From Chitinophaga pinensis (GTDB taxonomy: Bacteria; Bacteroidota; Bacteroidia; NS11-12g; UBA955), in NCBI GenBank assembly GCA_945871905.1, contig CAMBXL010000009.1, positions 1 to 64,000 of the forward strand: a DNA stretch of 64,000 nucleotides. The letters are read 5' to 3'. The notes beneath the pieces were generated by a model. It was given only the letters and a program-made list of their open reading frames with translations, did not search any database and had not been told where the DNA came from. How positions within the stretch are numbered: position 1 is the stretch's first letter; each line of letters begins with the position of its first letter. This document shows positions 1 to 64,000 of this stretch, piece by piece. The position numbers and the translations under genes were made by a program.

Positions 1-1082
1 AAATCTCCATCCGCTAAGTTTGGATAGTAGTCAGAAGTTGCGTATGTTGTAGAATCATAAACATCCCAAGTCCATTCGTATGGTCCGTTTTCTGATAAAT
101 CAAATATTTTAACTGATTCGTATTGTTCGATTGTAGTACGTTCTGCAACGAAATCAATAATTGGAGTAGCTGTTGGCGCTTTTAATGTTAAACATTTTAC
201 GATACTATCTCTACCTAAGCAGTTAGTGCTTCTTAATTTAACACATTTAGTACCTGGAGTAGTCCAAGTACCTGTTGCACCTGAAGTGGTTTTGTAATTT
301 GGATTAATACCACGTTGTTCAAATGAACCATCGTTATTGATATCCCAAGCATGTTCAGTGTATCCAACTTGATTGTTATTTATAAAAGTAACAACTGTTT
401 TTACCCAAGCATCTGTTGGTGCAATAAAATTAGCATTTACACTTGAAGGCAATACTAAGTTGATGCTGAAGTCAGTTGCTTCACCATAATACATTTGGTA
501 ACTAGTACAAGTATGACAACCAGTTGATTGGGAAATATTACCACCATATTGGTAATCTGATATTACTCTTAAACGAGTAGCACTTGGAGACACATTACAA
601 GGTATTCTAAAATTGATACCATTTAATGAACCAGGCATGTTATTTCCAGAAGTAGTATTCCAAGTTCCAAGATATTCGCCTGCATCAATAAAATCTTTAT
701 CATTATTAAAATCTATGTAAACACCCCATTTACCGTTATAGGTAGTACCATAATAATAGGAAGAAGAACTAGACTGGATATTGTATGTATTTCCAGCTGT
801 TAAATTAAAAGCATTGGAAGGACTGTTTGCCAATGAATACTCACCACCGCAGGTAGTAGTTCCATTGAATCCATCCGCTTTTCTGTTGTAAACAACATTA
901 GACCCTGCCGAAATTACGATTTGTTCAGCAGCAATAACGTAATTGGTGGATGACATCTGATAAGTGTAGCTATTGTGAGCGTTACACCAAGGCGATTGCG
1001 CGACCAGATTTGGAATTAACCCAAACAACATGACTAAGCATGCTAAGGTTAATTTTGTTAGATGAGTAATTAATTTATTCAT
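1..1082 (-). CDS. Secreted GEVED/PKD-domain protein, C-terminus beyond the left edge
   Basis: The frame is open from an ATG at 1082 to the window edge, so about 360 N-terminal residues are visible. Residues 1-29 are a signal peptide (hydrophobic core LTLACLVMLFGLIP, cleavage near LVAQ). Residues ~117-210 resemble a GEVED domain: GVYIDFNNDKDFIDAGE, then RLRVISDYQYGG and YYGEATDFSINL. Residues ~215-290 look like a PKD beta-sandwich (AWDINNDGSFEQRG, then TKCVKLRSTNCLGRDS). In Bacteroidota such proteins are usually large cell-surface or secreted T9SS cargos; the sorting domain would lie outside the window, so that part is inference. Substrate and function are unknown. Confidence 0.75.
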   Translation of the reverse strand, partial: MNKLITHLTKLTLACLVMLFGLIPNLVAQSPWCNAHNSYTYQMSSTNYVIAAEQIVISAGSNVVYNRKADGFNGTTTCGGEYSLANSPSNAFNLTAGNTYNIQSSSSSYYYGTTYNGKWGVYIDFNNDKDFIDAGEYLGTWNTTSGNNMPGSLNGINFRIPCNVSPSATRLRVISDYQYGGNISQSTGCHTCTSYQMYYGEATDFSINLVLPSSVNANFIAPTDAWVKTVVTFINNNQVGYTEHAWDINNDGSFEQRGINPNYKTTSGATGTWTTPGTKCVKLRSTNCLGRDSIVKCLTLKAPTATPIIDFVAERTTIEQYESVKIFDLSENGPYEWTWDVYDSTTYATSDYYPNLADGD

Positions 1083-1223
1083 ATTTATAAAATTATTTTT
1101 CAGGTTCAATAATAAATATAAATATTTCAAAAACAATATTTATTTTAATTTTTTTTGCAAAAACTTAAAATAATGACACTTTTTTTACAAAAATGCCCAT
1201 TCGGTAGACAAAATTGAAACTAT

Positions 1224-2294
1224 TTAGGCAACACCCATGTGTTTTAAATGTGAAACATGTGAGTTGATGGCTACCGCAACATTTTTATATTCGTTATAGG
1301 TGACATTATACTCTTTACAAACATCTTTAACTATTTTACTAATTTGAGGATAATGGATATGAGAAATATTAGGGAATAAGTGATGTTCAACTTGAAAATT
1401 CAATCCACCTGTAAACCAAGAAACGATTTTATTGTTAGTTGCAAAATTGGCGGTGGTTTTAAGCTGGTGTACAGCCCACTCATCTTGAACCTTACCCGTT
1501 GTTTCATCTGGTTTAGGAAATTGAGTACTTTCAACAGTGTGAGCCAATTGAAATACTAAACTAATAACAATACCGGTAAAGAAACCAAAAATCAAGAACC
1601 CAATAATCCACATTTTGAAACCTACAAAAATGATAGGAATAACTACAAATAATATTGCATGCAATGCTTTGAAAGCCCAAAATGTCAAATGATCATTCGT
1701 GGTTAATTTTTTTAATGGCATATTTCCAACCTTTTTGGTAAAATATTTCTCATAGTCGGTAAAAAATATCCAATATAGATATAGCAGAGAATAAGCTAAT
1801 GGAAAATATAAATACTGAAATTTATGTATTTTATATTTTTTTTGACTTTCGCACAATCTTAGAAAAGGACGGGCATCAATATCATCATCAACACCATCGA
1901 TATTTGTAAATGTATGGTGAACAACGTTATGCTTTGTCTTCCACATAAAAACATTTGCCCCTAATATATTAAGTGACATCCCGGCTAATTCATTTAACCA
2001 TTTTTTGTTACTAAAACTGCCATGAGCACCATCGTGCATGATATTAAAACCAATAGCAGCTGTTGCTAAGCCTAGTAATAAACATTCAGCAAATAAAACA
2101 ATCCAATTAGGTGATGTAAAAAACACTAAATGAATGTAAGTTGCAATTAAAGTTGAGAAAATAATAATTGCTTTAGTGTATAACTTAGCATTACCGGTTG
2201 GTTTTGCTTTAATTTCTTCAAAGTAGTGATTAATTCTTTTTCTTAATTCAGAATGAAAAGAATTAGTAGGATTTAAAAACTTAGGTATTACCAT
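1224..2294 (-). CDS. Membrane fatty-acid (acyl-CoA/acyl-lipid) desaturase
   Basis: 356 residues with the three histidine clusters of the membrane di-iron desaturases: HDGAH at 87-91, HNVVHH at 122-127 and QVEHH at 301-305. The QxxHH form of the last box is typical of front-end (delta-5/delta-6-like) and related acyl-lipid desaturases, but no N-terminal cytochrome b5 domain is present, so an external electron donor is needed. Four or so hydrophobic segments lie at ~40-80 and ~200-250. It would introduce a double bond into membrane acyl chains, probably for fluidity control. It is transcribed alone from a promoter 17-24 bases upstream. The family is secure; regiospecificity cannot be read from the sequence. 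Confidence 0.88.
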   Translation of the reverse strand: MVIPKFLNPTNSFHSELRKRINHYFEEIKAKPTGNAKLYTKAIIIFSTLIATYIHLVFFTSPNWIVLFAECLLLGLATAAIGFNIMHDGAHGSFSNKKWLNELAGMSLNILGANVFMWKTKHNVVHHTFTNIDGVDDDIDARPFLRLCESQKKYKIHKFQYLYFPLAYSLLYLYWIFFTDYEKYFTKKVGNMPLKKLTTNDHLTFWAFKALHAILFVVIPIIFVGFKMWIIGFLIFGFFTGIVISLVFQLAHTVESTQFPKPDETTGKVQDEWAVHQLKTTANFATNNKIVSWFTGGLNFQVEHHLFPNISHIHYPQISKIVKDVCKEYNVTYNEYKNVAVAINSHVSHLKHMGVA

Positions 2295-2310
2295 TAAAAT
2301 ATTAAAGGTG

Positions 2311-2318
2311 CAAAGATA
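2311..2318 (-). promoter_or_regulatory. Bacteroidota -7 promoter element for the desaturase gene
   Basis: TATCTTTG matches TAnnTTTG exactly and lies 17 bases before the ATG at 2294, implying a leader of only about 10 bases. No good -33 TTG at the usual 19-21 base spacing was seen. Confidence 0.6.
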
Positions 2319-2438
2319 ATATCTTTTAGTTCAAAAAAAGATGGTTTTACCATAAATAAGGTGATCTTAATCATATTTATCTGTAAAACAATCTGATAAT
2401 TTTCAATTCAACATACTTTTAAATACATAAAAAAAACC

Positions 2439-2446
2439 TAACTTTG
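2439..2446 (+). promoter_or_regulatory. -7 promoter element for the rluB-comF pair
   Basis: TAACTTTG, an exact TAnnTTTG match, ends 8 bases before the ATG at 2455. The transcript would be nearly leaderless. It diverges from the desaturase promoter about 120 bases away. Confidence 0.6.
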
Positions 2447-2454
2447 TAGATTAG

Positions 2455-3759
2455 ATGAAAAAAGATAATAAAGACCTTTTTGATGGGCCAAAAAAGAATC
2501 GTACGGATGAAAAAAAACCTTCTGAAAAGGAGGATAAAAAAAGAAATTTTGATAATGACGATTTAAGTTTCAAGGTTAAGTTTATTCCTAACTCAAACGA
2601 AAATAAAACTGATTCGTTTAAGCCCAACAATCGGAATTTTAATTCAGACAAAAAAAGTCCTTCTAATAAACCTTACTCAAAACCAAATGGTTCTTTTGAT
2701 GATAAAAGAACGCCAAGGTTTGATGAAAAAAAATCATTTCACAAACCTTTCACAAAATCTAATGAAAGAAATGACAGGAATGATAGAAAACCATACAACT
2801 CTAAAGGTGACAACAATAGATCCAACTTTTCTCAGCCAAGAGATAATGACAACTTCAAACCAAGAGAATCTTTTAAATTAGACCGTGAAGACGAATCTAA
2901 ACCATTTAAAAAACCATTTAAATTAGGATACGACCCTCAAGTGCCCTTAAAAAAACAATCATACCAATCTCGAATTTTTAAGGAAAGCAAACAACAAGAC
3001 AAAAAACAAGACAAAGTTATTGATTCAGATAACAGACTTAGACTTAATAAATACATAGCTCAGTCAGGTATTTGCAGTCGTAGAGAAGCAGACGATTTTA
3101 TTAAAAAAGGAAGTGTTACTGTAAACAATATAGTTATAAAAGAAATGGGGCATAAAGTTAATCCAGGCGACAATATTAAGTTCGAAGGAAAAACAATTTT
3201 ATCCGAACCATTTGTATACATATTAATGAACAAGCCCAAAGACTTTATTACAACAACCGAAGATGACAAAGGCAGAAAAACGGTTTTGGATTTATTGGTT
3301 GGAAAAGTCAATGAACGTGTATTTCCGGTTGGTCGGTTGGACAGAAATACGACAGGAGTTCTACTTATTACTAACGATGGTGAATTAACCCAAATACTAA
3401 CTCACCCATCCTATCAAATTAAAAAAGTATACCACGCCACATTAGATAAAAAAGTAAACCAATCTGATTTGGATAAACTTGTAGAGGGTATTGAATTGGA
3501 AGATGGTATTGTTCATGCAGATGCTGTTGCTTATGTTGAATCGGAGGACAAAAGACACGTGGGACTTGAGATACATTCCGGTAAAAACCACATTGTTAAA
3601 CGTATGTTTGAGCATTTAGGTTATGACGTTGAACGATTAGATAGAGTCAGTTTTGGAACTTTTACAAAGAAGGACTTGCCTCGCGGAAAATGGCGTTTTC
3701 TTACCAATTACGAATTAGCCTCCATCATGAAAATGAAAGATAAAGCAAGCAAACAATAA
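2455..3759 (+). CDS. rluB: RsuA/RluB-family rRNA pseudouridine synthase with long basic disordered N-terminus
   Basis: 434 residues. Residues ~192-250 are an S4 RNA-binding domain (RLNKYIAQSGICSRREADDFI). The catalytic domain follows, with the family signature GRLDRNTTGVLLITNDGEL; the nucleophilic Asp is D296. Residues 1-190 are low-complexity and rich in Lys, Asn, Asp, Ser and Arg, a charged tail common in Bacteroidota members that may hold RNA or ribosomes nonspecifically. It likely makes a pseudouridine in 23S rRNA (RluB type), but RluB, RluE, RluF and RsuA are hard to separate by eye. comF begins 6 bases downstream, so the two are co-transcribed. Confidence 0.85.
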   Translation: MKKDNKDLFDGPKKNRTDEKKPSEKEDKKRNFDNDDLSFKVKFIPNSNENKTDSFKPNNRNFNSDKKSPSNKPYSKPNGSFDDKRTPRFDEKKSFHKPFTKSNERNDRNDRKPYNSKGDNNRSNFSQPRDNDNFKPRESFKLDREDESKPFKKPFKLGYDPQVPLKKQSYQSRIFKESKQQDKKQDKVIDSDNRLRLNKYIAQSGICSRREADDFIKKGSVTVNNIVIKEMGHKVNPGDNIKFEGKTILSEPFVYILMNKPKDFITTTEDDKGRKTVLDLLVGKVNERVFPVGRLDRNTTGVLLITNDGELTQILTHPSYQIKKVYHATLDKKVNQSDLDKLVEGIELEDGIVHADAVAYVESEDKRHVGLEIHSGKNHIVKRMFEHLGYDVERLDRVSFGTFTKKDLPRGKWRFLTNYELASIMKMKDKASKQ

Positions 3760-3765
3760 TGATGT

Positions 3766-4470
3766 ATGTTTTTGTTTATCAAAAATGCAGTCAATAGTAT
3801 TCTAAACTTTTGTTTTCCAAGCCTTTGTTCTGGATGCAACACCATTCTATTTAACCAAGAACTTCACATTTGTCTTAAATGTCAGTTGAATTTACCAAAA
3901 ACAAATTTCAAAAGTCAAGACAACAATTATACTGCCAATATTTTTAAGGGAAGAATTCCTATTGAATATGCCAATAGTTATTTATATTTCAGAAAAAAAG
4001 GCATTGCTCAAAACCTAGTTCATCAAATTAAATATAAAAAAAACCTTGAGTTAGGTAAATATCTAGGACAACAATTTGGGTTGGATATTTTAGAACAAAT
4101 CAAAAATAATCCACCCGATATTATTACTTGTGTTCCCTTACACAAAAAGAAATTGAAATTAAGAGGGTACAATCAAAGTGAATCAATAGCTACAGGAATT
4201 TCAGAATCACTAAATATCCCCTTTAATCCTAGTATAATTCTTAAACAAACTAATTCCGATTCTCAAACCAAAAAAAGTAGATTTAATCGTTGGTTAAACG
4301 TAGATACGAAATTTATCTTAAACCCCTCTTTCGATATTAAAAACAAGCATATTTTAATTGTAGACGATGTTATAACAACGGGTGCTACTATTGAAACTTG
4401 TGGTCAATTAGTTTTAAGTCAGGAAAACACAAAAACAAGTTTTTTGAGCTTATGTCTTTCAACTCACTAA
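3766..4470 (+). CDS. comF: ComF-family phosphoribosyltransferase-like protein
   Basis: 234 residues. The N-terminus has a four-cysteine zinc-binding module (CFPSLCSGC...ICLKCQ). The C-terminus is a type I phosphoribosyltransferase fold with the PRPP-binding loop ILIVDDVITTGAT at ~197-209. ComF proteins support natural transformation and single-strand DNA handling in several bacteria; the catalytic substrate is unsettled. The start at 3766 is forced by an in-frame stop 6 bases upstream, just after the rluB stop. The operon seems to end here, since a separate promoter-like element precedes the next gene. Confidence 0.85.
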   Translation: MFLFIKNAVNSILNFCFPSLCSGCNTILFNQELHICLKCQLNLPKTNFKSQDNNYTANIFKGRIPIEYANSYLYFRKKGIAQNLVHQIKYKKNLELGKYLGQQFGLDILEQIKNNPPDIITCVPLHKKKLKLRGYNQSESIATGISESLNIPFNPSIILKQTNSDSQTKKSRFNRWLNVDTKFILNPSFDIKNKHILIVDDVITTGATIETCGQLVLSQENTKTSFLSLCLSTH

Positions 4471-4478
4471 AAAATATG

Positions 4479-4486
4479 TATATTCG
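4479..4486 (+). promoter_or_regulatory. Variant -7 element (TAnnTTCG) before the Calx-beta gene
   Basis: TATATTCG lies 15 bases before the ATG at 4502. The TTCG ending also appears before other genes here (38585-38592, 55999-56006), so it may be an accepted variant of TAnnTTTG. Confidence 0.4.
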
Positions 4487-4501
4487 CAAATCCATTTTTA
4501 T

Positions 4502-7500
4502 ATGAAAAAACAAATAACTCTCCTTTTATTGTGTTCTTTTACCGCGTTTTTATTTGGTCAAAAGCCTCAACTTTCACAACAATTCAACATAGACAAACTG
4601 CCTCAATATTGTGGTTCTACAGGATCCTCTTCTGCAGATTCTAGCCGATTACCTATTTTATTTAGAGCCTCATTATCGGGATTAAACCCAGGTTCTACTT
4701 ACAAATATTTTGTAAGATTTATTTCATTGTCTGACACAGGTAATGTTAATTCAACTGGAGCAGGTAACCCAATATTTTTCAAAAACGGCAATTGGACGAG
4801 CACAAACGCGCCTCATTTAGATTCCGCAGGTAGACATGATACAGTAAGTTTAACTACTGGGCCTATGCTTGAATCTTGGTTTGGTGCTTTTTACAACAAT
4901 GACAGCAGATTTACTCCAGGAAAATACATTTATCCAATCTTTGTATTACAAGAAATTGGTTCAACTGACATCATCAAATTATGTATTCCAGATTCAATCA
5001 AAGTTCTTGGCTTTTCTCCAAATTCTGGCACAAATAATGGAAGTGCCATTTGGGGTAGCTCTTCAATTGCTCAAAAAAACTTCGTTTTATTGTATGACAA
5101 CACAAGTGGTGTATCTAGCAGGCCACTAACAATTACTTACACTGAAAATGAAGGATTGAACAATTCAAACACACAAAACCATTACACTAATTTGGTAAAC
5201 GGCAAAACAGGTAATTGGGGGACTATTATACCAAATACATTGAGCAATGGTGTTAGAAGAATAGAAAGTAAAGCCTTTAATAATACCATAATATTTGCAA
5301 ATATTGAATCTGACGGAATATGGGGATTGGATTCAACCATTAACCCAAGAAAAGGATATAGACCTATTTCTATCAAAAATGACAATGCGCCTTTGAGAAG
5401 TCCTGAAATTGAATTTATTTCTTCTGCGGTCAACTTAAATGAGGGAGTTGGAATAGCAAAATTATTGGTTAGAAGAAGATTCGGAAATCACGATTCTACT
5501 AAAGTATTTGCTAACTATTTTGTTGGATCTGCCACACCTAATGTTGATTTCACCAATTTAAATGGCAATCCACTCTTTGTTCGTCCTTATGGAACTGTAA
5601 TTGACACCTTACGCATTCAAATAAAAAATGATTCTTTGTCTGAAGGCACCGAAAATGCTAACTTTAGACTTACAAATTCTACCAATGCTATTATAAACAA
5701 TTTGGCTAACTCAATTCAAATGAATATCATTGACAATGACATCCCTACTTATCGTTTTGCTAAAAATGGGGCGGTTGTGAATGAAGACAATGGTTTATTG
5801 AGTGTTAAATTGAAAGTTGATTTTGGAAGTATAAATCCGTCTACTGTTCGTGTTGTTGTTAAACGAAGAGCTGATAGCACATTTATTCCAAGTGAATTCA
5901 GACTAGGCAATAGCAATAGAGACACAACTATCCAATTTAATGGTGGCAAGGTTTCAGATAGTATTAGTTTTAAAATAAATATCATTAACGATCTGACTCC
6001 TGAAAGATTCAATGACACTATCGTTTTTGCATTAAGAAACCCAAGCAATCCAGGCAGTATTGGCAGAGACTCTTTGTTTACCCTTGTAATCAGAGATGAT
6101 GACACTCCTCCTACCTTTAATTTTGAATTTTCTAAAATTACAGTTCAAGAAAATGTGGGCACGGTCAATGTAAAAATCAAAAAAACTGGAAGAAATAAAA
6201 ACCCAAGTGACTTTATCATTTCACACTATTCATTAACATCAACTGCAACTGATGGCAGTGACTTTAATTATTCTACACAAATTATCACTTCCGATGTTAA
6301 CGATTTAGATACCTCCGTAAACATTACTATTGTCAATGATAACAATAGAGAATTTACCGAAACAGCATTGTTTGTTATCCGTCCAAGTTTTAATGTAAGA
6401 ATAGGCAAACCTGACACATTACAAGTTATCATTAATGATGATGATATTGCCAACTATAATATTTCAAGAGTTACAAGCACAAAGGCACCAAACAATCTAG
6501 TTGATAGTATTGGTACAAAATGTGGTTTAAGAGGTGTTGTATATGGAACTAACTTGAGTACATTAGGACTTGAATTTACATTAATAGACCCTACAGGGGG
6601 CATTCAAGTTGTTAATTCTAACACAAAAAACTACAGTGTTACAGAAGGAGATAGTATTTTCGTTATTGGACGTATTGCACAAGTTAACGGAATGGCTAGA
6701 ATTACAGCATTAGATACAATTATTAGACTAGCTTCGTCTAGAACGTTAAGAAATGCTTCTGTAGTTTCTTCATTAAACGAGTCTACAGAATCTAGATTTG
6801 TTAGGTTCAATTTAGTTAAATTAGCTAACCCTTCCCTTTGGCCAACAGCGGCACTTGCAAACAACACTCAAGTCACATTAAAAGTGTTAACACAATCTGA
6901 TTCTTTTGATTTGGTAATTGATAGTGAAACTGACATTGATGGTAAAACAGCACCAGCAGGATTTTTCAACCTAAGTGGAATAGGGTTCCAAAATGACGCA
7001 ACGAGTCCTTTCAATTCAGGTTATTCAATTAAACCAAGACGATTTACTGATTTCCAACAATTAAATGCACCTATTTTTAGCTTTACACCTTCAGCTTCAT
7101 TAGCCATTGAGAACAGAGACAGTTCAGAAGGTTTTACTTTACAGTGTGCTAACATAGTTAACAACCAACAAATTAGTTTGGAAATTAAAGGGGGAACTGC
7201 AACAAGAAATACCGATTACCAATCGAACCAAAATCGTTTATTTATCCTTACACCAAGCAAACCAAGTGTCAATATCAAAATAAAATTAATTGACGATGCT
7301 ATTGTTGAGGCTCCAGAAACTATCATTTTTGTAATTCGTGGCAATCAATGGGGGACTTTAGTTGGTGCAGATAGTATTCAAACCATTACTATTGTTGATG
7401 ATGAATCTACTAACATCGCTTTAAATGAATTGAGCGCAAAAACAAAACTATACCCTAACCCAACTTTAAATCAATTTAATATTGAAACTACAGAAACTAT

Positions 7501-7669
7501 CAACAGTATCGAAGTTTTGGATATTACAGGCAAACAAATATTTGTTGATTCAAAGGTAGATTCTAAAGAATACCAATCAAAATCATTAGAATTAAACAAT
7601 GGTGTTTATATCATAAAAATTAAAACAGATTTAGGTTCATTCACTAAGCAATTAATGATAAAACACTAA
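4502..7669 (+). CDS. Large Calx-beta repeat protein with T9SS sorting domain
   Basis: 1055 residues. A signal peptide (MKKQITLLLLCSFTAFLFGQ) is followed by a poorly recognised N-terminal region. Several Calx-beta-like modules span ~300-650 and ~860-960, each closing with a D/N-rich strand such as IIDNDIPTY, VIRDDDTPP, IINDDDIAN or TIVDDESTN. At ~670-830 lies a region resembling an OB-fold (LGLEFTLIDPTGGIQVV...VIGRIAQVNGMARI), as found in secreted Bacteroidota proteins. The last ~75 residues are a type A sorting domain (LYPNPTLNQFNIE...NGVYIIKIKT), so export to the cell surface by T9SS is expected. Likely a Ca-binding adhesin or scaffold. The next gene starts within its stop codon (TAATG). Confidence 0.85.
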   Translation: MKKQITLLLLCSFTAFLFGQKPQLSQQFNIDKLPQYCGSTGSSSADSSRLPILFRASLSGLNPGSTYKYFVRFISLSDTGNVNSTGAGNPIFFKNGNWTSTNAPHLDSAGRHDTVSLTTGPMLESWFGAFYNNDSRFTPGKYIYPIFVLQEIGSTDIIKLCIPDSIKVLGFSPNSGTNNGSAIWGSSSIAQKNFVLLYDNTSGVSSRPLTITYTENEGLNNSNTQNHYTNLVNGKTGNWGTIIPNTLSNGVRRIESKAFNNTIIFANIESDGIWGLDSTINPRKGYRPISIKNDNAPLRSPEIEFISSAVNLNEGVGIAKLLVRRRFGNHDSTKVFANYFVGSATPNVDFTNLNGNPLFVRPYGTVIDTLRIQIKNDSLSEGTENANFRLTNSTNAIINNLANSIQMNIIDNDIPTYRFAKNGAVVNEDNGLLSVKLKVDFGSINPSTVRVVVKRRADSTFIPSEFRLGNSNRDTTIQFNGGKVSDSISFKINIINDLTPERFNDTIVFALRNPSNPGSIGRDSLFTLVIRDDDTPPTFNFEFSKITVQENVGTVNVKIKKTGRNKNPSDFIISHYSLTSTATDGSDFNYSTQIITSDVNDLDTSVNITIVNDNNREFTETALFVIRPSFNVRIGKPDTLQVIINDDDIANYNISRVTSTKAPNNLVDSIGTKCGLRGVVYGTNLSTLGLEFTLIDPTGGIQVVNSNTKNYSVTEGDSIFVIGRIAQVNGMARITALDTIIRLASSRTLRNASVVSSLNESTESRFVRFNLVKLANPSLWPTAALANNTQVTLKVLTQSDSFDLVIDSETDIDGKTAPAGFFNLSGIGFQNDATSPFNSGYSIKPRRFTDFQQLNAPIFSFTPSASLAIENRDSSEGFTLQCANIVNNQQISLEIKGGTATRNTDYQSNQNRLFILTPSKPSVNIKIKLIDDAIVEAPETIIFVIRGNQWGTLVGADSIQTITIVDDESTNIALNELSAKTKLYPNPTLNQFNIETTETINSIEVLDITGKQIFVDSKVDSKEYQSKSLELNNGVYIIKIKTDLGSFTKQLMIKH

Positions 7670-8337
7670 TGTCCTCTTTTTTAAATGAAGCTTTTCGCAA
7701 GTTCTTTATAGAACTTGCGAAAAACAATCATAAAGATTGGTTTGATTTAAACAGAGAACGTTATTATGATGAAGTTAAAAAACCTTTTGAAACTATTGTT
7801 AATGAGCTCATTGCTCAATTATGTAAAACCGAAGATTTAGGTCAGATAGAGGCCAAAGATTGTATTTTTAGAATTAACCGAGACATTCGCTTTAGCAAAG
7901 ACAAAACCCCTTACAAACTTCATTTATCTGCCGCTATTTCTAAATACGGCAAAAAGGACTTTGAAAATCCTGGCTTCTATTTCGAAATTGGACCTGAATA
8001 CATTAATATCTATTCAGGCATTTATCAGCCAAGCAAAATCAGTTTAAATAACATTAGACAATACATCAGCAAATACCACAAAGAATTGGATGCATTATTG
8101 TCAAACCAAAAGTTTAAAACAAACTTCGGAAACATTCAGGGTGAAAAAGCAAAAAGAGTTCCTAGTGATATAAGCAACACTCATTCACTATTATTTAATA
8201 AACAATTTTACATACACCATCAAATAGAGACTAAAAATTTAATAGACAAAGAGATTGTTAATTACTTAGTTTCTATATACAAATCGGCTCAACCCATCAA
8301 TCAATTTTTAAAACAAGCAATAGATTATGACAGTTAA
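7669..8337 (+). CDS. DUF2461 (TIGR02453) family protein
   Basis: 222 residues with the DUF2461 hallmarks: FFIELAKNNHKDWFDLNRERYYDEVKKPF at the N-terminus (positions ~11-40) and IFRINRDIRFSKDKTPYK near ~66-83, then the PGFYFEI core. The biochemical role is unknown. The ATG shares one base with the upstream stop (TAATG), suggesting translational coupling, and the last 11 bases overlap marC. No signal peptide or membrane segment, so it is cytosolic. Confidence 0.85.
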   Translation: MSSFLNEAFRKFFIELAKNNHKDWFDLNRERYYDEVKKPFETIVNELIAQLCKTEDLGQIEAKDCIFRINRDIRFSKDKTPYKLHLSAAISKYGKKDFENPGFYFEIGPEYINIYSGIYQPSKISLNNIRQYISKYHKELDALLSNQKFKTNFGNIQGEKAKRVPSDISNTHSLLFNKQFYIHHQIETKNLIDKEIVNYLVSIYKSAQPINQFLKQAIDYDS

Positions 8338-8899
8338 CCTAAACGAGATTATAACCGTAACATTTACTTTATTTGCTGTTATTGACATTATTGGTTCGGT
8401 TCCTGTCATTATCAATCTAAGAGAGAAAATAGGTCATATCCAATCAGAGATTGCAACACTTGTAGCGGGATTATTAATGGTTGCTTTCTTTTTGGTAGGC
8501 GAAAAATTCTTAGGTTTATTAGGAATCGATTTAGCCTCTTTTGCTTTAGCGGGTTCAGTTGTAATTTTTATAATAGGAATGGAAATGGTATTGGGAAGGG
8601 ATTTTTTCAAAACCGACCCAGATGCAAAGTCGGGAAGTATCGTTCCTATTGCATTTCCAATTATTGCAGGTAGTGGAACATTAACTACAATTATGTCATT
8701 AAAATCTCAGTTTGAATCTATTAATATATTTTTAGGCATATTAATTAATTTAATTATAATCTACATTGTATTAAAATCAACTAAGTTGATTGAGAGAATA
8801 CTTGGAAAAGGGGGTTTACTAGTTATTAGAAAATTCTTTGGTGTTATCTTGATAGCAATTGCAGTCAAAATATTTAAAACCAACTTGAATCTTAATTAA
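8327..8899 (+). CDS. MarC-family integral membrane protein
   Basis: 190 residues with about six hydrophobic segments, the length and pattern of the MarC/YhgN family: FTLFAVIDIIGSVPVIINL near the N-terminus, and the conserved PIAFPIIAGSGTLTTIMSL around ~103-121. The natural substrate is not established despite old links to multidrug resistance. The start overlaps the DUF2461 gene by 11 bases. It converges on infB with only two bases between the stop codons. Confidence 0.85.
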   Translation: MTVNLNEIITVTFTLFAVIDIIGSVPVIINLREKIGHIQSEIATLVAGLLMVAFFLVGEKFLGLLGIDLASFALAGSVVIFIIGMEMVLGRDFFKTDPDAKSGSIVPIAFPIIAGSGTLTTIMSLKSQFESINIFLGILINLIIIYIVLKSTKLIERILGKGGLLVIRKFFGVILIAIAVKIFKTNLNLN

Positions 8900-8901
8900 A
8901 A

Positions 8902-11673
8902 CTATTTAAGTTTTCTAGCTATTGTTGTTTCTTCAAAGATTTCTAAATTATCTCCAACTTGAATGTCTTGGTAATTTCTAATTTGCAATCCACATTCAAA
9001 GCCTCTCACTACATCTTTCACATCGTCCTTGAATCGTTTTAAGGACTCTAATGAACCTTGATGAACGACAACCCCATCTCTTATTACTCTAAGCTTAGAA
9101 TTTCTATTTACTTTACCTTCTGTAACCATACAACCGGCAACTGTTCCAACCTTAGTAATTTTGAATACTTCACGTATTTCTACATTACCAATGATTGTTT
9201 CTTTAACCTCAGGGCTTAACATTCCTTCGATTGCAGATTTTATCTCATCAATAGCTTGGTAGATAACAGAGTAGTGTCTAATGTCAATTTGTTCAGTATC
9301 AGCAATACGTTTAGCACCAGAAGATGGTCTAACTTGGAAACCAATAATAATGGCATCAGAAGCAGAAGCTAACAACACATCACTTTCAGTAATTTGTCCA
9401 ACCCCTTTATGGATGATTTTCACCATTACTTCTTCAGTTGACAGATTTAGTAATGAATCACTTAATGCTTCAACAGAACCATTCACGTCACCTTTTATAA
9501 TTAAGTTAAGCTCCTTAAAGTTACCTATAGCCAAACGACGACCAATTTCGTCCAATGTAATATGTTTGGTTGTTCTTATTCCTTGCTCGCGGTGTAATTG
9601 CTCTCTTTTGTTTGCAATTTCTTTTGCTTCGTCTTCAGTTTTCAGAACTAGCAATGGATCACCAGCCATAGGAGAATCTGAGAAACCAAGCATACTTACT
9701 GGAGTAGATGGTCCAGCAAATTCTACTTTTTGATTTCTTTCATTGAACAATGCTTTAACTTTGGCATATCTAGAACCTGCAACCAAGTGGTCACCTACTC
9801 TTAATGTTCCTGTTTGAATTAAAACACTGGCAACAATACCTCTTCCTTTGTCAAGTTTTGCCTCAATTACTGTTCCTTTAGCATTTCGTTTAGGATCTGC
9901 TTTTAGATCAAGTAATTCAGCTTCTAACAAAACTTTTTCTAAAAGCTTGTCCATGTTTAAACCTTTTTTAGCAGAAATCTCTTGGCTTTGGTATTTACCA
10001 CCCCACTCTTCCACTAAAATATTCATACCTGACAATGCTTCTCTTATTTTTTCTGGATTAGCACCATCTTTATCTATTTTGTTAATTGCAAAAATCATTG
10101 GCACACCAGCTGCTTGAGCGTGGCTTATTGCTTCCTTTGTTTGTGGCATTATGCTATCGTCTGCTGCAATAACAATAATTGCGATGTCAGTTACTTTAGC
10201 TCCCCTTGCACGCATTGCAGTAAAGGCTTCGTGACCAGGAGTATCCAAGAAAGTGATTTTTTGACCAGCAGGTAATTGAACCTCGTAAGCTCCAATATGC
10301 TGAGTTATACCGCCCGCTTCACCTGCAATAACATTTGTTTTTCTAACATAATCCAATAATGATGTTTTACCATGATCCACGTGTCCCATTACTGTTACAA
10401 TTGGAGGACGTGAAACTAAATTATTTGGATCATCATGTTCTTCATCAAACTGAATGGTTTCTTCAGCATCTACGAAACTTACTTCATACCCAAATTCATC
10501 GGCAACTAAAGTAATAGTTTCAGCATCCAAACGTTGATTGATAGAAACCATTATACCCAATGAAAAACAAGTCGAAATTACTTGAGTTACAGATACGTCC
10601 ATCATTTTTGCTAAATCATTCGCAGTTAAGAACTCTGTAACTTTAAGAATTTTATCTTCTTGTTCTTGGCGTTCTCTTTCGTGAGATCTAGCTTGATAGT
10701 GGTCGTCTCTTTTTTGTTTTTTAAACTTAGATTTAGACGTTTTACCTCTACCGGTATTATCAATTTTGTTTAATGTTTTCTTTAATTTATCTTGAACTTC
10801 CTTTTGAGAAATTTCTTTTTTAGGTTCTTCTTTTTTGAAATGAGTTGTTTTATTAACTTTTATTTCTTGTTGGATATTAACCTTTTGAGCTACTGTTTTG
10901 CGTTTTCTTTTTTCACCCTTTAATCTATCAGATGGCTGAAACTTAGATTTCATCTCAGGCTCAGGTCTAATATCAATTTTACCTTTAATCGTCAAACCAT
11001 CTAATTTCTCTAATTTAGCTTTTACTAATTCTCTTTCCTCTTCAGGAAGAGCTTCAATAGATATAGGCTCAATAACTGGAGCAACTAAAATAGGTTCAAC
11101 AATTACCTCCTTAACGGGTTCTACTTTTTCGACTTTAATCTCTTCAACCTCTATACTTTTCTTTTTAGGTTTAGCATTCAGGTCAATTTTCCCCAACAAT
11201 TTAATTCCAGTTGATGTTGTTTCTATAATTGGCTCTTCTTGTTTATCAACAAAAGGAACTGTTTCTACAACTGGCTCTGGAACCACAACTAGTGTTTCAA
11301 CTACGATTTCAACAGGGGCTTGAATTACTTCAGGCTCCAAAAACCGTTCGTTGTTTGCATTTTTAATGAAAACTTCTTTTTCAGGTTCAGGCTCTTCTTC
11401 ATTTTCAGTCTCAACTTTCTTTTTTAAGGTTAATTCATCCGCCTTAACTATCTCTTCTTTCTTTTTTAAAGACTTTAATAACTTTGTTTTAGATTCTTGT
11501 TTGGCTTCTTTGTCAGAAGAAAATAGTCCTGAAATGTAGGCATACATCTCTTCTGTGAGTTTTGATGTTGGTTTATTTTCTACCTCAAAACCTTTCTTCT
11601 GAAGGCTTTCTATTATTGCCTCCTTACTTACATTAAACTCTGTTGCTGCCTTTCCTAATCTGATTTCTGCCAT
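8902..11673 (-). CDS. infB: Translation initiation factor IF-2
   Basis: 923 residues. An IF2N motif lies at the N-terminus ([21 protein letters not shown]), followed by ~300 residues of Lys/Glu/Val/Pro-rich linker and a second IF2N-like segment ([18 protein letters not shown]). The GTPase domain has G1 GHVDHGKT at 430-437, G3 DTPGHEAF, G4 NKID and G5 SAK. Beta-barrel domains and the C-terminal initiator-tRNA-binding domain follow. IF-2 places fMet-tRNA on the 30S subunit and promotes subunit joining. Unlike many bacteria, no nusA or rbfA is adjacent on the upstream side; the gene has its own promoter and is monocistronic here. Confidence 0.97.
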
Positions 11674-11713
11674 TAAAAATATATATATTTAAGCAATTTA
11701 ATTGCTAAAAGTG

Positions 11714-11721
11714 CAAAGGTA
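11714..11721 (-). promoter_or_regulatory. -7 promoter element for infB
   Basis: TACCTTTG (followed by CAC) is an exact TAnnTTTG match 40 bases before the infB ATG. The same 10-base block TACCTTTGCA recurs before the DEAD helicase gene at 24404-24411. Confidence 0.6.
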
Positions 11722-11873
11722 AGCCTATATGTGAATTATTGCAAATAAAAATACACAAGTGTTGCAAAGCGTTATCAATTTATAGTATTATTTATAACAT
11801 TTACATAGTTAAACCCTAAAAAACAATAAATAAAAGACTTTATAACAGACACTTAACTATTAAAAAAACCAAA

Positions 11874-12380
11874 TTATCGATGGCATTTAAAGTAGTCGAA
11901 TGGCTCTTTACAATCCAAACATTTGTAGAGTGACTTACACGCTGTACTACCAAACTGACTAATCAATTCAGTATGAGTGCTGTTACATAAAGGACATACA
12001 ATATTACTAGGGCTTCCGAACAAATCATTCAGCGAAATTCCTTCTTCCTGAGGTGGTGCTATTCCGTATGCTTTAAGTTTTTGTTTGCCCGACTCTGTCA
12101 TCCAATCTGTTGTCCATGCAGGCGACAAAATCAAATGAACACTGCAGGGCACATTGTTGCGTTCCAAAAGCGCTTTTATCTCCTCCTCTATCACGTTCAT
12201 CGCCGGACAACCTGTATAGGTTGGTGTTATTGATATATCGAACACTCCTTCTTTAAATTTCACCTCTCTTAAAACTCCCAAATCAACGATTGATAAAACC
12301 GGAATTTCGGGATCTTTAACTTGTTCCAAAAGGGACCAAATATCTGTTTCTGTTAAATGAAAACTCATAATATCTATCAC
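11874..12380 (-). CDS. paaD: PaaD-type MIP18/DUF59 protein (phenylacetyl-CoA epoxidase accessory subunit)
   Basis: 168 residues. The N-terminal MIP18 fold carries DPEIPVLSIVDLGVLREV and PTYTGCPAMNVIEEEI, containing the conserved Cys used by Fe-S assembly proteins. The C-terminus is a zinc-ribbon-like CPLC...GSTACKSLYKC..C..PFDYFKCH, the part that separates PaaD from SufT-like proteins. PaaD is thought to help metallocentre assembly of the PaaABCE epoxidase; none of those subunits is in the window. It is last in the SBF-EEP-recX-paaD run, 9 bases after recX. A second ATG at 12368 (MSFHLTETD) is an equally plausible start. Confidence 0.8.
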   Translation of the reverse strand: MIDIMSFHLTETDIWSLLEQVKDPEIPVLSIVDLGVLREVKFKEGVFDISITPTYTGCPAMNVIEEEIKALLERNNVPCSVHLILSPAWTTDWMTESGKQKLKAYGIAPPQEEGISLNDLFGSPSNIVCPLCNSTHTELISQFGSTACKSLYKCLDCKEPFDYFKCHR

Positions 12381-12389
12381 AATATTACG

Positions 12390-12878
12390 TCAAGTTTGTT
12401 CATTTAAAAATTTTTTTACAACAATTTTACATTTTTCGTATTCATAACCTTTTGACATCAAAAATTGAATTACTTTTTGCTGCCTAACAAAGATTTTATC
12501 ACTCGATTTTAACTTCTTAAAATACTTTTCTGCCAACTGAGCAATTGTTTCATCATAGTCGTCGTCAACAATATAGGTAAGCGCTTTTTTAATACAAAAG
12601 TCACTTACATTCTTCGACTTTAATTGAAAAATAATCTTGTTTAATCCCCATTTTTTTTGCCTAAATTTACCTGTAGCAAAAGCAATTGCAAATCTTTCCT
12701 CGTTTAAAAAATTCGCCTTTACTAATCGGGCAAGAACTTCATTAACTTCGTCGGTATTGAGCCCAAAGTCATAGAGTTTACTTTTTACTTCATGATGACA
12801 TCTTTCTTGATAGGAACAAAAATATTCTATTTTGGGAATAGCTTGTTGAATGGTGTATTTTTTTTCTTTTTTATCCAT
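12390..12878 (-). CDS. recX: RecX-family regulator of RecA
   Basis: 162 residues from the chosen start, with tandem RecX three-helix modules: LARLVKANFLNEERFAIAFATGKFRQKKWGLNKI carries the family's typical NDERFA and KxxG motifs (positions ~50-85). RecX modulates RecA filaments. The frame could begin at 12911 (11 residues more), but the ATG at 12878 overlaps the upstream stop as TGATG, the usual coupled arrangement here, and the extra residues lie inside the neighbour's sorting domain. recA itself is 19 kb away at 31.3-32.3 kb. Confidence 0.85.
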   Translation of the reverse strand: MDKKEKKYTIQQAIPKIEYFCSYQERCHHEVKSKLYDFGLNTDEVNEVLARLVKANFLNEERFAIAFATGKFRQKKWGLNKIIFQLKSKNVSDFCIKKALTYIVDDDYDETIAQLAEKYFKKLKSSDKIFVRQQKVIQFLMSKGYEYEKCKIVVKKFLNEQT

Positions 12879-14026
12879 CAATTTTGAACCACCAATTTTT
12901 GAAAAAAACACCCATTGTTTGTTTTTATTTTAATCCAATACAAACCGTTTGACAAGTCAAAATGGTATTGATTGTAAACACCCAAATTGTAACATTCAAT
13001 TTCTTTACCTGAAAAATCAAAGATTGAAACAGAATCATATTCGACACCATCACTAATGCGAATCCAATTGGAAGCAGGATTGGGGCAAACTATCTGATTA
13101 AATTGACTTGATTTCTGATTTAAACCAGTAAAAAATGAATTAAAAACAGAATAAACGGGATAATGATCTGAAGTGGTATTTGCATAATCTACAATCATTT
13201 GCCTCAAATCTAAGGTCGATGTTTTTTCAACAGAACAAACATTTAGCAAGTCTTGTGAGGCCAATTGATGGTCAATAAAATCCGAATATCCTGTTGTTGA
13301 TGGAATATTATTTTGGGTAAGTGCTTTGGTCAAAAAAACAAATCTAGAATTGGATTGCAATTCCAATTTTGCTATAGGCGTTGGCCATTGATTATAAATA
13401 GATTTGTCATAATCATCGTTCCAATCGCCCACTACCATTATTTTTTTTCCTACAGATTGAATATCTAAATAAGCTTTCAACCAATCAACAGATTTTTTGC
13501 GACTTAAATAAGACTCTTGTTTTTCTAAATCATTGCCTGTATTGGCTTTCAAATGGATATTTATCAAAAATAAAGTATCAATAGAAACTGAATTAAGGGG
13601 TATTAAGGCCAATTCAAAGGGATATCTTCCAGTTGAAAAACTATCAGAACCCTTTGCAAGGACGCGTGAATAGGCCATCCTAAAATTGTTTTTATTGAAC
13701 AAAAAAGCAGTTTTTAATTCTACATTATAGGGCGCTAAAACGCCAATGTAATTGGGCAACAAAAATAACAGAGAATCAAACATTTCTTTATCTACCACTT
13801 CCTGAAAGGCAACTACATCCATTTGAGTTTGCATAACAGCATTGGCAATATTATTTTTCTGCAACACTTTATCTGCGGGTCCAAAGCCAACTGTTTTTTT
13901 TCCAAACCATTCGATGTTCCAATTGCAAACTTCTAGTTGCTGCGAACTTCCTATTCTTGGAATTTGTTGACCATAAGTGGCGTTTTTTCCGAAAATTAGA
14001 CAAAGTATTAAAACACCAATTTTCAT
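12878..14026 (-). CDS. Secreted endonuclease/exonuclease/phosphatase-fold protein with T9SS sorting domain
   Basis: 382 residues. Signal peptide (KIGVLILCLIFGKNATYG), then an EEP catalytic domain: VCNWNIEWFG (~33-42), VVAFQEVVD with the metal-binding Glu, INIHLKAN, VVGDWND and the terminal SDHYPV, i.e. the Asn, Glu, Asp and His residues of the DNase I-like fold. Residues ~310-382 are a type A sorting domain (VCPNPASNWIRIS...NGLYWIKIKTNN). It is therefore probably an exported nuclease or phosphodiesterase, perhaps for nutrient scavenging from extracellular DNA. The start overlaps the transporter gene by four bases (ATGA). Confidence 0.85.
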   Translation of the reverse strand: MKIGVLILCLIFGKNATYGQQIPRIGSSQQLEVCNWNIEWFGKKTVGFGPADKVLQKNNIANAVMQTQMDVVAFQEVVDKEMFDSLLFLLPNYIGVLAPYNVELKTAFLFNKNNFRMAYSRVLAKGSDSFSTGRYPFELALIPLNSVSIDTLFLINIHLKANTGNDLEKQESYLSRKKSVDWLKAYLDIQSVGKKIMVVGDWNDDYDKSIYNQWPTPIAKLELQSNSRFVFLTKALTQNNIPSTTGYSDFIDHQLASQDLLNVCSVEKTSTLDLRQMIVDYANTTSDHYPVYSVFNSFFTGLNQKSSQFNQIVCPNPASNWIRISDGVEYDSVSIFDFSGKEIECYNLGVYNQYHFDLSNGLYWIKIKTNNGCFFQKLVVQN

Positions 14027-14922
14027 TTCTTTTCGATAAATTTAGAGGCAAACGTTTTGATTAACCACCCAAACACAAACGTGGAAACAAAGGTAAAAAT
14101 GGCATACACCATGGCGGGCTTTTGCATTTCAGTGTTTTTTAGGATATTTCCTGCAATCAACAATGCAAGCGCGGTATTTTGAAGACCTACCTCAACAATA
14201 ATGGTAATTTTATTTTTGAAATTTATTTTAAATAGCAAACCAAGAATGTAACCCAAAATCATACTTAAAAAATTGAGCAACAAAACCCAATATCCTTGGT
14301 CAATTATCTCTTGTTTTGACAACAAAATACCTCCTTTATCAGCAGGTGCAAATATTTTAACTGTAAAAATAATAAACAATAGCGCTGGCAGTAAATACTT
14401 TAGCACTGGAATAATCCTAAGAGCCAATTCTGGCAATCTTCCTCTGATAAACACGCCAATAGTGGCTGGCAATACAGTAACAAGTGCAATATGTTGAATG
14501 GTACTTAAAACAGGTAAACTAATATCTGCCTCATTTCCTATAAAATAACTCAAGGACCAATTGGTAAGTAAAGGAATAGTAAACATACATAGCAAACCAT
14601 TAATGACAGTCAGTGAAATGCTGAGAGCAATATTTCCCTTTAATAAAAAACTCACTAAATTTGAGGTAACTCCTCCTGGACACAAAGCAATTATCATAAA
14701 TCCGACTTTGGTTTCGGGAGAAAAATCTGAAAAAACCATTAATATGAATGCTATCAAAGGCAAAAACAACATTTGGGCGAGTAGCCCTATGGTGAGAGAC
14801 TTGGGATTATAAAATAATTTTTGAAAATCTTTTCTTCTCAGGTTTAAACCTAAGCTCATGGTGATGAAGGCTAAAACCAAATCGATTAAAAAATCGATAT
14901 TTTCATAGACGAGATTTAACAT
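14023..14922 (-). CDS. Bile acid:sodium symporter (SBF/BASS) family transporter
   Basis: 299 residues with nine or ten hydrophobic segments in the BASS pattern. Conserved points include the Gly-rich PGGVTSNLVSFLLKGN (~79-94) at the first unwound helix crossing and EVGLQNTALALLI (~240-252) at the second, both lining the sodium and substrate site. Such transporters move organic acids such as pyruvate, pantoate or bile acids with Na+; the substrate is not predictable here. First gene of a four-gene minus-strand operon with promoter TAAGTTTG. Confidence 0.85.
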   Translation of the reverse strand: MLNLVYENIDFLIDLVLAFITMSLGLNLRRKDFQKLFYNPKSLTIGLLAQMLFLPLIAFILMVFSDFSPETKVGFMIIALCPGGVTSNLVSFLLKGNIALSISLTVINGLLCMFTIPLLTNWSLSYFIGNEADISLPVLSTIQHIALVTVLPATIGVFIRGRLPELALRIIPVLKYLLPALLFIIFTVKIFAPADKGGILLSKQEIIDQGYWVLLLNFLSMILGYILGLLFKINFKNKITIIVEVGLQNTALALLIAGNILKNTEMQKPAMVYAIFTFVSTFVFGWLIKTFASKFIEKK

Positions 14923-14938
14923 TACACGAAGAATTCAA

Positions 14939-14946
14939 CAAACTTA
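14939..14946 (-). promoter_or_regulatory. -7 promoter element for the SBF-EEP-recX-paaD operon
   Basis: TAAGTTTG, exact TAnnTTTG, 17 bases before the ATG at 14922. It diverges from the gldH promoter 70 bases away. Confidence 0.55.
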
Positions 14947-15012
14947 ATGGTTTTTTGAGTAATTTTTAAAAATATTGAAAGTTTTATTTTAAATAATGTT
15001 TCACATTACACT

Positions 15013-15020
15013 TAAATTTG
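15013..15020 (+). promoter_or_regulatory. -7 promoter element for the gldH operon
   Basis: TAAATTTG is an exact match and ends 4 bases before the ATG at 15025, so the transcript would start at or within a few bases of the start codon. Confidence 0.6.
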
Positions 15021-15024
15021 CAGT

Positions 15025-15501
15025 ATGATTAAACTCTTTTCTTGTTTAACCCTTGTATTTCTTTTAAATGCTTGCAGCGAAAAAGGCAAACTAGCAGATG
15101 AGATGAAGGAAATACCAAAATCCCAATGGTCTTATAACCAAATTCCTGATTTTGGATTCGAGATTAAACAGCCGCAATTGTATCATCAATTTTACCTAAA
15201 ACTAAGAATTCAAAAATCTTACCCTTTTGAAAACTTATATTTACTAGCCCACATAAAAGATGCGCAAGGGAAAATAACATCAGCTAGAGTTAATTTAACT
15301 CTAGCTGATGTTGATGGAAAGCCTCTAGGCAAAATGTCTGGCAATTCTATTAATTACGAATTACCATTGTTTGTAAATAAAAAAATGGAAGGTGGGCCAG
15401 GACAGTATTTTATTGCTATAGAACAAAACATGAGAGATAGCATTATTAACGGAGTAGAAAGTATTGGTGTAAAAATTAAAGAAGGAGAACCTATTTTTTA
15501 A
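15025..15501 (+). CDS. gldH: GldH-like gliding motility lipoprotein
   Basis: 158 residues. A lipoprotein signal ends at Cys17 (LLNAC). The mature part has the GldH-family layout: W-rich start (SQWSYNQIPDFGFEI), LKLRIQKSYPFENLYL, a VNLTLADVDGKPLGKMSG strand, and a GQYFIAIEQNMRDSI strand near the C-terminus. GldH is needed for gliding and for function of the T9SS/gliding machinery in Flavobacterium, consistent with the several sorting-domain proteins in this window. It heads a three-gene run, followed after 4 bases by the DCC gene. Moderately sure of the family; whether this strain glides is unknown. Confidence 0.75.
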   Translation: MIKLFSCLTLVFLLNACSEKGKLADEMKEIPKSQWSYNQIPDFGFEIKQPQLYHQFYLKLRIQKSYPFENLYLLAHIKDAQGKITSARVNLTLADVDGKPLGKMSGNSINYELPLFVNKKMEGGPGQYFIAIEQNMRDSIINGVESIGVKIKEGEPIF

Positions 15502-15505
15502 GAAG

Positions 15506-15904
15506 ATGGATCATGTCGTTTTTTTTGATGGCGTCTGTAATCTTTGTTCCGAAAGCGTTCAATTCATTATCAAAAACGACCATAAAAATGTATTTAAATT
15601 CAGTTCATTACAAAGTGAGTTTGCTCAAAAAACATTAACCAACAAAAACATTACAGAAATCTCGAATTCACGAACCATTATTTTGCTTACGAACAACAAC
15701 ACATTCGCCAAAAGTGATGCTGTATTAAGAATAACTCGCTATTTAAAATTTCCATTCAATCTACTTTATGTCTTCATTATTGTTCCTCCATTTATTCGAA
15801 ATGCCGTTTATGATTTTGTTTCTAAAAATCGTTACCGTTGGTTTGGCAAAAAAGCAGAATGTTGGATTCCTGATGAAACTTTAAAATCTAAATTTATCAT
15901 TTGA
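15506..15904 (+). CDS. DCC-family (DUF393) thiol-disulfide oxidoreductase-like protein
   Basis: 132 residues. The N-terminus VVFFDGVCNLCSESVQF has the defining DxxCxxC motif (Cys11, Cys14) of the DCC family, predicted thioredoxin-like proteins of unknown partner. The rest fits the family, including a C-terminal RYRWFGKKAECWIP segment with a further Cys. Its stop overlaps the next gene's TTG start (TTGA). Confidence 0.85.
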   Translation: MDHVVFFDGVCNLCSESVQFIIKNDHKNVFKFSSLQSEFAQKTLTNKNITEISNSRTIILLTNNNTFAKSDAVLRITRYLKFPFNLLYVFIIVPPFIRNAVYDFVSKNRYRWFGKKAECWIPDETLKSKFII

Positions 15905-17163
15905 GACCTCGCATTTTCTTTTTTCTAATTATCGCGTTACTATGCGTAAAAGTGAATGGACAAGTAAAACTGCATTTGGATACTTCACTAATAACACATT
16001 ACAAAAAAGTTAATAAATCCAACAATAACAGACTCTTAATCCCTTTTTATTGCGACCCATTTTACGAGCATCTTTACAAAAAACCAGATACGCTTAAATT
16101 ATGTGGTAAATTTGTTTTTGTAGACAGTGCTATGAACCTTAAAATTAAACCTTTCTTTGATTTACCTTGTTGGTTTAACCCTTATTTTCAAGAAAACTTA
16201 TGTGCGGTGAGTGTGCAAAATGAACTTGTTTATATTGATACCCTTGGAAATATCAAAATCAACACTGGATTAGCTGCTTGTTCCAATAACAAAAACAAAG
16301 CTTTCCCTTTCAAAAACAACAAAGCCCGTTTGGTGAAGGGAAGTAACACTCTCAAAAAATACTTTACTGCTATTTATATTGACACCCTTGGGAACCCTAT
16401 CAAATCTCAAATTGCGGTTAAAGTCAAACTAAAACCAATCCTCATTGTCTCAAATCCCAAAAAACCAGTCAATCCCATAGATACAAAACCAGATATTATA
16501 AACGTAGAGCCGAATGTCCCTAAACTTGACTTTAGTTTTATCCCTAAAAATTCGCCTAAATTAAAATGCTTTATTCCCGAGCGTGAGGCTGAAATAATCA
16601 AAGAAAAAAACAAAGGGAAGAGCCTATTTTTAATTCAATACCAATGTGGTTCATATCAAATTGAAAACATGAATTTGGAAGACACTGTTTTTTGCAATAA
16701 ATATGTCTTTGTAGACAGTAATTTCAATGTTAAAATAGCAAAAAACTTTGAGATTCCGTGTGCATTTGAACCGGAGTTCTCAGAAGGACTATGTGCAGTA
16801 GGATACGATAGCATGATAGTTTTCATAGATACACTTGGCCAAATCCGAATAAAAACAAATTTAAAAGCATGCGACCCTTCCTACAATAAAGCCAGCACTT
16901 TTAAAAATGGAATTGCAACCCTATACAGAGGTGACCCAAAACTTAACGGTTTCTATCAAACCATTGCAATAAATACAGCAGGAGAAAGAGTAAGGCTATT
17001 GGAATTTGATGATTTAGAACTGGCAGAACTTAAATGGCAATTGTTCAAAAACATAGAATTGAGCGAAACAAGTCAATGCTTTATTGGCAAAGGCAAAACG
17101 AATGGCATTTGGTTTTTAATTGAAAAATCAGGGAAAATTAGAAAAAAACTAGAGCTCAAGTAA
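15901..17163 (+). CDS. Secreted WG-repeat-like protein of unknown function (TTG start)
   Basis: 420 residues, not assigned to a characterised family. The only start that gives the obvious signal peptide (RPRIFFFLIIALLCVKVNGQ) is TTG at 15901, overlapping the previous stop as TTGA. The mature protein consists of two similar halves. Each has a K(F/Y)VFVDS segment, then a PCWFNPYFQENLCAV or PCAFEPEFSEGLCAV segment, then IDTLG and a KAxxFKN stretch. The halves lie at ~60-165 and ~245-350, joined by a Pro/Lys-rich linker. The F-x-x-G/N-L-C-A-V and FxDxxGxI pattern resembles WG (KWG) beta-repeats. Probably periplasmic or surface-located. Confidence 0.7.
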   Translation: MRPRIFFFLIIALLCVKVNGQVKLHLDTSLITHYKKVNKSNNNRLLIPFYCDPFYEHLYKKPDTLKLCGKFVFVDSAMNLKIKPFFDLPCWFNPYFQENLCAVSVQNELVYIDTLGNIKINTGLAACSNNKNKAFPFKNNKARLVKGSNTLKKYFTAIYIDTLGNPIKSQIAVKVKLKPILIVSNPKKPVNPIDTKPDIINVEPNVPKLDFSFIPKNSPKLKCFIPEREAEIIKEKNKGKSLFLIQYQCGSYQIENMNLEDTVFCNKYVFVDSNFNVKIAKNFEIPCAFEPEFSEGLCAVGYDSMIVFIDTLGQIRIKTNLKACDPSYNKASTFKNGIATLYRGDPKLNGFYQTIAINTAGERVRLLEFDDLELAELKWQLFKNIELSETSQCFIGKGKTNGIWFLIEKSGKIRKKLELK

Positions 17164-17166
17164 AGG

Positions 17167-18402
17167 TTAATTTTCACTGTCAGTTTTAGCATTACTCCCC
17201 AAAGTAAAGGCAACTAACATTACAATTCCAATAACTGTTGACTGACGCTCCATCAAACTTTCGAACAAACAAGCCATAAAAAACAATAGACCTATTGCAC
17301 TGAGAGATAATTTTGTTTGCTTATCAAATTTAAGAAATAACAACAATCCAAAAAACAACAAAAGTAAAACACCGTTTAAAACACCACTTTCAACGGCTGT
17401 TTCAATAAATTGATTGTGCGGATTTTTCCTATTTTGTGGTGTTATTTGGGGATTAAATACTTCGAAATTCTCTTTTAATACTACTTCAACATTCCCCACT
17501 CCTACTCCTAGCAAAGGATTTTCTTTTATCACATCGAATGCATTATACCACGCTGCCACCCTCATTGCCATTGAATAATCATTTGCATCTTTGCCACTCA
17601 CTGTAACTTTTAAATCTTCGTAAGTATTAAAAATTCGATTTTTCAATGATGTATTAAATAGTATAAATAACAAAGGAAGTAAAATTACCAAAGCGCTGAT
17701 TGTTACCTTCTTTTTAATTTCAATTTTCTTAAAATAATGATAAATAACAACAAAAGCTGCCGCATACAAACTTAACAAACCTGTTCGGGCGCTTAACACG
17801 TGTAGCGAAATGATATTGACCCCCACTAAAACCAATAAAAACCAAAAGGTAATTTGACTATTTCTAATCGTATTTTGCAACAAGGCAGTCACACCTAATA
17901 CAATTGCTGCTGCTAATAAGACCGAAAACTGAATATGGTAAAGCCCGTATCCAAATTCCACAGGCAATGGTTTAGACTGAAGAATAAGATCATCAAACAA
18001 TGTTTTATTGATAAGATAATTATAGACACTGACAACCGCAGGTAAAAACATGGCATAATTAAAAACAACAATCATTTTGTGCTTAAGAGTTTCAGTCATA
18101 TTTTTAAATGAAAATACAGCAAAAGGAATCAGCAGCAGAGGCAGTTTTAAAATAATCTTATCTAACGATGTGTTGAAATTATTAGTGTAAATTATAGAGA
18201 GCGCTGTTAACAAAAATGAAATTACAAGCACTAAACCTATTTTCTTTTCAGAACTACTAAGATTGTATTTTCTAAAACTAAGAATTCCAATTATTACAAC
18301 ACCTATAAAACCTATACTTATTAGGGATTTAGAGAGTGTTAGTCCGAAGCAGAATAAGGACCAAAAAACAAATAGAAAAAAAGATTTATTAAACTGACCC
18401 AA
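17167..18402 (-). CDS. O-antigen ligase / Wzy_C family membrane protein
   Basis: 411 residues with roughly ten to twelve transmembrane segments and a long periplasmic loop near ~280-350 containing the family motif NPLLGVGVGN...NPHNQFIETAVESG. The NPHN-x-x-x-E block corresponds to the conserved His region of WaaL/Wzy-type enzymes, which join or polymerise undecaprenyl-linked glycans at the periplasmic face. WaaL and Wzy cannot be told apart here. It converges on the WG-like gene with 3 bases between stops. The LysM/RlpA-like gene is 17 bases upstream, so they may be co-transcribed. Confidence 0.8.
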   Translation of the reverse strand: MGQFNKSFFLFVFWSLFCFGLTLSKSLISIGFIGVVIIGILSFRKYNLSSSEKKIGLVLVISFLLTALSIIYTNNFNTSLDKIILKLPLLLIPFAVFSFKNMTETLKHKMIVVFNYAMFLPAVVSVYNYLINKTLFDDLILQSKPLPVEFGYGLYHIQFSVLLAAAIVLGVTALLQNTIRNSQITFWFLLVLVGVNIISLHVLSARTGLLSLYAAAFVVIYHYFKKIEIKKKVTISALVILLPLLFILFNTSLKNRIFNTYEDLKVTVSGKDANDYSMAMRVAAWYNAFDVIKENPLLGVGVGNVEVVLKENFEVFNPQITPQNRKNPHNQFIETAVESGVLNGVLLLLFFGLLLFLKFDKQTKLSLSAIGLLFFMACLFESLMERQSTVIGIVMLVAFTLGSNAKTDSEN

Positions 18403-18419
18403 AGGTAGATTTATATCAA

Positions 18420-19304
18420 TTATTTAGCATAGCTTACTTTGACGTTCAAATCATTGCTAACGCCAAGTTTCATTGCCACTGTTTTGCTCATTTTCAAAAC
18501 TGCGCCATCAATGGGTGCACAATTACCTATAACACGAGCGAATACTGCATTATTGTTAGTTAGATTTGTAATCATTACTATCGTTCCAACCTTGGCAGAA
18601 GGATGTAAAATAAAGCTTCTTTCTTGATAAAGTTCCCCTTCCGAAGAAATTACGGCTTTGCCATTTTCGGTTACTTCATCACCTTCTGTAGTGGTATATT
18701 TATTTTGGATTGCTTCTGCGTTTAATGTTTGTTCAATCTCAGTTCTTGGTACAACTGCCACTTCAACTTCGTTATCTTCAGGCACAACCGCTTTTGGCTT
18801 CTCTTTACCATTAGGATTAGCTTTATCAGCTATTACTTCGGGTGTTACAACATTTGATTTGCTAACTTTAAGTAGTTGTCCCAATTGAATATTATCGGAA
18901 GATAAATTATTAATTTGCTTAATTTCTTGTAATGTCAAGTTATACTGCTTAGCGATTGAAGAAAGTGTATTGCCTTTTACCACTTTATGGGTTTTGGCTG
19001 TTTCAGCAACTGTATTTGTTTTAGATGCAGTTTGGGTATTTACTGCCATTCCTTTTACTCTTGGAATCAACAATACTTGATCTATTTTAATTCCTTTTTC
19101 AGAACCAGGATTGGCTTCAAATATAGCATTTGAAGGCACGCCATATTTTTTACTGATGCTATAAACACCTTCCCCCTTGGTAATTTTGTGCATGACAAAG
19201 CGATTGCCATTTACCATTTTGTTACCAATTGAGTCTTGAGATTTAGAATATCCGTTGATACTAAAAAACATTACAATTACTAAAGAAGCTACTATTTTCA
19301 TCAT
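18420..19304 (-). CDS. LysM protein with C-terminal RlpA-like double-psi barrel
   Basis: 294 residues. Signal peptide (KIVASLVIVMFFSINGYS). Two LysM domains follow: HKITKGEGVYSISKKYGVPSNAI (~38-80) and HKVVKGNTLSSIAKQYNLTLQEI (~105-148); both bind peptidoglycan glycan strands. After an acidic linker, residues ~215-294 (GELYQERSFILHPSAKVGTIVMITNLTN...GNCAPIDGAVLKMS) resemble the double-psi beta-barrel of RlpA. The catalytic Asp of RlpA lytic transglycosylases is not clearly present, so it may bind rather than cleave. Likely periplasmic and linked to cell-wall maintenance. Two adjacent ATGs make the start ambiguous by one codon. Confidence 0.8.
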   Translation of the reverse strand: MMKIVASLVIVMFFSINGYSKSQDSIGNKMVNGNRFVMHKITKGEGVYSISKKYGVPSNAIFEANPGSEKGIKIDQVLLIPRVKGMAVNTQTASKTNTVAETAKTHKVVKGNTLSSIAKQYNLTLQEIKQINNLSSDNIQLGQLLKVSKSNVVTPEVIADKANPNGKEKPKAVVPEDNEVEVAVVPRTEIEQTLNAEAIQNKYTTTEGDEVTENGKAVISSEGELYQERSFILHPSAKVGTIVMITNLTNNNAVFARVIGNCAPIDGAVLKMSKTVAMKLGVSNDLNVKVSYAK

Positions 19305-19384
19305 TCTACAAAGTAAATTATTAAATGTTAATGTAAAGATTTTTTGGAGTATTTATTGTCAACAAGTGACGAATTTAAAATACA

Positions 19385-20737
19385 CTATTCAATTAGTGAT
19401 TGTTTTTTAACCTCTTCCAATAAATTATCTAAGTCTGAACTTATATTTTTTATGGTGATAAAATTCCCTTTACCATTCAATGCCAATTGCTTTAGAAAAT
19501 AAAGAGACTTTTCGTCCCTCCCAAAACCTATAGCCGACAATTTAATGCCCTCTTTTTGAAAGTTTCGTTTGGCCAATTTCACCAAATCTTGATTGCTTAA
19601 ATTTCCTCCATTAAACATCCCGTCTGTTGCTATTAATATTTGATTATTTGCCCCGTTTATAAAATACTTGCGACCCAATTCATACGAGGTTAACAAACCA
19701 TCAGTACCATAACTTCCCCCTTTGGCACTTAAAGTATCTATTGTACTTATAATCAAACTCTTATTAGTCCCACTTACAAACTCAAAAACCACTTTAGAAC
19801 GACCTGCATAAGTAACCAAACTGACATAATCAGTTGGCCTTAGCTGTGCGACCAATTTATTAATCGACAACTTCAAATAATTGAGCTTATTACTGTCTTT
19901 CATACTTCCACTGATATCAATTAAGAAAATAAGGTGATTGGGTTTGTATTGTGCAATATTTAAACCATGTCCATTAGTTTCATTCCTTGCTATACTTGTA
20001 TTTCGATTAACAATTGTATCCAAAACCGTATTATCTATATTAACAATTGTTTCATAATTAGCAGGCAATTCTTCGGAAATTGGCTTTAAATAAACAACGA
20101 CACGATTGTTAGAAAGAGAATAATCAAAGAAGAGTTCTTTTGGGTAATAACCTTTACTTTCAACAAATAGAGTACGTTTTCCGTAATTGGCTTTACAATT
20201 AAATGCCTTAATTTTTGAATTATACTGACACAAGAGCGGTATTTCATTGATCAAAATATCGGCTTCACTGATTTCTTTATTAGTCAAACTGTCTTTAACG
20301 ACAATAAGTAAAGGCACATTATGCATTTTTAATGGGGCCACTCCTTCCATTGAAGGACATTTTACAATAGCATAGGGATGAAAAGAGAGAATATTCCCCG
20401 ACAATTCAAACTGTAGAGGTGTATTTGAGTTACTAAAGTAAAGAGGAATTGTTTCTTTAAATTTTCCTTTTTTTTCGGTGTAATAAACAATGCCAATTTT
20501 CATTGTCTCCCCGGGAGCAATGGATTTACTAGAAACTAAAATTAAATAATACTCAGAATGGTGGGTTGGGAGAAGATAAGAAACCTTGTTATCGGTATTG
20601 GTAACTTCAAAAAAAGCAGTATCGTTATTAAACTGACTGATTGATCCAAAATCAAAATAGAGTTTGTTTGGTTTTAGCTGCGCATAGAGATTAAGGCTAG
20701 CAAAAAAAAGAACAAATAAGATAGATTTTTGCATCAT
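19385..20737 (-). CDS. Secreted vWA-domain protein with N-terminal DUF1573/Hydin-like domain
   Basis: 450 residues. Signal peptide (KSILFVLFFASLNLYAQ). Residues ~20-120 (LYFDFGSISQFNNDTAFFEVTN... then SKSIAPGETMKIGIVY) resemble the DUF1573/ASPM-SPD2-Hydin immunoglobulin-like fold. Residues ~265-440 form a von Willebrand A domain with the MIDAS motif DISGSMKDSNK and downstream Thr and Asp positions (YGTDGLL, ATDGMFNGG). vWA domains bind ligands through a divalent metal. No sorting domain is visible. Probably envelope-associated; partner unknown. Confidence 0.8.
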   Translation of the reverse strand: MMQKSILFVLFFASLNLYAQLKPNKLYFDFGSISQFNNDTAFFEVTNTDNKVSYLLPTHHSEYYLILVSSKSIAPGETMKIGIVYYTEKKGKFKETIPLYFSNSNTPLQFELSGNILSFHPYAIVKCPSMEGVAPLKMHNVPLLIVVKDSLTNKEISEADILINEIPLLCQYNSKIKAFNCKANYGKRTLFVESKGYYPKELFFDYSLSNNRVVVYLKPISEELPANYETIVNIDNTVLDTIVNRNTSIARNETNGHGLNIAQYKPNHLIFLIDISGSMKDSNKLNYLKLSINKLVAQLRPTDYVSLVTYAGRSKVVFEFVSGTNKSLIISTIDTLSAKGGSYGTDGLLTSYELGRKYFINGANNQILIATDGMFNGGNLSNQDLVKLAKRNFQKEGIKLSAIGFGRDEKSLYFLKQLALNGKGNFITIKNISSDLDNLLEEVKKQSLIE

Positions 20738-20782
20738 AGATAATGATACAACGAAAAGTATACCAAAGAATTGTAGAAACGA

Positions 20783-21106
20783 TTACTGTTTTAGTAATTG
20801 TATTTTCTCAGGGCTTAAAGTACCGTATTTCCCGAAGAAATAAAGAATTACAGCAGCTACAACAACAGATATAATGAAACCAATCCATGAAATCAATAAA
20901 CCATTCTTGTGATTTTTGACAGCGTCTTGGTTATAATTATTGGGGAACTGTTTCAGGATTTGTTTATCTTTGTCTACCAAATAAACAGAGATGACGCCAA
21001 AGACAAAACCTACTAATAGCGGTGACAAGACAATTGAAATGATTCCAGTAATCAGCTTTGTATTACCAAAAGGCAATCTATCGTTTTGAAGAGAGTTATT
21101 TTCCAT
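20783..21106 (-). CDS. Small two-helix membrane protein of unknown function
   Basis: 107 residues. Two transmembrane segments, LITGIISIVLSPLLVGFVFGVISVYLV (~18-44) and NGLLISWIGFIISVVVAAVILYFF (~68-91), are separated by a polar loop. No catalytic motif. Similar short bi-helical proteins are common in Bacteroidota and are sometimes named CCC motility proteins, but this one could not be placed. It has its own promoter and diverges from the J-domain gene. Confidence 0.65.
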   Translation of the reverse strand: MENNSLQNDRLPFGNTKLITGIISIVLSPLLVGFVFGVISVYLVDKDKQILKQFPNNYNQDAVKNHKNGLLISWIGFIISVVVAAVILYFFGKYGTLSPEKIQLLKQ

Positions 21107-21126
21107 TTTTTTAAGACAATAAAATG

Positions 21127-21134
21127 CAAAAATA
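21127..21134 (-). promoter_or_regulatory. -7 promoter element for the small membrane protein
   Basis: TATTTTTG (exact TAnnTTTG, followed by CA), 21 bases before the ATG at 21106. Confidence 0.55.
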
Positions 21135-21173
21135 GGAGTTTATTTTCAATCGGCAAGTTAAATTTAAATTAAG

Positions 21174-22022
21174 ATGAGTGTTCAGCATAACTTTTATCAA
21201 CTAATGGAACTTGATTGGTATTGTGATATAAAAGTTATCCGTAAAAAATACAAAGAACTTGCAAAAAAATACCACCCCGACAAATTCCCTGATGACAAGA
21301 ATGCTGAAGAGTACTTTAAAATAATAACACAAGGGTATCATCTATTATCAAAACCAAGTGACAAAAAGGAATATGATACAATTTTATATCAATATTATTC
21401 AAAAAAACAGTCAACTCAAAAGGATGGCGCTTATTTGATTGAAAAGATAAAACAAAACAAAGCAGCTAAGATTAATGCGATTATTAGAAACTATCAAAAG
21501 TGGGAAAATGAATTATCTCACAAAAAAAGAGTTTTCTTGTCAATTTTAATTTTCATTTCTAGTTTTTTTCTTGCCTACCACAATTGGTATGTCAACTACC
21601 TAAGTATGGATAATTTATATATCATTATAGCTTATCTAATTTTTGGATTAAGTTGTTATATGATAGCAAACATACACTACAAAAGAAGGCAATATCAAAT
21701 GGCTTGTTTGGGTGAATTGAAGGCAGACAATCACTCTAGTTCAGTTTTTTTAAAACTATTCCTGATTACGCCGCTCGTATTTTTTATAATAGTTTCCGTA
21801 ACAAAAACCATACATTTAAACTACTTTTCTATTGAAATACCAGTAGAATCTGTGGTTATAGAAAGGGAAGAAATCAACTATATTTATCATTTCAACGATA
21901 AAAAAATATTGAGAAAAACAAGTTTTGATGAGGCTGTTAACTACTCCAATAAAAATAGATTAAGGGCAAAAGTTTCCAGGATAAACCCTAACATCAGCGA
22001 ATTGATTGAAGTCAACCCATAG
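21174..22022 (+). CDS. Membrane-anchored J-domain protein
   Basis: 282 residues. Residues ~5-68 are a J domain with the essential HPD motif (KKYHPDKFPDD). A basic helix is followed by transmembrane segments VFLSILIFISSFFLAYHN (~121-138), IIIAYLIFGLSCYMIA (~150-165) and FLITPLVFFIIVSV (~195-208). There is no Gly/Phe region or zinc finger, so it is not classical DnaJ. It probably recruits an Hsp70 ATPase to the membrane; hscA lies 24 kb away but no link is shown. It converges with the SRPBCC gene, two bases apart. Confidence 0.8.
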   Translation: MSVQHNFYQLMELDWYCDIKVIRKKYKELAKKYHPDKFPDDKNAEEYFKIITQGYHLLSKPSDKKEYDTILYQYYSKKQSTQKDGAYLIEKIKQNKAAKINAIIRNYQKWENELSHKKRVFLSILIFISSFFLAYHNWYVNYLSMDNLYIIIAYLIFGLSCYMIANIHYKRRQYQMACLGELKADNHSSSVFLKLFLITPLVFFIIVSVTKTIHLNYFSIEIPVESVVIEREEINYIYHFNDKKILRKTSFDEAVNYSNKNRLRAKVSRINPNISELIEVNP

Positions 22023-22024
22023 GG

Positions 22025-22495
22025 TTATTTCATTTGTCCGAACAATTCAATCATTTTTTTGAACCTAAAGTCAAAAATAGTAGCCAATTGTTTTTTAACA
22101 AACAGGGCATGTGCGATGTCACCAAGAAATCCAAACGGCAATTTGTAGTGCACTATGTCAGTCATTCTTACGCCACCTTCAATGGGTTCAATAAAATGTT
22201 TGTGATGCCATAATGAGTATGGGCCAAAACGCTGTTCATCAACAAAATAATGATGTTCTTTGACATGGGTTATTTCTGTCACCCAGTTCATTTTGATTCC
22301 CAAAAGTGGGCTAACTTTATAGGCGATAATTAAACCGGTGTACATTACATCAGTTGGGGTATCAACAGTAATATCAAAACCCATAGATGGAGGAGTAATT
22401 TCTTTTAAATTTCTAGGGGAAGATATAAAACTCCAAATTTCCTCGATACTTACTGGTAAATCTTGAACTGTTGTTAACGAATAAAGCCTACTCAT
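22025..22495 (-). CDS. SRPBCC (START-like) family protein
   Basis: 156 residues from the preferred ATG at 22495 (MSRLYSLTTVQDLPVSIEEI). The family's opening, a beta strand then SIEEIWSFISSPRNLKEITPPSMGF, and the later HKHFIEPIEGGVRMTDIVHYKLPFGFLGD, are typical of SRPBCC proteins of unknown ligand found beside cell-envelope or epimerase genes. The ATG lies inside the stem of a strong hairpin (22483-22521). An upstream in-frame ATG at 22510 sits in the other arm. It is 25-50 bases downstream of the DEAD helicase stop, so it may be read from the helicase transcript. Confidence 0.75.
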   Translation of the reverse strand: MSRLYSLTTVQDLPVSIEEIWSFISSPRNLKEITPPSMGFDITVDTPTDVMYTGLIIAYKVSPLLGIKMNWVTEITHVKEHHYFVDEQRFGPYSLWHHKHFIEPIEGGVRMTDIVHYKLPFGFLGDIAHALFVKKQLATIFDFRFKKMIELFGQMK

Positions 22496-22521
22496 GTGAA
22501 TTAAACACATAAGTAGGCTTT
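22483..22521 (-). terminator. Strong hairpin after the DEAD helicase gene, overlapping the SRPBCC start
   Basis: Arms AAAGCCTACTCATGTG and CACATAAGTAGGCTTT pair at 15 of 16 positions around a 7-base AT loop. It begins 25 bases past the helicase stop. Only a short T run follows the stem, so termination is possible but not certain. The SRPBCC start codon is in the stem, so it could instead gate translation. Confidence 0.55.
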
Positions 22522-22545
22522 AAGTTTGAATATTAAGAAACTATT

Positions 22546-24393
22546 TTAGTATCTTTTTTTAGGTCCTCTACTTCTATCTCCGCCTTCTCTTGAATCGCGT
22601 TTTTTTCCGTAGATTCCTCCACTAGCAGGTGCAGGACCATCTGTTCTTCTGTCTCTTCTTTTTGAAGAATCGCCGCCGCCGCTTCTTTCTCTGTTTCCGC
22701 CGTAGCTTCCACCACCGTATCCACCAGAACGACCACCGCCGCCACCGCCGCCAGAGAATCTTCTTCCTCCACCGCCGCCAGAACGACCGCCACCACCACC
22801 TGATCTCTCAGATGAAATTTCGATTCTTATTTCTCTGCCTTTGAATTTTTTACCATTAAATGCTTGAATAAAATCTTGAGCTATTCCATTGTCAACCTCA
22901 AAGAAACTGAAAGAATCTTGTAAGTCAATTTTTCCTAACTGTGCTTTTGTATGACCCGTAGTATCTAACAAGAACTCCAAAAATGCAGCTTTATAGAAAC
23001 CATCTTTTTCACCCAAACTGATAAACAAACGCGTGTAATTACTGTCTGTTCTTCTGTCACGGCTTGAACCATTATTCAAATCACCAGCTTTTTCGTAATA
23101 CTTTAAGAATCTATTAAATTCCATTGCAGCTACTTTTTGAATAATTTCATCTTTAGTCATATCCGCAAACTGTTCAGTAAGGTATGGCATGTATTGTTCA
23201 TAGTCGCCATGGTTTACTTCAGTTGCTTTAATTTTATCAATGAAAGACATGAATTGTTTTTCACAAACTTCGATACCACTTGGGATTAATAATTTTTCGA
23301 AAGGAACTTTCATCATTCTTTCCAAATCATTAATTCTACCCATTTCTCTGCTATGTACTATACTGATACAAACACCAGATTTACCTGCTCTTGCAGTTCT
23401 ACCGCTTCTGTGTGTGTACACTTCAGGCTCATCGGGCAATGCGTAGTTTATAACGTGTGAAATATTATCAACGTCGATACCACGAGCTGCCACGTCGGTA
23501 GCGATAAGTAAACGAATTGTTTTCTCTCTGAATCTACCCATCACCTTGTCGCGTTGTTGCTGACTTAAATCACCGTGAAGGGCATCAATTTCGTATCCTT
23601 CTTTCAGTAATTTTTCAGTAATGTCTTGCGCTTCAGCTTTGGTACGTGTAAATACTATACCATACATCCCTGGATTAAAGTCGATTAATCGTTTTAATAC
23701 CTCATATTTTTGGTTAGATTGACACTGGTAGTAAACGTGTTGAATGTTTTTGGCAGTTGCATTAGATTCTACTTTAACCTCAAATGGGTCAGTCATAAAA
23801 GTTTCTGCAATACGTTTAACCGCTTTAGGCATAGTAGCACTGAACAACCATGCCGCTTGACGACTTGTTGCATGAGACAATATCAAATCGATATCTTCTT
23901 TGAATCCCATGTTCAACATTTCATCAGCTTCATCTAACACGACGTGTGTTACGGCATCCAATTTAAGTGCTTTCCTTTCGATTAAATCAATTAATCTACC
24001 TGGAGTCGCTACTACAATTTGAACACCTTTTTTGATTTGTCTAATTTGTGTTTCGATACTACTGCCACCGTAAACAGCGACATAATTAAAATCTTCAAGA
24101 TACTTTCCGTAATCTTTGAAGTCGTTGGCAATTTGAATGCACAACTCTCTGGTTGGGCAAATTACCAACCCTTGTGTTTGTTTGATGGACGTGTCAACTA
24201 AAGAAAGTAATGGTAGGCCAAATGCTGCCGTTTTTCCAGTACCTGTTTGGGCTAAACCAACAAAATCTTTAGTTCCACTTAATAAAACCGGGATGGCTTG
24301 TTGCTGAATTGGAGTTGGATTGATGTAGCCTAAATCACTAATCGCATCAAACACGGGTTGACTTAAACCCATGTTTTGAAATGTTATTGTCAT
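22546..24393 (-). CDS. DEAD-box RNA helicase with DbpA-like RNA-binding domain and Gly/Arg-rich tail
   Basis: 615 residues. Motif I AQTGTGKT at 48-55, PTREL at 80-84, motif II DEAD at 154-157, SAT, and motif VI HRSGRTARAG place it in the CsdA/DeaD group. Residues ~455-530 match a DbpA-type RNA-binding domain (RLFISLGEKDGFY...IRIEIS). The last ~80 residues are a long RGG/Gly-rich, Ser- and Arg-rich disordered tail, often involved in RNA condensation or cold adaptation. Likely roles are ribosome assembly and RNA unwinding at low temperature. Promoter TACCTTTG lies 11 bases before the ATG. Confidence 0.92.
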   Translation of the reverse strand: MTITFQNMGLSQPVFDAISDLGYINPTPIQQQAIPVLLSGTKDFVGLAQTGTGKTAAFGLPLLSLVDTSIKQTQGLVICPTRELCIQIANDFKDYGKYLEDFNYVAVYGGSSIETQIRQIKKGVQIVVATPGRLIDLIERKALKLDAVTHVVLDEADEMLNMGFKEDIDLILSHATSRQAAWLFSATMPKAVKRIAETFMTDPFEVKVESNATAKNIQHVYYQCQSNQKYEVLKRLIDFNPGMYGIVFTRTKAEAQDITEKLLKEGYEIDALHGDLSQQQRDKVMGRFREKTIRLLIATDVAARGIDVDNISHVINYALPDEPEVYTHRSGRTARAGKSGVCISIVHSREMGRINDLERMMKVPFEKLLIPSGIEVCEKQFMSFIDKIKATEVNHGDYEQYMPYLTEQFADMTKDEIIQKVAAMEFNRFLKYYEKAGDLNNGSSRDRRTDSNYTRLFISLGEKDGFYKAAFLEFLLDTTGHTKAQLGKIDLQDSFSFFEVDNGIAQDFIQAFNGKKFKGREIRIEISSERSGGGGGRSGGGGGRRFSGGGGGGGRSGGYGGGSYGGNRERSGGGDSSKRRDRRTDGPAPASGGIYGKKRDSREGGDRSRGPKKRY

Positions 24394-24403
24394 AAAAGAG
24401 GTG

Positions 24404-24411
24404 CAAAGGTA
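24404..24411 (-). promoter_or_regulatory. -7 promoter element for the DEAD helicase
   Basis: TACCTTTG, exact TAnnTTTG, ends 10 bases before the ATG at 24393; the leader would be about 5 bases. The 24394-24634 gap otherwise shows no gene. Confidence 0.6.
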
Positions 24412-24634
24412 ATGAATTTATTTGTTTTTTTCTACAATAAATAAAAAATCATAGTATATTCGACCTTTATTTTGCATTGACAATTCAACATTTATAATGT
24501 GAATCACTACCTTTGGGAGTTTATTTCTATTTAGTAAAATACCGTAAATCACTCAATAACTTACAGCTATACGAGGAAAAACATGGATTTATAAATTTGA
24601 AAGAATAGCCTTAAATCCTCTAACTAACCACAAA

Positions 24635-25798
24635 TTAATGGTTATAAACGTCTATAATTTGAGAAAGAATTTTACTTTCAACTAATTCCAAATTATCGGG
24701 AATTGCTTGTTTATTTATTTCTACTTCTTTGTCAGCTATTTTATTTAGCAAAAGACCTAATTCAACCTCGTTGTTAACCAAAAACCCATTAACTCCATTT
24801 TGAATCATTTCCTTAATCCCCCCTACTTCGAAACCAATAACAGGCGTTCCGCACATCAATGCTTCTGAGACCGTATTGGGTAAATTATCCTCAATTGAAG
24901 GTATTATAAAATAGTCAACACTGCCATATACTTGAGCGAGTTGATTGGGGTCAGAAACTACACCTAAAAATTGATGACTTATTGGCAAATCAATTGCATT
25001 AGATTCTTTTCCAATAATATACAGTTGAAAAACTTCTTTATGTTTAATATTATGTAATGCTTGAATAAGCAAATAAAACCCTTTTCTTACATCACTTGGA
25101 TTTTCAGCTACAAAAAGTAAATTGATTTTACTTTTATCTATTTTTAAATTAGGAAAATTTTCAACAACATACATATTAAACACTTTACTTGGAATTGGAT
25201 TTCTTACAGTAAATATTTTTCTCCCCTTAAAAACTTCAGAATTATCAGCACAATTCTTCATCCATTCACTAGGGGTTATTATAGTCAAGTCTGTTGAATC
25301 AATCGCTTTTTTCTTTACATCAATAGTCCTTTTTGAGGCAAATTTAAATTCATTATTGTAGCCCGTTTTATAATGTTCTCCTCCCGTAAAAGGATTCATG
25401 TCGTGGAGTGTCCAAACAAATTTTTTCTTAGAATTGTTAAAAACACTATTCCAATCCAAAAACTTAACAACCCAATGTAAATGAATCACTTCGGCCCATA
25501 AAAACAATGGATGTTTACTCATATTAAACAAACTATCAGGACCATTAAAATAAAGACTTGGTTTATAAAATGTAAATCTTCTATTGAACACTACATTTAA
25601 TTTATACCATATTTTGAAAATCAATTTAGAGGAAAATAAATCCTCAAAATAATAAGACTCCTTTACTTGCACCTTACCTGATTTCCACAGAAATAATATT
25701 TTACTTTCAACCCCATTTTGGAGCAAAAGCTCATGAAGTCTTATGGCTGCTATTGCAGCACCTCCTGTGTCAATGGTATTAACGTGAAGAATTTTCAA
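24635..25798 (-). CDS. GT4-family glycosyltransferase (TTG start)
   Basis: 387 residues with GT-B architecture. The N-terminal domain begins KILHVNTIDTGGAAIAAIRLHELL, the family's glycine loop. The C-terminal domain has GRKIFTVRNPIP, LFVAENPSDVRKGFYLLIQAL and the donor-binding EDNLPNTVSEALMCGTPVIGFEVGG (~300-325; E-x7-E motif). It transfers a nucleotide-activated sugar during surface glycan synthesis. The start is TTG overlapping the fkbM stop as TTGA; the Rossmann strand begins immediately, so no shorter start is sensible. Forms a two-gene operon with fkbM. Confidence 0.85.
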   Translation of the reverse strand: MKILHVNTIDTGGAAIAAIRLHELLLQNGVESKILFLWKSGKVQVKESYYFEDLFSSKLIFKIWYKLNVVFNRRFTFYKPSLYFNGPDSLFNMSKHPLFLWAEVIHLHWVVKFLDWNSVFNNSKKKFVWTLHDMNPFTGGEHYKTGYNNEFKFASKRTIDVKKKAIDSTDLTIITPSEWMKNCADNSEVFKGRKIFTVRNPIPSKVFNMYVVENFPNLKIDKSKINLLFVAENPSDVRKGFYLLIQALHNIKHKEVFQLYIIGKESNAIDLPISHQFLGVVSDPNQLAQVYGSVDYFIIPSIEDNLPNTVSEALMCGTPVIGFEVGGIKEMIQNGVNGFLVNNEVELGLLLNKIADKEVEINKQAIPDNLELVESKILSQIIDVYNH

Positions 25799-26601
25799 AT
25801 TTTATATGCAAATATATTTAATTGTAAATCGATATTATTTTTAGCCTTTTTATTCATAAATGGATGGTTTTTAAACACCACATTATCGATATAAAACCTA
25901 AAACCACAGTCTGTTAAAGTTGTAACTATTTTATCAAACGCTTGATCTTGACCATCAAAAGAATGAAATTCAACAAATAGGTTATCAACCTTACTCAATC
26001 CTTCTTTTATGTGAGGAATTACAGAAGTTTCGGCCCCTTCAATATCCATTTTCAAGAAATCTACTTTGTTGAACCCTTTTAAAAACTCATTAAAATCAAT
26101 CGCATCAACTTGATTGGTGGTATCCAATCCTCCTTCTATTCTACCTCCATCTACACCATCTGGCAAAAAACTAATTTTTTCATTTTTTACCCAAACCGCT
26201 TGATTGAAAAGGTTTACATTTTCTAAGTGGTTGTTTTTTATATTCTCATTTAATACATCAAATACATTTTTGTCTGCTTCGAAAGCATAAATTTTTGAGT
26301 TTTTGTATTGTGATTTAAAATTGAGTAGACTAAGTCCGATATTTGACCCGCAATCAATAATTACTGGCCCACTATTCAATGTCTCAAATGTGTAATAACC
26401 TTTAAAGTATATTTCATAAAACTGCCAAACAAAGGATTTAAAATCTAATACTTTCAATTTATTTCCGTTGATATTTATTGAATTAGACTTTCGCTTCAAA
26501 GACAGTCCATACAACATGGTGAGATAAAAAAACTTTCTAAAGTTTTTATCTACTATAAAATAATAAAGGCCTTTTAAATAGATTTGTACAAGGAATTTCA
26601 C
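25795..26601 (-). CDS. FkbM-family SAM-dependent methyltransferase (GTG start)
   Basis: 268 residues. The SAM-binding motif VIIDCGSNIGLSLLNF (~86-101), then IYAFEADKNVFDVLNENI and the FLKMDIEGAETSVI motif (~190-203) identify an FkbM methyltransferase, a group that O-methylates sugars in exopolysaccharides. The start codon is GTG at 26601, only 4 bases after the -7 element. Its product and the GT4 gene it overlaps probably act on the same surface glycan. Diverges from yfhO. Confidence 0.85.
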   Translation of the reverse strand: MKFLVQIYLKGLYYFIVDKNFRKFFYLTMLYGLSLKRKSNSININGNKLKVLDFKSFVWQFYEIYFKGYYTFETLNSGPVIIDCGSNIGLSLLNFKSQYKNSKIYAFEADKNVFDVLNENIKNNHLENVNLFNQAVWVKNEKISFLPDGVDGGRIEGGLDTTNQVDAIDFNEFLKGFNKVDFLKMDIEGAETSVIPHIKEGLSKVDNLFVEFHSFDGQDQAFDKIVTTLTDCGFRFYIDNVVFKNHPFMNKKAKNNIDLQLNIFAYKI

Positions 26602-26605
26602 ATCA

Positions 26606-26613
26606 CAAAAGTA
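26606..26613 (-). promoter_or_regulatory. -7 promoter element for the fkbM-GT4 operon
   Basis: TACTTTTG, exact TAnnTTTG, ends 4 bases before the GTG start; transcription would begin at or next to the start codon, a likely leaderless mRNA. Confidence 0.6.
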
Positions 26614-26677
26614 TTTAATTAAAGTTTTGTAAAAAACATCTTTTTAAATTAGATTTGAAATAACTTACTTTGCAATT

Positions 26678-29176
26678 ATGAATTTCAAAAAACTTTTTGA
26701 ATCTTTTATGCCACATGGCATTGCCATTCTTGTTTTTTTCCTTGTTGGATACATTTATTTCGTTAAAACGTTCAACGGCTATTCCCACAACGAAGAAGAC
26801 GTTACCCAAGGCCTACTAAAAGGCACTGAAATCGCCAAATATACCGACAAAGATGGCGAGTTTCCGGGATGGACAAATAACATTTTTTCGGGCATGCCTT
26901 CGGTCCTAATTAAGGGAAAAAGCAGCGGCAATCAGATTAAAACCTACAATTATCTTGCTCCTTTCAGCCATCAATCTTACCCTTTTAAAATACTTTTCCT
27001 CTCTTTCATAGGTTTTTATTTACTAATGAATGCCTTTGGCTTCAAACCATTAATGGGTGCACTCGCCTCCATTGCATTCGGTTTTGCCACCTATAGCATC
27101 AGTAGTATTGAGGCTGCACACTATACCAAAGTCCTTGCCATGGCTTTAATGCCTGCTATTATCGGTTCAATGCACTTACTTTACAAAGGCAATTATTTTA
27201 AAGGTGGTGTAACTTTGGCGTTCAACTTAGCCCTTCAAGTTTACTATTTCCACTATCAAATAACATACTACACTGTTATATGTATGTTCATCCTAGTGGT
27301 GTTTTATCTAATACAGGCTATCAAAGAAAGCAATATCAAAACCTTCATTATCGCTTCTTTAATTGCTATTATTGCCGGCGCCACAGGGGTTGCCTCAAAT
27401 ATCACCAAATTAAAATCAACTTCTGAATTTGCCCAAAATACCATGCGTGGAGGTAATGATATGGCTAAAGTTGATGAAAATGTCAAACAAAAAGAAACTG
27501 GCAAAAATGGATTAGACCGTGAATATGCTTTTTCTTGGAGTTATGACATTGGCGAAACATTTACGCTCTTAATTCCCAATTTTTATGGTGGCAGCAGTCG
27601 TGAGAAATTAAGTAAATCGTCAGAATTTTACAAAACCACTCAAAATGAAGAAGCCATTAATGATGGGTTGCCAATGTATCATGGCAGTATGCAATTTACT
27701 TCAGGCCCCATATACATCGGTGCTGTATTAATCTTTTTGTTTGTTCTAGGGCTATTTGCCGTAAAAGGACCTATTAAATGGGCGTTACTTACTTTAACTT
27801 TGGTTTCTTTCATACTGGGTTGGGGCCGACATTTTGGAATAATCAATAACTTTTTGTTTGATTACTTGCCATACTACAACAAGTTTAGAACCCCTATGAT
27901 GGCATTTTGTATTGCTCAAGTTACTATTCCACTTTTAGGCTTTTTGGGACTTAAAGAAATCTTTGACAATTACAAAGTGAACCAAAAGTTAAAAACTAAT
28001 TTCAATTTCAACTTTGGCGAATTATATCAAAATACCAAAAATTCAAGTTGGTATAAAGTATGGGTCTCATTCTTAATTGTTGGTGGATTTTGTTTACTAA
28101 TGGCTATTGCAGGACCTGTTTTTGTTGACATGGGAGGTCTTGTTGACGAAGAATTGAAAAAAGGAGGCAATGGAAATATTATCAGTGTATTGAAAGAAGA
28201 CAGAGCCTCTTTACTTAGAAAAGATGCTTTCAGATCATTTATATTTATTGCTTTGGCATTTGGATTTATTTGGTCAATGTTCAATGCTCAAATCAAAAAA
28301 AATACTGCAATATTGTTAATCGGCATTATAGCAGCAGTGGATTTAATTGGGGTTGACTGGCGCTACTTAAATTGGGATGATTTTACGTTCCAAAAAGGGA
28401 CAGTTACCGAGAGAATTCCTGAACAAACAGACAAACAAATAATGTCCGACAAAGACCCACACTTTAGGGTGTTTGACTTAACTCGTGACCCATTCAATAA
28501 CAATGAAGGTGCGGCATTCCATAAAATGATTGGCGGTTATGACCCTGCTAAATTGAGCCGTTACCAAGACTTAATTTCTAATTTTTTAAGTACCAAAGAA
28601 TACCAAGACAAAGGGTTAGACATGTTGAATTGTAAATATTTAATTGGCGCTGTTGAAAACCAAAAAGTGGCGGTTAACAGACCTACTGCTAATGGAAATG
28701 CGTGGTTTATTTCCAACTTGGTAAACACTTCGAATGCAAAAGAGGAGATGGACCAATTAAAAGTCATTGATAATAAAGTAAGTGCGACGTTTAACAACTC
28801 TTTCGCAAACAACAGTACCATTAAAAACACAAGCTTTACCAAAGACAGTACAGCAACTATCAAATTATTAAGCTACCATCCAGACACAATGGTTTACCAA
28901 TCGACCAACAGCAATGAAGGTTATGCTGTATTTTCTGAGATATATTACGGCAATTGGAAAGCTAAGATAGATGGCAAACCTGTAGATATTAACAAAGTAA
29001 ATTACACCCTTAGAGGACTAAATGTAGGTGCCGGCACTCACAACATTGTTTTGTATTACGACAAAGGCAGTAACACAACCGACTTAGTAGAAAAGACAGC
29101 CTCTTGGACTATCCTTTTATTAATGATTGTGATGATTGCGCTTTGGATAAAACCTTTTGTAATAACAAACAAATGA
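26678..29176 (+). CDS. YfhO-family multi-pass membrane protein (GT-C type)
   Basis: 832 residues, with about twelve transmembrane helices in the first ~560 residues and again at the extreme C-terminus (ASWTILLLMIVMIALWI). A long soluble segment lies between ~570 and 800 and ends in the YfhO hallmark SEIYYGNWKAKIDGKPVDI...RGLNVGAGTHNIVLYY. YfhO proteins are GT-C-fold membrane proteins; Bacillus homologues glycosylate lipoteichoic acid. The Bacteroidota role is unproven, but the flanking glycosyltransferases support a glycan-decorating function. A near-consensus TTACTTTG precedes the ATG by ~8 bases. Overlaps the next gene by ATGA. Confidence 0.85.
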   Translation: MNFKKLFESFMPHGIAILVFFLVGYIYFVKTFNGYSHNEEDVTQGLLKGTEIAKYTDKDGEFPGWTNNIFSGMPSVLIKGKSSGNQIKTYNYLAPFSHQSYPFKILFLSFIGFYLLMNAFGFKPLMGALASIAFGFATYSISSIEAAHYTKVLAMALMPAIIGSMHLLYKGNYFKGGVTLAFNLALQVYYFHYQITYYTVICMFILVVFYLIQAIKESNIKTFIIASLIAIIAGATGVASNITKLKSTSEFAQNTMRGGNDMAKVDENVKQKETGKNGLDREYAFSWSYDIGETFTLLIPNFYGGSSREKLSKSSEFYKTTQNEEAINDGLPMYHGSMQFTSGPIYIGAVLIFLFVLGLFAVKGPIKWALLTLTLVSFILGWGRHFGIINNFLFDYLPYYNKFRTPMMAFCIAQVTIPLLGFLGLKEIFDNYKVNQKLKTNFNFNFGELYQNTKNSSWYKVWVSFLIVGGFCLLMAIAGPVFVDMGGLVDEELKKGGNGNIISVLKEDRASLLRKDAFRSFIFIALAFGFIWSMFNAQIKKNTAILLIGIIAAVDLIGVDWRYLNWDDFTFQKGTVTERIPEQTDKQIMSDKDPHFRVFDLTRDPFNNNEGAAFHKMIGGYDPAKLSRYQDLISNFLSTKEYQDKGLDMLNCKYLIGAVENQKVAVNRPTANGNAWFISNLVNTSNAKEEMDQLKVIDNKVSATFNNSFANNSTIKNTSFTKDSTATIKLLSYHPDTMVYQSTNSNEGYAVFSEIYYGNWKAKIDGKPVDINKVNYTLRGLNVGAGTHNIVLYYDKGSNTTDLVEKTASWTILLLMIVMIALWIKPFVITNK

Positions 29177-29916
29177 TATTATCTGTCATTAGCATCTGTT
29201 ACAATAATTTAAATGGCTTAAAAAAAACATTAGAATCTTTTGAAAACCATCCCCATTTAAAAGACATAGAATTTGTCATCATAGATGGGAATTCAACGGA
29301 CGGGACTAAAGATTTTTTAAAAACACAAACGCTTACACAAAACTATTTGTCGGAGCCAGACAAGGGTATTTACAACGCAATGAACAAGGGTTTGTGGCGT
29401 TCAAAAGGTCAGTATATTTGGTTTTTGAATTCAGGGGATTATGCTTTCAGTCCTGAAATCATTTCAGAAATAATTGAAATTTGCCACAAAAATCCGGATG
29501 CTATTTACGGAGAAACCATGATGGTAGGTGGCAATGGACTAGCCTTGGGGACCCGTTCTGATTTAAGCACAAGACCATTACCTGCACAACTCACCTGGGA
29601 ATCTTTTAAATTTGGCATGAACGTAAGTCATCAATCTTTTATCATTAAACGCTCTGTAGCTTTGCCTTATGATGAAAAACTAAAATATGTTTCAGACATT
29701 GATTGGATGATTCGCTGTTTGAAAAACTGCAAACAAGTGATAAATCTGCATCAAATCATCGCTTGTTTTACTTTAGATGGGTTTTCGACGCAAAAACGCA
29801 AAGAGAGTAATAAAGAAAGGTTTACGGTTTTGCAAAACCATTATGGTGTAATTCCAAATTTGTTCAACCACATGGTTATATCAATAAGAAAACTGCTTAG
29901 TTTAAATAAGCTTTAA
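29173..29916 (+). CDS. GT2-family (WcaA-like) glycosyltransferase
   Basis: 247 residues from the ATG at 29173, which overlaps the yfhO stop as ATGA and begins directly with the first GT-A strand (MILSVISICYNNLNGL). Earlier in-frame codons would only add yfhO-overlapping residues. Donor-binding residues are visible: EFVIIDGNSTDGT (~35-47), SEPDKGIYNAMNKG (~60-73) and the LNSGD metal-binding region (~87-91). The group usually extends surface polysaccharides. It converges with the aminotransferase gene, two bases apart. Confidence 0.88.
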   Translation: MILSVISICYNNLNGLKKTLESFENHPHLKDIEFVIIDGNSTDGTKDFLKTQTLTQNYLSEPDKGIYNAMNKGLWRSKGQYIWFLNSGDYAFSPEIISEIIEICHKNPDAIYGETMMVGGNGLALGTRSDLSTRPLPAQLTWESFKFGMNVSHQSFIIKRSVALPYDEKLKYVSDIDWMIRCLKNCKQVINLHQIIACFTLDGFSTQKRKESNKERFTVLQNHYGVIPNLFNHMVISIRKLLSLNKL

Positions 29917-29918
29917 AA

Positions 29919-31193
29919 TTAAGCGCTTAACTCTTTTATTGCATTAGACAATGCATCTATCTCTTTTATGGAATTATACAAATGAGGTGTAATTCTTACC
30001 CCTTTAACATGGGGATGATTAATGGCAACTGTGTATATAGAATAACGTTCAAAAAGCAAATCAGCCAAAGCATCAGGTTCCATTCCTTTGATGCCAAAAT
30101 TGGCAATGGCGCCACTTCTGTTTTCATCAAATGGGGTATTTAATTGCAACTTACTTGAATTTGGGTCAAGCTTGAAATACCAATTTGCTTTTAATGATTT
30201 CAATCTTTGCTCCTTGTTTACATCTCCTATCGCTTGGTGAAACTGAATAGCAACGGGAATGGTTTGTAATGAATTTATAGGTCGTGTTCCTTGGTGTTCA
30301 AACTTTCTTATATTATTGATAGGCCAATCGCTGTCTGCCATTAATGGAAAAATCTTTTCAATATGGGTTAGTTTTACTTTAAGAACGCCCACACCGATAG
30401 GACAACACAACCACTTGTGTAAACTTGCGGCAAAATAATCAGCTTTGTGAACTAAATTCCCCATACTAACATGAGCAACGGAATGAGCAGCATCTACCAT
30501 TACCTCTATTTGTTTTTGATGCGCTAAATCAATAATTTTTTCTGCAGGAATAATATGACCCGTTAAGTTGATTAAATGGGTGAGATGAATGACTTTGGTT
30601 TTGGCATTCACCAAACTCATGTAAGCATCGATAACTTCTTCATCATTTTTTGGCTGCAAGGGTAATTGTGCAATTTTCACAACGATTCCTGACCTTTTAA
30701 CTTGTTGTTGAAAAGCGGCCACCATACTGCCATAATCTTGATTTCCTATAATCACCTCATCCCCTTTTTTCCATGGGTAACCAGAAATAACGGTATTCAA
30801 AGATTCTGTTGTATTTCTTGTGATGGCTACCTCTTCGGGAGATTGCCCCAAAAAAGCGGCTAAGTTCAATCGGGCATTTTCTATTTCCTGCTCTTGCTCT
30901 TTGCGCATAAACCAACTAATTTTCTTATTTATTTCGGTTTCTTTGGAAGTATGATAAGCCAAGGTGGACATTGGTTGAGGACTGAAATAACCATTTTCTA
31001 AATTTATAAACTTCGTTTGTTTATCGAATAAAGAAGAAATGTAGGCCCAATAAGATTCACTGTCGGGATTGAGCTTTGCTAGTTGTTGTTTTATATCATC
31101 CATATTATTATTACCCCACGATAGAATTGGATAAGGCAAAGTAAGACCAAGTGCTAAAGAGCTATTTTTTAAAAAGGTTTTTCTATCCATCAT
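29919..31193 (-). CDS. Class V PLP-dependent aminotransferase (isopenicillin N epimerase-like)
   Basis: 424 residues. The class V core includes VAITRNTTESLNTVISG, the PLP-Asp region VMVDAAHSVAH (~232-242) and the Schiff-base lysine in ASLHKWLCCPIG (~255-266). The N-terminus (DRKTFLKNSSLALGLTLPYPILSW) looks like an export signal, with an RK variant of the twin-arginine motif, so the folded PLP enzyme could be sent to the periplasm by Tat. Substrate is unknown. It lies downstream of recA but after a strong terminator, so it is probably transcribed separately. Confidence 0.82.
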   Translation of the reverse strand: MMDRKTFLKNSSLALGLTLPYPILSWGNNNMDDIKQQLAKLNPDSESYWAYISSLFDKQTKFINLENGYFSPQPMSTLAYHTSKETEINKKISWFMRKEQEQEIENARLNLAAFLGQSPEEVAITRNTTESLNTVISGYPWKKGDEVIIGNQDYGSMVAAFQQQVKRSGIVVKIAQLPLQPKNDEEVIDAYMSLVNAKTKVIHLTHLINLTGHIIPAEKIIDLAHQKQIEVMVDAAHSVAHVSMGNLVHKADYFAASLHKWLCCPIGVGVLKVKLTHIEKIFPLMADSDWPINNIRKFEHQGTRPINSLQTIPVAIQFHQAIGDVNKEQRLKSLKANWYFKLDPNSSKLQLNTPFDENRSGAIANFGIKGMEPDALADLLFERYSIYTVAINHPHVKGVRITPHLYNSIKEIDALSNAIKELSA

Positions 31194-31214
31194 TAATTTT
31201 TTTTAAATTTTTAA

Positions 31215-31247
31215 TAAAAAAGCCCCAATCTCTAAAGGAGTTGGGGC
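31215..31247 (-). terminator. Rho-independent terminator of recA
   Basis: On the minus strand GCCCCAACTC and AGATTGGGGC form a GC-rich stem, with a small bulge and AT loop, followed by TTTTTTA. It lies ~30 bases past the recA stop. Confidence 0.85.
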
Positions 31248-31278
31248 AATTTTGTGACACACATAAACAAACAATATT

Positions 31279-32316
31279 TTATTCTTCAGTGGTTGAGGTA
31301 TCTTCAGCTATCTGAATTTGTCCACTGTTTAATTTATCTTTAAGTTTAGCTTCTATTTCTTTTTGCATTTCCGCATTGTCTTCAATTAAGTCTTTTACAG
31401 TATCTCTACCTTGACCTAACTTAGTTCCTTCATAACTGAACCATGAACCGCTTTTTTGGATAATGCCATGTTCAACAGCTAAGTCGAGCACTTCACCTGC
31501 ACGAGAAATTCCTCTACCGTACATAATATCAAACTCAATGACTCTGAAAGGCGGTGCAACTTTATTTTTAGCAACTTTCACTTTTGTTCTGTTACCTACT
31601 ATTTCATCACCATCTTTAATTTGACCTATTCTACGAATGTCTATTCTTACAGAAGCATAAAATTTCAATGCATTACCACCCGTTGTGGTTTCTGGATTTC
31701 CAAACATAACACCAATTTTATCACGCAATTGGTTAATAAAAATACAGATACAACCTGTTTTGTTAATTGTTCCTGTTAACTTTCTTAATGCTTGAGACAT
31801 TAAACGAGCATGTAAACCCATTTTGCTGTCACCCATATCACCTTCTATCTCTGCTCTTGGCACCAAGGCAGCAACAGAATCCACAACAATAACATCTATT
31901 GCACCTGAACGAATTAAATTATCTGCAATTTCCAATGCTTGCTCCCCGTCATCCGGTTGAGAAATCAATAATTCTGAAGTTTTAATTCCTAGTTTTTGAG
32001 CATAAAATTTATCAAAAGCATGTTCAGCATCAATAAATGCGCATAGGCCACCTTTTTTCTGAGCCTCAGCTATACAGCTTAACGCTAATGTCGTTTTACC
32101 ACTACTTTCAGGACCATAAATTTCGATGATTCTTCCCTTAGGGAAGCCGCCTACACCTAATGCCAAATCCAAACCAAATGAACCTGTTGAGATAACCTCA
32201 GTAGTTACTACGGTTTTGTCGTCCATCTTCATGATAACGCCTTTACCATAACTTTTTTCAAGTTTATCTATTGTAAGCTTTAACGCTTTTGCTTTTTCCG
32301 AAATTGATTCTGCCAT
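31279..32316 (-). CDS. recA: Recombinase RecA
   Basis: 345 residues, standard length. Walker [10 protein letters not shown] at 68-76, [16 protein letters not shown] (Walker B), the L1/L2 DNA-binding loops ([42 protein letters not shown]) and the C-terminal domain. It forms filaments on single-strand DNA for homologous recombination and induces SOS self-cleavage. A variant -7 element (TTATTTCG) lies ~14 bases upstream of the ATG. No LexA-type operator was recognised. recX is elsewhere in the window and not co-transcribed. Confidence 0.98.
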
Positions 32317-32420
32317 AACTCTATGTTACGAAATAAGACAATAAAGCCCTGCACTTATTCACAATTTAGTTGGTATTATTCACACACAAAGTGTCACAAA
32401 TGAGTGATTAAAACTTACAC

Positions 32421-32642
32421 TTACAAATCAAACCGAATGTAACCGACTCCAATGCTTTCATAATAAGCAATTTCATCATCGGCAAGCAAATTCCGCACAA
32501 TTATTTTGAACCCTTTACAGTGTAGTAAATCTATTTTGTCTTTGCTCAATTTGTTTCCTTTATTAATTTTAAGGGGAATCAACTTAGACAATTCAACAAA
32601 CAAAATCTGGCTTTTATTGAACAGCCAATCAAATCCTTTCAA
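32421..32642 (-). CDS. Small ORF, possibly a remnant of a TIM-barrel phosphodiesterase
   Basis: 73 residues with a TTG start, overlapping the cyclophilin gene's end by 14 bases. The C-terminal half, KDKIDLLHCKGFKIIVRNL then DDEIAYYESIGVGYIRFD, has the shape of the last strand-helix-strand of glycerophosphodiester phosphodiesterases (helix, GxKVxV strand, GV-D-I-x-TD). No N-terminal catalytic part exists nearby. It is either a decayed gene tail or a chance ORF; a translated small protein is the third option. Confidence 0.3.
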   Translation of the reverse strand: MKGFDWLFNKSQILFVELSKLIPLKINKGNKLSKDKIDLLHCKGFKIIVRNLLADDEIAYYESIGVGYIRFDL

Positions 32643-34212
32643 TCTCCAAAATCACATCGCCCACCACCAATTGATTGACAAGCTCCATCCCTTGAATAAC
32701 CTCTGCAAAAATAGTGTAACGTCCATCTAAATTCTGTGTGTAAGTGTGGGTAATAAAAAACTGTACCCCTTCGGAATCTTTGCCTACAGAGGCCAAACCC
32801 ACACTACCGGGTTGGTATGACAAATAATTAGAAAACTCACTGCGTTGATTCCAACTCAAGGAACCCCATCCATCTCCACGTGGACACCCACCTTGAACTA
32901 CAAAGTTGGGAACCATTCTATGGAAATATTTATCATTGTAATAGCCAGAATCTACCAGTTTTAAAAAATTAGCAACAGAGGCAGGCGCTTCATTCACTTT
33001 ACATTCTATAATAATATCCCCCTTATTGGTCTTTATTTTAACCTTTTGGTTTTGTGGCACTTTTACAATGTAATACCAATCTATTGGGTTTTGATACCCT
33101 GTTGTAAAATAACTTTCATATTGGTATTTTTTGCCTTCAAAACTCAAAATGGCTTTTTCCAAATCAACCCAAACCTCAAAATCACGTGGTAATTCCAATT
33201 TTTGTTGTACAAGTAACAAATTTTCCTTGGTGACCTCAACTTTTCTATTGGACAAATTTTGGTCCTTTACGTATTCTGCCATTCTGGAAATGAGGGCAAC
33301 ATCTCCACTTTCGAATACTTTATTTATTAAACCTGAATTGATTTTTTCATTCCAACCAATCATTTGCCAGTATTTTTTAATATACCTGTCCAGTGCTTCA
33401 TAGCGGACTAAACTGTGATTTTGGGAATGAACCAATTGCAGTAAAACTTCGTCAGTAAACAAGGAATCTTTGATATAGTTATGTTGCTTATAAGGAGAAC
33501 TTATGCTTTTTAAATAAGCATCTACTGAGGTATAATTATTTTGGATTCTTTTATTCTGAATTTCTCTATCTGAACCAACTGTAGGGTTGGACTTGAATAA
33601 TTGATTATGAATAAACAAAATTCTGGGATTTGATAAATCCAATTGATTCAGTCTTTGGTTTAATCCTTCATGCCAAACATTTAAATTTTTTCTTTTATTA
33701 GCAAAGTACAAAGCCCTCCAATAAGAAGTCATATAATCTGTATTTTGGGAAAACAATTGAACGTTTGCAAAAAAATCGCTTAAATCTTTTTTAGAGGTTT
33801 TAGCAATGGCTTCCAAACAAACTCCTTTTACCTCCAAATTTTGTTCTTTATCAAAATATGGTACTAGTTTATTATTTTGCCAAGCATTCATTTGCCCTAA
33901 ACTGTAAATAATTGCTTTTCTAACCTGAGCTTGTTTTTCAAGTGGCAGCAAATCGAACAATTCACTCACTATGTTTGTATCCTGCACACTTGCAAATGCC
34001 AAACAAGCAGCTTCCCTGTATATGGGATTTTGGTGAGTAAAATAAACTTTGAGCGAGTCAGATTCTTGGTTGTATTGAAAGGTGTATATACGCTTTAGTT
34101 GTTCATCATTTGAAAACCTATTTTGTGCAAATATGACACTTGTAAAGAAAATAAAAAACAAAAAAAACAAAGTTTTGAATGCCCTATTATTCATTGATTT
34201 ATTTATATACAT
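32629..34212 (-). CDS. Secreted cyclophilin-type peptidyl-prolyl isomerase with helical repeats
   Basis: 527 residues. A signal peptide follows Met7 (MNNRAFKTLFFLFFIFFTSVIFAQ), so 34194 may be the true start. Residues ~45-370 are a HEAT-like alpha-helical region (REAACLAFASVQDTNIVSELFDLL, VRKAIIYSLGQM). Residues ~395-527 are a cyclophilin domain: IKTNKGDIIIE, YYNDKYFHRMVPNFVVQGGCPRGDG (catalytic Arg/Phe region), GVQFFIT and LDGRYTIFAEVI. It would catalyse proline isomerisation of exported proteins in the periplasm, with the repeats holding clients. Confidence 0.87.
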   Translation of the reverse strand: MYINKSMNNRAFKTLFFLFFIFFTSVIFAQNRFSNDEQLKRIYTFQYNQESDSLKVYFTHQNPIYREAACLAFASVQDTNIVSELFDLLPLEKQAQVRKAIIYSLGQMNAWQNNKLVPYFDKEQNLEVKGVCLEAIAKTSKKDLSDFFANVQLFSQNTDYMTSYWRALYFANKRKNLNVWHEGLNQRLNQLDLSNPRILFIHNQLFKSNPTVGSDREIQNKRIQNNYTSVDAYLKSISSPYKQHNYIKDSLFTDEVLLQLVHSQNHSLVRYEALDRYIKKYWQMIGWNEKINSGLINKVFESGDVALISRMAEYVKDQNLSNRKVEVTKENLLLVQQKLELPRDFEVWVDLEKAILSFEGKKYQYESYFTTGYQNPIDWYYIVKVPQNQKVKIKTNKGDIIIECKVNEAPASVANFLKLVDSGYYNDKYFHRMVPNFVVQGGCPRGDGWGSLSWNQRSEFSNYLSYQPGSVGLASVGKDSEGVQFFITHTYTQNLDGRYTIFAEVIQGMELVNQLVVGDVILEIERI

Positions 34213-34378
34213 AGATTAATCGTTTTACTATAAATATTTATTACCTACTAATATCAAATTCAAAAGGGAATTACCAGAGTGATTCTGAATAAAAGCACAA
34301 AGCACAATCAATTGAGCAGCTTTTTCCTGAATGACGATCGAACCAATAATCACTCGAGGCTTCGGGAAACCCCTAACC

Positions 34379-34396
34379 TCCCGATAGCTATCGGGA
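34379..34396. repeat. Perfect 18-base palindrome TCCCGATAGCTATCGGGA
   Basis: Located in the 369-base gap between rlmB and the cyclophilin gene. It shares its TCCCGA..TCGGGA ends with the palindromes at 51129-51147 and 51230-51248. Flanks are CCCCTAACC and CCCTTAACC, themselves near-repeats. Confidence 0.85.
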
Positions 34397-34445
34397 CCCT
34401 TAACCATATAAACACTTTCAACCATTTAAACCATTAAACACCTAT

Positions 34446-34574
34446 ACAACTAAACACCCTTCGAGAACCTCAGGGTGACACTAATAACCCTTTAAACAAG
34501 TTAAACCCTATAAACCCCTAAACAACTCAACAACTAAACACCCTTCGAGAGCCTCAGGGTGACACTATTAACCC
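34446..34574. repeat. Two ~45-base direct copies of a CACCCTTCGAG..CTCAGGGTG palindromic unit
   Basis: Copies lie at about 34446-34490 and 34530-34574, nearly identical. Each has an imperfect hairpin (CACCCT, then TCGAGAACCTC or TCGAGAGCCTC, then AGGGTG) with shared flanks ACAACTAAA and ACACTA(A/T)TAACCCTT. The intervening DNA is simple AAACCCTTTAAAC-like sequence. A related fragment occurs at 42293-42360. No ORF in the 34213-34581 gap looks real. Confidence 0.8.
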
Positions 34575-34581
34575 TTAACAC

Positions 34582-35334
34582 TTAACCATCAACCATATTC
34601 TGCCTTACCACTTCATACATAATGATAGCTGCTGCAACAGACACATTCAATGAATCCAATTCGCTATTCATAGGTATTTTTACCAACTTATTGGCTAGTT
34701 TTAAAATAGTTGGATGAATACCCTCCTCCTCATTACCCACAACCACTACACAAGGACGCGTTAATGGCTCAAAATAAAGTTCTTTATTGGCTTTTTCTGA
34801 ACCACATATAATTTGGAAACCATCGTCTTTGAGGTGTTTTATGGTTTGGAAAAAGTTCCCTGTTCTACAAACTGGCAAATGCAATAAAGCTCCTGCTGAT
34901 GTTTTAATGGCATCTTCACTTACTGTTACTGAATTTTTTTCAGGAATGATTACACCTGCAAATCCTGCAGCATGTGCCGTTCTTGCTATTGCACCAAAAT
35001 TTCTAACATCTGTAATCCTGTCTAACGCAATAAAACAAGGTTCTTTGTCTTTTTCGATTAACTGTTTGGCCAACTCTTCTGCTACATAGTATTTAATAGG
35101 AGAAATTTTGGCAACTACACCTTGGTGATTTCCATTGCGTGACAATGAATTCAACTTTTCAATAGGCACTTCGGTATAAATAACATGATGTCTATTAAGT
35201 ATTTGCTTAATAAACTTGAGACTTTCGCCTATTCCTTTTTGAACATATACTTTAAGGAAAGTTGTGTTTTTCGAAAGTGCTTCCTCTAAGGGTCTTATTC
35301 CGAATATTATATTTTTTTCTTCGTTCTCTCTCAT
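34582..35334 (-). CDS. rlmB: TrmH-family rRNA 2'-O-ribose methyltransferase (RlmB-like)
   Basis: 250 residues. An N-terminal substrate-binding domain (IFGIRPLEEALSKNTTFLKVYV) precedes the SPOUT knotted domain with the three motifs NFGAIARTAHAAGFAGVI (~110-127), VVVGNEEEGIHPTIL (~198-212) and IPMNSELDSLNVSVAAAIIMYE (~222-243). RlmB methylates G2251 of 23S rRNA in E. coli; other TrmH enzymes are close, so the exact site is inference. It follows the DUF2723 gene's terminator and seems to be a single-gene unit. Confidence 0.88.
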   Translation of the reverse strand: MRENEEKNIIFGIRPLEEALSKNTTFLKVYVQKGIGESLKFIKQILNRHHVIYTEVPIEKLNSLSRNGNHQGVVAKISPIKYYVAEELAKQLIEKDKEPCFIALDRITDVRNFGAIARTAHAAGFAGVIIPEKNSVTVSEDAIKTSAGALLHLPVCRTGNFFQTIKHLKDDGFQIICGSEKANKELYFEPLTRPCVVVVGNEEEGIHPTILKLANKLVKIPMNSELDSLNVSVAAAIIMYEVVRQNMVDG

Positions 35335-35349
35335 TTTATTATTTTAAAC

Positions 35350-35374
35350 AAAAGACGCCTGTTAAGCGTCTTTT
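35350..35374 (-). terminator. Terminator hairpin downstream of the DUF2723 gene
   Basis: AAAAGACGC and GCGTCTTTT form a perfect 9-base-pair stem around a 7-base loop, followed on the minus strand by GTTTAAAAT. It sits 27 bases past the stop. Confidence 0.75.
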
Positions 35375-35400
35375 GAAGGGTTTAATATTTTGTAGACTAA

Positions 35401-38400
35401 TTAATCATTATTGATAAAAGTAGAAACAGCATTAGTTACTTCTTTGTTACCTTTTTCCATTTTATTAGCTACGCTTTCCATATTCCATTGTTTAGCAGTT
35501 GCTGCACAACGCTCCATGGTATCGAAGGCATCTTTGGTCATCAATCTTAAATTGTATGATTTGTGGCTTGAACCTGAGTATTTTAAGTAATAATTTACTT
35601 CCTTTTTAGACATGTCGTACAACTCTGATAAATGTTTTTCAGCCTTTTGCAATTCACCTAATTCATAGTAAATAAAGGCTATACTGTACTTGGTATTCCC
35701 TCTGGTAATCAAAACCTTTTCTGGCATTTCTTTCATGCATTTTTCAATTAAATTCAATGCTCTTGATTTGTATAATGCTACCTTTTCTTTATTTTCAGGA
35801 ATACTTAAAGTAGAATCGTAAAATTTAATTTCATCTATTTTACCCAAGTAGTGACCTGCTGTCGAAATAAATAAATTTTGAACATTTGAAGGCACTATAA
35901 TCGCTTTATCATCCAAGAAATACTTTTCTTTATTGTTCATTCCTGAGAATAAATATTTGTTCATCAAATTATCATACATTACCTCTTCATTAATTCGGGT
36001 AACATTATTTTTTGAAGCTTTTGATCTGATAGGAATCAATTGGAAAACCAAGCCTCTTCTTTCAAAATAAGGTTCCATATTCAAGAAACCATCACTACCT
36101 GATGTAGTGGTGAAACAGATTGGTCTTTTCCATCCTTGTTCAGCATTAGTAGCAATTAAGTCAAGAAGCAACAAGTCGCCTTTATTTAATCCTCTTCCCG
36201 GAAAATTAACAATTAAACTAGGAACAACGTTAGCGGAATCTGAAGCACTTACAACTCCTGCTTTCAATACCGCCTCTTTATTAACAGGCACAAAGAAATT
36301 AGTAGTATTAAAGGTAGGTGTTTTACTGTTTACCAAATTATTGATAAAGTCTCTTAAATTAACCGCTGAATTACTAGCATTACTTTGCAATTGGAAATAA
36401 TCATTAACGCCTGCTTTTAATTGTTCTTTCGTTAATGTTAAAGGAAGCGGTTCGCTTTTGTAAACTTTATCTAACAACACTTGAGAATACCAATCTGTAG
36501 GCAATAAACTTTGATTGATAATTCTAACATCGGTTCTGATACCCTCAACATTTTGAGCGTACCAAAGCGGATAAGTATCATTGTCACCATTGGTAAACAA
36601 GATTGCATTTTCTGGACAAGAGTGTAAATAATTTTTAGCAAAATCAATTCCTAAATATCTGCCACTTCTATCGTGGTCGTCCCACCCTTGAGATCCCATC
36701 AACAATGGAGCCGTTAAAGCAATAACAGCAGCAAGAATAGCAGCAGTGCCTTCGGCCATTTTATTTTTCAATTTATCCCATAAGAACAAGACTCCTAAAC
36801 CAATCCAAATACAAAAGGTTTGGAACGAACCTGCCAATGAATAATCACGTTCTCTTGGTTCATAAGGTGGTTGATTTAAGAAAATATTAATCAATATACC
36901 TGTAAATAAGAATAAACTCATCACCACAATGGCATCATTTTTACCTTTTTTGAAATGTATAATTAACCCAAATACCCCGATGAGTAAAGGAATAAAGTAA
37001 AAAGTATTTCTAGCAAAGTTATTTGCTAAATGTTCAGGCAAATCGTTTTGAGGTCCTAATCTTGCAGCATCGACTAAACCAATACCACTGATCCAATTTC
37101 CGTCAGTTTCTTTGTTGAAATCGTGACCTTGTTGATCGTTTTGTCTACCTACAAAGTTCCACATAAAGTATCTGAAATACATGTGACCTAATTGGTATCT
37201 GAACAAGAAAGCTAAGTTATTGGAAAATTTAGGCTTAACTGCTTTTAATGCCTCTATTTCGTTGTTTAATCTTTTCTTTTGTTCGGGATCTTGGGTTTGT
37301 TGAAGCATCATTTGTGCATCATCAATTTGTTTGGATATTTCATCCATATTTCCCCAACTTCTGTAACCTTGTTCGCTACCATCTTTTTGCATATCTCCCA
37401 TTCTTGGGAATATGGTGTTGTAAGCAGGATCAAACACATACTCTTGATTTTTTCCAATAGCCGTATAGCCATTGTCATCTTTTCTGTATTTCATTTCACC
37501 TTCTTTAACATCTATAGCCTGTGCATTATAGTATGGTCCTTTTAATAAAGGTCTGTCTCCGTATTGTTCACGGTTGATATAACTTAACAATTTGAATGGC
37601 TCTTCAGGATTGTTCATATCAATAGGAGGATTATCTGAAGAACGAATAACCACCATCGCATAACTTGAATAACCTAATAAAATGTATGCAAAACAGATAA
37701 AACCTAAATTAGCATAATGGTTTGGCTTTACTTTCGAGTAATAATAAATCCCTCCAACAGAAATGGCAACTAACAATAATATAGCAGCGAATGTTCCTGA
37801 GTTGAAACCGAAACCTAAGCTATTAACGAAGAATAAATCCATTTTAGCCATCAAGCTAGGCACACCAGGTATAATCCCTTTTTGGATGAAGAATAAAATA
37901 CCTAAACCAATCAAGAAACTATATAATAATCCTTTTTGAGTGTATTTGTAATTTTTGAAATAATAAATAAAAACAATAGCAGGAATAACCAATAAGTTCA
38001 ATAAGTGGGTACCGATAGCCAAACCTATTAAGTAAGCAATTAGAATAATCCATTTGTTCGCGTATTTAGAATCGCTTTCTTCCCATTTCAATGCAGCCCA
38101 AAAAGTAATTGCTGTAAAGAAGGAAGACAAAGCGTAAACCTCTGCTTCAACTGCGCTAAACCAAAAAGAATCCATAAAAGTAAGCGCTAATGCACCAATA
38201 GCACCTGCACCCATTACAGCAATGAATGAACCTTTGCTAGCTTGAGGATCAATGATTTTTTTGGCAAAATGGGTGGTAATCCAGAATGTAAACAAAACTG
38301 TGAAAGCACTTGCAGTAGCACTCAACATATTTACAGCAAAAGCAACATCTTCCAATTGAGGAGCAAAGAGGGAGAAAAAACGACCCACTAACAGGAAAAA

Positions 38401-38562
38401 GGGCGCTCCCGGTGGATGTACAACTTGTAGTTTGTGAGAGGCCGAGATAAACTCACCGCAGTCCCATAAACTTACCGATGGTTCCAAGGTTAATGTGTAG
38501 ACAACAAGAGCAATGACAAACATTACCCACCCTAATAGATTATTAACTAACTTAAAATTCAT
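35401..38562 (-). CDS. DUF2723 (GT-C-like) large membrane protein with C-terminal helical repeat
   Basis: 1053 residues. The DUF2723 signature is at the N-terminus: YTLTLEPSVSLWDCGEFI (~22-39) and KLQVVHPPGAPFFLLVGRFFSL (~44-65). The acidic DCGEF in the first periplasmic loop is reminiscent of the catalytic Asp-Glu of protein O-mannosyltransferase-like enzymes. About thirteen membrane helices follow, then a soluble domain (~600-900) and a TPR-like tail (~950-1040, YSIAFIYYELGELQKAEKHLSELYD). Probably transfers a lipid-linked sugar to protein or glycan at the periplasmic face; not demonstrated from sequence. Possible promoter TATTTTCG at 38585-38592. Confidence 0.85.
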   Translation of the reverse strand: MNFKLVNNLLGWVMFVIALVVYTLTLEPSVSLWDCGEFISASHKLQVVHPPGAPFFLLVGRFFSLFAPQLEDVAFAVNMLSATASAFTVLFTFWITTHFAKKIIDPQASKGSFIAVMGAGAIGALALTFMDSFWFSAVEAEVYALSSFFTAITFWAALKWEESDSKYANKWIILIAYLIGLAIGTHLLNLLVIPAIVFIYYFKNYKYTQKGLLYSFLIGLGILFFIQKGIIPGVPSLMAKMDLFFVNSLGFGFNSGTFAAILLLVAISVGGIYYYSKVKPNHYANLGFICFAYILLGYSSYAMVVIRSSDNPPIDMNNPEEPFKLLSYINREQYGDRPLLKGPYYNAQAIDVKEGEMKYRKDDNGYTAIGKNQEYVFDPAYNTIFPRMGDMQKDGSEQGYRSWGNMDEISKQIDDAQMMLQQTQDPEQKKRLNNEIEALKAVKPKFSNNLAFLFRYQLGHMYFRYFMWNFVGRQNDQQGHDFNKETDGNWISGIGLVDAARLGPQNDLPEHLANNFARNTFYFIPLLIGVFGLIIHFKKGKNDAIVVMSLFLFTGILINIFLNQPPYEPRERDYSLAGSFQTFCIWIGLGVLFLWDKLKNKMAEGTAAILAAVIALTAPLLMGSQGWDDHDRSGRYLGIDFAKNYLHSCPENAILFTNGDNDTYPLWYAQNVEGIRTDVRIINQSLLPTDWYSQVLLDKVYKSEPLPLTLTKEQLKAGVNDYFQLQSNASNSAVNLRDFINNLVNSKTPTFNTTNFFVPVNKEAVLKAGVVSASDSANVVPSLIVNFPGRGLNKGDLLLLDLIATNAEQGWKRPICFTTTSGSDGFLNMEPYFERRGLVFQLIPIRSKASKNNVTRINEEVMYDNLMNKYLFSGMNNKEKYFLDDKAIIVPSNVQNLFISTAGHYLGKIDEIKFYDSTLSIPENKEKVALYKSRALNLIEKCMKEMPEKVLITRGNTKYSIAFIYYELGELQKAEKHLSELYDMSKKEVNYYLKYSGSSHKSYNLRLMTKDAFDTMERCAATAKQWNMESVANKMEKGNKEVTNAVSTFINND

Positions 38563-38584
38563 AATTTCTTTTTGAAAAACTTAG

Positions 38585-38592
38585 CGAAAATA
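38585..38592 (-). promoter_or_regulatory. Variant -7 element (TATTTTCG) for the DUF2723 gene
   Basis: Lies 23-30 bases before the ATG at 38562 and has the TAnnTTCG form seen at two other genes in the window. Confidence 0.4.
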
Positions 38593-38699
38593 GGTAAAAT
38601 GAATATGTTTTTAAAATATAAGATAAAAAGTTATCAAAATATTGTAAATATTGTCTTTGGGGATTGAATTTTTCCAGTGGACTAAAGAAAAACAACCAA

Positions 38700-38737
38700 T
38701 TAACATTTGCAAAATGTTAACTTTTGAGATAACTTTG
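38700..38737 (+). promoter_or_regulatory. Toxin-antitoxin promoter with overlapping inverted-repeat operator
   Basis: A -33 TTTG (38706-38709) is followed after 20 bases by -7 TAACTTTG (38730-38737), an ideal Bacteroidota promoter. The -33 box lies inside an inverted repeat TTAACATTT-gca-AAATGTTAA (38700-38720), a plausible site for autorepression by the antitoxin or toxin-antitoxin complex. The antitoxin ATG is ~88 bases downstream, an unusually long leader for this window. That leader also holds TAAATTCG near 38793, a possible second promoter. Confidence 0.6.
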
Positions 38738-38825
38738 TAAAGTATTTAGAGATTATATTTTATGAAAAATTATTTTAATTCATAAAAATACTTTAAATTC
38801 GTATTTAAATTTTTCTATTTAACAA

Positions 38826-39032
38826 ATGAAAGTTTTACTAGATATAAAAGACAGCAAAGCCACTCACTTACTAGAAGTATTGAAAGGATTATCCTATGTT
38901 AAAGCAAAAACGATTTCTGACAAAAAAGCTTTATTAATAGAAGAGATAAATGAAGCTGTGGAAGAACTAAAACTGGTAAGACAAGGCAAAATGAAAGGCA
39001 TTTCTGCAAAGCATTTGTTAGATGAGTTATAG
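38826..39032 (+). CDS. Type II antitoxin of a RelE/ParE-type module
   Basis: 68 residues. The sequence KAKTISDKKALLIEEINEAVEELKLVRQGKMKGISAKHLLDEL matches the short, helical, charged antitoxins found directly before RelE/ParE toxins in Bacteroidota: an N-terminal strand-helix dimerisation part and a C-terminal toxin-wrapping helix ending in LLDEL. Its last 11 bases overlap the toxin's ATG at 39022. It is intact although the toxin frame is broken, so it could still act as an orphan repressor at its own operator. Confidence 0.75.
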   Translation: MKVLLDIKDSKATHLLEVLKGLSYVKAKTISDKKALLIEEINEAVEELKLVRQGKMKGISAKHLLDEL

Positions 39033-39352
39033 CGTTATCGCTTTGCCATCTTTTAGGAAAAAACTAAAGCAATTGGCAAAAAAAATACCCTTCTTTAAAA
39101 ACAGACTTAGCCATTTTGTTTGAGAGTTTAGAGGCTAATCCCATTCAAGGAATACCATTAGGCAAGAATTGTTTTAAAATACGCCTTGCTATTTCATCAA
39201 AACACAAAGGCAAAAGCGGTGGGGCTAGATTAATTACCAACTTTGTAATTGCTGATCAAACAGTTTACTTACTTTCAATTTATGACAAATCTGATACTGA
39301 TAATTTGAGTAATAAAGAATTGAGTGAGCTATTAAAGGAAGTTCCTGAATAA
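39022..39352 (+). pseudogene. RelE/ParE-family toxin, frameshifted at an A8 tract
   Basis: Reading starts at ATG 39022 (SYSVIALPSFRKKLKQLAKK) and meets eight A's at 39078-39085, after which the frame runs quickly into TGA at 39118. Removing one A restores YPSLKTDLAILFESLEANP and continues to GARLITNFVIADQTVYLLSIYDKSD, giving a 109-residue protein with the full RelE/ParE pattern: KxxKKYPSL, GNNCFKIRL-like and the YLLxIYDKS C-terminus. It is therefore one toxin gene with a +1 A, either a real loss-of-function, a slippage-controlled gene, or a homopolymer sequencing error. Confidence 0.8.
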
Positions 39353-39610
39353 AAAAATCAACTAAATTGAACCTTTCCCTCCTATAGAAAGTCTTAATAA
39401 CTTACTTTTATGCTTGGGTGAGACACTAAACTTGAGACCTACTTCCAAAAAACAAATATTTCCAATTATTAAACACCTACAATAATAAAATTTAAAAAAC
39501 TCCTGCACTTAATCCACACTTATTAGGGTTTGTTTAAAGCATTATAACTTAACCAATCCTTCAAAAAAAGCCAAGGAAAACTCCAACCATTAAATAAATA
39601 AAATAAAATT

Positions 39611-39640
39611 TTGTAAATAAAAAAGCAAATACTAATTTTG
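39611..39640 (+). promoter_or_regulatory. Promoter of the tRNA gene
   Basis: TTG at 39611-39613, a 19-base spacer, then TAATTTTG at 39633-39640: the full Bacteroidota -33/-7 pair. The tRNA's first base is 17 bases after the -7 box. The 39353-39610 stretch before it is AT-rich and shows no gene. Confidence 0.7.
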
Positions 39641-39657
39641 CAACCCCATAAATGTTT

Positions 39658-39731
39658 GGCGGGGTAGCTCAGGTGGTTAGAGCGTAGGATTCATAACCCT
39701 AAGGCCGGGAGTTCAACTCTCCCCTCCGCTA
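39658..39731 (+). tRNA. tRNA with CAT anticodon (elongator Met, or Ile2)
   Basis: 74 bases fold as a cloverleaf: acceptor GGCGGGG/CTCCGCT, D arm GCTC..GAGC, anticodon loop TTCATAA, T arm GGGAG-TTCAACT-CTCCC, discriminator A; CCA is not encoded. It lacks the GGG/CCC anticodon stem of the initiator, so it is elongator Met or the lysidine-modified Ile2 tRNA. Two oddities: the innermost anticodon-stem pair is A-C (TAGGA/CCCTA), and pair 1:72 is G-T. Confidence 0.9.
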
Positions 39732-39736
39732 CAAAT

Positions 39737-39772
39737 AAAAAAGACTTCACAGAAATGTGAAGTCTTTTTTTT
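39737..39772 (+). terminator. Rho-independent terminator of the tRNA
   Basis: AAAAAAGACTTCAC and GTGAAGTCTTTTTT form a 14-base-pair stem around AGAAAT, followed by TT, five bases after the tRNA. Confidence 0.9.
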
Positions 39773-39780
39773 ATATCAAA

Positions 39781-40065
39781 TTCATAACCCTAAGGCAGGG
39801 TCCGCCGCGGCGGACTACACTCCGCTACTAAAAGCTCGAAATTTATTTCGGGCTTTTTTTTTGCACATTTCATAAGAATAACACTAAGGCCGGGTCCGCC
39901 GCGGCGGACTCCCCTCCGATACTATTAAATCAAAAAAGTCACTAGGCGGTTTTTTTTGTTCCCTTATTCATATCCGCCAGTGACGGACCGCCTCTGTTAT
40001 TATAAATCAAACCGCCTTTAGGTGGTTTGATTTATTCCCTTATTCATATCCGCCAATAGCGGACC
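39781..40065. repeat. Array of four decaying tRNA-3'-end-like units carrying palindromes, interleaved with hairpins
   Basis: Unit 1 (39781-39828) begins TTCATAACCCTAAGGC, copying the tRNA anticodon loop onward, and ends ACTCCGCTAC, but its T arm is replaced by the perfect palindrome GTCCGCCGCGGCGGAC (39800-39815). Unit 2 (39878-39922) repeats this with CACTAAGGCCGG, the same palindrome (39894-39909) and CCCCTCCGATAC. Units 3 and 4 share CCCTTATTCATATCCGCCA and carry TCCGCCAGTGACGGA (39973-39987) and TCCGCCAATAGCGGA (40049-40063). Terminator-like hairpins follow unit 1 (39829-39861) and unit 3 (AAATCAAACCGCC/GGTGGTTTGATTT, 40004-40033). Confidence 0.8.
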
Positions 40066-40280
40066 GTCGCGGGATAACTCCCACACTAAAACTAATCAAT
40101 CACTTATGCATTCCTTAAATGTTTTTTTTATTTTGCGTCACCTTTTATATGTTTTAAGATCCCCTTTTTTCAAACTAATTTCAAAGCAATGTAAAAAGAT
40201 TAAAACTCAATATGATTAATTAAAAAAGAAATAGACAAATAATAAAGAAATAAGTATGTTTTAAATTTATAATTTGAAAT

Positions 40281-40309
40281 TAAAAAAGGGGCTAAAAGCC
40301 CCTTTATAA
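40281..40309 (-). terminator. Rho-independent terminator downstream of the Cys-rich lipoprotein gene
   Basis: AAAGGGGCT and AGCCCCTTT pair around AAA; on the minus strand the stem is followed by TTTTTTA. It lies ~83 bases past the gene's stop. Confidence 0.8.
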
Positions 40310-40391
40310 TTATATATTATTTTTTAATTCAAAATAAGAAATAATATCAATTACTAATGAAACAAATTAGTTTCATCTTTAAGTTAATCAG

Positions 40392-40829
40392 CTATTTTAA
40401 TTCAAAACTTAAACAAGTGTTTGCGTCAAAATTTAATATCCCTTCATACCATGCAAATCCGTCTTCATCAATTACTTTATAGGTATATGCTCTGCTTTTA
40501 GAACCTTTTAAATCTTTTGTAACTGTTACAGTGCCATTTTGACCACAATTAGGTTTACCACTCCAATAAAATGTAGCTGAAGACGAACCAACCAACTGCT
40601 CATCAACATAATAAAACAATGTTTTAACTCCCAAATCTGCAAAATCATCAGCACTGGTTTTACCTTGCCAAAAAACAAGATTACCTTCATACTCGCAACA
40701 ATTACAGTCCTCTTTTGCATCCGCATTAAAATTTTCTGCATTTGGGTCTTGACATCCAACAGTCTTTGAGCAACTTTGAATGGATAAAATTAATGTTAAA
40801 ATTAATAAAGTTTGAGCGATTTTTTTCAT
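40392..40829 (-). CDS. Cys-rich lipoprotein of unknown function
   Basis: 145 residues. Lipoprotein signal ending at Cys20 (LILSIQSC). The mature N-terminus has CQDPNAENFNADAKEDCNCCEYEG, a pattern seen in Bacteroidota surface proteins (CxDPxAxNY/F..A..C..C) thought to be a small disulfide-rich or Ca-binding module. The rest is a predicted beta domain with a second Cys pair (PNCGQNG; ANTCLSFELK). No catalytic motif and no neighbour that suggests a pathway; it sits in the accessory stretch beside the tRNA-derived repeats. Confidence 0.7.
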   Translation of the reverse strand: MKKIAQTLLILTLILSIQSCSKTVGCQDPNAENFNADAKEDCNCCEYEGNLVFWQGKTSADDFADLGVKTLFYYVDEQLVGSSSATFYWSGKPNCGQNGTVTVTKDLKGSKSRAYTYKVIDEDGFAWYEGILNFDANTCLSFELK

Positions 40830-40904
40830 TTTTTTGATTATTTATTTTTTTTGATTATTTAATTTTTATTTTTTATGCGGTTAGATAGATTTTTATATTC
40901 AATA

Positions 40905-41267
40905 TTATTTTGTAAATTCTATTACATAACCACTTGTAGTAACTGTTGCACTTCCCCAAACGAATGGGACAACACTAGACATTTTCCATTCAGTATGTTC
41001 GCTTATGATTATTTGAGATCCATCTAACTTGGCTGCTTCATACATATCTTTTCTAGAGGATGCAACAAGTCCTTTTTTATTTAATCCACCTATTCCGAAA
41101 ACATATGTTGCAGTTGCAGAACCCTGAACTCTTTTAATTACTTTAAAATTGTTACTTGTTAATACTACTTGAGTTTGATTTACGTTTTGAGAATGCACAT
41201 TAGGATTAAATGTTGCACATGAGGCAAAAAGAGCCATAATTAATGTTACTAAAATTAAATTTTTCAT
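40905..41267 (-). CDS. Small lipoprotein, DUF6567-like
   Basis: 120 residues. Lipoprotein signal ending at Cys17 (ALFASC). The mature part has LTSNNFKVIKRVQGSATATYVFGIGGLNKKGLVASSRKDMYEAAKLDGSQIIISEHTEW in sequence (positions ~36-95), the FGIGGL..L...A..DM...A.L.G.Q pattern remembered from DUF6567 lipoproteins of Bacteroidota. Function unknown. It diverges from the XRE regulator gene across a 96-base region holding a perfect palindromic operator, so it may be that regulator's target. Confidence 0.65.
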   Translation of the reverse strand: MKNLILVTLIMALFASCATFNPNVHSQNVNQTQVVLTSNNFKVIKRVQGSATATYVFGIGGLNKKGLVASSRKDMYEAAKLDGSQIIISEHTEWKMSSVVPFVWGSATVTTSGYVIEFTK

Positions 41268-41325
41268 ACTTATATATTTTATTTATTTATTGAGAGCAAA
41301 TATTATTTGCATTTACGAAATTAAA

Positions 41326-41340
41326 GTACTAAATTAGTAC
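41326..41340. promoter_or_regulatory. Palindromic operator GTACTAAATTAGTAC between divergent genes
   Basis: Seven-base arms GTACTAA/TTAGTAC around a central A, perfect. A half-site TAGTACC abuts the XRE start codon (41357-41363), and another palindrome with the same core, TTAGTACTAA, is at 41911-41920 downstream of the regulator gene. Confidence 0.6.
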
Positions 41341-41363
41341 CCAATTTTAACTAACATAGTACC

Positions 41364-41768
41364 ATGCCAAATCAAGAGCAATTTGAAACCATTTATGACC
41401 GTTTGAAAAAAGTAAGACTTGAAAAAAACTACAGTCAAGACTACCTTGCTAAAAAACTAGGTTTAACACAAAAAGCTTATTCTAAAATAGAGAATAATGA
41501 AACTAAACTTAATGTTGATGTCCTTCAACGATTGTCTGAAATACTTGAAGTTCCAATTGAAGTATTTTTCAAATCTGAAAACCAACCTACTTTGAATGAC
41601 TTTAGCTCTAGGAATGGGGGAGACAATGTTATATATAAAACCGAAAACAATGACAAAACAGACGAACTTTATAACAAACTTCTTCAGTCGAAAGATGACA
41701 TTATAAGTGCAAAAATGAGTGAAATTGAAACATTAAAACTTGTTATAGACAAGTATTTTAAAAAATAA
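41364..41768 (+). CDS. XRE-family HTH regulator with C-terminal helix
   Basis: 134 residues. Residues ~10-67 are a Cro/C1-type helix-turn-helix (LKKVRLEKNYSQDYLAKKLGL, then TQKAYSKIENNETKLNVDVLQRLSEIL). After a polar linker, residues ~98-134 form a probable coiled coil (TDELYNKLLQSKDDIISAKMSEIETLKLVIDKYF at 99-132), likely the dimer interface. No metallopeptidase or sensor domain. A TAGTACC half-site lies directly before the ATG, so it probably represses itself and the divergent lipoprotein gene. The start is fixed by the absence of earlier in-frame starts. Confidence 0.85.
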   Translation: MPNQEQFETIYDRLKKVRLEKNYSQDYLAKKLGLTQKAYSKIENNETKLNVDVLQRLSEILEVPIEVFFKSENQPTLNDFSSRNGGDNVIYKTENNDKTDELYNKLLQSKDDIISAKMSEIETLKLVIDKYFKK

Positions 41769-41883
41769 ATATTTCAAATTTCACTACACTATTATAATTA
41801 ATATTTCTTAAAACTAGCACCAATTAAAATTCATAGCGTTTGTTTTTTTGCCAAAATAAAACGACAATTACTTCCGCTAAATT

Positions 41884-41920
41884 CCTAAAATTAGGTTAAA
41901 AATTTATTTTTTAGTACTAA
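41884..41920. repeat. Two short palindromes downstream of the XRE gene
   Basis: CCTAAAATTAGG (41884-41895) and TTAGTACTAA (41911-41920). The second carries the same TTAGTAC core as the operator upstream. Otherwise 41769-42060 is AT-rich without genes. Confidence 0.5.
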
Positions 41921-42075
41921 AACCGACTCTTAAATTTAAAAAATATACTTAAAAAACGCTCAACATCACAAAATTTTCTATTATTTATAAATTATTTTGA
42001 AAATCAATTGAAAGTTAAATTGATACTTTGGATAAAAATTTCTCATATAAACCCGAAGTAAACTAGCTCAGCAAG

Positions 42076-42361
42076 CACCCTTTTGACACCCTTCGGTACT
42101 ATTCAGCATAGCTGAATAACTCTGGATGACAAAAGGGAAATTCAACAATCGCAATGCATGGCGGGAAATCATTCAACTATCACCCTTTTGACACCCTTCG
42201 GTACTATTCAACATAAACTCACTCACGTGACTAGGCTCAGCCTAGTGGATGACAAAAGGAAAATTCAACAATCACGTCGTACGGCGGGAAACCCCCTTCG
42301 AGAGCACTTCCCTTCGATATACTCAGGGTAAACTAGCTCAGTACAGGCTCTCTGGGTGACA
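42076..42361. repeat. Nested palindromic repeat block with exchanged inner palindromes
   Basis: Copy A (42076-42137) and copy B (42181-42260) share CACCCTTTTGACACCCTTCG, GTACTATTCA and GGATGACAAAAGG, so CCCTTTTG pairs with CAAAAGG(G) in each. Their inner hairpins differ: ATTCAGC-ATA-GCTGAAT (42101-42117) in A, CTAGGCT-C-AGCCTAG (42231-42245) in B. Each is followed by ATTCAACAATC, a variable segment (GCAATGCAT or ACGTCGTAC) and GGCGGGAAA. A third, related unit (42293-42361) has CCCTTCGAGAG, CTCAGGGT and TCTGGGTGACA, and repeats AAACTAGCTCAG from 42059-42070. Confidence 0.8.
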
Positions 42362-42369
42362 AAAACAAG

Positions 42370-45300
42370 CTACCTAACAACAGATAACTTTATCCATTCA
42401 ATCCCTTTACTGCTTGTGCATTTAACCAAATAATTGCCCGAATTTAAATCACTGAGATCGAGCTTTACCATTGCTTGATTTGACAACTGTTCTCTTACTA
42501 ATTTGCCGTTAAAATCAATAATTTCAATTTTAACTTCTCCATTGTAAGGATGCTTCAGAACTACTTCATTGGTGGCCGGATTTGGATATAATTGTAGTTG
42601 CTTGTCTGAACTAATGCTATTAAGATTAACAAACTGAAACAAAAATCCATCTGATTTTGATTCACAATCATTTTTATCATGATGAACCACATAATAAAGA
42701 CCCTCTTGGGTTGGATTATACGAAGATTGTTTGGCTCCTTCTATTTTAGTATCTTCAAAATACCATTGATTATTGCCAATATAACTTGAATAAAGCACCT
42801 TCCCTATCCCGTTTATAATTGGTTTGGCTGGCAACGGATGAATAATAATAGGCAACGTAATTTCAGAGAAACAACCTAATGAGTCTACTCCTTTTACATA
42901 AACCTCAGTTGTATCGCTCAATCCATTGATTTGATAAAATGAGAGAACTGTTGAATCCGATTGTGTATTGTAATTAATGAAATATTTGTAAGCACCATAC
43001 AAATCGAGAGAAACAGCTTGTCCAAGACATACATTTTCGGGATTTACAATCACTTTTAATTCAGGATTATTTATCCAATTCATACTTATAGCATTTGACC
43101 AATTTTTACAAGCATTTGAATCGGTTACAAACACCCTTAATTGTCCACTTCTGTATGGCAGAAAACGCCATTGATTATTGGTTATTATACCACTTAACTG
43201 AGCTTGGTCTTGGTAAAACTGATAATTTACAAAACCATTGTCTGCTACTAATTTTACTGAATCATTCTGACAAACATAGCCATTCATAAATGAACTATTC
43301 AACTGAACATTAGGAAGAGGATTTACGGTTAATTCGCTTGTGTTTTCCGACTCAAAACTCGACACCTTCGGATTAGTTCCTTCCATTCTAATTCTGAATT
43401 TACCATTGTTGTATTGTGAAGTCAATGAAAGTCGAATGGTTTTGTAAATATAAGATAACGCAGTGTCTAACAATAATGTTTCATTGTCAAAATCCCCATT
43501 TGAGTCGCTTAAATAAAACTTGTAACGATTATTTACATCAGGCAAATAAGTTCTATCAAAAATCAAATCAATGGGTTCGGATTTACAAATAGTAGACTTG
43601 TTAAATCCTGTCACTTTGATAACTGAGTGTGTTTGAGTTTCTTTAGGATTCGTTAAAATTTGTTTGTGATTATTGACTAATGCTTGGGCTTGGTTAGTAA
43701 TTTTAAAAACATCTTTAATTTCTTTTTTTACATTGACACTAAACACAAAACCCAATAAACTTTGACTACTTAATGAAGCACTTCTAAATTGAGCATGTAT
43801 AACATTGTCAATCAATTGTATTTGTAAAAGTTGTGGATTTTCAATGAGTTGAAACGTGTTCATATCAAACACATCTTTATCCAAAGTGTCCGTTATCAAA
43901 ACGAGCTTATCACCATTGACAAAACCATTGAACTGAATTTTATAAGTAACTTTAGTATTCAATTGGGTGATTATTGGGTTGCTTAAAATGGTCTTTTCGG
44001 ATGGAAAAACGCCACTATCATAAATCTTTTCACACAAACTATAAGTATTGTTATTTAAATCATCATCAAAAGACTGTATTTCTGCTTTAAAACAAACAGT
44101 TCCGTCTTTATACACAGTGTCTTTCATTAAAAAATGACTAAATTCAATTACTCTAAATTCATTGGCATTTATTGTAGGAAGAGTAAAATCAATGAAACCA
44201 TTTTGTACAGAATGGGCTGTAGTAGAACTGAAATTATAGAATTTAAAATCATGGGTTAACCTAACATTCAGATTATTGTATGACTTATTTCCCCTGTTTA
44301 CAATTACGATATCGTGAATTGCTTTTGAATTGTTTTTTTGATAATTTTTCGACCTAATAAGAACCCTTAAATCATTGAAATCATTGTTTTTTACAACAGG
44401 AATATTACCCAAATCGATTATTGAATCCTTTATTAATTGACCAACTGGAATTTGACATTTGTACAAATAATAGTCATCTCTTGGTTTGAGATTAAAAGAA
44501 CCTGAATCCATCAAAAAAGTCAACTGACCACTGTTGTTTGTCAAAAATACCTTTTTAGAAATAGAGTCATTAAAAGCAAAATTGTCCAACCATTTTTCAC
44601 CAACATCATACGTACAATTTGAATTGGCATCATCGAACAATCTTGCGGTTACACCAGTTCTATAATACACCCCTAATTCAACATTGACAACAGAATCAAA
44701 ATCACCATAAAATGCAAAATCAGAATTTGTGGGATAAAACAACCCTGTTTGAGGGATTCCAATGGTATAATTACCTTTAAAAAAGGAGAGTTTTAAACGA
44801 CCATATGTATTGGTTTTATATAAATTAAAATCATTACTATTTTTTACAAAAAAATCCGTTTGTATCCACTTTTCATCAATGTCTTTAGCTCCATTTTTAT
44901 TGCGGTCAAAAAAGGTATTTACTTTAAGTAAAAATACTGAATCAGGAGCAGTAACGGATACTTTAACAGACTTTGTAATAGTAGGATTCGAGAACAAATC
45001 ACATCTTTTCTCAATGGCAGAAAAAACAAAGCCATCTGTTTTTTTATCAATATAATCTTGGTCGGTTGCTCGCCAACAGTATCTCAATGTTTTGAGACGA
45101 GCATTGGAATCCAACAAAGACAGAGTCCCAATTTTAGGGTAAGAATGAATTTTAATATAATTGGAATCGTTTGTTGATTGAGTACTTGTCTTGGTATCTT
45201 CTATTTTAAACTCTTGACAAAAGGAATCTCTTGCTTTTAAAACAATAACTTTGTTATTCTTGCAATACGGCATATTGTTAGCCGTGTTATTATAGACGAT

Positions 45301-46188
45301 ATATGAAATATCATATTTATCGAAACCTACCAATACATTTTGGTTATTTACTTTTTTGTAATAATTGGTTTTAAAAACAAAAGCCCCTAATTCAGAATAT
45401 CCTGTAGGAGTAAAAATTAAGTTTCCTGCACTTTCATCGAAATAAAAACCAACGGCTAAGCTTAAATTGGGATTAGAATTACAAGAAGTAATATTGGGTT
45501 TAACACAATACACACTCAATGGGTATGCACCAGTATAAGTAGCATAAGTATTACTTGCTGTCATTGGTCTATCCAACTCATAGGATATTGAATCAACATT
45601 CGATGGCTTTTTTGTTGCCAAAGAATAATTAAAAGTATTTCCTAAATTAAGATAGATAGGAAAATTCTTGTATGGATTAGTAGAGGCTATCGTTTCATTT
45701 TGCGACTTCAAAAAACTCAAATTCAGCATAGAATTAACAAAGAAATTACCCCCACTGTAGGTCAAAATACTGGCACTATTTCTACAACATTGAGAAAATC
45801 CAAAATACACCAACGGATTATTTTGAGTTCCAAAACGATTAAAAGGACTTTGTGAGAAATCGATGGTATCTAAAAAGTATTGATTTTCGAATCCCATACC
45901 AGAAGTTTGATTCAGATTACTACAACCTGACTTACAAGTATCTTCTTTAAAAACTTCAATTCTATCTCTTTTGATTGTTCTATTGATAGAAAATGAATCA
46001 TTGTAAACCGTAATGGTTTGGTTAGATTGCATTCCGATAGCTCGACAATCTCTGACTAGCTTAAGTTCAATTTGATACACCAAACCACCTAAGGGTTTAT
46101 ATTGAATACTTCCGCCAACAAATGAGCTTGCATTGCTGGTTTTGAAAACACAGAACAATGTTGTCAACAAAAGTATATTTTTTATCAT
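42370..46188 (-). CDS. Giant multidomain T9SS cargo protein
   Basis: 1272 residues from ATG 46188. An upstream ATG at 46206 is rejected because it lies inside the promoter's -7 box. Signal peptide (MIKNILLLTTLFCVFKTSNA). Residues ~20-140 form a module starting SSFVGGSIQYKPLGGLVYQIELKLVRDC, common at the start of large Bacteroidota surface proteins. Two SdrD_B-like modules follow with Ca-type loops: FFDRNKNGAKDIDEKW and LFDDANSNCTYDVGEKW. Then CARDB/DUF11-like and Ig-like regions. The last ~75 residues are a type A sorting domain (LYPNPATNEVVLK...SGNYLVKCTSSKG). Probably a surface adhesin or structural protein. Confidence 0.83.
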   Translation of the reverse strand: MIKNILLLTTLFCVFKTSNASSFVGGSIQYKPLGGLVYQIELKLVRDCRAIGMQSNQTITVYNDSFSINRTIKRDRIEVFKEDTCKSGCSNLNQTSGMGFENQYFLDTIDFSQSPFNRFGTQNNPLVYFGFSQCCRNSASILTYSGGNFFVNSMLNLSFLKSQNETIASTNPYKNFPIYLNLGNTFNYSLATKKPSNVDSISYELDRPMTASNTYATYTGAYPLSVYCVKPNITSCNSNPNLSLAVGFYFDESAGNLIFTPTGYSELGAFVFKTNYYKKVNNQNVLVGFDKYDISYIVYNNTANNMPYCKNNKVIVLKARDSFCQEFKIEDTKTSTQSTNDSNYIKIHSYPKIGTLSLLDSNARLKTLRYCWRATDQDYIDKKTDGFVFSAIEKRCDLFSNPTITKSVKVSVTAPDSVFLLKVNTFFDRNKNGAKDIDEKWIQTDFFVKNSNDFNLYKTNTYGRLKLSFFKGNYTIGIPQTGLFYPTNSDFAFYGDFDSVVNVELGVYYRTGVTARLFDDANSNCTYDVGEKWLDNFAFNDSISKKVFLTNNSGQLTFLMDSGSFNLKPRDDYYLYKCQIPVGQLIKDSIIDLGNIPVVKNNDFNDLRVLIRSKNYQKNNSKAIHDIVIVNRGNKSYNNLNVRLTHDFKFYNFSSTTAHSVQNGFIDFTLPTINANEFRVIEFSHFLMKDTVYKDGTVCFKAEIQSFDDDLNNNTYSLCEKIYDSGVFPSEKTILSNPIITQLNTKVTYKIQFNGFVNGDKLVLITDTLDKDVFDMNTFQLIENPQLLQIQLIDNVIHAQFRSASLSSQSLLGFVFSVNVKKEIKDVFKITNQAQALVNNHKQILTNPKETQTHSVIKVTGFNKSTICKSEPIDLIFDRTYLPDVNNRYKFYLSDSNGDFDNETLLLDTALSYIYKTIRLSLTSQYNNGKFRIRMEGTNPKVSSFESENTSELTVNPLPNVQLNSSFMNGYVCQNDSVKLVADNGFVNYQFYQDQAQLSGIITNNQWRFLPYRSGQLRVFVTDSNACKNWSNAISMNWINNPELKVIVNPENVCLGQAVSLDLYGAYKYFINYNTQSDSTVLSFYQINGLSDTTEVYVKGVDSLGCFSEITLPIIIHPLPAKPIINGIGKVLYSSYIGNNQWYFEDTKIEGAKQSSYNPTQEGLYYVVHHDKNDCESKSDGFLFQFVNLNSISSDKQLQLYPNPATNEVVLKHPYNGEVKIEIIDFNGKLVREQLSNQAMVKLDLSDLNSGNYLVKCTSSKGIEWIKLSVVR

Positions 46189-46199
46189 ATTATGTAAGA

Positions 46200-46207
46200 C
46201 AAACATA
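46200..46207 (-). promoter_or_regulatory. -7 promoter element for the giant T9SS gene
   Basis: TATGTTTG, exact TAnnTTTG, 12 bases before the ATG at 46188, with a TTG 17 bases further upstream. It overlaps the alternative ATG at 46206 and so excludes it as the start. Confidence 0.55.
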
Positions 46208-46281
46208 ATTCAAAAACGTTGCATCAACTAATTAAAAAATGGATTGTTAAAGATTAAGTGAAAATAATTTTCATAAAACCT

Positions 46282-46289
46282 TAAATTTG
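46282..46289 (+). promoter_or_regulatory. -7 promoter element for hscA
   Basis: TAAATTTG, exact match, ends 7 bases before the TTG start at 46297. The transcript should begin at or within about 3 bases of the start codon. Confidence 0.6.
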
Positions 46290-46296
46290 CACAGCA

Positions 46297-48165
46297 TTGG
46301 CAAAAATAAAAATCAATATCAAAGATGGCACTGTTAAGAAGTCTGAAACAGTTATAGGCATTGACTTAGGCACAACTAATAGCTTAGTTGCCTTTGTAAA
46401 TCCCGACAATCGCCAACCATACTGTATGAGCGATCAATCATCAAGCATTGTTCCTTCTATAGTCCACATTCTACCTAATCAAATTACAGTAGGAGAAAAA
46501 GCAAAACCTTTTTTAACAACTGAACCACAAAATACCGTTTATTCTGTAAAGCGTCTTTTAGGAAAATCATACCAAGATGTGTTACCCGAAAAGAACCAAT
46601 TGGGATATCAACTTCACGAAGACCCTATTAACCACTTAGTAAACATTTCTATCAATGACAAACATCACAATCCAATTGAGATTTCGTCATTCATTTTAAG
46701 TCATTTAAAAGAACGTGCAGAAAGGATATTGGATGAAAAAATTAGTAAAGCAGTCATTACAGTTCCGGCTTATTTCAATGACAGTCAAAGACAAGCCACA
46801 CGAGATGCCGGCAAGTTAGCGGGTTTAGATGTGTTGCGAATCATCAACGAACCCACTGCTGCAAGTTTGGCTTATGGTATAGGTTTGAACCGCGAAGAGT
46901 CTAAAACAGTAGCCGTTTATGATTTAGGAGGCGGCACATTCGATATTACCTTATTAAATATTGAAAATGGCGTTTTCGAGGTATTGTCAACCAACGGAGA
47001 TACACACATAGGTGGAGATGATTTTGACAGAGCTTTGTTAATTCACTGGCTCAACCACCATCAATTAGAAAGTATAGTGATAGAAGAAAACAAAAACTTG
47101 TATCAAACGCTCAGATTGTTGGCAGAAAAAGCTAAAAAACATTTAAGTTCAAATCCTGTATTTTCTGAAACCATTGAAATAAATCAAGAAGTTTATACAT
47201 TTACAATTGACATTGAAACATTTAATTCCATTATCCAATCGATATTAAAGAAAACAATTATAGCTTGTGAACAAGCCATTAAAGATGCCAATATTCAGTT
47301 GAGCGAAATACATGAGGTTGTGATGGTTGGGGGTAGCACCCGAACCCCATTTGTACTTAGTGAGGTTGCGAAGTTATTTACTTTCTCAAAAATCAACAAT
47401 CAAATTCATCCAGACGAAGTAGTTGCACTAGGTGCTGCTATTGAAGCAGATATTTTGGCAGGAAACAGAAAAGACGTTTTTTTATTGGATGTTACACCCT
47501 TGAGTTTGGGGATAGAAACCATTGGTGGATTAATGGATACGATCATTCCTAGAAATTCAAAAATCCCAAGCAAGGCTGGCCGTCAATACACCACTTCTGT
47601 GGATGGACAAAGTCAATTGAAAGTGTCTGTGTATCAAGGTGAGCGTGACTTAGTAGAGGACAACAGAAAACTAGGAGAATTTATTTTGAAAAACATTCCT
47701 GCAATGCCTGCAGGATTACCTAAAATTGATATTCAGTTTTTCATAGATGCTGATGGTATATTAAAAGTGGAGGCTACAGAATTACGTTCAGGGGTAAAAC
47801 AACAAATAGACATTAAACCACAGTATGGACTCACCGACACAGAAGTTGAAAACATGCTTTTGTCGGCTTTAAAAAATGCAGAGAGTGACATCAAAAAAAG
47901 GCAATTAATAGAAACCCAATCGGAGGCAGAACAACTGATATACCAATGCAATAAACTGATATATTCCAACCGCGAAGTTGTTGAAGAGTCTGAGGCTGTT
48001 GCAACTATTTCTCAGATTAAAAAACTTCAGGAGGCTATACAACATCAGGATGAGGAGGCAATAAAATTAGAAATTGAACGTTTGAATAACTTAACACGAC
48101 CATTTGCTGAAAGATTAATGGACCATGCAATTGGGAATGCTTTAAAAGGAAAAAAAATAGAATGA
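46297..48165 (+). CDS. hscA: Hsp70-family Fe-S assembly chaperone HscA (TTG start)
   Basis: 622 residues. Hsp70 ATPase signatures: [13 protein letters not shown] (21-33), [25 protein letters not shown] and [13 protein letters not shown]. The length, the lysine-rich C-terminus without the DnaK-type acidic EEVK-like tail, and [13 protein letters not shown] at the N-terminus fit HscA better than DnaK. HscA with HscB delivers Fe-S clusters from the IscU scaffold; no isc or hscB gene is in the window. The start is TTG at 46297: there is no ATG before the nucleotide-binding strand, and the promoter ends 7 bases upstream. Overlaps the next gene by ATGA. Confidence 0.8.
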
Positions 48166-48896
48166 AACAACTAGTCTTACCTTTATTACTAATGAGCTTT
48201 TCAGCACTCTTTGCTCAAGAGGATATTGAAGCACCGCTACAACAACAAAATATAGACACAGAAGAAAAAACAAAAACCAAATTGGGTATTAAATTCACTA
48301 TGGGCGCGCACACGTTCAGAGGCGATGCATTCGACAATACGCTTCCTAAATATGGTTTTGGGGTAGGCGTTTACAACATAATCGACCTAAACAAAAAGAA
48401 AACCAAACAACTGCAATGGGAACTTAATTTCACTATAAAAGGCAGTAAGTTTAAAAAAATAACAGACTCCTCAACATCAACTTACAGTGCAATTTCGCTT
48501 TCATATATTGAATTACCAGTGATGTATTCATATAAGATTACTAAAAAAAACAAAAATGGCTTGTATTTATTAACAGGCGCTCAGTTTAGTTACTTATTCC
48601 GTAGCAATATCAATGAAAGTTTTGGAAGATTTGGAAGCTACAAAAATGATTTACCGTTTAGTAGAGTAGATGCAGCACCTGTGTTAGGGGTTAGAAAAAA
48701 CATTCCGAATGGCATGGCATTCCAACTTACCGTTAAGCCTGGATTGATAAACAACTATACTTCAATATTTAAACAAAGAGTTGACAAACCTGACCCTGAT
48801 AATGAAAACTACAATTATTCTAAAATTTACCCTCGTTTTAAAGACGGCACTCATCAAAACAGAAACTTCAGTATTGAACTGAGCTTGATGTTTTAA
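48162..48896 (+). CDS. Outer-membrane beta-barrel protein (PorT/OMP_b-brl family)
   Basis: 244 residues. Signal peptide ([18 protein letters not shown]), a short acidic linker, then alternating strands typical of Bacteroidota small barrels: [56 protein letters not shown] and the terminal FSIELSLMF ending in Phe, the usual signal for barrel insertion. Related to PF13568-like barrels, which include the T9SS protein PorT, but PorT identity is not claimed. Translationally coupled to hscA by an ATGA overlap; the functional link is obscure. Converges on the ABC gene, two bases apart. Confidence 0.75.
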
Positions 48897-48898
48897 AT

Positions 48899-50734
48899 TT
48901 AGTTGAGTTGCAGCGCATTTAAGTTGCGGTAATACCCATTTTCTTTTTGTATGAGTTCCTCGTGTCGACCAGACTCAACGATTGAACCTTTGTCAAGCAC
49001 AACGATTAAATCGGCATTTCTAATAGTGCTTAATCTATGCGCAATTACAATACTAGTTCTGTCTTTCATCAAATTATCCAAAGCAGATTGAACTAATTTT
49101 TCACTTTCACTGTCCAAAGCACTAGTTGCTTCATCCAATATTAGGATAGATGGATTTTTGATAACTGCTCTTGCAATGGCTATTCGTTGTTTCTGTCCAC
49201 CCGACAATTGAATGCCTCTTTCACCAACCTTGGTCTCAAACTGGTCGGGGAAAGACTGAATAAATTCTAATGCATTTGCTTTTTGGGCCGCTTCTATTAC
49301 TTCATCTCTACTAGCATTGGGATTTCCGTACAAAATGTTTTCATAAATTGTTCCGCCAAACAACATAACATCTTGAGGAACATAAGCAATATGCCTTCTT
49401 AAATCGGCCAATAAATAACTTTCTATTGGTTTGCCATCAATTAATATTTCACCTTTATTAACGTCGTAAAAACGCATTAATAAGGATGCAATAGTACTTT
49501 TTCCACCTCCACTTCCACCAACTAGTGCAACCTGTTGTCCTTGTTTGACCTTAAAGTTAATTCCATTTAAAACTTGTACTTCGTTTCGTGAAGCATAAGA
49601 AAAATCGACATCATTAAAGGCAATATCTCCTTCTATAACAACTTTATCAGTAGAGAGTTGGTTTGATTCACCTGTCATCACCATTAATTCTCTAACCCTT
49701 TGAGTTGCACCAATTGTTTTTTGTAACTGGCCGAACATATCGGCAAAACCACCTAAGGTTCCACCCACAAAAACGCTATAAATAACAAAACTCATTAGTT
49801 GACCAACTTGTAATTGTCCATCTATAACCATTCCGGCACCGTACCAAACTACAAAACTGATGGCCCCAAAAACACTAAAAATGATAAAAGATACAAAAAC
49901 ACCACGGTAGGTTCCGCTTTTAATGGCAAACTCAACCAGTTTACTCATAATGTTTTGGTAACGCCCGACTTCAATTTTTTCGGCAGTAAAGGCTTTCACA
50001 ACACCTATGCCTTGGAGGGTTTCTTGAACCATTGTTCCACTGTCTGCCAACATATCCGTTTCCATTTTACTCATTTTCCTGATTTTTGCACCAAAAACAA
50101 CAGCACTGATGGCAATAAATGGAACCACAGATAACATGATTAATGCCAATTGCCAAGAAATAGAAAAGATAAACGTAAGACCAAAAATTAAGGTTAACAA
50201 ACCACGCAGAAACTCAGCAAACACAAAAGAAACCGTGTCCTGAATTTGTCCTGTATCGGCAGAGATTCGACTACTTAAATCGCCCACCCTTCTACTACTG
50301 TAAAAGGACATAGGCAAAGAAATGAGTTGTGCATATAAATTTCTTCGTAAATCAGCCGTTGCATTTGTTCCCGCTTTGGTAAGCAAGTAAACCCTCATAA
50401 AAGAGAAGATAGTTTGCACACTTAGTTGAATAAAAATAAGCAACAAAACCATGTTGAGCGACCAATTGTCCGACTTAATGTGGTCCATTATCCCTAGCTG
50501 ATTGATTTGGGTTATAGAACTTGAAATGTTTTTATTAGAAACTGAATCAATCATTTTTCCCATTAAAAAAGGGAAAGCCAATGTACTAATAGCGCTTAGG
50601 GAAATAAAAATAAGACCTCCAATAAAGTAACTATTGTATGGTTTTAAGTATTTAAAGACAAAAAGAATCTCTTTGATAGACTCTTTACTAATCTTTACTT
50701 TGGGTATATCTCGGTCTTGTCGTGGTCCTGCCAT
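48899..50734 (-). CDS. MsbA-like ABC exporter (fused permease and ATPase)
   Basis: 611 residues. Six-helix transmembrane domain in ~20-340, then an ATPase domain with Walker A GGSGGGKST (~405-413), Q loop, signature LSGGQKQRIAIARA, Walker B ILILDEATSALDSES and the switch His in IVIAHRLSTI. One half-transporter that would work as a homodimer. The family exports lipids, lipid A or drugs; the substrate cannot be assigned from sequence. Single gene with its own promoter (TACTTTTG). Confidence 0.9.
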   Translation of the reverse strand: MAGPRQDRDIPKVKISKESIKEILFVFKYLKPYNSYFIGGLIFISLSAISTLAFPFLMGKMIDSVSNKNISSSITQINQLGIMDHIKSDNWSLNMVLLLIFIQLSVQTIFSFMRVYLLTKAGTNATADLRRNLYAQLISLPMSFYSSRRVGDLSSRISADTGQIQDTVSFVFAEFLRGLLTLIFGLTFIFSISWQLALIMLSVVPFIAISAVVFGAKIRKMSKMETDMLADSGTMVQETLQGIGVVKAFTAEKIEVGRYQNIMSKLVEFAIKSGTYRGVFVSFIIFSVFGAISFVVWYGAGMVIDGQLQVGQLMSFVIYSVFVGGTLGGFADMFGQLQKTIGATQRVRELMVMTGESNQLSTDKVVIEGDIAFNDVDFSYASRNEVQVLNGINFKVKQGQQVALVGGSGGGKSTIASLLMRFYDVNKGEILIDGKPIESYLLADLRRHIAYVPQDVMLFGGTIYENILYGNPNASRDEVIEAAQKANALEFIQSFPDQFETKVGERGIQLSGGQKQRIAIARAVIKNPSILILDEATSALDSESEKLVQSALDNLMKDRTSIVIAHRLSTIRNADLIVVLDKGSIVESGRHEELIQKENGYYRNLNALQLN

Positions 50735-50754
50735 TTGATTTGAATTATAGGCAA

Positions 50755-50762
50755 CAAAAGTA
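50755..50762 (-). promoter_or_regulatory. -7 promoter element for the ABC exporter
   Basis: TACTTTTG, exact TAnnTTTG, 21 bases before the ATG at 50734. Confidence 0.55.
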
Positions 50763-50935
50763 AAATAAAATTGATTGGCAAAATGAATATTCTAACGTGA
50801 TTAATGATTATTTAATCTAATAACAAAATCAACAAAAGAGTCTCTTGAATTTAAGGCTAAGTAATCACTAAAATACAACGATCTTGCCTTTCACCTCTAT
50901 AATTTCTCTGTGCCCTGCTGAATGATTAAGGACAG

Positions 50936-51310
50936 GTTAATCCCCATGCTCGAAGAGCATCTCTGTGTCTTTCTCCTAATCCTCTCTCAGTGCTCTCCGT
51001 GTTCTCTCTGCGTTCTCTGTGGTTAAATCCCCTTACGCTCTCTTTGGTTAACTCCCCAAATGCTCGAAGAGCATCTTTGTGCCCTTCTCCTAATCCTCTC
51101 TTAGTGCTCTCCGTGTTCTCTCTGCGCTCTCCCGAATAACTCGGGAGTGGTTAAAGCTTTTCATTAACTCCCCAAATGCTCGAAGAGCATCTCTGTGTCC
51201 TCATTAACTCTCTATGTTCCCTTTGTGCCCTCCCGAATAACTCGGGAGTGTTCTCTCTGCGTCCTCTGTGGTTAAATCCCCTTACGCTCTCTGTGGTTAA
51301 TTCCCCCAAT
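50936..51310. repeat. CTCTGTGG-type tandem repeat array with inserted palindromes
   Basis: About 375 bases of degenerate 10-12 base units (CTCTGTGGTTAA, TGCTCTCCGTGTT, CTCTCTGCGTTCT) arranged in three longer copies. ATGCTCGAAGAGCAT occurs three times (50946-50960, 51060-51074, 51176-51190), each after CCCC(AA). CTCCCGAATAACTCGGGAG occurs twice (51129-51147, 51230-51248), interrupting units seen intact elsewhere in the array. TCTCCTAATCCTCTCT(T/C)AG is repeated as well. 50763-50935 shows nothing notable. The frame at 51176-51457 is an accidental ORF. Confidence 0.85.
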
Positions 51311-51322
51311 ACGTTAAATTTT

Positions 51323-52102
51323 TTATGCATTAAACTCCTTATTTATAAACTCACTCATCACTTTATACAACTCATAAAGCGGCTCATTTTTTTCCAACAA
51401 TTGAAGGTGGGAATTCATAGTCATAATGTCTTGCCTTTTGGCTGGACCTGTTTGTGAATTCTTTGGCCCAAAACTCAATGCTTGTTGAATACTTTGGGTA
51501 ATCAAAGGTTGCAAATAGCTAAAGTCCAATTGGTGCTCGTTACATATTTTTTGAGCGGCCAACAACATGGCATTCGTAAAATTATTGGCAAAAACAGCAG
51601 ACAAGTGATACTTCAATCGATTGTCTGAAGTTACGGTTACAATTTGAGCAGGTATGTCTTTTAAAAACTTAGAAATGGCGTTAAGTGTTTGGTTTGAGTT
51701 TCCTTCTATAAACAAAGGGAAATTAATGTTTTCAACTGCACTATTTACCAAAATAGATTGAAATGGATATATGACACCAAAATTATTTTGATTTTGAAGT
51801 GTATTAATAGACTGTGCACCAGAGGTATGACAAACCAATCCCCCATTTATAGTTTGAGAAACAGAGGCAATAGCATCATCTTTAACACAAATTAAAACCA
51901 AATCATTTTCATTAAATTGCGGCATTGAAGAAAGACAAGTTGCATTGACTAGTTTAGCCAAGGCTTCTCCTTTCTCTGTACTTCTTGCCAACACAGATTT
52001 TACTTTTAATCCATTGTGATGAAAAAATTTAGCGAAGAAACTAGCCACATTTCCTGAGCCAATAATAGTTACTTGTTCTATATTTAATGGCAATTCAGTC
52101 AA
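51323..52102 (-). CDS. Rossmann-fold plus DUF2520 protein
   Basis: 259 residues. N-terminal nucleotide-binding fold: VTIIGSGNVASFFAKFFHHNGLKVKSVLAR, with GxGxxA at ~13-18. The DUF2520 helical domain (~125-259) includes KYHLSAVFANNFTNAMLLAAQKIC and a TGPAKRQDIMTMNSHLQLL segment. The architecture is like F420-dependent NADP oxidoreductases or ketopantoate reductase-like proteins; activity unknown. Starts 7 bases after ccmF, so it is likely the last gene of the cytochrome c maturation operon. Confidence 0.85.
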   Translation of the reverse strand: MTELPLNIEQVTIIGSGNVASFFAKFFHHNGLKVKSVLARSTEKGEALAKLVNATCLSSMPQFNENDLVLICVKDDAIASVSQTINGGLVCHTSGAQSINTLQNQNNFGVIYPFQSILVNSAVENINFPLFIEGNSNQTLNAISKFLKDIPAQIVTVTSDNRLKYHLSAVFANNFTNAMLLAAQKICNEHQLDFSYLQPLITQSIQQALSFGPKNSQTGPAKRQDIMTMNSHLQLLEKNEPLYELYKVMSEFINKEFNA

Positions 52103-52109
52103 TTTAATA

Positions 52110-54725
52110 TTAAACTAGGTTCTTAGAATGTCTTTTTGATTCTTTGAAACGTTGAATAATTGCCAAACAAAATCCAAACACCATAATTACGGTGCCGCCC
52201 CAAAGTAAATTGATATAAGGAAATTCTATTGCTTTCAGAATAATGTATTCCAACTTAGGTCTGCGGGTTGCCGAAGTAATGATAAACTTCATTTCTCCGG
52301 GTTTGTCTTTGTCAGAGATTATTCTGTCCATAACCACCATTACACCTGCTTTTTCGATTACAGACTCTTTGATTCTAATTTTATCTTCACTAATAAATTC
52401 TGGTCGAGCAATAAAAGTATCTCCAATGGTGTTTATTACAATTTCAGCTTGTAGGTGTAATTTTTCTACCTCATTTGGGTTTGACAGAACATTGATTTTA
52501 CGGAGCGTTAATTGTCTATTGGCATCATCGGTTGTAAAAGTTTGTCCTATATAAACTGTATCTGTTTTAAAGTTATCGAATTCTTTTTCTTCAAAATTTT
52601 CCATACTACTCTCAAAGGTGATATGGGTAAAAATATCTTTGGTTAGGTAGTGTCTTGTATCAGGATTAACCACAGGACCCATTTTCTTATTGTCTTGAAT
52701 ATTAGGTCTAAGGACAAATTGGTCTTTCACCTTACCTTCTTTATCTAAATACTGGTATTGAACTTCAAAGTATTTATTAGGCGAAATTTCCTCTGTTTTA
52801 GTAAAAGTAGCTTTAAGTGTATTGTTTCCAAAAAGCACAGGTTTCCCTTTGGCTAACAATACATTTTCACGGTTATTGGTTATTGCATTTTGGTCTTTTC
52901 CTCCTTCGGCATTGGTTTCCGAAAAATAGCCAACTCCAGTATTGTTTACACTGAGCACTTTTTTATTTACCGAGGACACAACCACACCAATCATCATTAA
53001 ACCAAAACCAGCGTGAGCAATAGCGCCCCCAGCTAATTTTATTTTACCTTTTAGCACTTTGTGAATGTAATGGATATTTCCAACCATTGCATAACAGCCT
53101 CCTATTATCAAAAGCAAGTATTTGAATTCCCAAATATCAAACAAGAATAGAGCACCTATGGCAAGAATAATAGAAATCAACAAAGCATTGGCGATGTATT
53201 CCCACACTCTTTTTTTGTCCGAATCTTTGTATTTAAAAAACTGACCTACTGCTGTTAAAAAGACAATGGGTATAGCAAACCAAATTTGAATTTTATTGTA
53301 ATAAGCTTCTCCTGCAGACGCCATTGTACTTCCAAACAATTGATTGAAAACTGGCACACTGGTCATGGTTATAATTTGCAAACCAGACAACATAAGCACC
53401 ATACTTCCTACAAACATCCAAAACTCTCTGCTGTACAATTTATCTGTTTCAAGTTGTGTTCCATACAAGCCAAACAAATTTTTAACAAAAAAGAAAGTTG
53501 ACCCCAATAACACCAAGGCACCAATAGAACTTACAATTGCTGAATCAACTTTGAAAGGAAAAAGGGCAACCACCATCATCCCACCAAAAGAAATTATAAA
53601 GAAAACAAGTCCTTTTTTGAATCCCTTGAAACTGATGGCATATAATAAAAAGATGAATGAAAACAGCAATATAATTAACTGTCCAGACAACCCTAAATCT
53701 GTAAAAGAGTGAACACTGGCATTACCTAAAATTCCACTTCGTGTTAAGAAGGTTGCGTATAAAACCATGAAAAACGAGAACACTGTAAGAACAAAAGTCA
53801 GCACCGGATATTTTCCAGTCACTTTATTAATCATCAACAAATGCGTGGCGGTAATTAACAATAGCCACGGCATTAAGGAAGCATTTTCTACAGGATCCCA
53901 AGCCCAATAACCTCCGAAGCTCAAACTTTCGTAAGCCCAATAGCCACCCATTATAATTCCTGTACCCAAAACCATTACTGCAACAAGTGCCCAAGGCAAA
54001 GCAGGCACCATCCATTCTCTGAGGCGACGGGTCCAAAGACCTGCAAAAGCAAATGCAAAAGGAATAATAGTAGCAGCAAAACCAAAAAATAAGGTTGGTG
54101 GATGAATTACCATCCAATAGTTCTGCAACAATGGATTTAGACCATTGCCTTCTTTGTATATTTTTAAGTAATTTTCTTTACCAATAGATTCAATAATAGG
54201 AATCAATAGCATTTCGGGATTATGCTCACGGGTGAGTTCAAATGGACTACTGCCTATTTTTACATCACCAAATTCAAATCCTAAAAGCATACTGCCCAAA
54301 ATAACTTGTGCCAAAGCTATAACTGCAACAACTGGAGCTTCCCAATCTTTGATTTTGAATATCAATAAAATTCCCAAAAAGGCGTGCCAAAACATCCAAA
54401 GAAGAAAACTTCCTTCTTGACCTTCCCAAAAGCAACTAATCATGTAGTAAATTGGCAAGTCAGTAGACGAATGCTGATAGGCATATTGGTATTCAAAATA
54501 ATGACTATGGATGATATAAAACAACGAAAAGAAGATGGCTGAAACAGCTACCGAATGAACATAAAACATGATTCTTCCCAACTTTTGGAAAGTGCTTTCT
54601 TTATGATTCACTGAAATTGCATATGAGACAAAAGAGATTAAAGATGCCACAAAGGACAAAACCACTGCAAAATGGCCAAAGTTACCTATGAACAGATGTT
54701 CATTATTAAAATGTATAAGTTCCAA
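52110..54725 (-). CDS. ccmF: Cytochrome c maturation heme lyase subunit CcmF/CcsA-like
   Basis: 871 residues with about fifteen transmembrane helices. The heme-handling WWD motif appears as SFGGYWAWDPVENASLMPWL (~260-290). Conserved histidines (HFAVV near the N-terminus, WMVIHPPTLFFG, ATHLLMIN) could ligate heme. The ~250-residue periplasmic loop near the C-terminus is typical of Bacteroidota CcmF. It receives heme from CcmE and attaches it to apocytochrome CXXCH motifs. It stands 6 bases after ccmE in the ccmC-D-E-F order. Confidence 0.9.
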   Translation of the reverse strand: MELIHFNNEHLFIGNFGHFAVVLSFVASLISFVSYAISVNHKESTFQKLGRIMFYVHSVAVSAIFFSLFYIIHSHYFEYQYAYQHSSTDLPIYYMISCFWEGQEGSFLLWMFWHAFLGILLIFKIKDWEAPVVAVIALAQVILGSMLLGFEFGDVKIGSSPFELTREHNPEMLLIPIIESIGKENYLKIYKEGNGLNPLLQNYWMVIHPPTLFFGFAATIIPFAFAFAGLWTRRLREWMVPALPWALVAVMVLGTGIIMGGYWAYESLSFGGYWAWDPVENASLMPWLLLITATHLLMINKVTGKYPVLTFVLTVFSFFMVLYATFLTRSGILGNASVHSFTDLGLSGQLIILLFSFIFLLYAISFKGFKKGLVFFIISFGGMMVVALFPFKVDSAIVSSIGALVLLGSTFFFVKNLFGLYGTQLETDKLYSREFWMFVGSMVLMLSGLQIITMTSVPVFNQLFGSTMASAGEAYYNKIQIWFAIPIVFLTAVGQFFKYKDSDKKRVWEYIANALLISIILAIGALFLFDIWEFKYLLLIIGGCYAMVGNIHYIHKVLKGKIKLAGGAIAHAGFGLMMIGVVVSSVNKKVLSVNNTGVGYFSETNAEGGKDQNAITNNRENVLLAKGKPVLFGNNTLKATFTKTEEISPNKYFEVQYQYLDKEGKVKDQFVLRPNIQDNKKMGPVVNPDTRHYLTKDIFTHITFESSMENFEEKEFDNFKTDTVYIGQTFTTDDANRQLTLRKINVLSNPNEVEKLHLQAEIVINTIGDTFIARPEFISEDKIRIKESVIEKAGVMVVMDRIISDKDKPGEMKFIITSATRRPKLEYIILKAIEFPYINLLWGGTVIMVFGFCLAIIQRFKESKRHSKNLV

Positions 54726-54731
54726 AATAAT

Positions 54732-55115
54732 TTATTTTTTTTCGTATTTGCTAGGACATTTTTTCAAAATTTCACGAGCTTCAAAATAGTCGCCTCTGCT
54801 GTATCCAATTAGCACCACTTTATCTGTCTTATCCAAATCTTGGGGCATAGCGTTTCTGTAAACAATTTTTTTCTCATAACCGGTGCTGTCACTGGCATAA
54901 AACTCAAAATAGTTTGGATCCACTTGAGGGTTGTAAACTTGAGGTTTGGTTTTACTAAGCGTAGTAACCACGTGTAATTTCATATTGGGACGACTTTGGG
55001 CAATTTCATCGGCCTCAGCAAAAGATACATATTTGCTTGTATCTCCGTAGAAACTTACACCAATTGCTATAGCAACTGAAATAAAAACAATAATGGCAAT
55101 TTGAACAGGTTTCAT
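54732..55115 (-). CDS. ccmE: Periplasmic heme chaperone CcmE, Cys-type
   Basis: 127 residues. An N-terminal membrane anchor (VQIAIIVFISVAIAIGVSFYG) precedes an OB-fold (YVSFAEADEI, KLHVVTTLS, NYFEFYASDSTGYEKKIVY, VVLIGYSRGDYFEAREILKKC). Classical CcmE binds heme covalently through His in HxxxY; here the equivalent is CPSKY (Cys120, Tyr124), the CxxxY variant known from Desulfovibrio and archaea. It starts by overlapping ccmD with ATGA. It carries heme from CcmC to CcmF. Confidence 0.9.
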   Translation of the reverse strand: MKPVQIAIIVFISVAIAIGVSFYGDTSKYVSFAEADEIAQSRPNMKLHVVTTLSKTKPQVYNPQVDPNYFEFYASDSTGYEKKIVYRNAMPQDLDKTDKVVLIGYSRGDYFEAREILKKCPSKYEKK

Positions 55116-55309
55116 GATTCTGTTTGTTCTAACTTGGTTATTTTCCTGTCTAAACGAACTAAGTATAACACCACCAAAAAGAAGATAATAAGAATAACGC
55201 CTATTACGACATAAATTTTACCAGAACTTCTTAATACAGAAGTTTCATTTTGGGCCATTAGACCTTGTATAATACTAAGAAACAATATGGTTAGATAATA
55301 TTTTTTCAT
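55112..55309 (-). CDS. ccmD: CcmD-like small membrane protein
   Basis: 65 residues: a signal-like N-terminus (YYLTILFLSIIQGLMAQ) and one transmembrane helix (YVVIGVILIIFFLVVLYLVRLDRKI, ~33-57) with basic residues on the cytosolic side. Position between ccmC and ccmE, the 35-base overlap with ccmC and the ATGA overlap with ccmE support CcmD, which stabilises the CcmC-CcmE heme complex. The sequence itself is too short for firm assignment. Confidence 0.7.
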   Translation of the reverse strand: MKKYYLTILFLSIIQGLMAQNETSVLRSSGKIYVVIGVILIIFFLVVLYLVRLDRKITKLEQTES

Positions 55310-55979
55310 TTTCTTTTTTAAACTTTAATAATTGATTACGTGTTCTTAATTCGGCAATCCACACAAAAAGCAGAGCCCAACCTATAACAGCAGGGTAAAA
55401 AACAAATTCCATGTTTTGAGTTTGGTTATAAGCTTTAAAATTAACCGATTCTCCACTACCCGGATGAATACTAAACTGGGATAATTTGGGCATTACGTAT
55501 ATCAATGACACAAACAATGGGAACACAAAGACATTATAAACGGCAGACAAGCGGGCTCGTTTCTCAAAATCAACAACTGACTTTTGGATCAACCAATATC
55601 CGCCATACATTGCCATTCCTGCTGCTACTCCATTTAACTTAGGGTCGTTTGTCCAAGGGGTTCCCCAAGTATTGTAAGCCCAAAACATGCCTGTAAACAA
55701 CCCGCAGAAACCCATAAGTAAACCAACATTGGTCAATTCACTGGCATAAATATCTCTTTTCACGTTGGGACGACTCAAATACATGAGACTATTGATCCAA
55801 GCTGCAAATAAAATGAGAGACATACCGAACCACATAGGCACGTGGTAAAACAAATTTCGGATGGTTTCGTCTAAAATTCCAACATCTGTTGGCAAATCTA
55901 TCAACAATCCGTAAACTAACACATAGCCTACAGTCGCTACGGCTATGAGTTTATACCACAAATTAGGGATTAATTTCAT
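55275..55979 (-). CDS. ccmC: Heme-handling protein CcmC (CcsA family)
   Basis: 234 residues, six transmembrane helices. Family motifs: FYHVPMWFGMSLIL (~44-57, first heme-ligand His), the tryptophan-rich TGMFWAYNTWGTPWTNDPKL (~96-115) and the second His in FSIHPGSGESVNF. CcmC attaches heme to CcmE. Note WTND rather than the usual WTWD in the tryptophan-rich loop. Preceded by TAACTTCG. ccmB and ccmA, often upstream, are not next to it: yidD is. Confidence 0.88.
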   Translation of the reverse strand: MKLIPNLWYKLIAVATVGYVLVYGLLIDLPTDVGILDETIRNLFYHVPMWFGMSLILFAAWINSLMYLSRPNVKRDIYASELTNVGLLMGFCGLFTGMFWAYNTWGTPWTNDPKLNGVAAGMAMYGGYWLIQKSVVDFEKRARLSAVYNVFVFPLFVSLIYVMPKLSQFSIHPGSGESVNFKAYNQTQNMEFVFYPAVIGWALLFVWIAELRTRNQLLKFKKENEKILSNHIVS

Positions 55980-55998
55980 CCTCGTTTTCTTTAGTTTG

Positions 55999-56006
55999 CG
56001 AAGTTA
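55999..56006 (-). promoter_or_regulatory. Variant -7 element (TAACTTCG) for the ccm operon
   Basis: 20 bases before the ccmC ATG at 55979; third instance of TAnnTTCG in this window. It sits in a 170-base gap that otherwise holds nothing obvious. Confidence 0.4.
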
Positions 56007-56150
56007 ATTGAATTTATCCATTTTTAAAGCAATCTTTCGGTAATAAATTCCCAACAGTTTCTCTTACAAAACCTAGAGAATTCAAACAATAAAGCACAGA
56101 AAATTGTTCGAATTTTTAATTAAAAAAGTTAAATATCTATATTTTCATTT

Positions 56151-56372
56151 TTAGGGAACAGGATCGTAACCACTTCCTCCTCCAGGCCTGCATCTTGAGA
56201 GTCGTTTTAAAGTTAACCACCCTCCCTTAAATAACCCATATTTCTTAAGCGCCTCTACCCCATATTGACTACACGTTGGGGTGAATCGGCATGAGGGGGA
56301 CAACAAAGGCGATAATACCAATTGGTATATTTTTATAAAAAATAAGCCGATATAAATACCAATCTTTCTCAT
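56151..56372 (-). CDS. yidD: Membrane protein insertion efficiency factor YidD
   Basis: 73 residues with the complete family pattern: [32 protein letters not shown] (~11-42) and [23 protein letters not shown] at the C-terminus; three conserved cysteines. An amphipathic peripheral membrane protein assisting YidC-dependent insertion. ATGA overlap with rnpA, the usual rpmH-rnpA-yidD order. yidC, often next, is not here: the ccm operon follows. Confidence 0.95.
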
Positions 56373-56779
56373 CCTTTTTCTTCAATCTGTTTGAGGACTA
56401 TCTGATAGTTATTGACAAGTTTAATAAAGGAATGCTGCACCGATGCAAAATCAACAAGCTCTTTACCGGTATAAACCATTCCCCCAATTAAATTTTTGTT
56501 AGGCGCAAATGGATTGGTTAGTAAAGATTTGTTTAATCTGTATACTTCACGCATCAATCTTTTAATCCTATTTCTATCAACAGCTCTTTTGAATTTCCGT
56601 TTGGAAACTGAAAATAATATAGCATTGGGATTAGCATTTGGTGTTTCTTCAAAATAAAAGGAGAACAACAAAGGATATGCTTTAACAACAAAGGGAGTCT
56701 TAAAAACTTTTTCTATGAGTTTTTGGTGGTACAATCTTTCATTTTTAGAAAGACCGTAAGAAGAATTCTCACGCATCAT
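56369..56779 (-). CDS. rnpA: Ribonuclease P protein component
   Basis: 136 residues. The RNR motif is present ([23 protein letters not shown], ~65-87), with an N-terminal [17 protein letters not shown] segment matching the family's opening. It binds the RNase P RNA to process tRNA 5' ends. Two adjacent ATGs make the start ambiguous by one residue. It lies 26 bases after rpmH and is probably co-transcribed with it. Confidence 0.93.
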
Positions 56780-56805
56780 TTAGCGTATGAAGACTTAAGT
56801 AAATC

Positions 56806-56967
56806 TTAACGTTTGTGACGTAATTCGTCAGAAACCGTTAAACGTTTACGACCGCGTTTTCTTCTTGCTGCCAAGATTTTACGTCCGTTTACTGAGGCCA
56901 TTCGCTCTCTGAAACCGTGTTTATTGCGTCTTTTGCGTTGTGATGGCTGAAATGTACGTTTCGTCAT
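56806..56967 (-). CDS. rpmH: Ribosomal protein bL34
   Basis: 53 residues, highly basic: [20 protein letters not shown] at the N-terminus and [19 protein letters not shown] near the end, the invariant L34 layout. Short, so easily missed. It is a 50S subunit protein. First gene of the rpmH-rnpA-yidD operon with promoter TACATTTG 26 bases upstream. dnaA, often divergent from rpmH in other phyla, is not adjacent. Confidence 0.96.
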
Positions 56968-56992
56968 GTCGTATGATTTTTAAAAAGGACTG

Positions 56993-57000
56993 CAAATGTA
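56993..57000 (-). promoter_or_regulatory. -7 promoter element for rpmH-rnpA-yidD
   Basis: TACATTTG (then CA), exact TAnnTTTG. The 57001-57255 gap upstream is AT-rich with no gene seen. Confidence 0.6.
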
Positions 57001-57255
57001 ATGCAATTTTCCAAAATACCAAACCTAATTTATAAAATATTTTAAATCTATTCTTATTATGCCTTGCCAATACCTTAAAAATCTTCTTTTTATTAGTCTT
57101 TTAATCGAATAGGTTCATATATTTTTATAATATAAACAAATTGGAATGAGATAAAATCCAATTTTACGAAATTTCATTTAGCGCTTTGAGGGGTTGAATA
57201 ATACACTAATCCAGACCCAAAAAAACAATCAGCAAAAAACTAATAATTAATTAGA

Positions 57256-58434
57256 CTAAAGCAATTGGATAAATGTTTTGGCCTCTTTTTTACTAAAAAC
57301 TAATTTATAATAAACCAAAGTATAGGTTTCAATATTTCTATTATAGGCTGTCATGGGTTTAAATCTTGGCATAATATCAATTGCGTTATTGAAATTTTTA
57401 ATAAATCCCCATTCATCATCTGGCTCATCATCCTCATTTGGCATCAACCATTTTCTATCTTTAATCAACCCTTTTTCATCTATGGTTAATTGAACATAAA
57501 TCTCGTATTCTAGTTTTTGATAATGCGCTGTTTCAAAATCTAACTTTTTGCTAATTTGCTTATTAATTAGTTCATTCATTGCATCAACACCACCAGGATA
57601 TTCTTCTTTTACGACCAAATCATCTTTGAATATTTTCTTATCAATTTTTTCTCCATTTTCATCAAAGAAGGTCGCATCTATAAAAACATCATTTTTATAA
57701 TTCACTTCACAAGATTTGTTTCCATTAAGATGATACCAAGTGTGCAATCCTTCTTTTTTATTATCAACAAACTCTCCTTTGAAAGATATTTTCCCATTAG
57801 TCCAATAGGTTTCCAACCAACCTACTAAACTGTCCTTTTCATATGTTCCTTTTTCTTTTAATTGACCATTTGAATAATAGGTTTTATATTCCCCATTTCT
57901 CTTCCCCTTAAAAAACATAAACTCTTCTTCCAAATTACCATTGTCGTGATAAAAAATAGAAAGTCCATCTCTTTCATCATTTATAAAATTCATTTTTGCT
58001 TTCACTGTTCCATTTTTATGATACAGAACCGAAGGCCCTTCGTTTAAATTTTCTTCATAAGTGGTTTCTGATTTTAGTTGTCCATTTTTATACCACGACT
58101 TCCATAATCCTTGTGTTTTTCCATTTTTAAAAGTCCCTTCTGATGATTTTACGCCATTTGAAAAATAATACACAAAGACTCCTTCCCTTGAATTATCTGT
58201 CAATTTGATTGAAGAATAAGTCCCAGACATTTGAATTTGGTTTGTTTCTTTGAAATAATCTTCGACTTGAAATTTATTATTTACATTTTTGACAATGCGA
58301 TAATAAGAGGCTTTTTTCTCACTTGTTTTTTGCCAATTTTTGTCAAAAAAAACTTTTTTTTGAGCACTTGCATTTATAGCAAACAAAAAGAAACTTAAAA
58401 AAAGAAATAGATTTAGTTTAAAAAATGTATTCAT
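57256..58434 (-). CDS. MORN_2-repeat protein with TonB-C-like terminal domain
   Basis: 392 residues. Signal peptide (FFKLNLFLFLSFFLFAINASAQ). Residues ~60-275 contain eight or so MORN_2/YwqK-type repeats with the YY.NG..K..G.F..G...G.W..WY.NGQLK rhythm, an elongated beta meander. Residues ~285-392 begin EYPGGVDAMNELINKQIS, then YVQLTIDEKGLIKDRKW, the pattern of a TonB C-terminal fold without a membrane anchor of its own. In databases such proteins are often mislabelled toxin-antitoxin YwqK antitoxins; no toxin is present here. Probably periplasmic or outer-membrane associated. Confidence 0.75.
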   Translation of the reverse strand: MNTFFKLNLFLFLSFFLFAINASAQKKVFFDKNWQKTSEKKASYYRIVKNVNNKFQVEDYFKETNQIQMSGTYSSIKLTDNSREGVFVYYFSNGVKSSEGTFKNGKTQGLWKSWYKNGQLKSETTYEENLNEGPSVLYHKNGTVKAKMNFINDERDGLSIFYHDNGNLEEEFMFFKGKRNGEYKTYYSNGQLKEKGTYEKDSLVGWLETYWTNGKISFKGEFVDNKKEGLHTWYHLNGNKSCEVNYKNDVFIDATFFDENGEKIDKKIFKDDLVVKEEYPGGVDAMNELINKQISKKLDFETAHYQKLEYEIYVQLTIDEKGLIKDRKWLMPNEDDEPDDEWGFIKNFNNAIDIMPRFKPMTAYNRNIETYTLVYYKLVFSKKEAKTFIQLL

Positions 58435-58452
58435 ACTGAAGACAAAGAAAAC

Positions 58453-59289
58453 TTATTTTTTCAAATTGTAAAAATAAATTTTCAATTTCATCAATAAATA
58501 CTGAATGGCTTTAGGCGTTTCTGACAAAGGCTGTTTATACGATTCGCCCATTTTCAAAAAGTGTTTATAGAAATAGGATGGCGTAATTTTCCATTTATTA
58601 ATAAATTGTTTTCTGCCATCATTTTTAACCACTTTTCCGGTCGATTTACTCATAAAATGATACACTCTACTTTTGCCAACGCCTTTAAATACTCGCACAC
58701 CGGCATTCCACATCTTCATAGAAAAATCGGGATCACTGTACATTCCTGGGCTAAATTCCTCACTGTACCCTCCTACCAAATCCCAATATTTTTTTGAAAC
58801 CACATTTGGAGGCCAACTAGCGCCATACCAATCATTCATTACAAAAGATTGATATGATTGAATTAACTCTTTCTCTTTGAAATGAGTCAAATCACCAAAA
58901 TCATATCCTTGCAACATGTTTTTATTGTTACCCACTTTAGGTTCTATCATGGTAGAAGATATAAAAAAATCATCATGTCCTAAGTCTTCAATTTCATTAA
59001 CCAGATAATAATCCCACCCTGGCAAAGCATACATATCGTCATTAAAATAACAGATGTAAGACGCAGTGGCTTTTTGTGAAGAAAGATTTAATGCAGTGCA
59101 AATTCCTATATTTTGCGCAGAATGAGTAAAATCAATATTTTGCGAATTGAGATAATCTATGGTACCGTCATTGCCTTCATTCACATGAACAATTATTTGA
59201 TGGCTAAATGTAGAATTCTTCAAAATACTTTCAATACAGCATTTCAAATATGGCAGATTATTCCATGTAGGTATTAGGATACTAAACAT
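58453..59289 (-). CDS. GT2-family glycosyltransferase
   Basis: 278 residues from ATG 59289 (MFSILIPTWNNLPYLKCCIESIL); an in-frame TTG at 59301 would add four residues and is less likely. GT-A motifs: IIVHVNEGNDGTIDYL (~34-49), ICYFNDDMYALPGWD with the DxD-like metal site NDD (~79-93), then FSPGMYSDPDFSMKMW. It likely adds a sugar to a surface glycan. Divergent from the threonine dehydrogenase gene; no other glycan gene is adjacent. Confidence 0.82.
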   Translation of the reverse strand: MFSILIPTWNNLPYLKCCIESILKNSTFSHQIIVHVNEGNDGTIDYLNSQNIDFTHSAQNIGICTALNLSSQKATASYICYFNDDMYALPGWDYYLVNEIEDLGHDDFFISSTMIEPKVGNNKNMLQGYDFGDLTHFKEKELIQSYQSFVMNDWYGASWPPNVVSKKYWDLVGGYSEEFSPGMYSDPDFSMKMWNAGVRVFKGVGKSRVYHFMSKSTGKVVKNDGRKQFINKWKITPSYFYKHFLKMGESYKQPLSETPKAIQYLLMKLKIYFYNLKK

Positions 59290-59380
59290 ATACGACAGCA
59301 AAAAAACATCTTTTTATTCACAATGATTGAATATTTTTAAGTATAGAGCTCAAAATCCAAAAAAAAATTAGTTTTTAGAT

Positions 59381-59388
59381 TACTTTTG
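59381..59388 (+). promoter_or_regulatory. -7 promoter element for the tdh-surE-pyrD run
   Basis: TACTTTTG, exact TAnnTTTG, 18 bases before ATG 59407. An in-frame TTG at 59386 falls inside this box and is therefore not the start. Confidence 0.6.
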
Positions 59389-59406
59389 CAACACAAATTT
59401 AATGTT

Positions 59407-60372
59407 ATGTCAGAAAATATTTTAGTTATCGGAGCTTGTGGTCAGTTGGGCACAGAATTGGTTGAAGAACTCAGAAAAATATATGGGGATAGTCATGTTA
59501 TTGCCTCCGATATTCGTCAATCTGATGATGAAGTTTTCAAGAATGGTCCATTTGAAACTTTGGACATTTTGGACAAAAATAATTTTTCCGCTTTACTACA
59601 AAAATACAAACCAAGTCAGGTTTACCACTTAGCAGCATTGTTAAGTGCTACTGCTGAAGCGAAACCAAAACTAGGTTGGACTCTAAATATGGATGGCTTG
59701 TTTAACGTATTAGATGCTGCGGTTGATTTTAAAATTGGCAAAATCTATTGGCCAAGTTCTATTGCGGTTTTTGGTCCTAACACGCCAATGAATGATACCC
59801 CTCAAAACTGTGTAATGGATCCAAATACAGTTTATGGAATAAGCAAATTGGCAGGAGAAAGATATTGTGAATACTATTTCCAAAAAAGAGGTGTAGATGT
59901 AAGAAGCTTAAGATATCCGGGTTTAATTGGTTACAAAAGCGCTCCCGGTGGTGGAACTACCGACTATGCTGTTAGCATTTACCACGATGCATTAACGACA
60001 AAAAAACACGAATGTTTCTTAGGACCTCAAACACAGTTGCCAATGCTATACATGCCCGATGCCTTAAAAGCAACTTTAGATATTATGCATGCACCTGCTG
60101 AAAAAATCAAAATCAGAAGTAGTTATAATCTTGCAGGAATGAGTTTTTCTCCTGAAGAAATTGCAGCTAATATTAAATCATTTATTCCTGATTTTGAAAT
60201 TTCATACAAGGTCGACCACCGTCAAGCAATTGCAGACAGTTGGCCAAACAGTATTAATGACACAGAAGCTAGAAATGATTGGGGTTGGGCTCCATCTTAT
60301 GATTTAAACAGTATGAGTAAAGACATGCTTGTCAATTTAGCACCTAGATATGGTCAATCTTTAAGTATATAA
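59407..60372 (+). CDS. NAD-dependent epimerase/dehydratase-type L-threonine 3-dehydrogenase
   Basis: 321 residues. SDR fold: GACGQLGTELVEEL with GxxGxxG (G9, G12, G15), the catalytic VYGISKLAGERY (Tyr143, Lys147), and the threonine-dehydrogenase-like segments RYPGLIGYKSAPGGGTTDYA, YNLAGMSFSPEEIA and a C-terminal WPNSINDTEARNDWGWAPSYDL. SDR-type TDHs oxidise L-threonine to 2-amino-3-ketobutyrate with NAD+, the first step of conversion to glycine. The substrate call rests on these remembered motifs; another extended SDR is possible. surE starts 2 bases after the stop. Confidence 0.82.
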   Translation: MSENILVIGACGQLGTELVEELRKIYGDSHVIASDIRQSDDEVFKNGPFETLDILDKNNFSALLQKYKPSQVYHLAALLSATAEAKPKLGWTLNMDGLFNVLDAAVDFKIGKIYWPSSIAVFGPNTPMNDTPQNCVMDPNTVYGISKLAGERYCEYYFQKRGVDVRSLRYPGLIGYKSAPGGGTTDYAVSIYHDALTTKKHECFLGPQTQLPMLYMPDALKATLDIMHAPAEKIKIRSSYNLAGMSFSPEEIAANIKSFIPDFEISYKVDHRQAIADSWPNSINDTEARNDWGWAPSYDLNSMSKDMLVNLAPRYGQSLSI

Positions 60373-60374
60373 TA

Positions 60375-61142
60375 ATGGAGAAAAATACAACTCCTTTAAT
60401 CTTAATTTCAAATGATGACGGCATTACTGCACCAGGATTAAGAGTTTTGGTTGAAGAAATGTCGAAAATTGGCGAAGTAATAGTCGTAGCGCCAGACAAA
60501 CCACAGAGTGCTATGGGCCATGCCATTACCGTAACTGCACCATTGAGACTCAAACAAAACTTTATTTTTGGTTCAATACTGGCTTATGAATGCAGTGGCA
60601 CACCTGCCGATTGTGTTAAATTAGCCTTAGACAAAGTGTGCCCTCGCCGACCAGACATTATGGTTTCGGGTATCAATCATGGACCCAATTACAGTATAAA
60701 TGTAATTTACAGTGGCACTATGAGCGCCGCAGTTGAAGCGGCTGTTGATGGGGTACAAGCCATTGGTTTTTCATTGTGTGATTACAGTGCAGAAGCTAAT
60801 TTTGAAGCAACTCGTCCATTTATAAAGCAAATTACTGAAACTATTTTAGCCAATCCACTTCCTTACGGCACCCTTTTGAATGTAAACTTTCCAAAAACGG
60901 AGAGTATTAAAGGCATTAGAATTTGCCGTCAAGCAAGTGCAAGATATGCTGAAAACTTTGATGAACGTAAAGACCCTTCTGGTAACACATACTATTGGAT
61001 GACTGGCAAATTCATTAACATGGAAGAAGATGACAACGATACCGACTTATGGGCTGTAAACAACAACTATGTTAGCGTAGTTCCAACCAAATTCGACTTG
61101 ACTTCCAATAGCTTTATTCAACATTTAAAACACCTTTTGTAA
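60375..61142 (+). CDS. surE: 5'/3'-nucleotidase SurE
   Basis: 255 residues. Metal-binding ISNDDGITAPGLRVL (Asp14, Asp15), VAPDKPQSAMGHAITVTAPL, ECSGTPADCVKLAL and the nucleotidase signature SGINHGPNYSINVIYSGTMSAAVEA (~92-116) define SurE, a stationary-phase survival nucleotide phosphatase. Co-transcribed with tdh (2-base gap) and coupled to the next gene by TAATG. Confidence 0.95.
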   Translation: MEKNTTPLILISNDDGITAPGLRVLVEEMSKIGEVIVVAPDKPQSAMGHAITVTAPLRLKQNFIFGSILAYECSGTPADCVKLALDKVCPRRPDIMVSGINHGPNYSINVIYSGTMSAAVEAAVDGVQAIGFSLCDYSAEANFEATRPFIKQITETILANPLPYGTLLNVNFPKTESIKGIRICRQASARYAENFDERKDPSGNTYYWMTGKFINMEEDDNDTDLWAVNNNYVSVVPTKFDLTSNSFIQHLKHLL

Positions 61143-61435
61143 TGGACACAAGAAAAAAGCAAATTTTATTGGGATTTTTAATTGGAATTACGTCCACCTT
61201 TATTATTTCTTTTTTAACTTTCATTAATACAAATCCGGGCTTAAGTATAAGCGAATACTTCAATATTTTTCTTTATGGAAAACTAATTTCGCCTATTTTA
61301 AGTATTGCATTAATGGGTAATTTAGGTTTGTTTTTCCTATTCCTTAAACTCAATAAAGACTTTATCTCAAGAGGCATTCTTATTGCAACCGTTTTTGTTG
61401 GCATTATCATCTTTTTTATCAAAATTTTCATCTAA
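61142..61435 (+). CDS. Small three-helix membrane protein of unknown function
   Basis: 97 residues. Hydrophobic segments: ILLGFLIGITSTFIISFLTF (~8-27), LISPILSIALMGNLGLFFLFLKL (~49-71) and RGILIATVFVGIIIFFIKIFI (~77-97). The ATG shares one base with the surE stop. No recognised domain; position between surE and pyrD, and the tight coupling, argue that it is expressed. pyrD starts 12 bases later. Confidence 0.7.
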   Translation: MDTRKKQILLGFLIGITSTFIISFLTFINTNPGLSISEYFNIFLYGKLISPILSIALMGNLGLFFLFLKLNKDFISRGILIATVFVGIIIFFIKIFI

Positions 61436-61447
61436 TTATTTGGCTTA

Positions 61448-62470
61448 ATGTTCAACTTCATTCGTTCCATTTTATTTTTACTTTCAGCAGAAAAAGCACA
61501 CTATTTCACGCTCAATAGTTTGAAATTCTTAATTAAAATTCCCGTTTTAAATTGGTTTATCATTAACAATAAAGCTTACAGAAAGCAAAACCAAATGAAT
61601 GTAATGGGTATTACATTCCCTAATAAACTTGGATTGGCTGCAGGTTTCGATAAAAATGCGCAATACTTAGATGTTTTTAAAGCGCTTGGTTTTGGTCATA
61701 TTGAAATAGGCACTGTAACTCCTTTGGGGCAGGAAGGGAATCCTAAACCACGCCTATTTAGATTGGTAGAAGACCAAGCTGTTATTAACCGAATGGGTTT
61801 TAACAATGATGGTGTAGATGCAATCGTTGAAAGACTTAAAAACCGACCAAAAGATTTAATAATAGGTGGCAATATTGGTAAAAATAAAGTTACACCAAAT
61901 GAAGATGCAGCTTCTGACTATCAAATTTGCTTTACTAAATTATATCCTTACGTTGATTATTTTACGGTCAATGTAAGCAGTCCTAATACCCCAGGATTGA
62001 GAGAACTGCAAGACAAAAAACCACTAACCGACTTGTTAAATTCTCTAATAGAATTAAGAGAAGAAAAGGTAAAATCTGGATTAAAGGCATTGCCAATTCT
62101 ATTGAAAATAGCGCCTGATTTAAACGAACATCAGTTAAATGATATTATCTCCATCATAGATGAAACGCAAATTGATGGAATTGTTGCAACCAATACTACC
62201 ATAGAAAGAAAAGGCTTAAAAACAAGCGAAGCAACCATCCAATCTATTGGCATGGGTGGATTAAGCGGAAAGCCAGTTCTTGAGGCTTCTACGGCTATCC
62301 TTACTTACCTTAAAAATAACTTAAAACAGGAAAAGGTATTGATTGGTGTCGGCGGTATTTGCAGCGGCAAGGATGCTGATTTAAAGTTTAAAAATGGGGC
62401 TCAATTAGTTCAAGTATATTCAGGATTCATATACAGAGGACCTGCCTTGATTAAAGAAATACTCAATTAG
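61448..62470 (+). CDS. pyrD: Dihydroorotate dehydrogenase (quinone), class 2
   Basis: 340 residues. The N-terminal amphipathic extension (MFNFIRSILFLLSAEKAHYFTLNSL) is the membrane-binding element of class 2 enzymes. FMN/substrate motifs: NKLGLAAGFDKNAQYLD, NRMGFNNDGVDAI, NVSSPNTPGLRELQ with the catalytic Ser, VATNTTI, and GVGGICSGKDADLKF. It oxidises dihydroorotate to orotate in pyrimidine synthesis, passing electrons to the quinone pool. Its stop codon overlaps that of the converging gene. Confidence 0.95.
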   Translation: MFNFIRSILFLLSAEKAHYFTLNSLKFLIKIPVLNWFIINNKAYRKQNQMNVMGITFPNKLGLAAGFDKNAQYLDVFKALGFGHIEIGTVTPLGQEGNPKPRLFRLVEDQAVINRMGFNNDGVDAIVERLKNRPKDLIIGGNIGKNKVTPNEDAASDYQICFTKLYPYVDYFTVNVSSPNTPGLRELQDKKPLTDLLNSLIELREEKVKSGLKALPILLKIAPDLNEHQLNDIISIIDETQIDGIVATNTTIERKGLKTSEATIQSIGMGGLSGKPVLEASTAILTYLKNNLKQEKVLIGVGGICSGKDADLKFKNGAQLVQVYSGFIYRGPALIKEILN

Positions 62471-62784
62471 TGTTTTATGATTAGTTTTTTGATATATACT
62501 TCCTTATTAGAGTTGAGTTTCAAAAAATAAAAACCATTGTTCAATTCATATTCCTTAAGTGACAAATGCAAAAAACTTGCATTCGTTTTTTCGATGGTGA
62601 AAATCACATTGCCTAAAATATCGTGAAGGGTTATTGTATAAGCTGTTGGGAATAACACATTGACATCGATATACAAATCTTCTTTAACTGGATTAGGGTA
62701 AACACTCCAAACCTCACTTGGTTTTTGTGCATGTGAATTAAGAGCGTAAAGAAACAAAACGGTAACTAGTAGTATTCTTTTCAT
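62467..62784 (-). CDS. Signal peptide plus T9SS sorting domain only
   Basis: 105 residues from ATG 62784 (MKRILLVTVLFLYALNSHAQ signal). The mature protein is almost nothing but a type A sorting domain: VYPNPVKEDLYIDV, YTITLHDILGNVIFTIE, ELNNGFYFLKLNSNKEVYIKKLIIKH. An upstream in-frame start (62838) is rejected because it lies within the tonB terminator. There is no room for a cargo domain. It could be a minimal secreted peptide, a decoy or adaptor for the T9SS, or the remnant of a larger cargo. Stops of this gene and pyrD overlap. Confidence 0.75.
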   Translation of the reverse strand: MKRILLVTVLFLYALNSHAQKPSEVWSVYPNPVKEDLYIDVNVLFPTAYTITLHDILGNVIFTIEKTNASFLHLSLKEYELNNGFYFLKLNSNKEVYIKKLIIKH

Positions 62785-62822
62785 ATTTAATTTAACACAA
62801 ATAAGGTGCCAACAAATAAAGG

Positions 62823-62851
62823 CAAAAAAAAGCTCCATTAAAGGAGCTTTT
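62823..62851 (-). terminator. Rho-independent terminator of tonB
   Basis: On the minus strand AAAAGCTCC and GGAGCTTTT pair around TTTAAT, followed by TTTT. It lies about 12 bases after the tonB stop. Confidence 0.85.
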
Positions 62852-62862
62852 AAATATTTGTT

Positions 62863-63534
62863 TTAATCGAGGGTGAATGTAATTGGAATTTTGGCTTTTA
62901 CTCTCACCGGTTTTTCTCTTTGCGTTCCGGGTTTCCACATACCTGATGTTTTTTTAACAACGTTCATGGCTTCCCTTTGCAAATCCTTATTTCCTTTACC
63001 GTCAGTGGTAATGTCTGAAACGCTACCATCTTTATTGATAACAAAGAACACCATTATAACACCTTCAATCTCATTGTCATAAGCTTCTCTAGGATACACA
63101 AGATTTTCACCTAAGAACTCTTGTAATTTATCTGAACCACCTTTGAAAGTTGGTTTATCGGCAATGTTTTCGTAGATTTCATTGTCTTCAACTTCTTCTT
63201 TCGGTTGTTCTTTAGGTTTTTCTTCTTGTTCCTCTTGTTGCTCTTCTTCCTCAAATTCGTTTGCCTGGAATTCTTGGGTTTCTACAGCGGTATTTTCAAC
63301 AACAGTAAGAGTTGGTGGTGGCGGTGGTGGTGGTGGTGCTTTTTCATGCTTTGTATTTTCGATAACTTCTGCGTCATCAGAGACTAAAGCAGCCTGCATT
63401 TTTTGTTTCTTTTTTTCAAATACAGTAAAAGAGAACATCAAGTAACAAAGCATTAGTACAAAAGAGTAACCTAACGCCTTCAACAACATTCTGTCCTTAC
63501 TAAAATCTAAATTGGGATTTTTTTTAGCTTCCAT
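62863..63534 (-). CDS. Energy transducer TonB
   Basis: 223 residues. One N-terminal membrane helix (ALGYSFVLMLCYLMFSFTVF, ~19-38), then a periplasmic stretch with eight consecutive prolines (~69-76) and Glu/Gln-rich sequence (~95-125). The C-terminal TonB domain (~130-223) has KPTFKGGSDKLQEFLGENLVYP, GVIMVFFVINKDGSVSDI and MWKPGTQREKPVRVKAKIPI. It transmits proton-motive energy to outer-membrane receptors. A paralogue starts upstream; no exbB or exbD in the window. Confidence 0.9.
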   Translation of the reverse strand: MEAKKNPNLDFSKDRMLLKALGYSFVLMLCYLMFSFTVFEKKKQKMQAALVSDDAEVIENTKHEKAPPPPPPPPTLTVVENTAVETQEFQANEFEEEEQQEEQEEKPKEQPKEEVEDNEIYENIADKPTFKGGSDKLQEFLGENLVYPREAYDNEIEGVIMVFFVINKDGSVSDITTDGKGNKDLQREAMNVVKKTSGMWKPGTQREKPVRVKAKIPITFTLD

Positions 63535-63542
63535 TTATCTTA

Positions 63543-63550
63543 CAAAATTA
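63543..63550 (-). promoter_or_regulatory. -7 promoter element for tonB
   Basis: TAATTTTG, exact TAnnTTTG, 9 bases before the ATG at 63534. This indicates the downstream tonB has its own promoter. Confidence 0.55.
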
Positions 63551-63660
63551 ATTTATTTTATCTTTATTTCAATAGGAATTCTAAAAAATAAAAATTAAGT
63601 CTTCTTAAATTGACAATTAGATAACTTAATACTTACTTTTTGAATCCAAATTGTCTATTC

Positions 63661-64000
63661 TTAGTTGATTGTAAACGAAATAGGCATTTTGGCTCTAACT
63701 CTTATAGACTTACCTTTCAATTGACCTGACTGCCATTTTCCGCTTGTCTTTTGAATAATTCTTGTGGCTTCTCTTTGCAAATCTTTATTTCCATCACCAA
63801 CAGTGATTTCGCTAACTGTACCGTCCTTGTTTATAACGAAATAAACCATTATTACTCCCTCAATTTCATTTTCAAAAGATTCTTTAGGATAGACTATGTT
63901 TGTTTCCAAAAAATCATTTAACTGACTATTTCCACCAATAAAAGACGGCAAATCAACCAAATCATTAAAATCATAGATAGTTTCGTCTTTGATATCTTCA
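63661..64000 (-). CDS. Second TonB-family protein, N-terminus beyond the right edge
   Basis: Only the C-terminal ~112 residues are visible; the frame is open through the window edge (EDIKDETIYDFNDLVDLPSF...). It closely parallels the adjacent TonB: LPSFIGGNSQLNDFLETNIVYP, GVIMVYFVINKDGTVSEITVGDGNKDLQREATRIIQKTSGKW, ending IRVRAKMPISFTIN. A Met suggested at 63960 is an internal TTG, not the start. The pair looks like a recent tandem duplication, each perhaps serving different receptors. Confidence 0.85.
   Translation of the reverse strand, partial: EDIKDETIYDFNDLVDLPSFIGGNSQLNDFLETNIVYPKESFENEIEGVIMVYFVINKDGTVSEITVGDGNKDLQREATRIIQKTSGKWQSGQLKGKSIRVRAKMPISFTIN

Follow-up and report, generated by a model that had tools for sequence, protein, structure and literature searches.

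Hairpin palindromes in place of a few bases within heptad arrays and partial tRNA copies suggest exchange of very small DNA units

In the 64,000-nucleotide stretch of DNA analysed here (the window), positions 50936-51310 are flanked by an MsbA-like ABC transporter gene and a DUF2520 gene and hold an array of composite units (50936-51306, forward strand). Each unit of ~110 bp combines CTCYGYG-type heptads, all in a single orientation, with one fixed hairpin, ATGCTCGAAGAGCAT, and ends in GGTTAA; the hairpin occurs three times (50946-50960, 51060-51074 and 51176-51190, all forward strand) and a second palindrome, TCCCGAATAACTCGGGA, twice. Read on the opposite strand, a unit runs from TTTAACC through the heptads, a short spacer and an extra heptad to ATGCTCTTCGAGCAT and the next TTAACC, with heptads such as CACAGAG, CGCAGAG, CACGGAG and CACTGAG standing 2-4 bases apart, and the heptad period in the arrays is not constant. 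Chance alone would be expected to place 0.05 matches to TCCCGAATAACTCGGGA and 0.04 to ATGCTCGAAGAGCAT in the window, and none of 100 shuffles reached the observed counts. The source genome (G000), assigned to the Bacteroidota, is a draft of 2.5 Mb in 31 contigs that was read in part, and genome-wide counts rest on pattern searches together with selected sequence stretches; further arrays of the window type lie mostly on contig C6 (7.4-8.7, 51.6-51.9, 58.8-59.3, 64.6-64.9, 106.3 and 107.4-107.7 kb), with one more on contig C18. An Rfam search of the window array gave no match above threshold, a single sub-threshold match to a mammalian RNA being disregarded, and the phage and plasmid records searched contained no relative of the array. 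Our literature search returned no relevant mention of the palindrome or of the array words, and mention of the GxxExxY family discussed below only in passing. Heptad arrays are prone to spurious gene calls and assembly breaks; a 93-aa open frame running through the array (51176-51457) is probably spurious, of the type that gene callers annotate in such arrays.

In every array of the genome that we inspected (on C6, C9 and C18), ATGCTCGAAGAGCAT (ATGCTC...GAGCAT) occupies the same position in the unit. Pairing over the six stem pairs amounts to 97.4% in a set of 19 copies, and in two of the pairs both sides have changed (ATACTC/GAGTAT and AAGCTC/GAGCTT), a pattern matched by 4 of 500 shuffles. 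Given this constant place and these compensatory stem changes, ATGCTCGAAGAGCAT is part of the array unit and not an insert in it.

The TCCCGAATRACTCGGGA palindrome is of another kind. All of its five copies in the genome lie within arrays; the three on C6 are of the G variant and the two in the window of the A variant. Within a heptad it stands in for ~1-3 bases between CTC and GTG, and heptads at two positions are affected. One window copy (51130-51146, forward strand; a hairpin of -7.4 kcal/mol as DNA) lies in the heptad adjoining GGTTAA and the other (51231-51247, forward strand) in the third heptad counted from GGTTAA, while an 'empty' unit at 50986-51021 (forward strand) has four palindrome-free heptads, CTCAGTG, CTCCGTG, CTCTGCG and CTCTGTG, before its GGTTAA. 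When paralogous units are compared, the empty form reads CTCTGCGCTC followed by TCT and GTGG, and the filled form CTCTGCGCTC followed by TCCCGAATAACTCGGGA and GTGG; between filled and empty heptads there are no duplicated bases beside TCCCGAATRACTCGGGA of the kind that a MITE-type target-site duplication would leave. The third heptad is filled in three units (two on C6 and that at 51231), the first in one (51130), and the fifth copy, on C6, sits in a degenerate unit; two heptad positions do not necessarily mean many events. A mutated copy, CTCTCGAATAACTCGGGGG, lies near C6:32893 inside CTTTGCG-type word sequence. The first-pass annotation had read both palindromes of the array as insertions: for the ~17-base palindrome the filled and empty heptads at 51130-51146 and 51231-51247 bear out the substitution of a few bases at two positions, whereas for the ATGCTCGAAGAGCAT type the constant place and the compensatory changes tell against insertion.

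One account of these copies is that the palindrome entered, or arose in, the array lineage a single time and has since spread only by duplication and recombination of units, as a unit variant. Three of the five copies do share a heptad position, and a single base consistently separates the two arrays (A on C9, G on C6), which is what one event in each array lineage and later copying would produce; indeed, unit copying after an insertion is enough to explain repeated palindrome copies within one array. We nonetheless consider this account rather unlikely, because one copy lies in another heptad, because sister palindromes occupy the loops of tRNA copies (see below) and because the same 17-mer recurs in unrelated repeats of two other genomes. 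In G038, a member of another family, the exact 17-mer is found in a pair of tRNA-like 77-bp copies, arranged in tandem upstream of a tRNA-Val gene; in G358 it lies within hairpin repeats, between CCTTCG and TCAGGATGA and between GTCATCCA and CGATGGACC. Among 395 sampled genomes of the phylum, it was found only in the source genome, G300 and G358.

Palindromes of the wider form TCCCGA-N4-7-TCGGGA are also dispersed, with 13 sites in the source genome against 1 for the reversed control pattern and, within the genus, up to 36 against 0 (in G005). A chance origin of the window palindromes is ruled out by the shuffles and this reversed-pattern control. The form TCCCGATAGCTATCGGGA has seven copies in the source genome, most of them in or beside word arrays of the TTAATGGT or CTTAACC type, and in the window one copy (34379-34396) lies beside an array of CTTAACC/TTTAAACC-type words. 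Adjoining that copy, at 34401-34576, is an 84-bp tandem repeat in which CACCCTTCGAGAACCTCAGGGTGACA hairpins and TTTAAACC words occur. Assigned by eye from their flanks, the 36 sites of G005 comprise 8 in tRNA-like copies, 14 in hairpin repeats of the CACCCTG/GTCGAAGGG type, 5 in a GGGTCCA..CGTAAAAATTT repeat, 5 beside CACAGATT-type words and 4 elsewhere, and in the GGGTCCA..CGTAAAAATTT repeat either CGCATG or a palindrome stands between identical flanks. Palindrome-free paralogs were found for 3 of 13 sites compared with 5 of 150 control positions, in what is a weak test. Among all palindromes of the contigs examined we found no preference for TC...GA ends, and a hairpin-loop rule judged by flank complementarity was unsupported, 4 of 33 sites exceeding the 95th percentile.

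The most distinct setting of the palindromes is in partial tRNA copies adjoining intact tRNA genes, where they substitute segments of 3-9 bases in the D-, anticodon- or T-loop. In the window, an intact tRNA-Met (cat) gene (39658-39732, forward strand) is followed by two partial 3' copies on the same strand (39780-39830 and 39879-39924), in each of which the T-loop AGTTCAACT has given way to TCCGCCGCGGCGGA (39801-39814 and 39895-39908); these two T-loops explain the TCCGCC-N-GGCGGA palindromes listed by the first-pass annotation. Two of the TCCCGA-form sites of the source genome likewise fall in partial copies lying upstream of their intact gene: next to tRNA-Met, TCACGCCCTACAGCGTGAC stands in for the D-loop segment ATTC and TCCCGATAGCTATCGGGA for the anticodon-loop segment ATAAT, and next to tRNA-Ser, TCCCGAAGCATCGGGA stands in for AAT. 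Further cases involve tRNA-Val and tRNA-Ala in G005, tRNA-Ala in G002 and tRNA-Leu in G072. Most cases came to light through their palindromes, so that their frequency is biased. At the tRNA loci searched, Rfam matched the intact tRNAs alone. In partial tRNA-Ala copies of G002 (L151) and G005 (L367:11207-11361), a different palindrome takes the place of the anticodon arm as well (TCCCGCAAGCAATTGCGGGAA and TCCCGCATAAAATGCGGAA, respectively).

Comparison of orthologous loci between species of the genus, which differ by ~8-30% of their DNA, shows how such places change. At the tRNA-Val locus a 5' tRNA copy with its palindrome is present in G005 and G003; what G006, G011 and G014 lack is the entire 64-nt partial copy and not the palindrome alone. 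At the tRNA-Ala locus the copy carries TCCCGAAAGCTATCGGGA in G005, TCATTATAGTTCACTCGAACAATAATGA and TCCCGATAGCTATCGGGA in G011, and, in G003, TCCTGACGTTAAAAGTCAGGA together with a TGCTGAC...GTCAGCA palindrome placed after an intact AGCTCATTTGG; the copy is missing from G006. This is direct evidence of palindrome turnover at one orthologous place, and not of presence or absence of a palindrome alone; none of the orthologous loci compared between species differs solely in that respect. Of the checks proposed in the first-pass annotation, the excess of palindromes over chance was thus found (13 against 1 and 36 against 0), and a locus differing only by its palindrome was not, tRNA-Val differing by the whole 64-nt copy. 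Its suggestion of an exchangeable unit is supported for the heptads, the tRNA-copy loops, the other repeats and the ortholog differences, and falls for ATGCTCGAAGAGCAT, which is fixed; the mobility of the unit is something we infer.

The unrelated stems among the palindromes at the orthologous tRNA-Ala copy would also suit a process in which palindromes arise locally with no donor, stalled forks leading to template switching or fold-back copying and quasi-palindrome correction then perfecting the product; such correction could equally yield the paired changes in the fixed hairpin. This process would not predict the same 17- and 18-mers at many unrelated places in several genera, and in the cases read the arms are not copies of neighbouring sequence, making it improbable as the source of these palindromes.

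Our main reading, to which we assign a probability of roughly 0.5, is that the palindromes (14-28 bp) are exchangeable hairpin modules that occupy short segments of other repeats and would be placed there in trans. TCCCGAATRACTCGGGA would be a hairpin module of its own that replaced 1-3 bases in a heptad and afterwards multiplied by duplication of array units. It would belong to a larger set of palindromes that, in the genus and order, stand in place of short segments of other repeats, most clearly in partial tRNA copies at the D-, anticodon- and T-loops. The modules would be non-autonomous, an activity acting in trans swapping a short segment for a hairpin. Two routes can be envisaged: hairpin DNA might be inserted into exposed single strands, or hairpin RNA might be joined into a cut loop and then copied back beside the source gene. 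The RNA route would account for the position of the tRNA copies next to their own genes and for the involvement of loops; neither a reverse transcriptase nor a ligase could be linked to it. Counting against the main reading, our searches found neither an enzyme nor a donor intermediate for palindrome placement, none of the compared loci differed between species by its palindrome alone, the hairpin-loop rule went unsupported, the paralog test was weak and the frequency of the tRNA cases is biased. Overall, the hairpin palindromes in place of a few bases within repeats suggest an unrecognised route by which very small DNA units are exchanged. If correct, these would be among the smallest exchangeable DNA units known, with empty and filled versions side by side near tRNA genes.

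Two further accounts are very improbable. The palindromes, being short, dispersed and hairpin-forming, could be REP sequences mobilised by a RAYT (Y1) transposase, and RAYT genes above the cut-off are present in 30 of 59 relatives. We reject a RAYT origin, since TCCCGA...TCGGGA occurs in 0 of 28 RAYT loci inspected with 1.5-kb flanks, where other REPs such as CCCGTAGGGATG are found, and since the one PF01797 match in the source genome falls below threshold (20.2 bits, cut-off 23). It is similarly remote that arrays and palindromes are regulatory RNAs or protein-binding sites under selection: the hairpins are stable, and two G005 sites (L343 and L346) are terminator-like with T runs, but the Rfam searches of array and tRNA loci described above argue otherwise, and heptad pairs are absent from most relatives and from all of the relatives' DUF2520 loci.

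The arrays themselves lead to a second, separable question, that of the genes they accompany. At C6:7382-8660 in the source genome (L061), arrays flank a GxxExxY gene (TIGR04256, PF13366) in inverted orientation, whereas the window array is one-sided with no adjoining TIGR04256 gene; together with the related arrays, the bracketed form leads us to regard the window array as a one-sided, gene-less relative. Scoring a bracket as a run of three CRCNRAG heptads within 400 bp of the gene at 80 loci of public genomes (L252-L331), we found a run upstream pointing at the gene at 31 of 78 GxxExxY loci and the reverse orientation downstream at 31 of 76. Both brackets were in the expected orientation at 18 of 74 loci, with the opposite arrangement at 0 of 74 and 1 of 130 among distal flanks. 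As labelled in the records, the bracketed loci include some from Bacteroidota, Melioribacter, Planctomycetota, Anaerolineae, Nostoc and an archaeal MAG, with the proviso that MAG contigs may be misbinned. The literature searched contained no description of GxxExxY genes bracketed by inverted CRCNRAG arrays in several phyla. Alignment of the upstream flank with the reverse-complemented downstream flank exceeded the 95th percentile of mismatched pairs at 32 of 71 loci, against 0 of 61 for distal flanks. Among the relatives of the source genome, the same alignment succeeded for 19 of 26 GxxExxY, 18 of 25 TIGR02436 and 8 of 24 RAYT loci, RAYT being the established example of a gene enclosed by inverted repeats, and for 0 of 29 DUF2520 controls, whose threshold is inflated by orthologous flanks but whose scores are low too (median 21). 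TIGR02436 genes (23S-intervening-sequence-type four-helix-bundle proteins) outside rRNA also lie between inverted arrays of other words, for example GAGTACAGAGTACAGAG and TTAGGGGTTAGGG (L209-L238). In two genera (L073 in G000 and L075 in G035), a GxxExxY gene lies beside the same glycosyltransferase gene with the words CACAGAG and CGCAAAG, respectively, as if the words at a locus changed together.

In GxxExxY proteins, the PD-(D/E)XK motif residues D, E and K do not vary. A search of the PDB by sequence gave no relative, and the predicted fold falls among the Cas4/RecB-like and Hjc-like PD-(D/E)XK nucleases, its best match being SSO0001 (Z 10.2 over 99 residues at 3.2 A; others below 8). The model shows a nuclease fold for GxxExxY, which by itself says nothing on function; that the protein may act as the mobilising enzyme is what we infer. 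A bolder and doubtful extension would join both lines of observation, namely that a general process in Bacteroidota swaps short loop segments of sequences that are repeated or structured for 14-28 bp hairpins, with heptad arrays and partial tRNA copies as its targets, and that heptad arrays form a widespread element family in whose gene-bearing form inverted arrays enclose a GxxExxY PD-(D/E)XK nuclease gene, paralleling RAYT/REP with a different enzyme. If our reading is right, two widespread protein families whose role is unclear, the GxxExxY nucleases and the 23S-intervening-sequence-type proteins, would be tied to inverted word arrays, and their function would be directly testable.

Several known systems invite comparison. 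The intervening sequences of 23S rRNA are inserts with complementary ends that replace the loops of rRNA helices. Similarly, the palindromes described here replace the loops of tRNA copies, and inverted word arrays flank TIGR02436 genes located outside rRNA; unlike intervening sequences, the palindromes have no coding content and reside in arrays and partial tRNA copies rather than in rRNA genes. Intergenic arrays of 7-base words are known as heptanucleotide repeats from cyanobacteria, Beggiatoaceae (TAACTGA, PMC4679880) and Geobacter (PMC2700814). The arrays studied here share the intergenic setting and the 7-base words, but their words are not strictly head to tail as in tandem repeats of the cyanobacterial type, being set 2-4 bases apart, and they form ~110 bp units that include a fixed hairpin, and flank members of one particular gene family. 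REP/BIME sequences are short palindromes in intergenic mosaics, with RAYT transposase genes between inverted copies (PMC3733652, PMC3116915). The GxxExxY loci resemble that arrangement in having a gene bracketed by inverted repeats; in contrast, our palindrome has no RAYT linkage, the bracketed gene encodes a PD-(D/E)XK protein and the repeats on either side of it are heptad arrays rather than REPs. The small dispersed repeats of Nostoc, attributed to Elhai et al. 2008, are reportedly units of ~20 bases that are dispersed, are regarded as mobile, have no genes of their own and also occur inside other repeats. They are cited in passages of PMC3116915 and PMC2884548. By that reported description, they are like our palindromes in unit size, dispersal, nesting in other repeats and excess over chance, and differ in belonging to another phylum, while the palindromes here substitute loop segments of tRNA copies and bases of heptads. 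By analogy, the Nostoc repeats, as reported, and the REP/RAYT systems would be the nearest precedents for what we describe.
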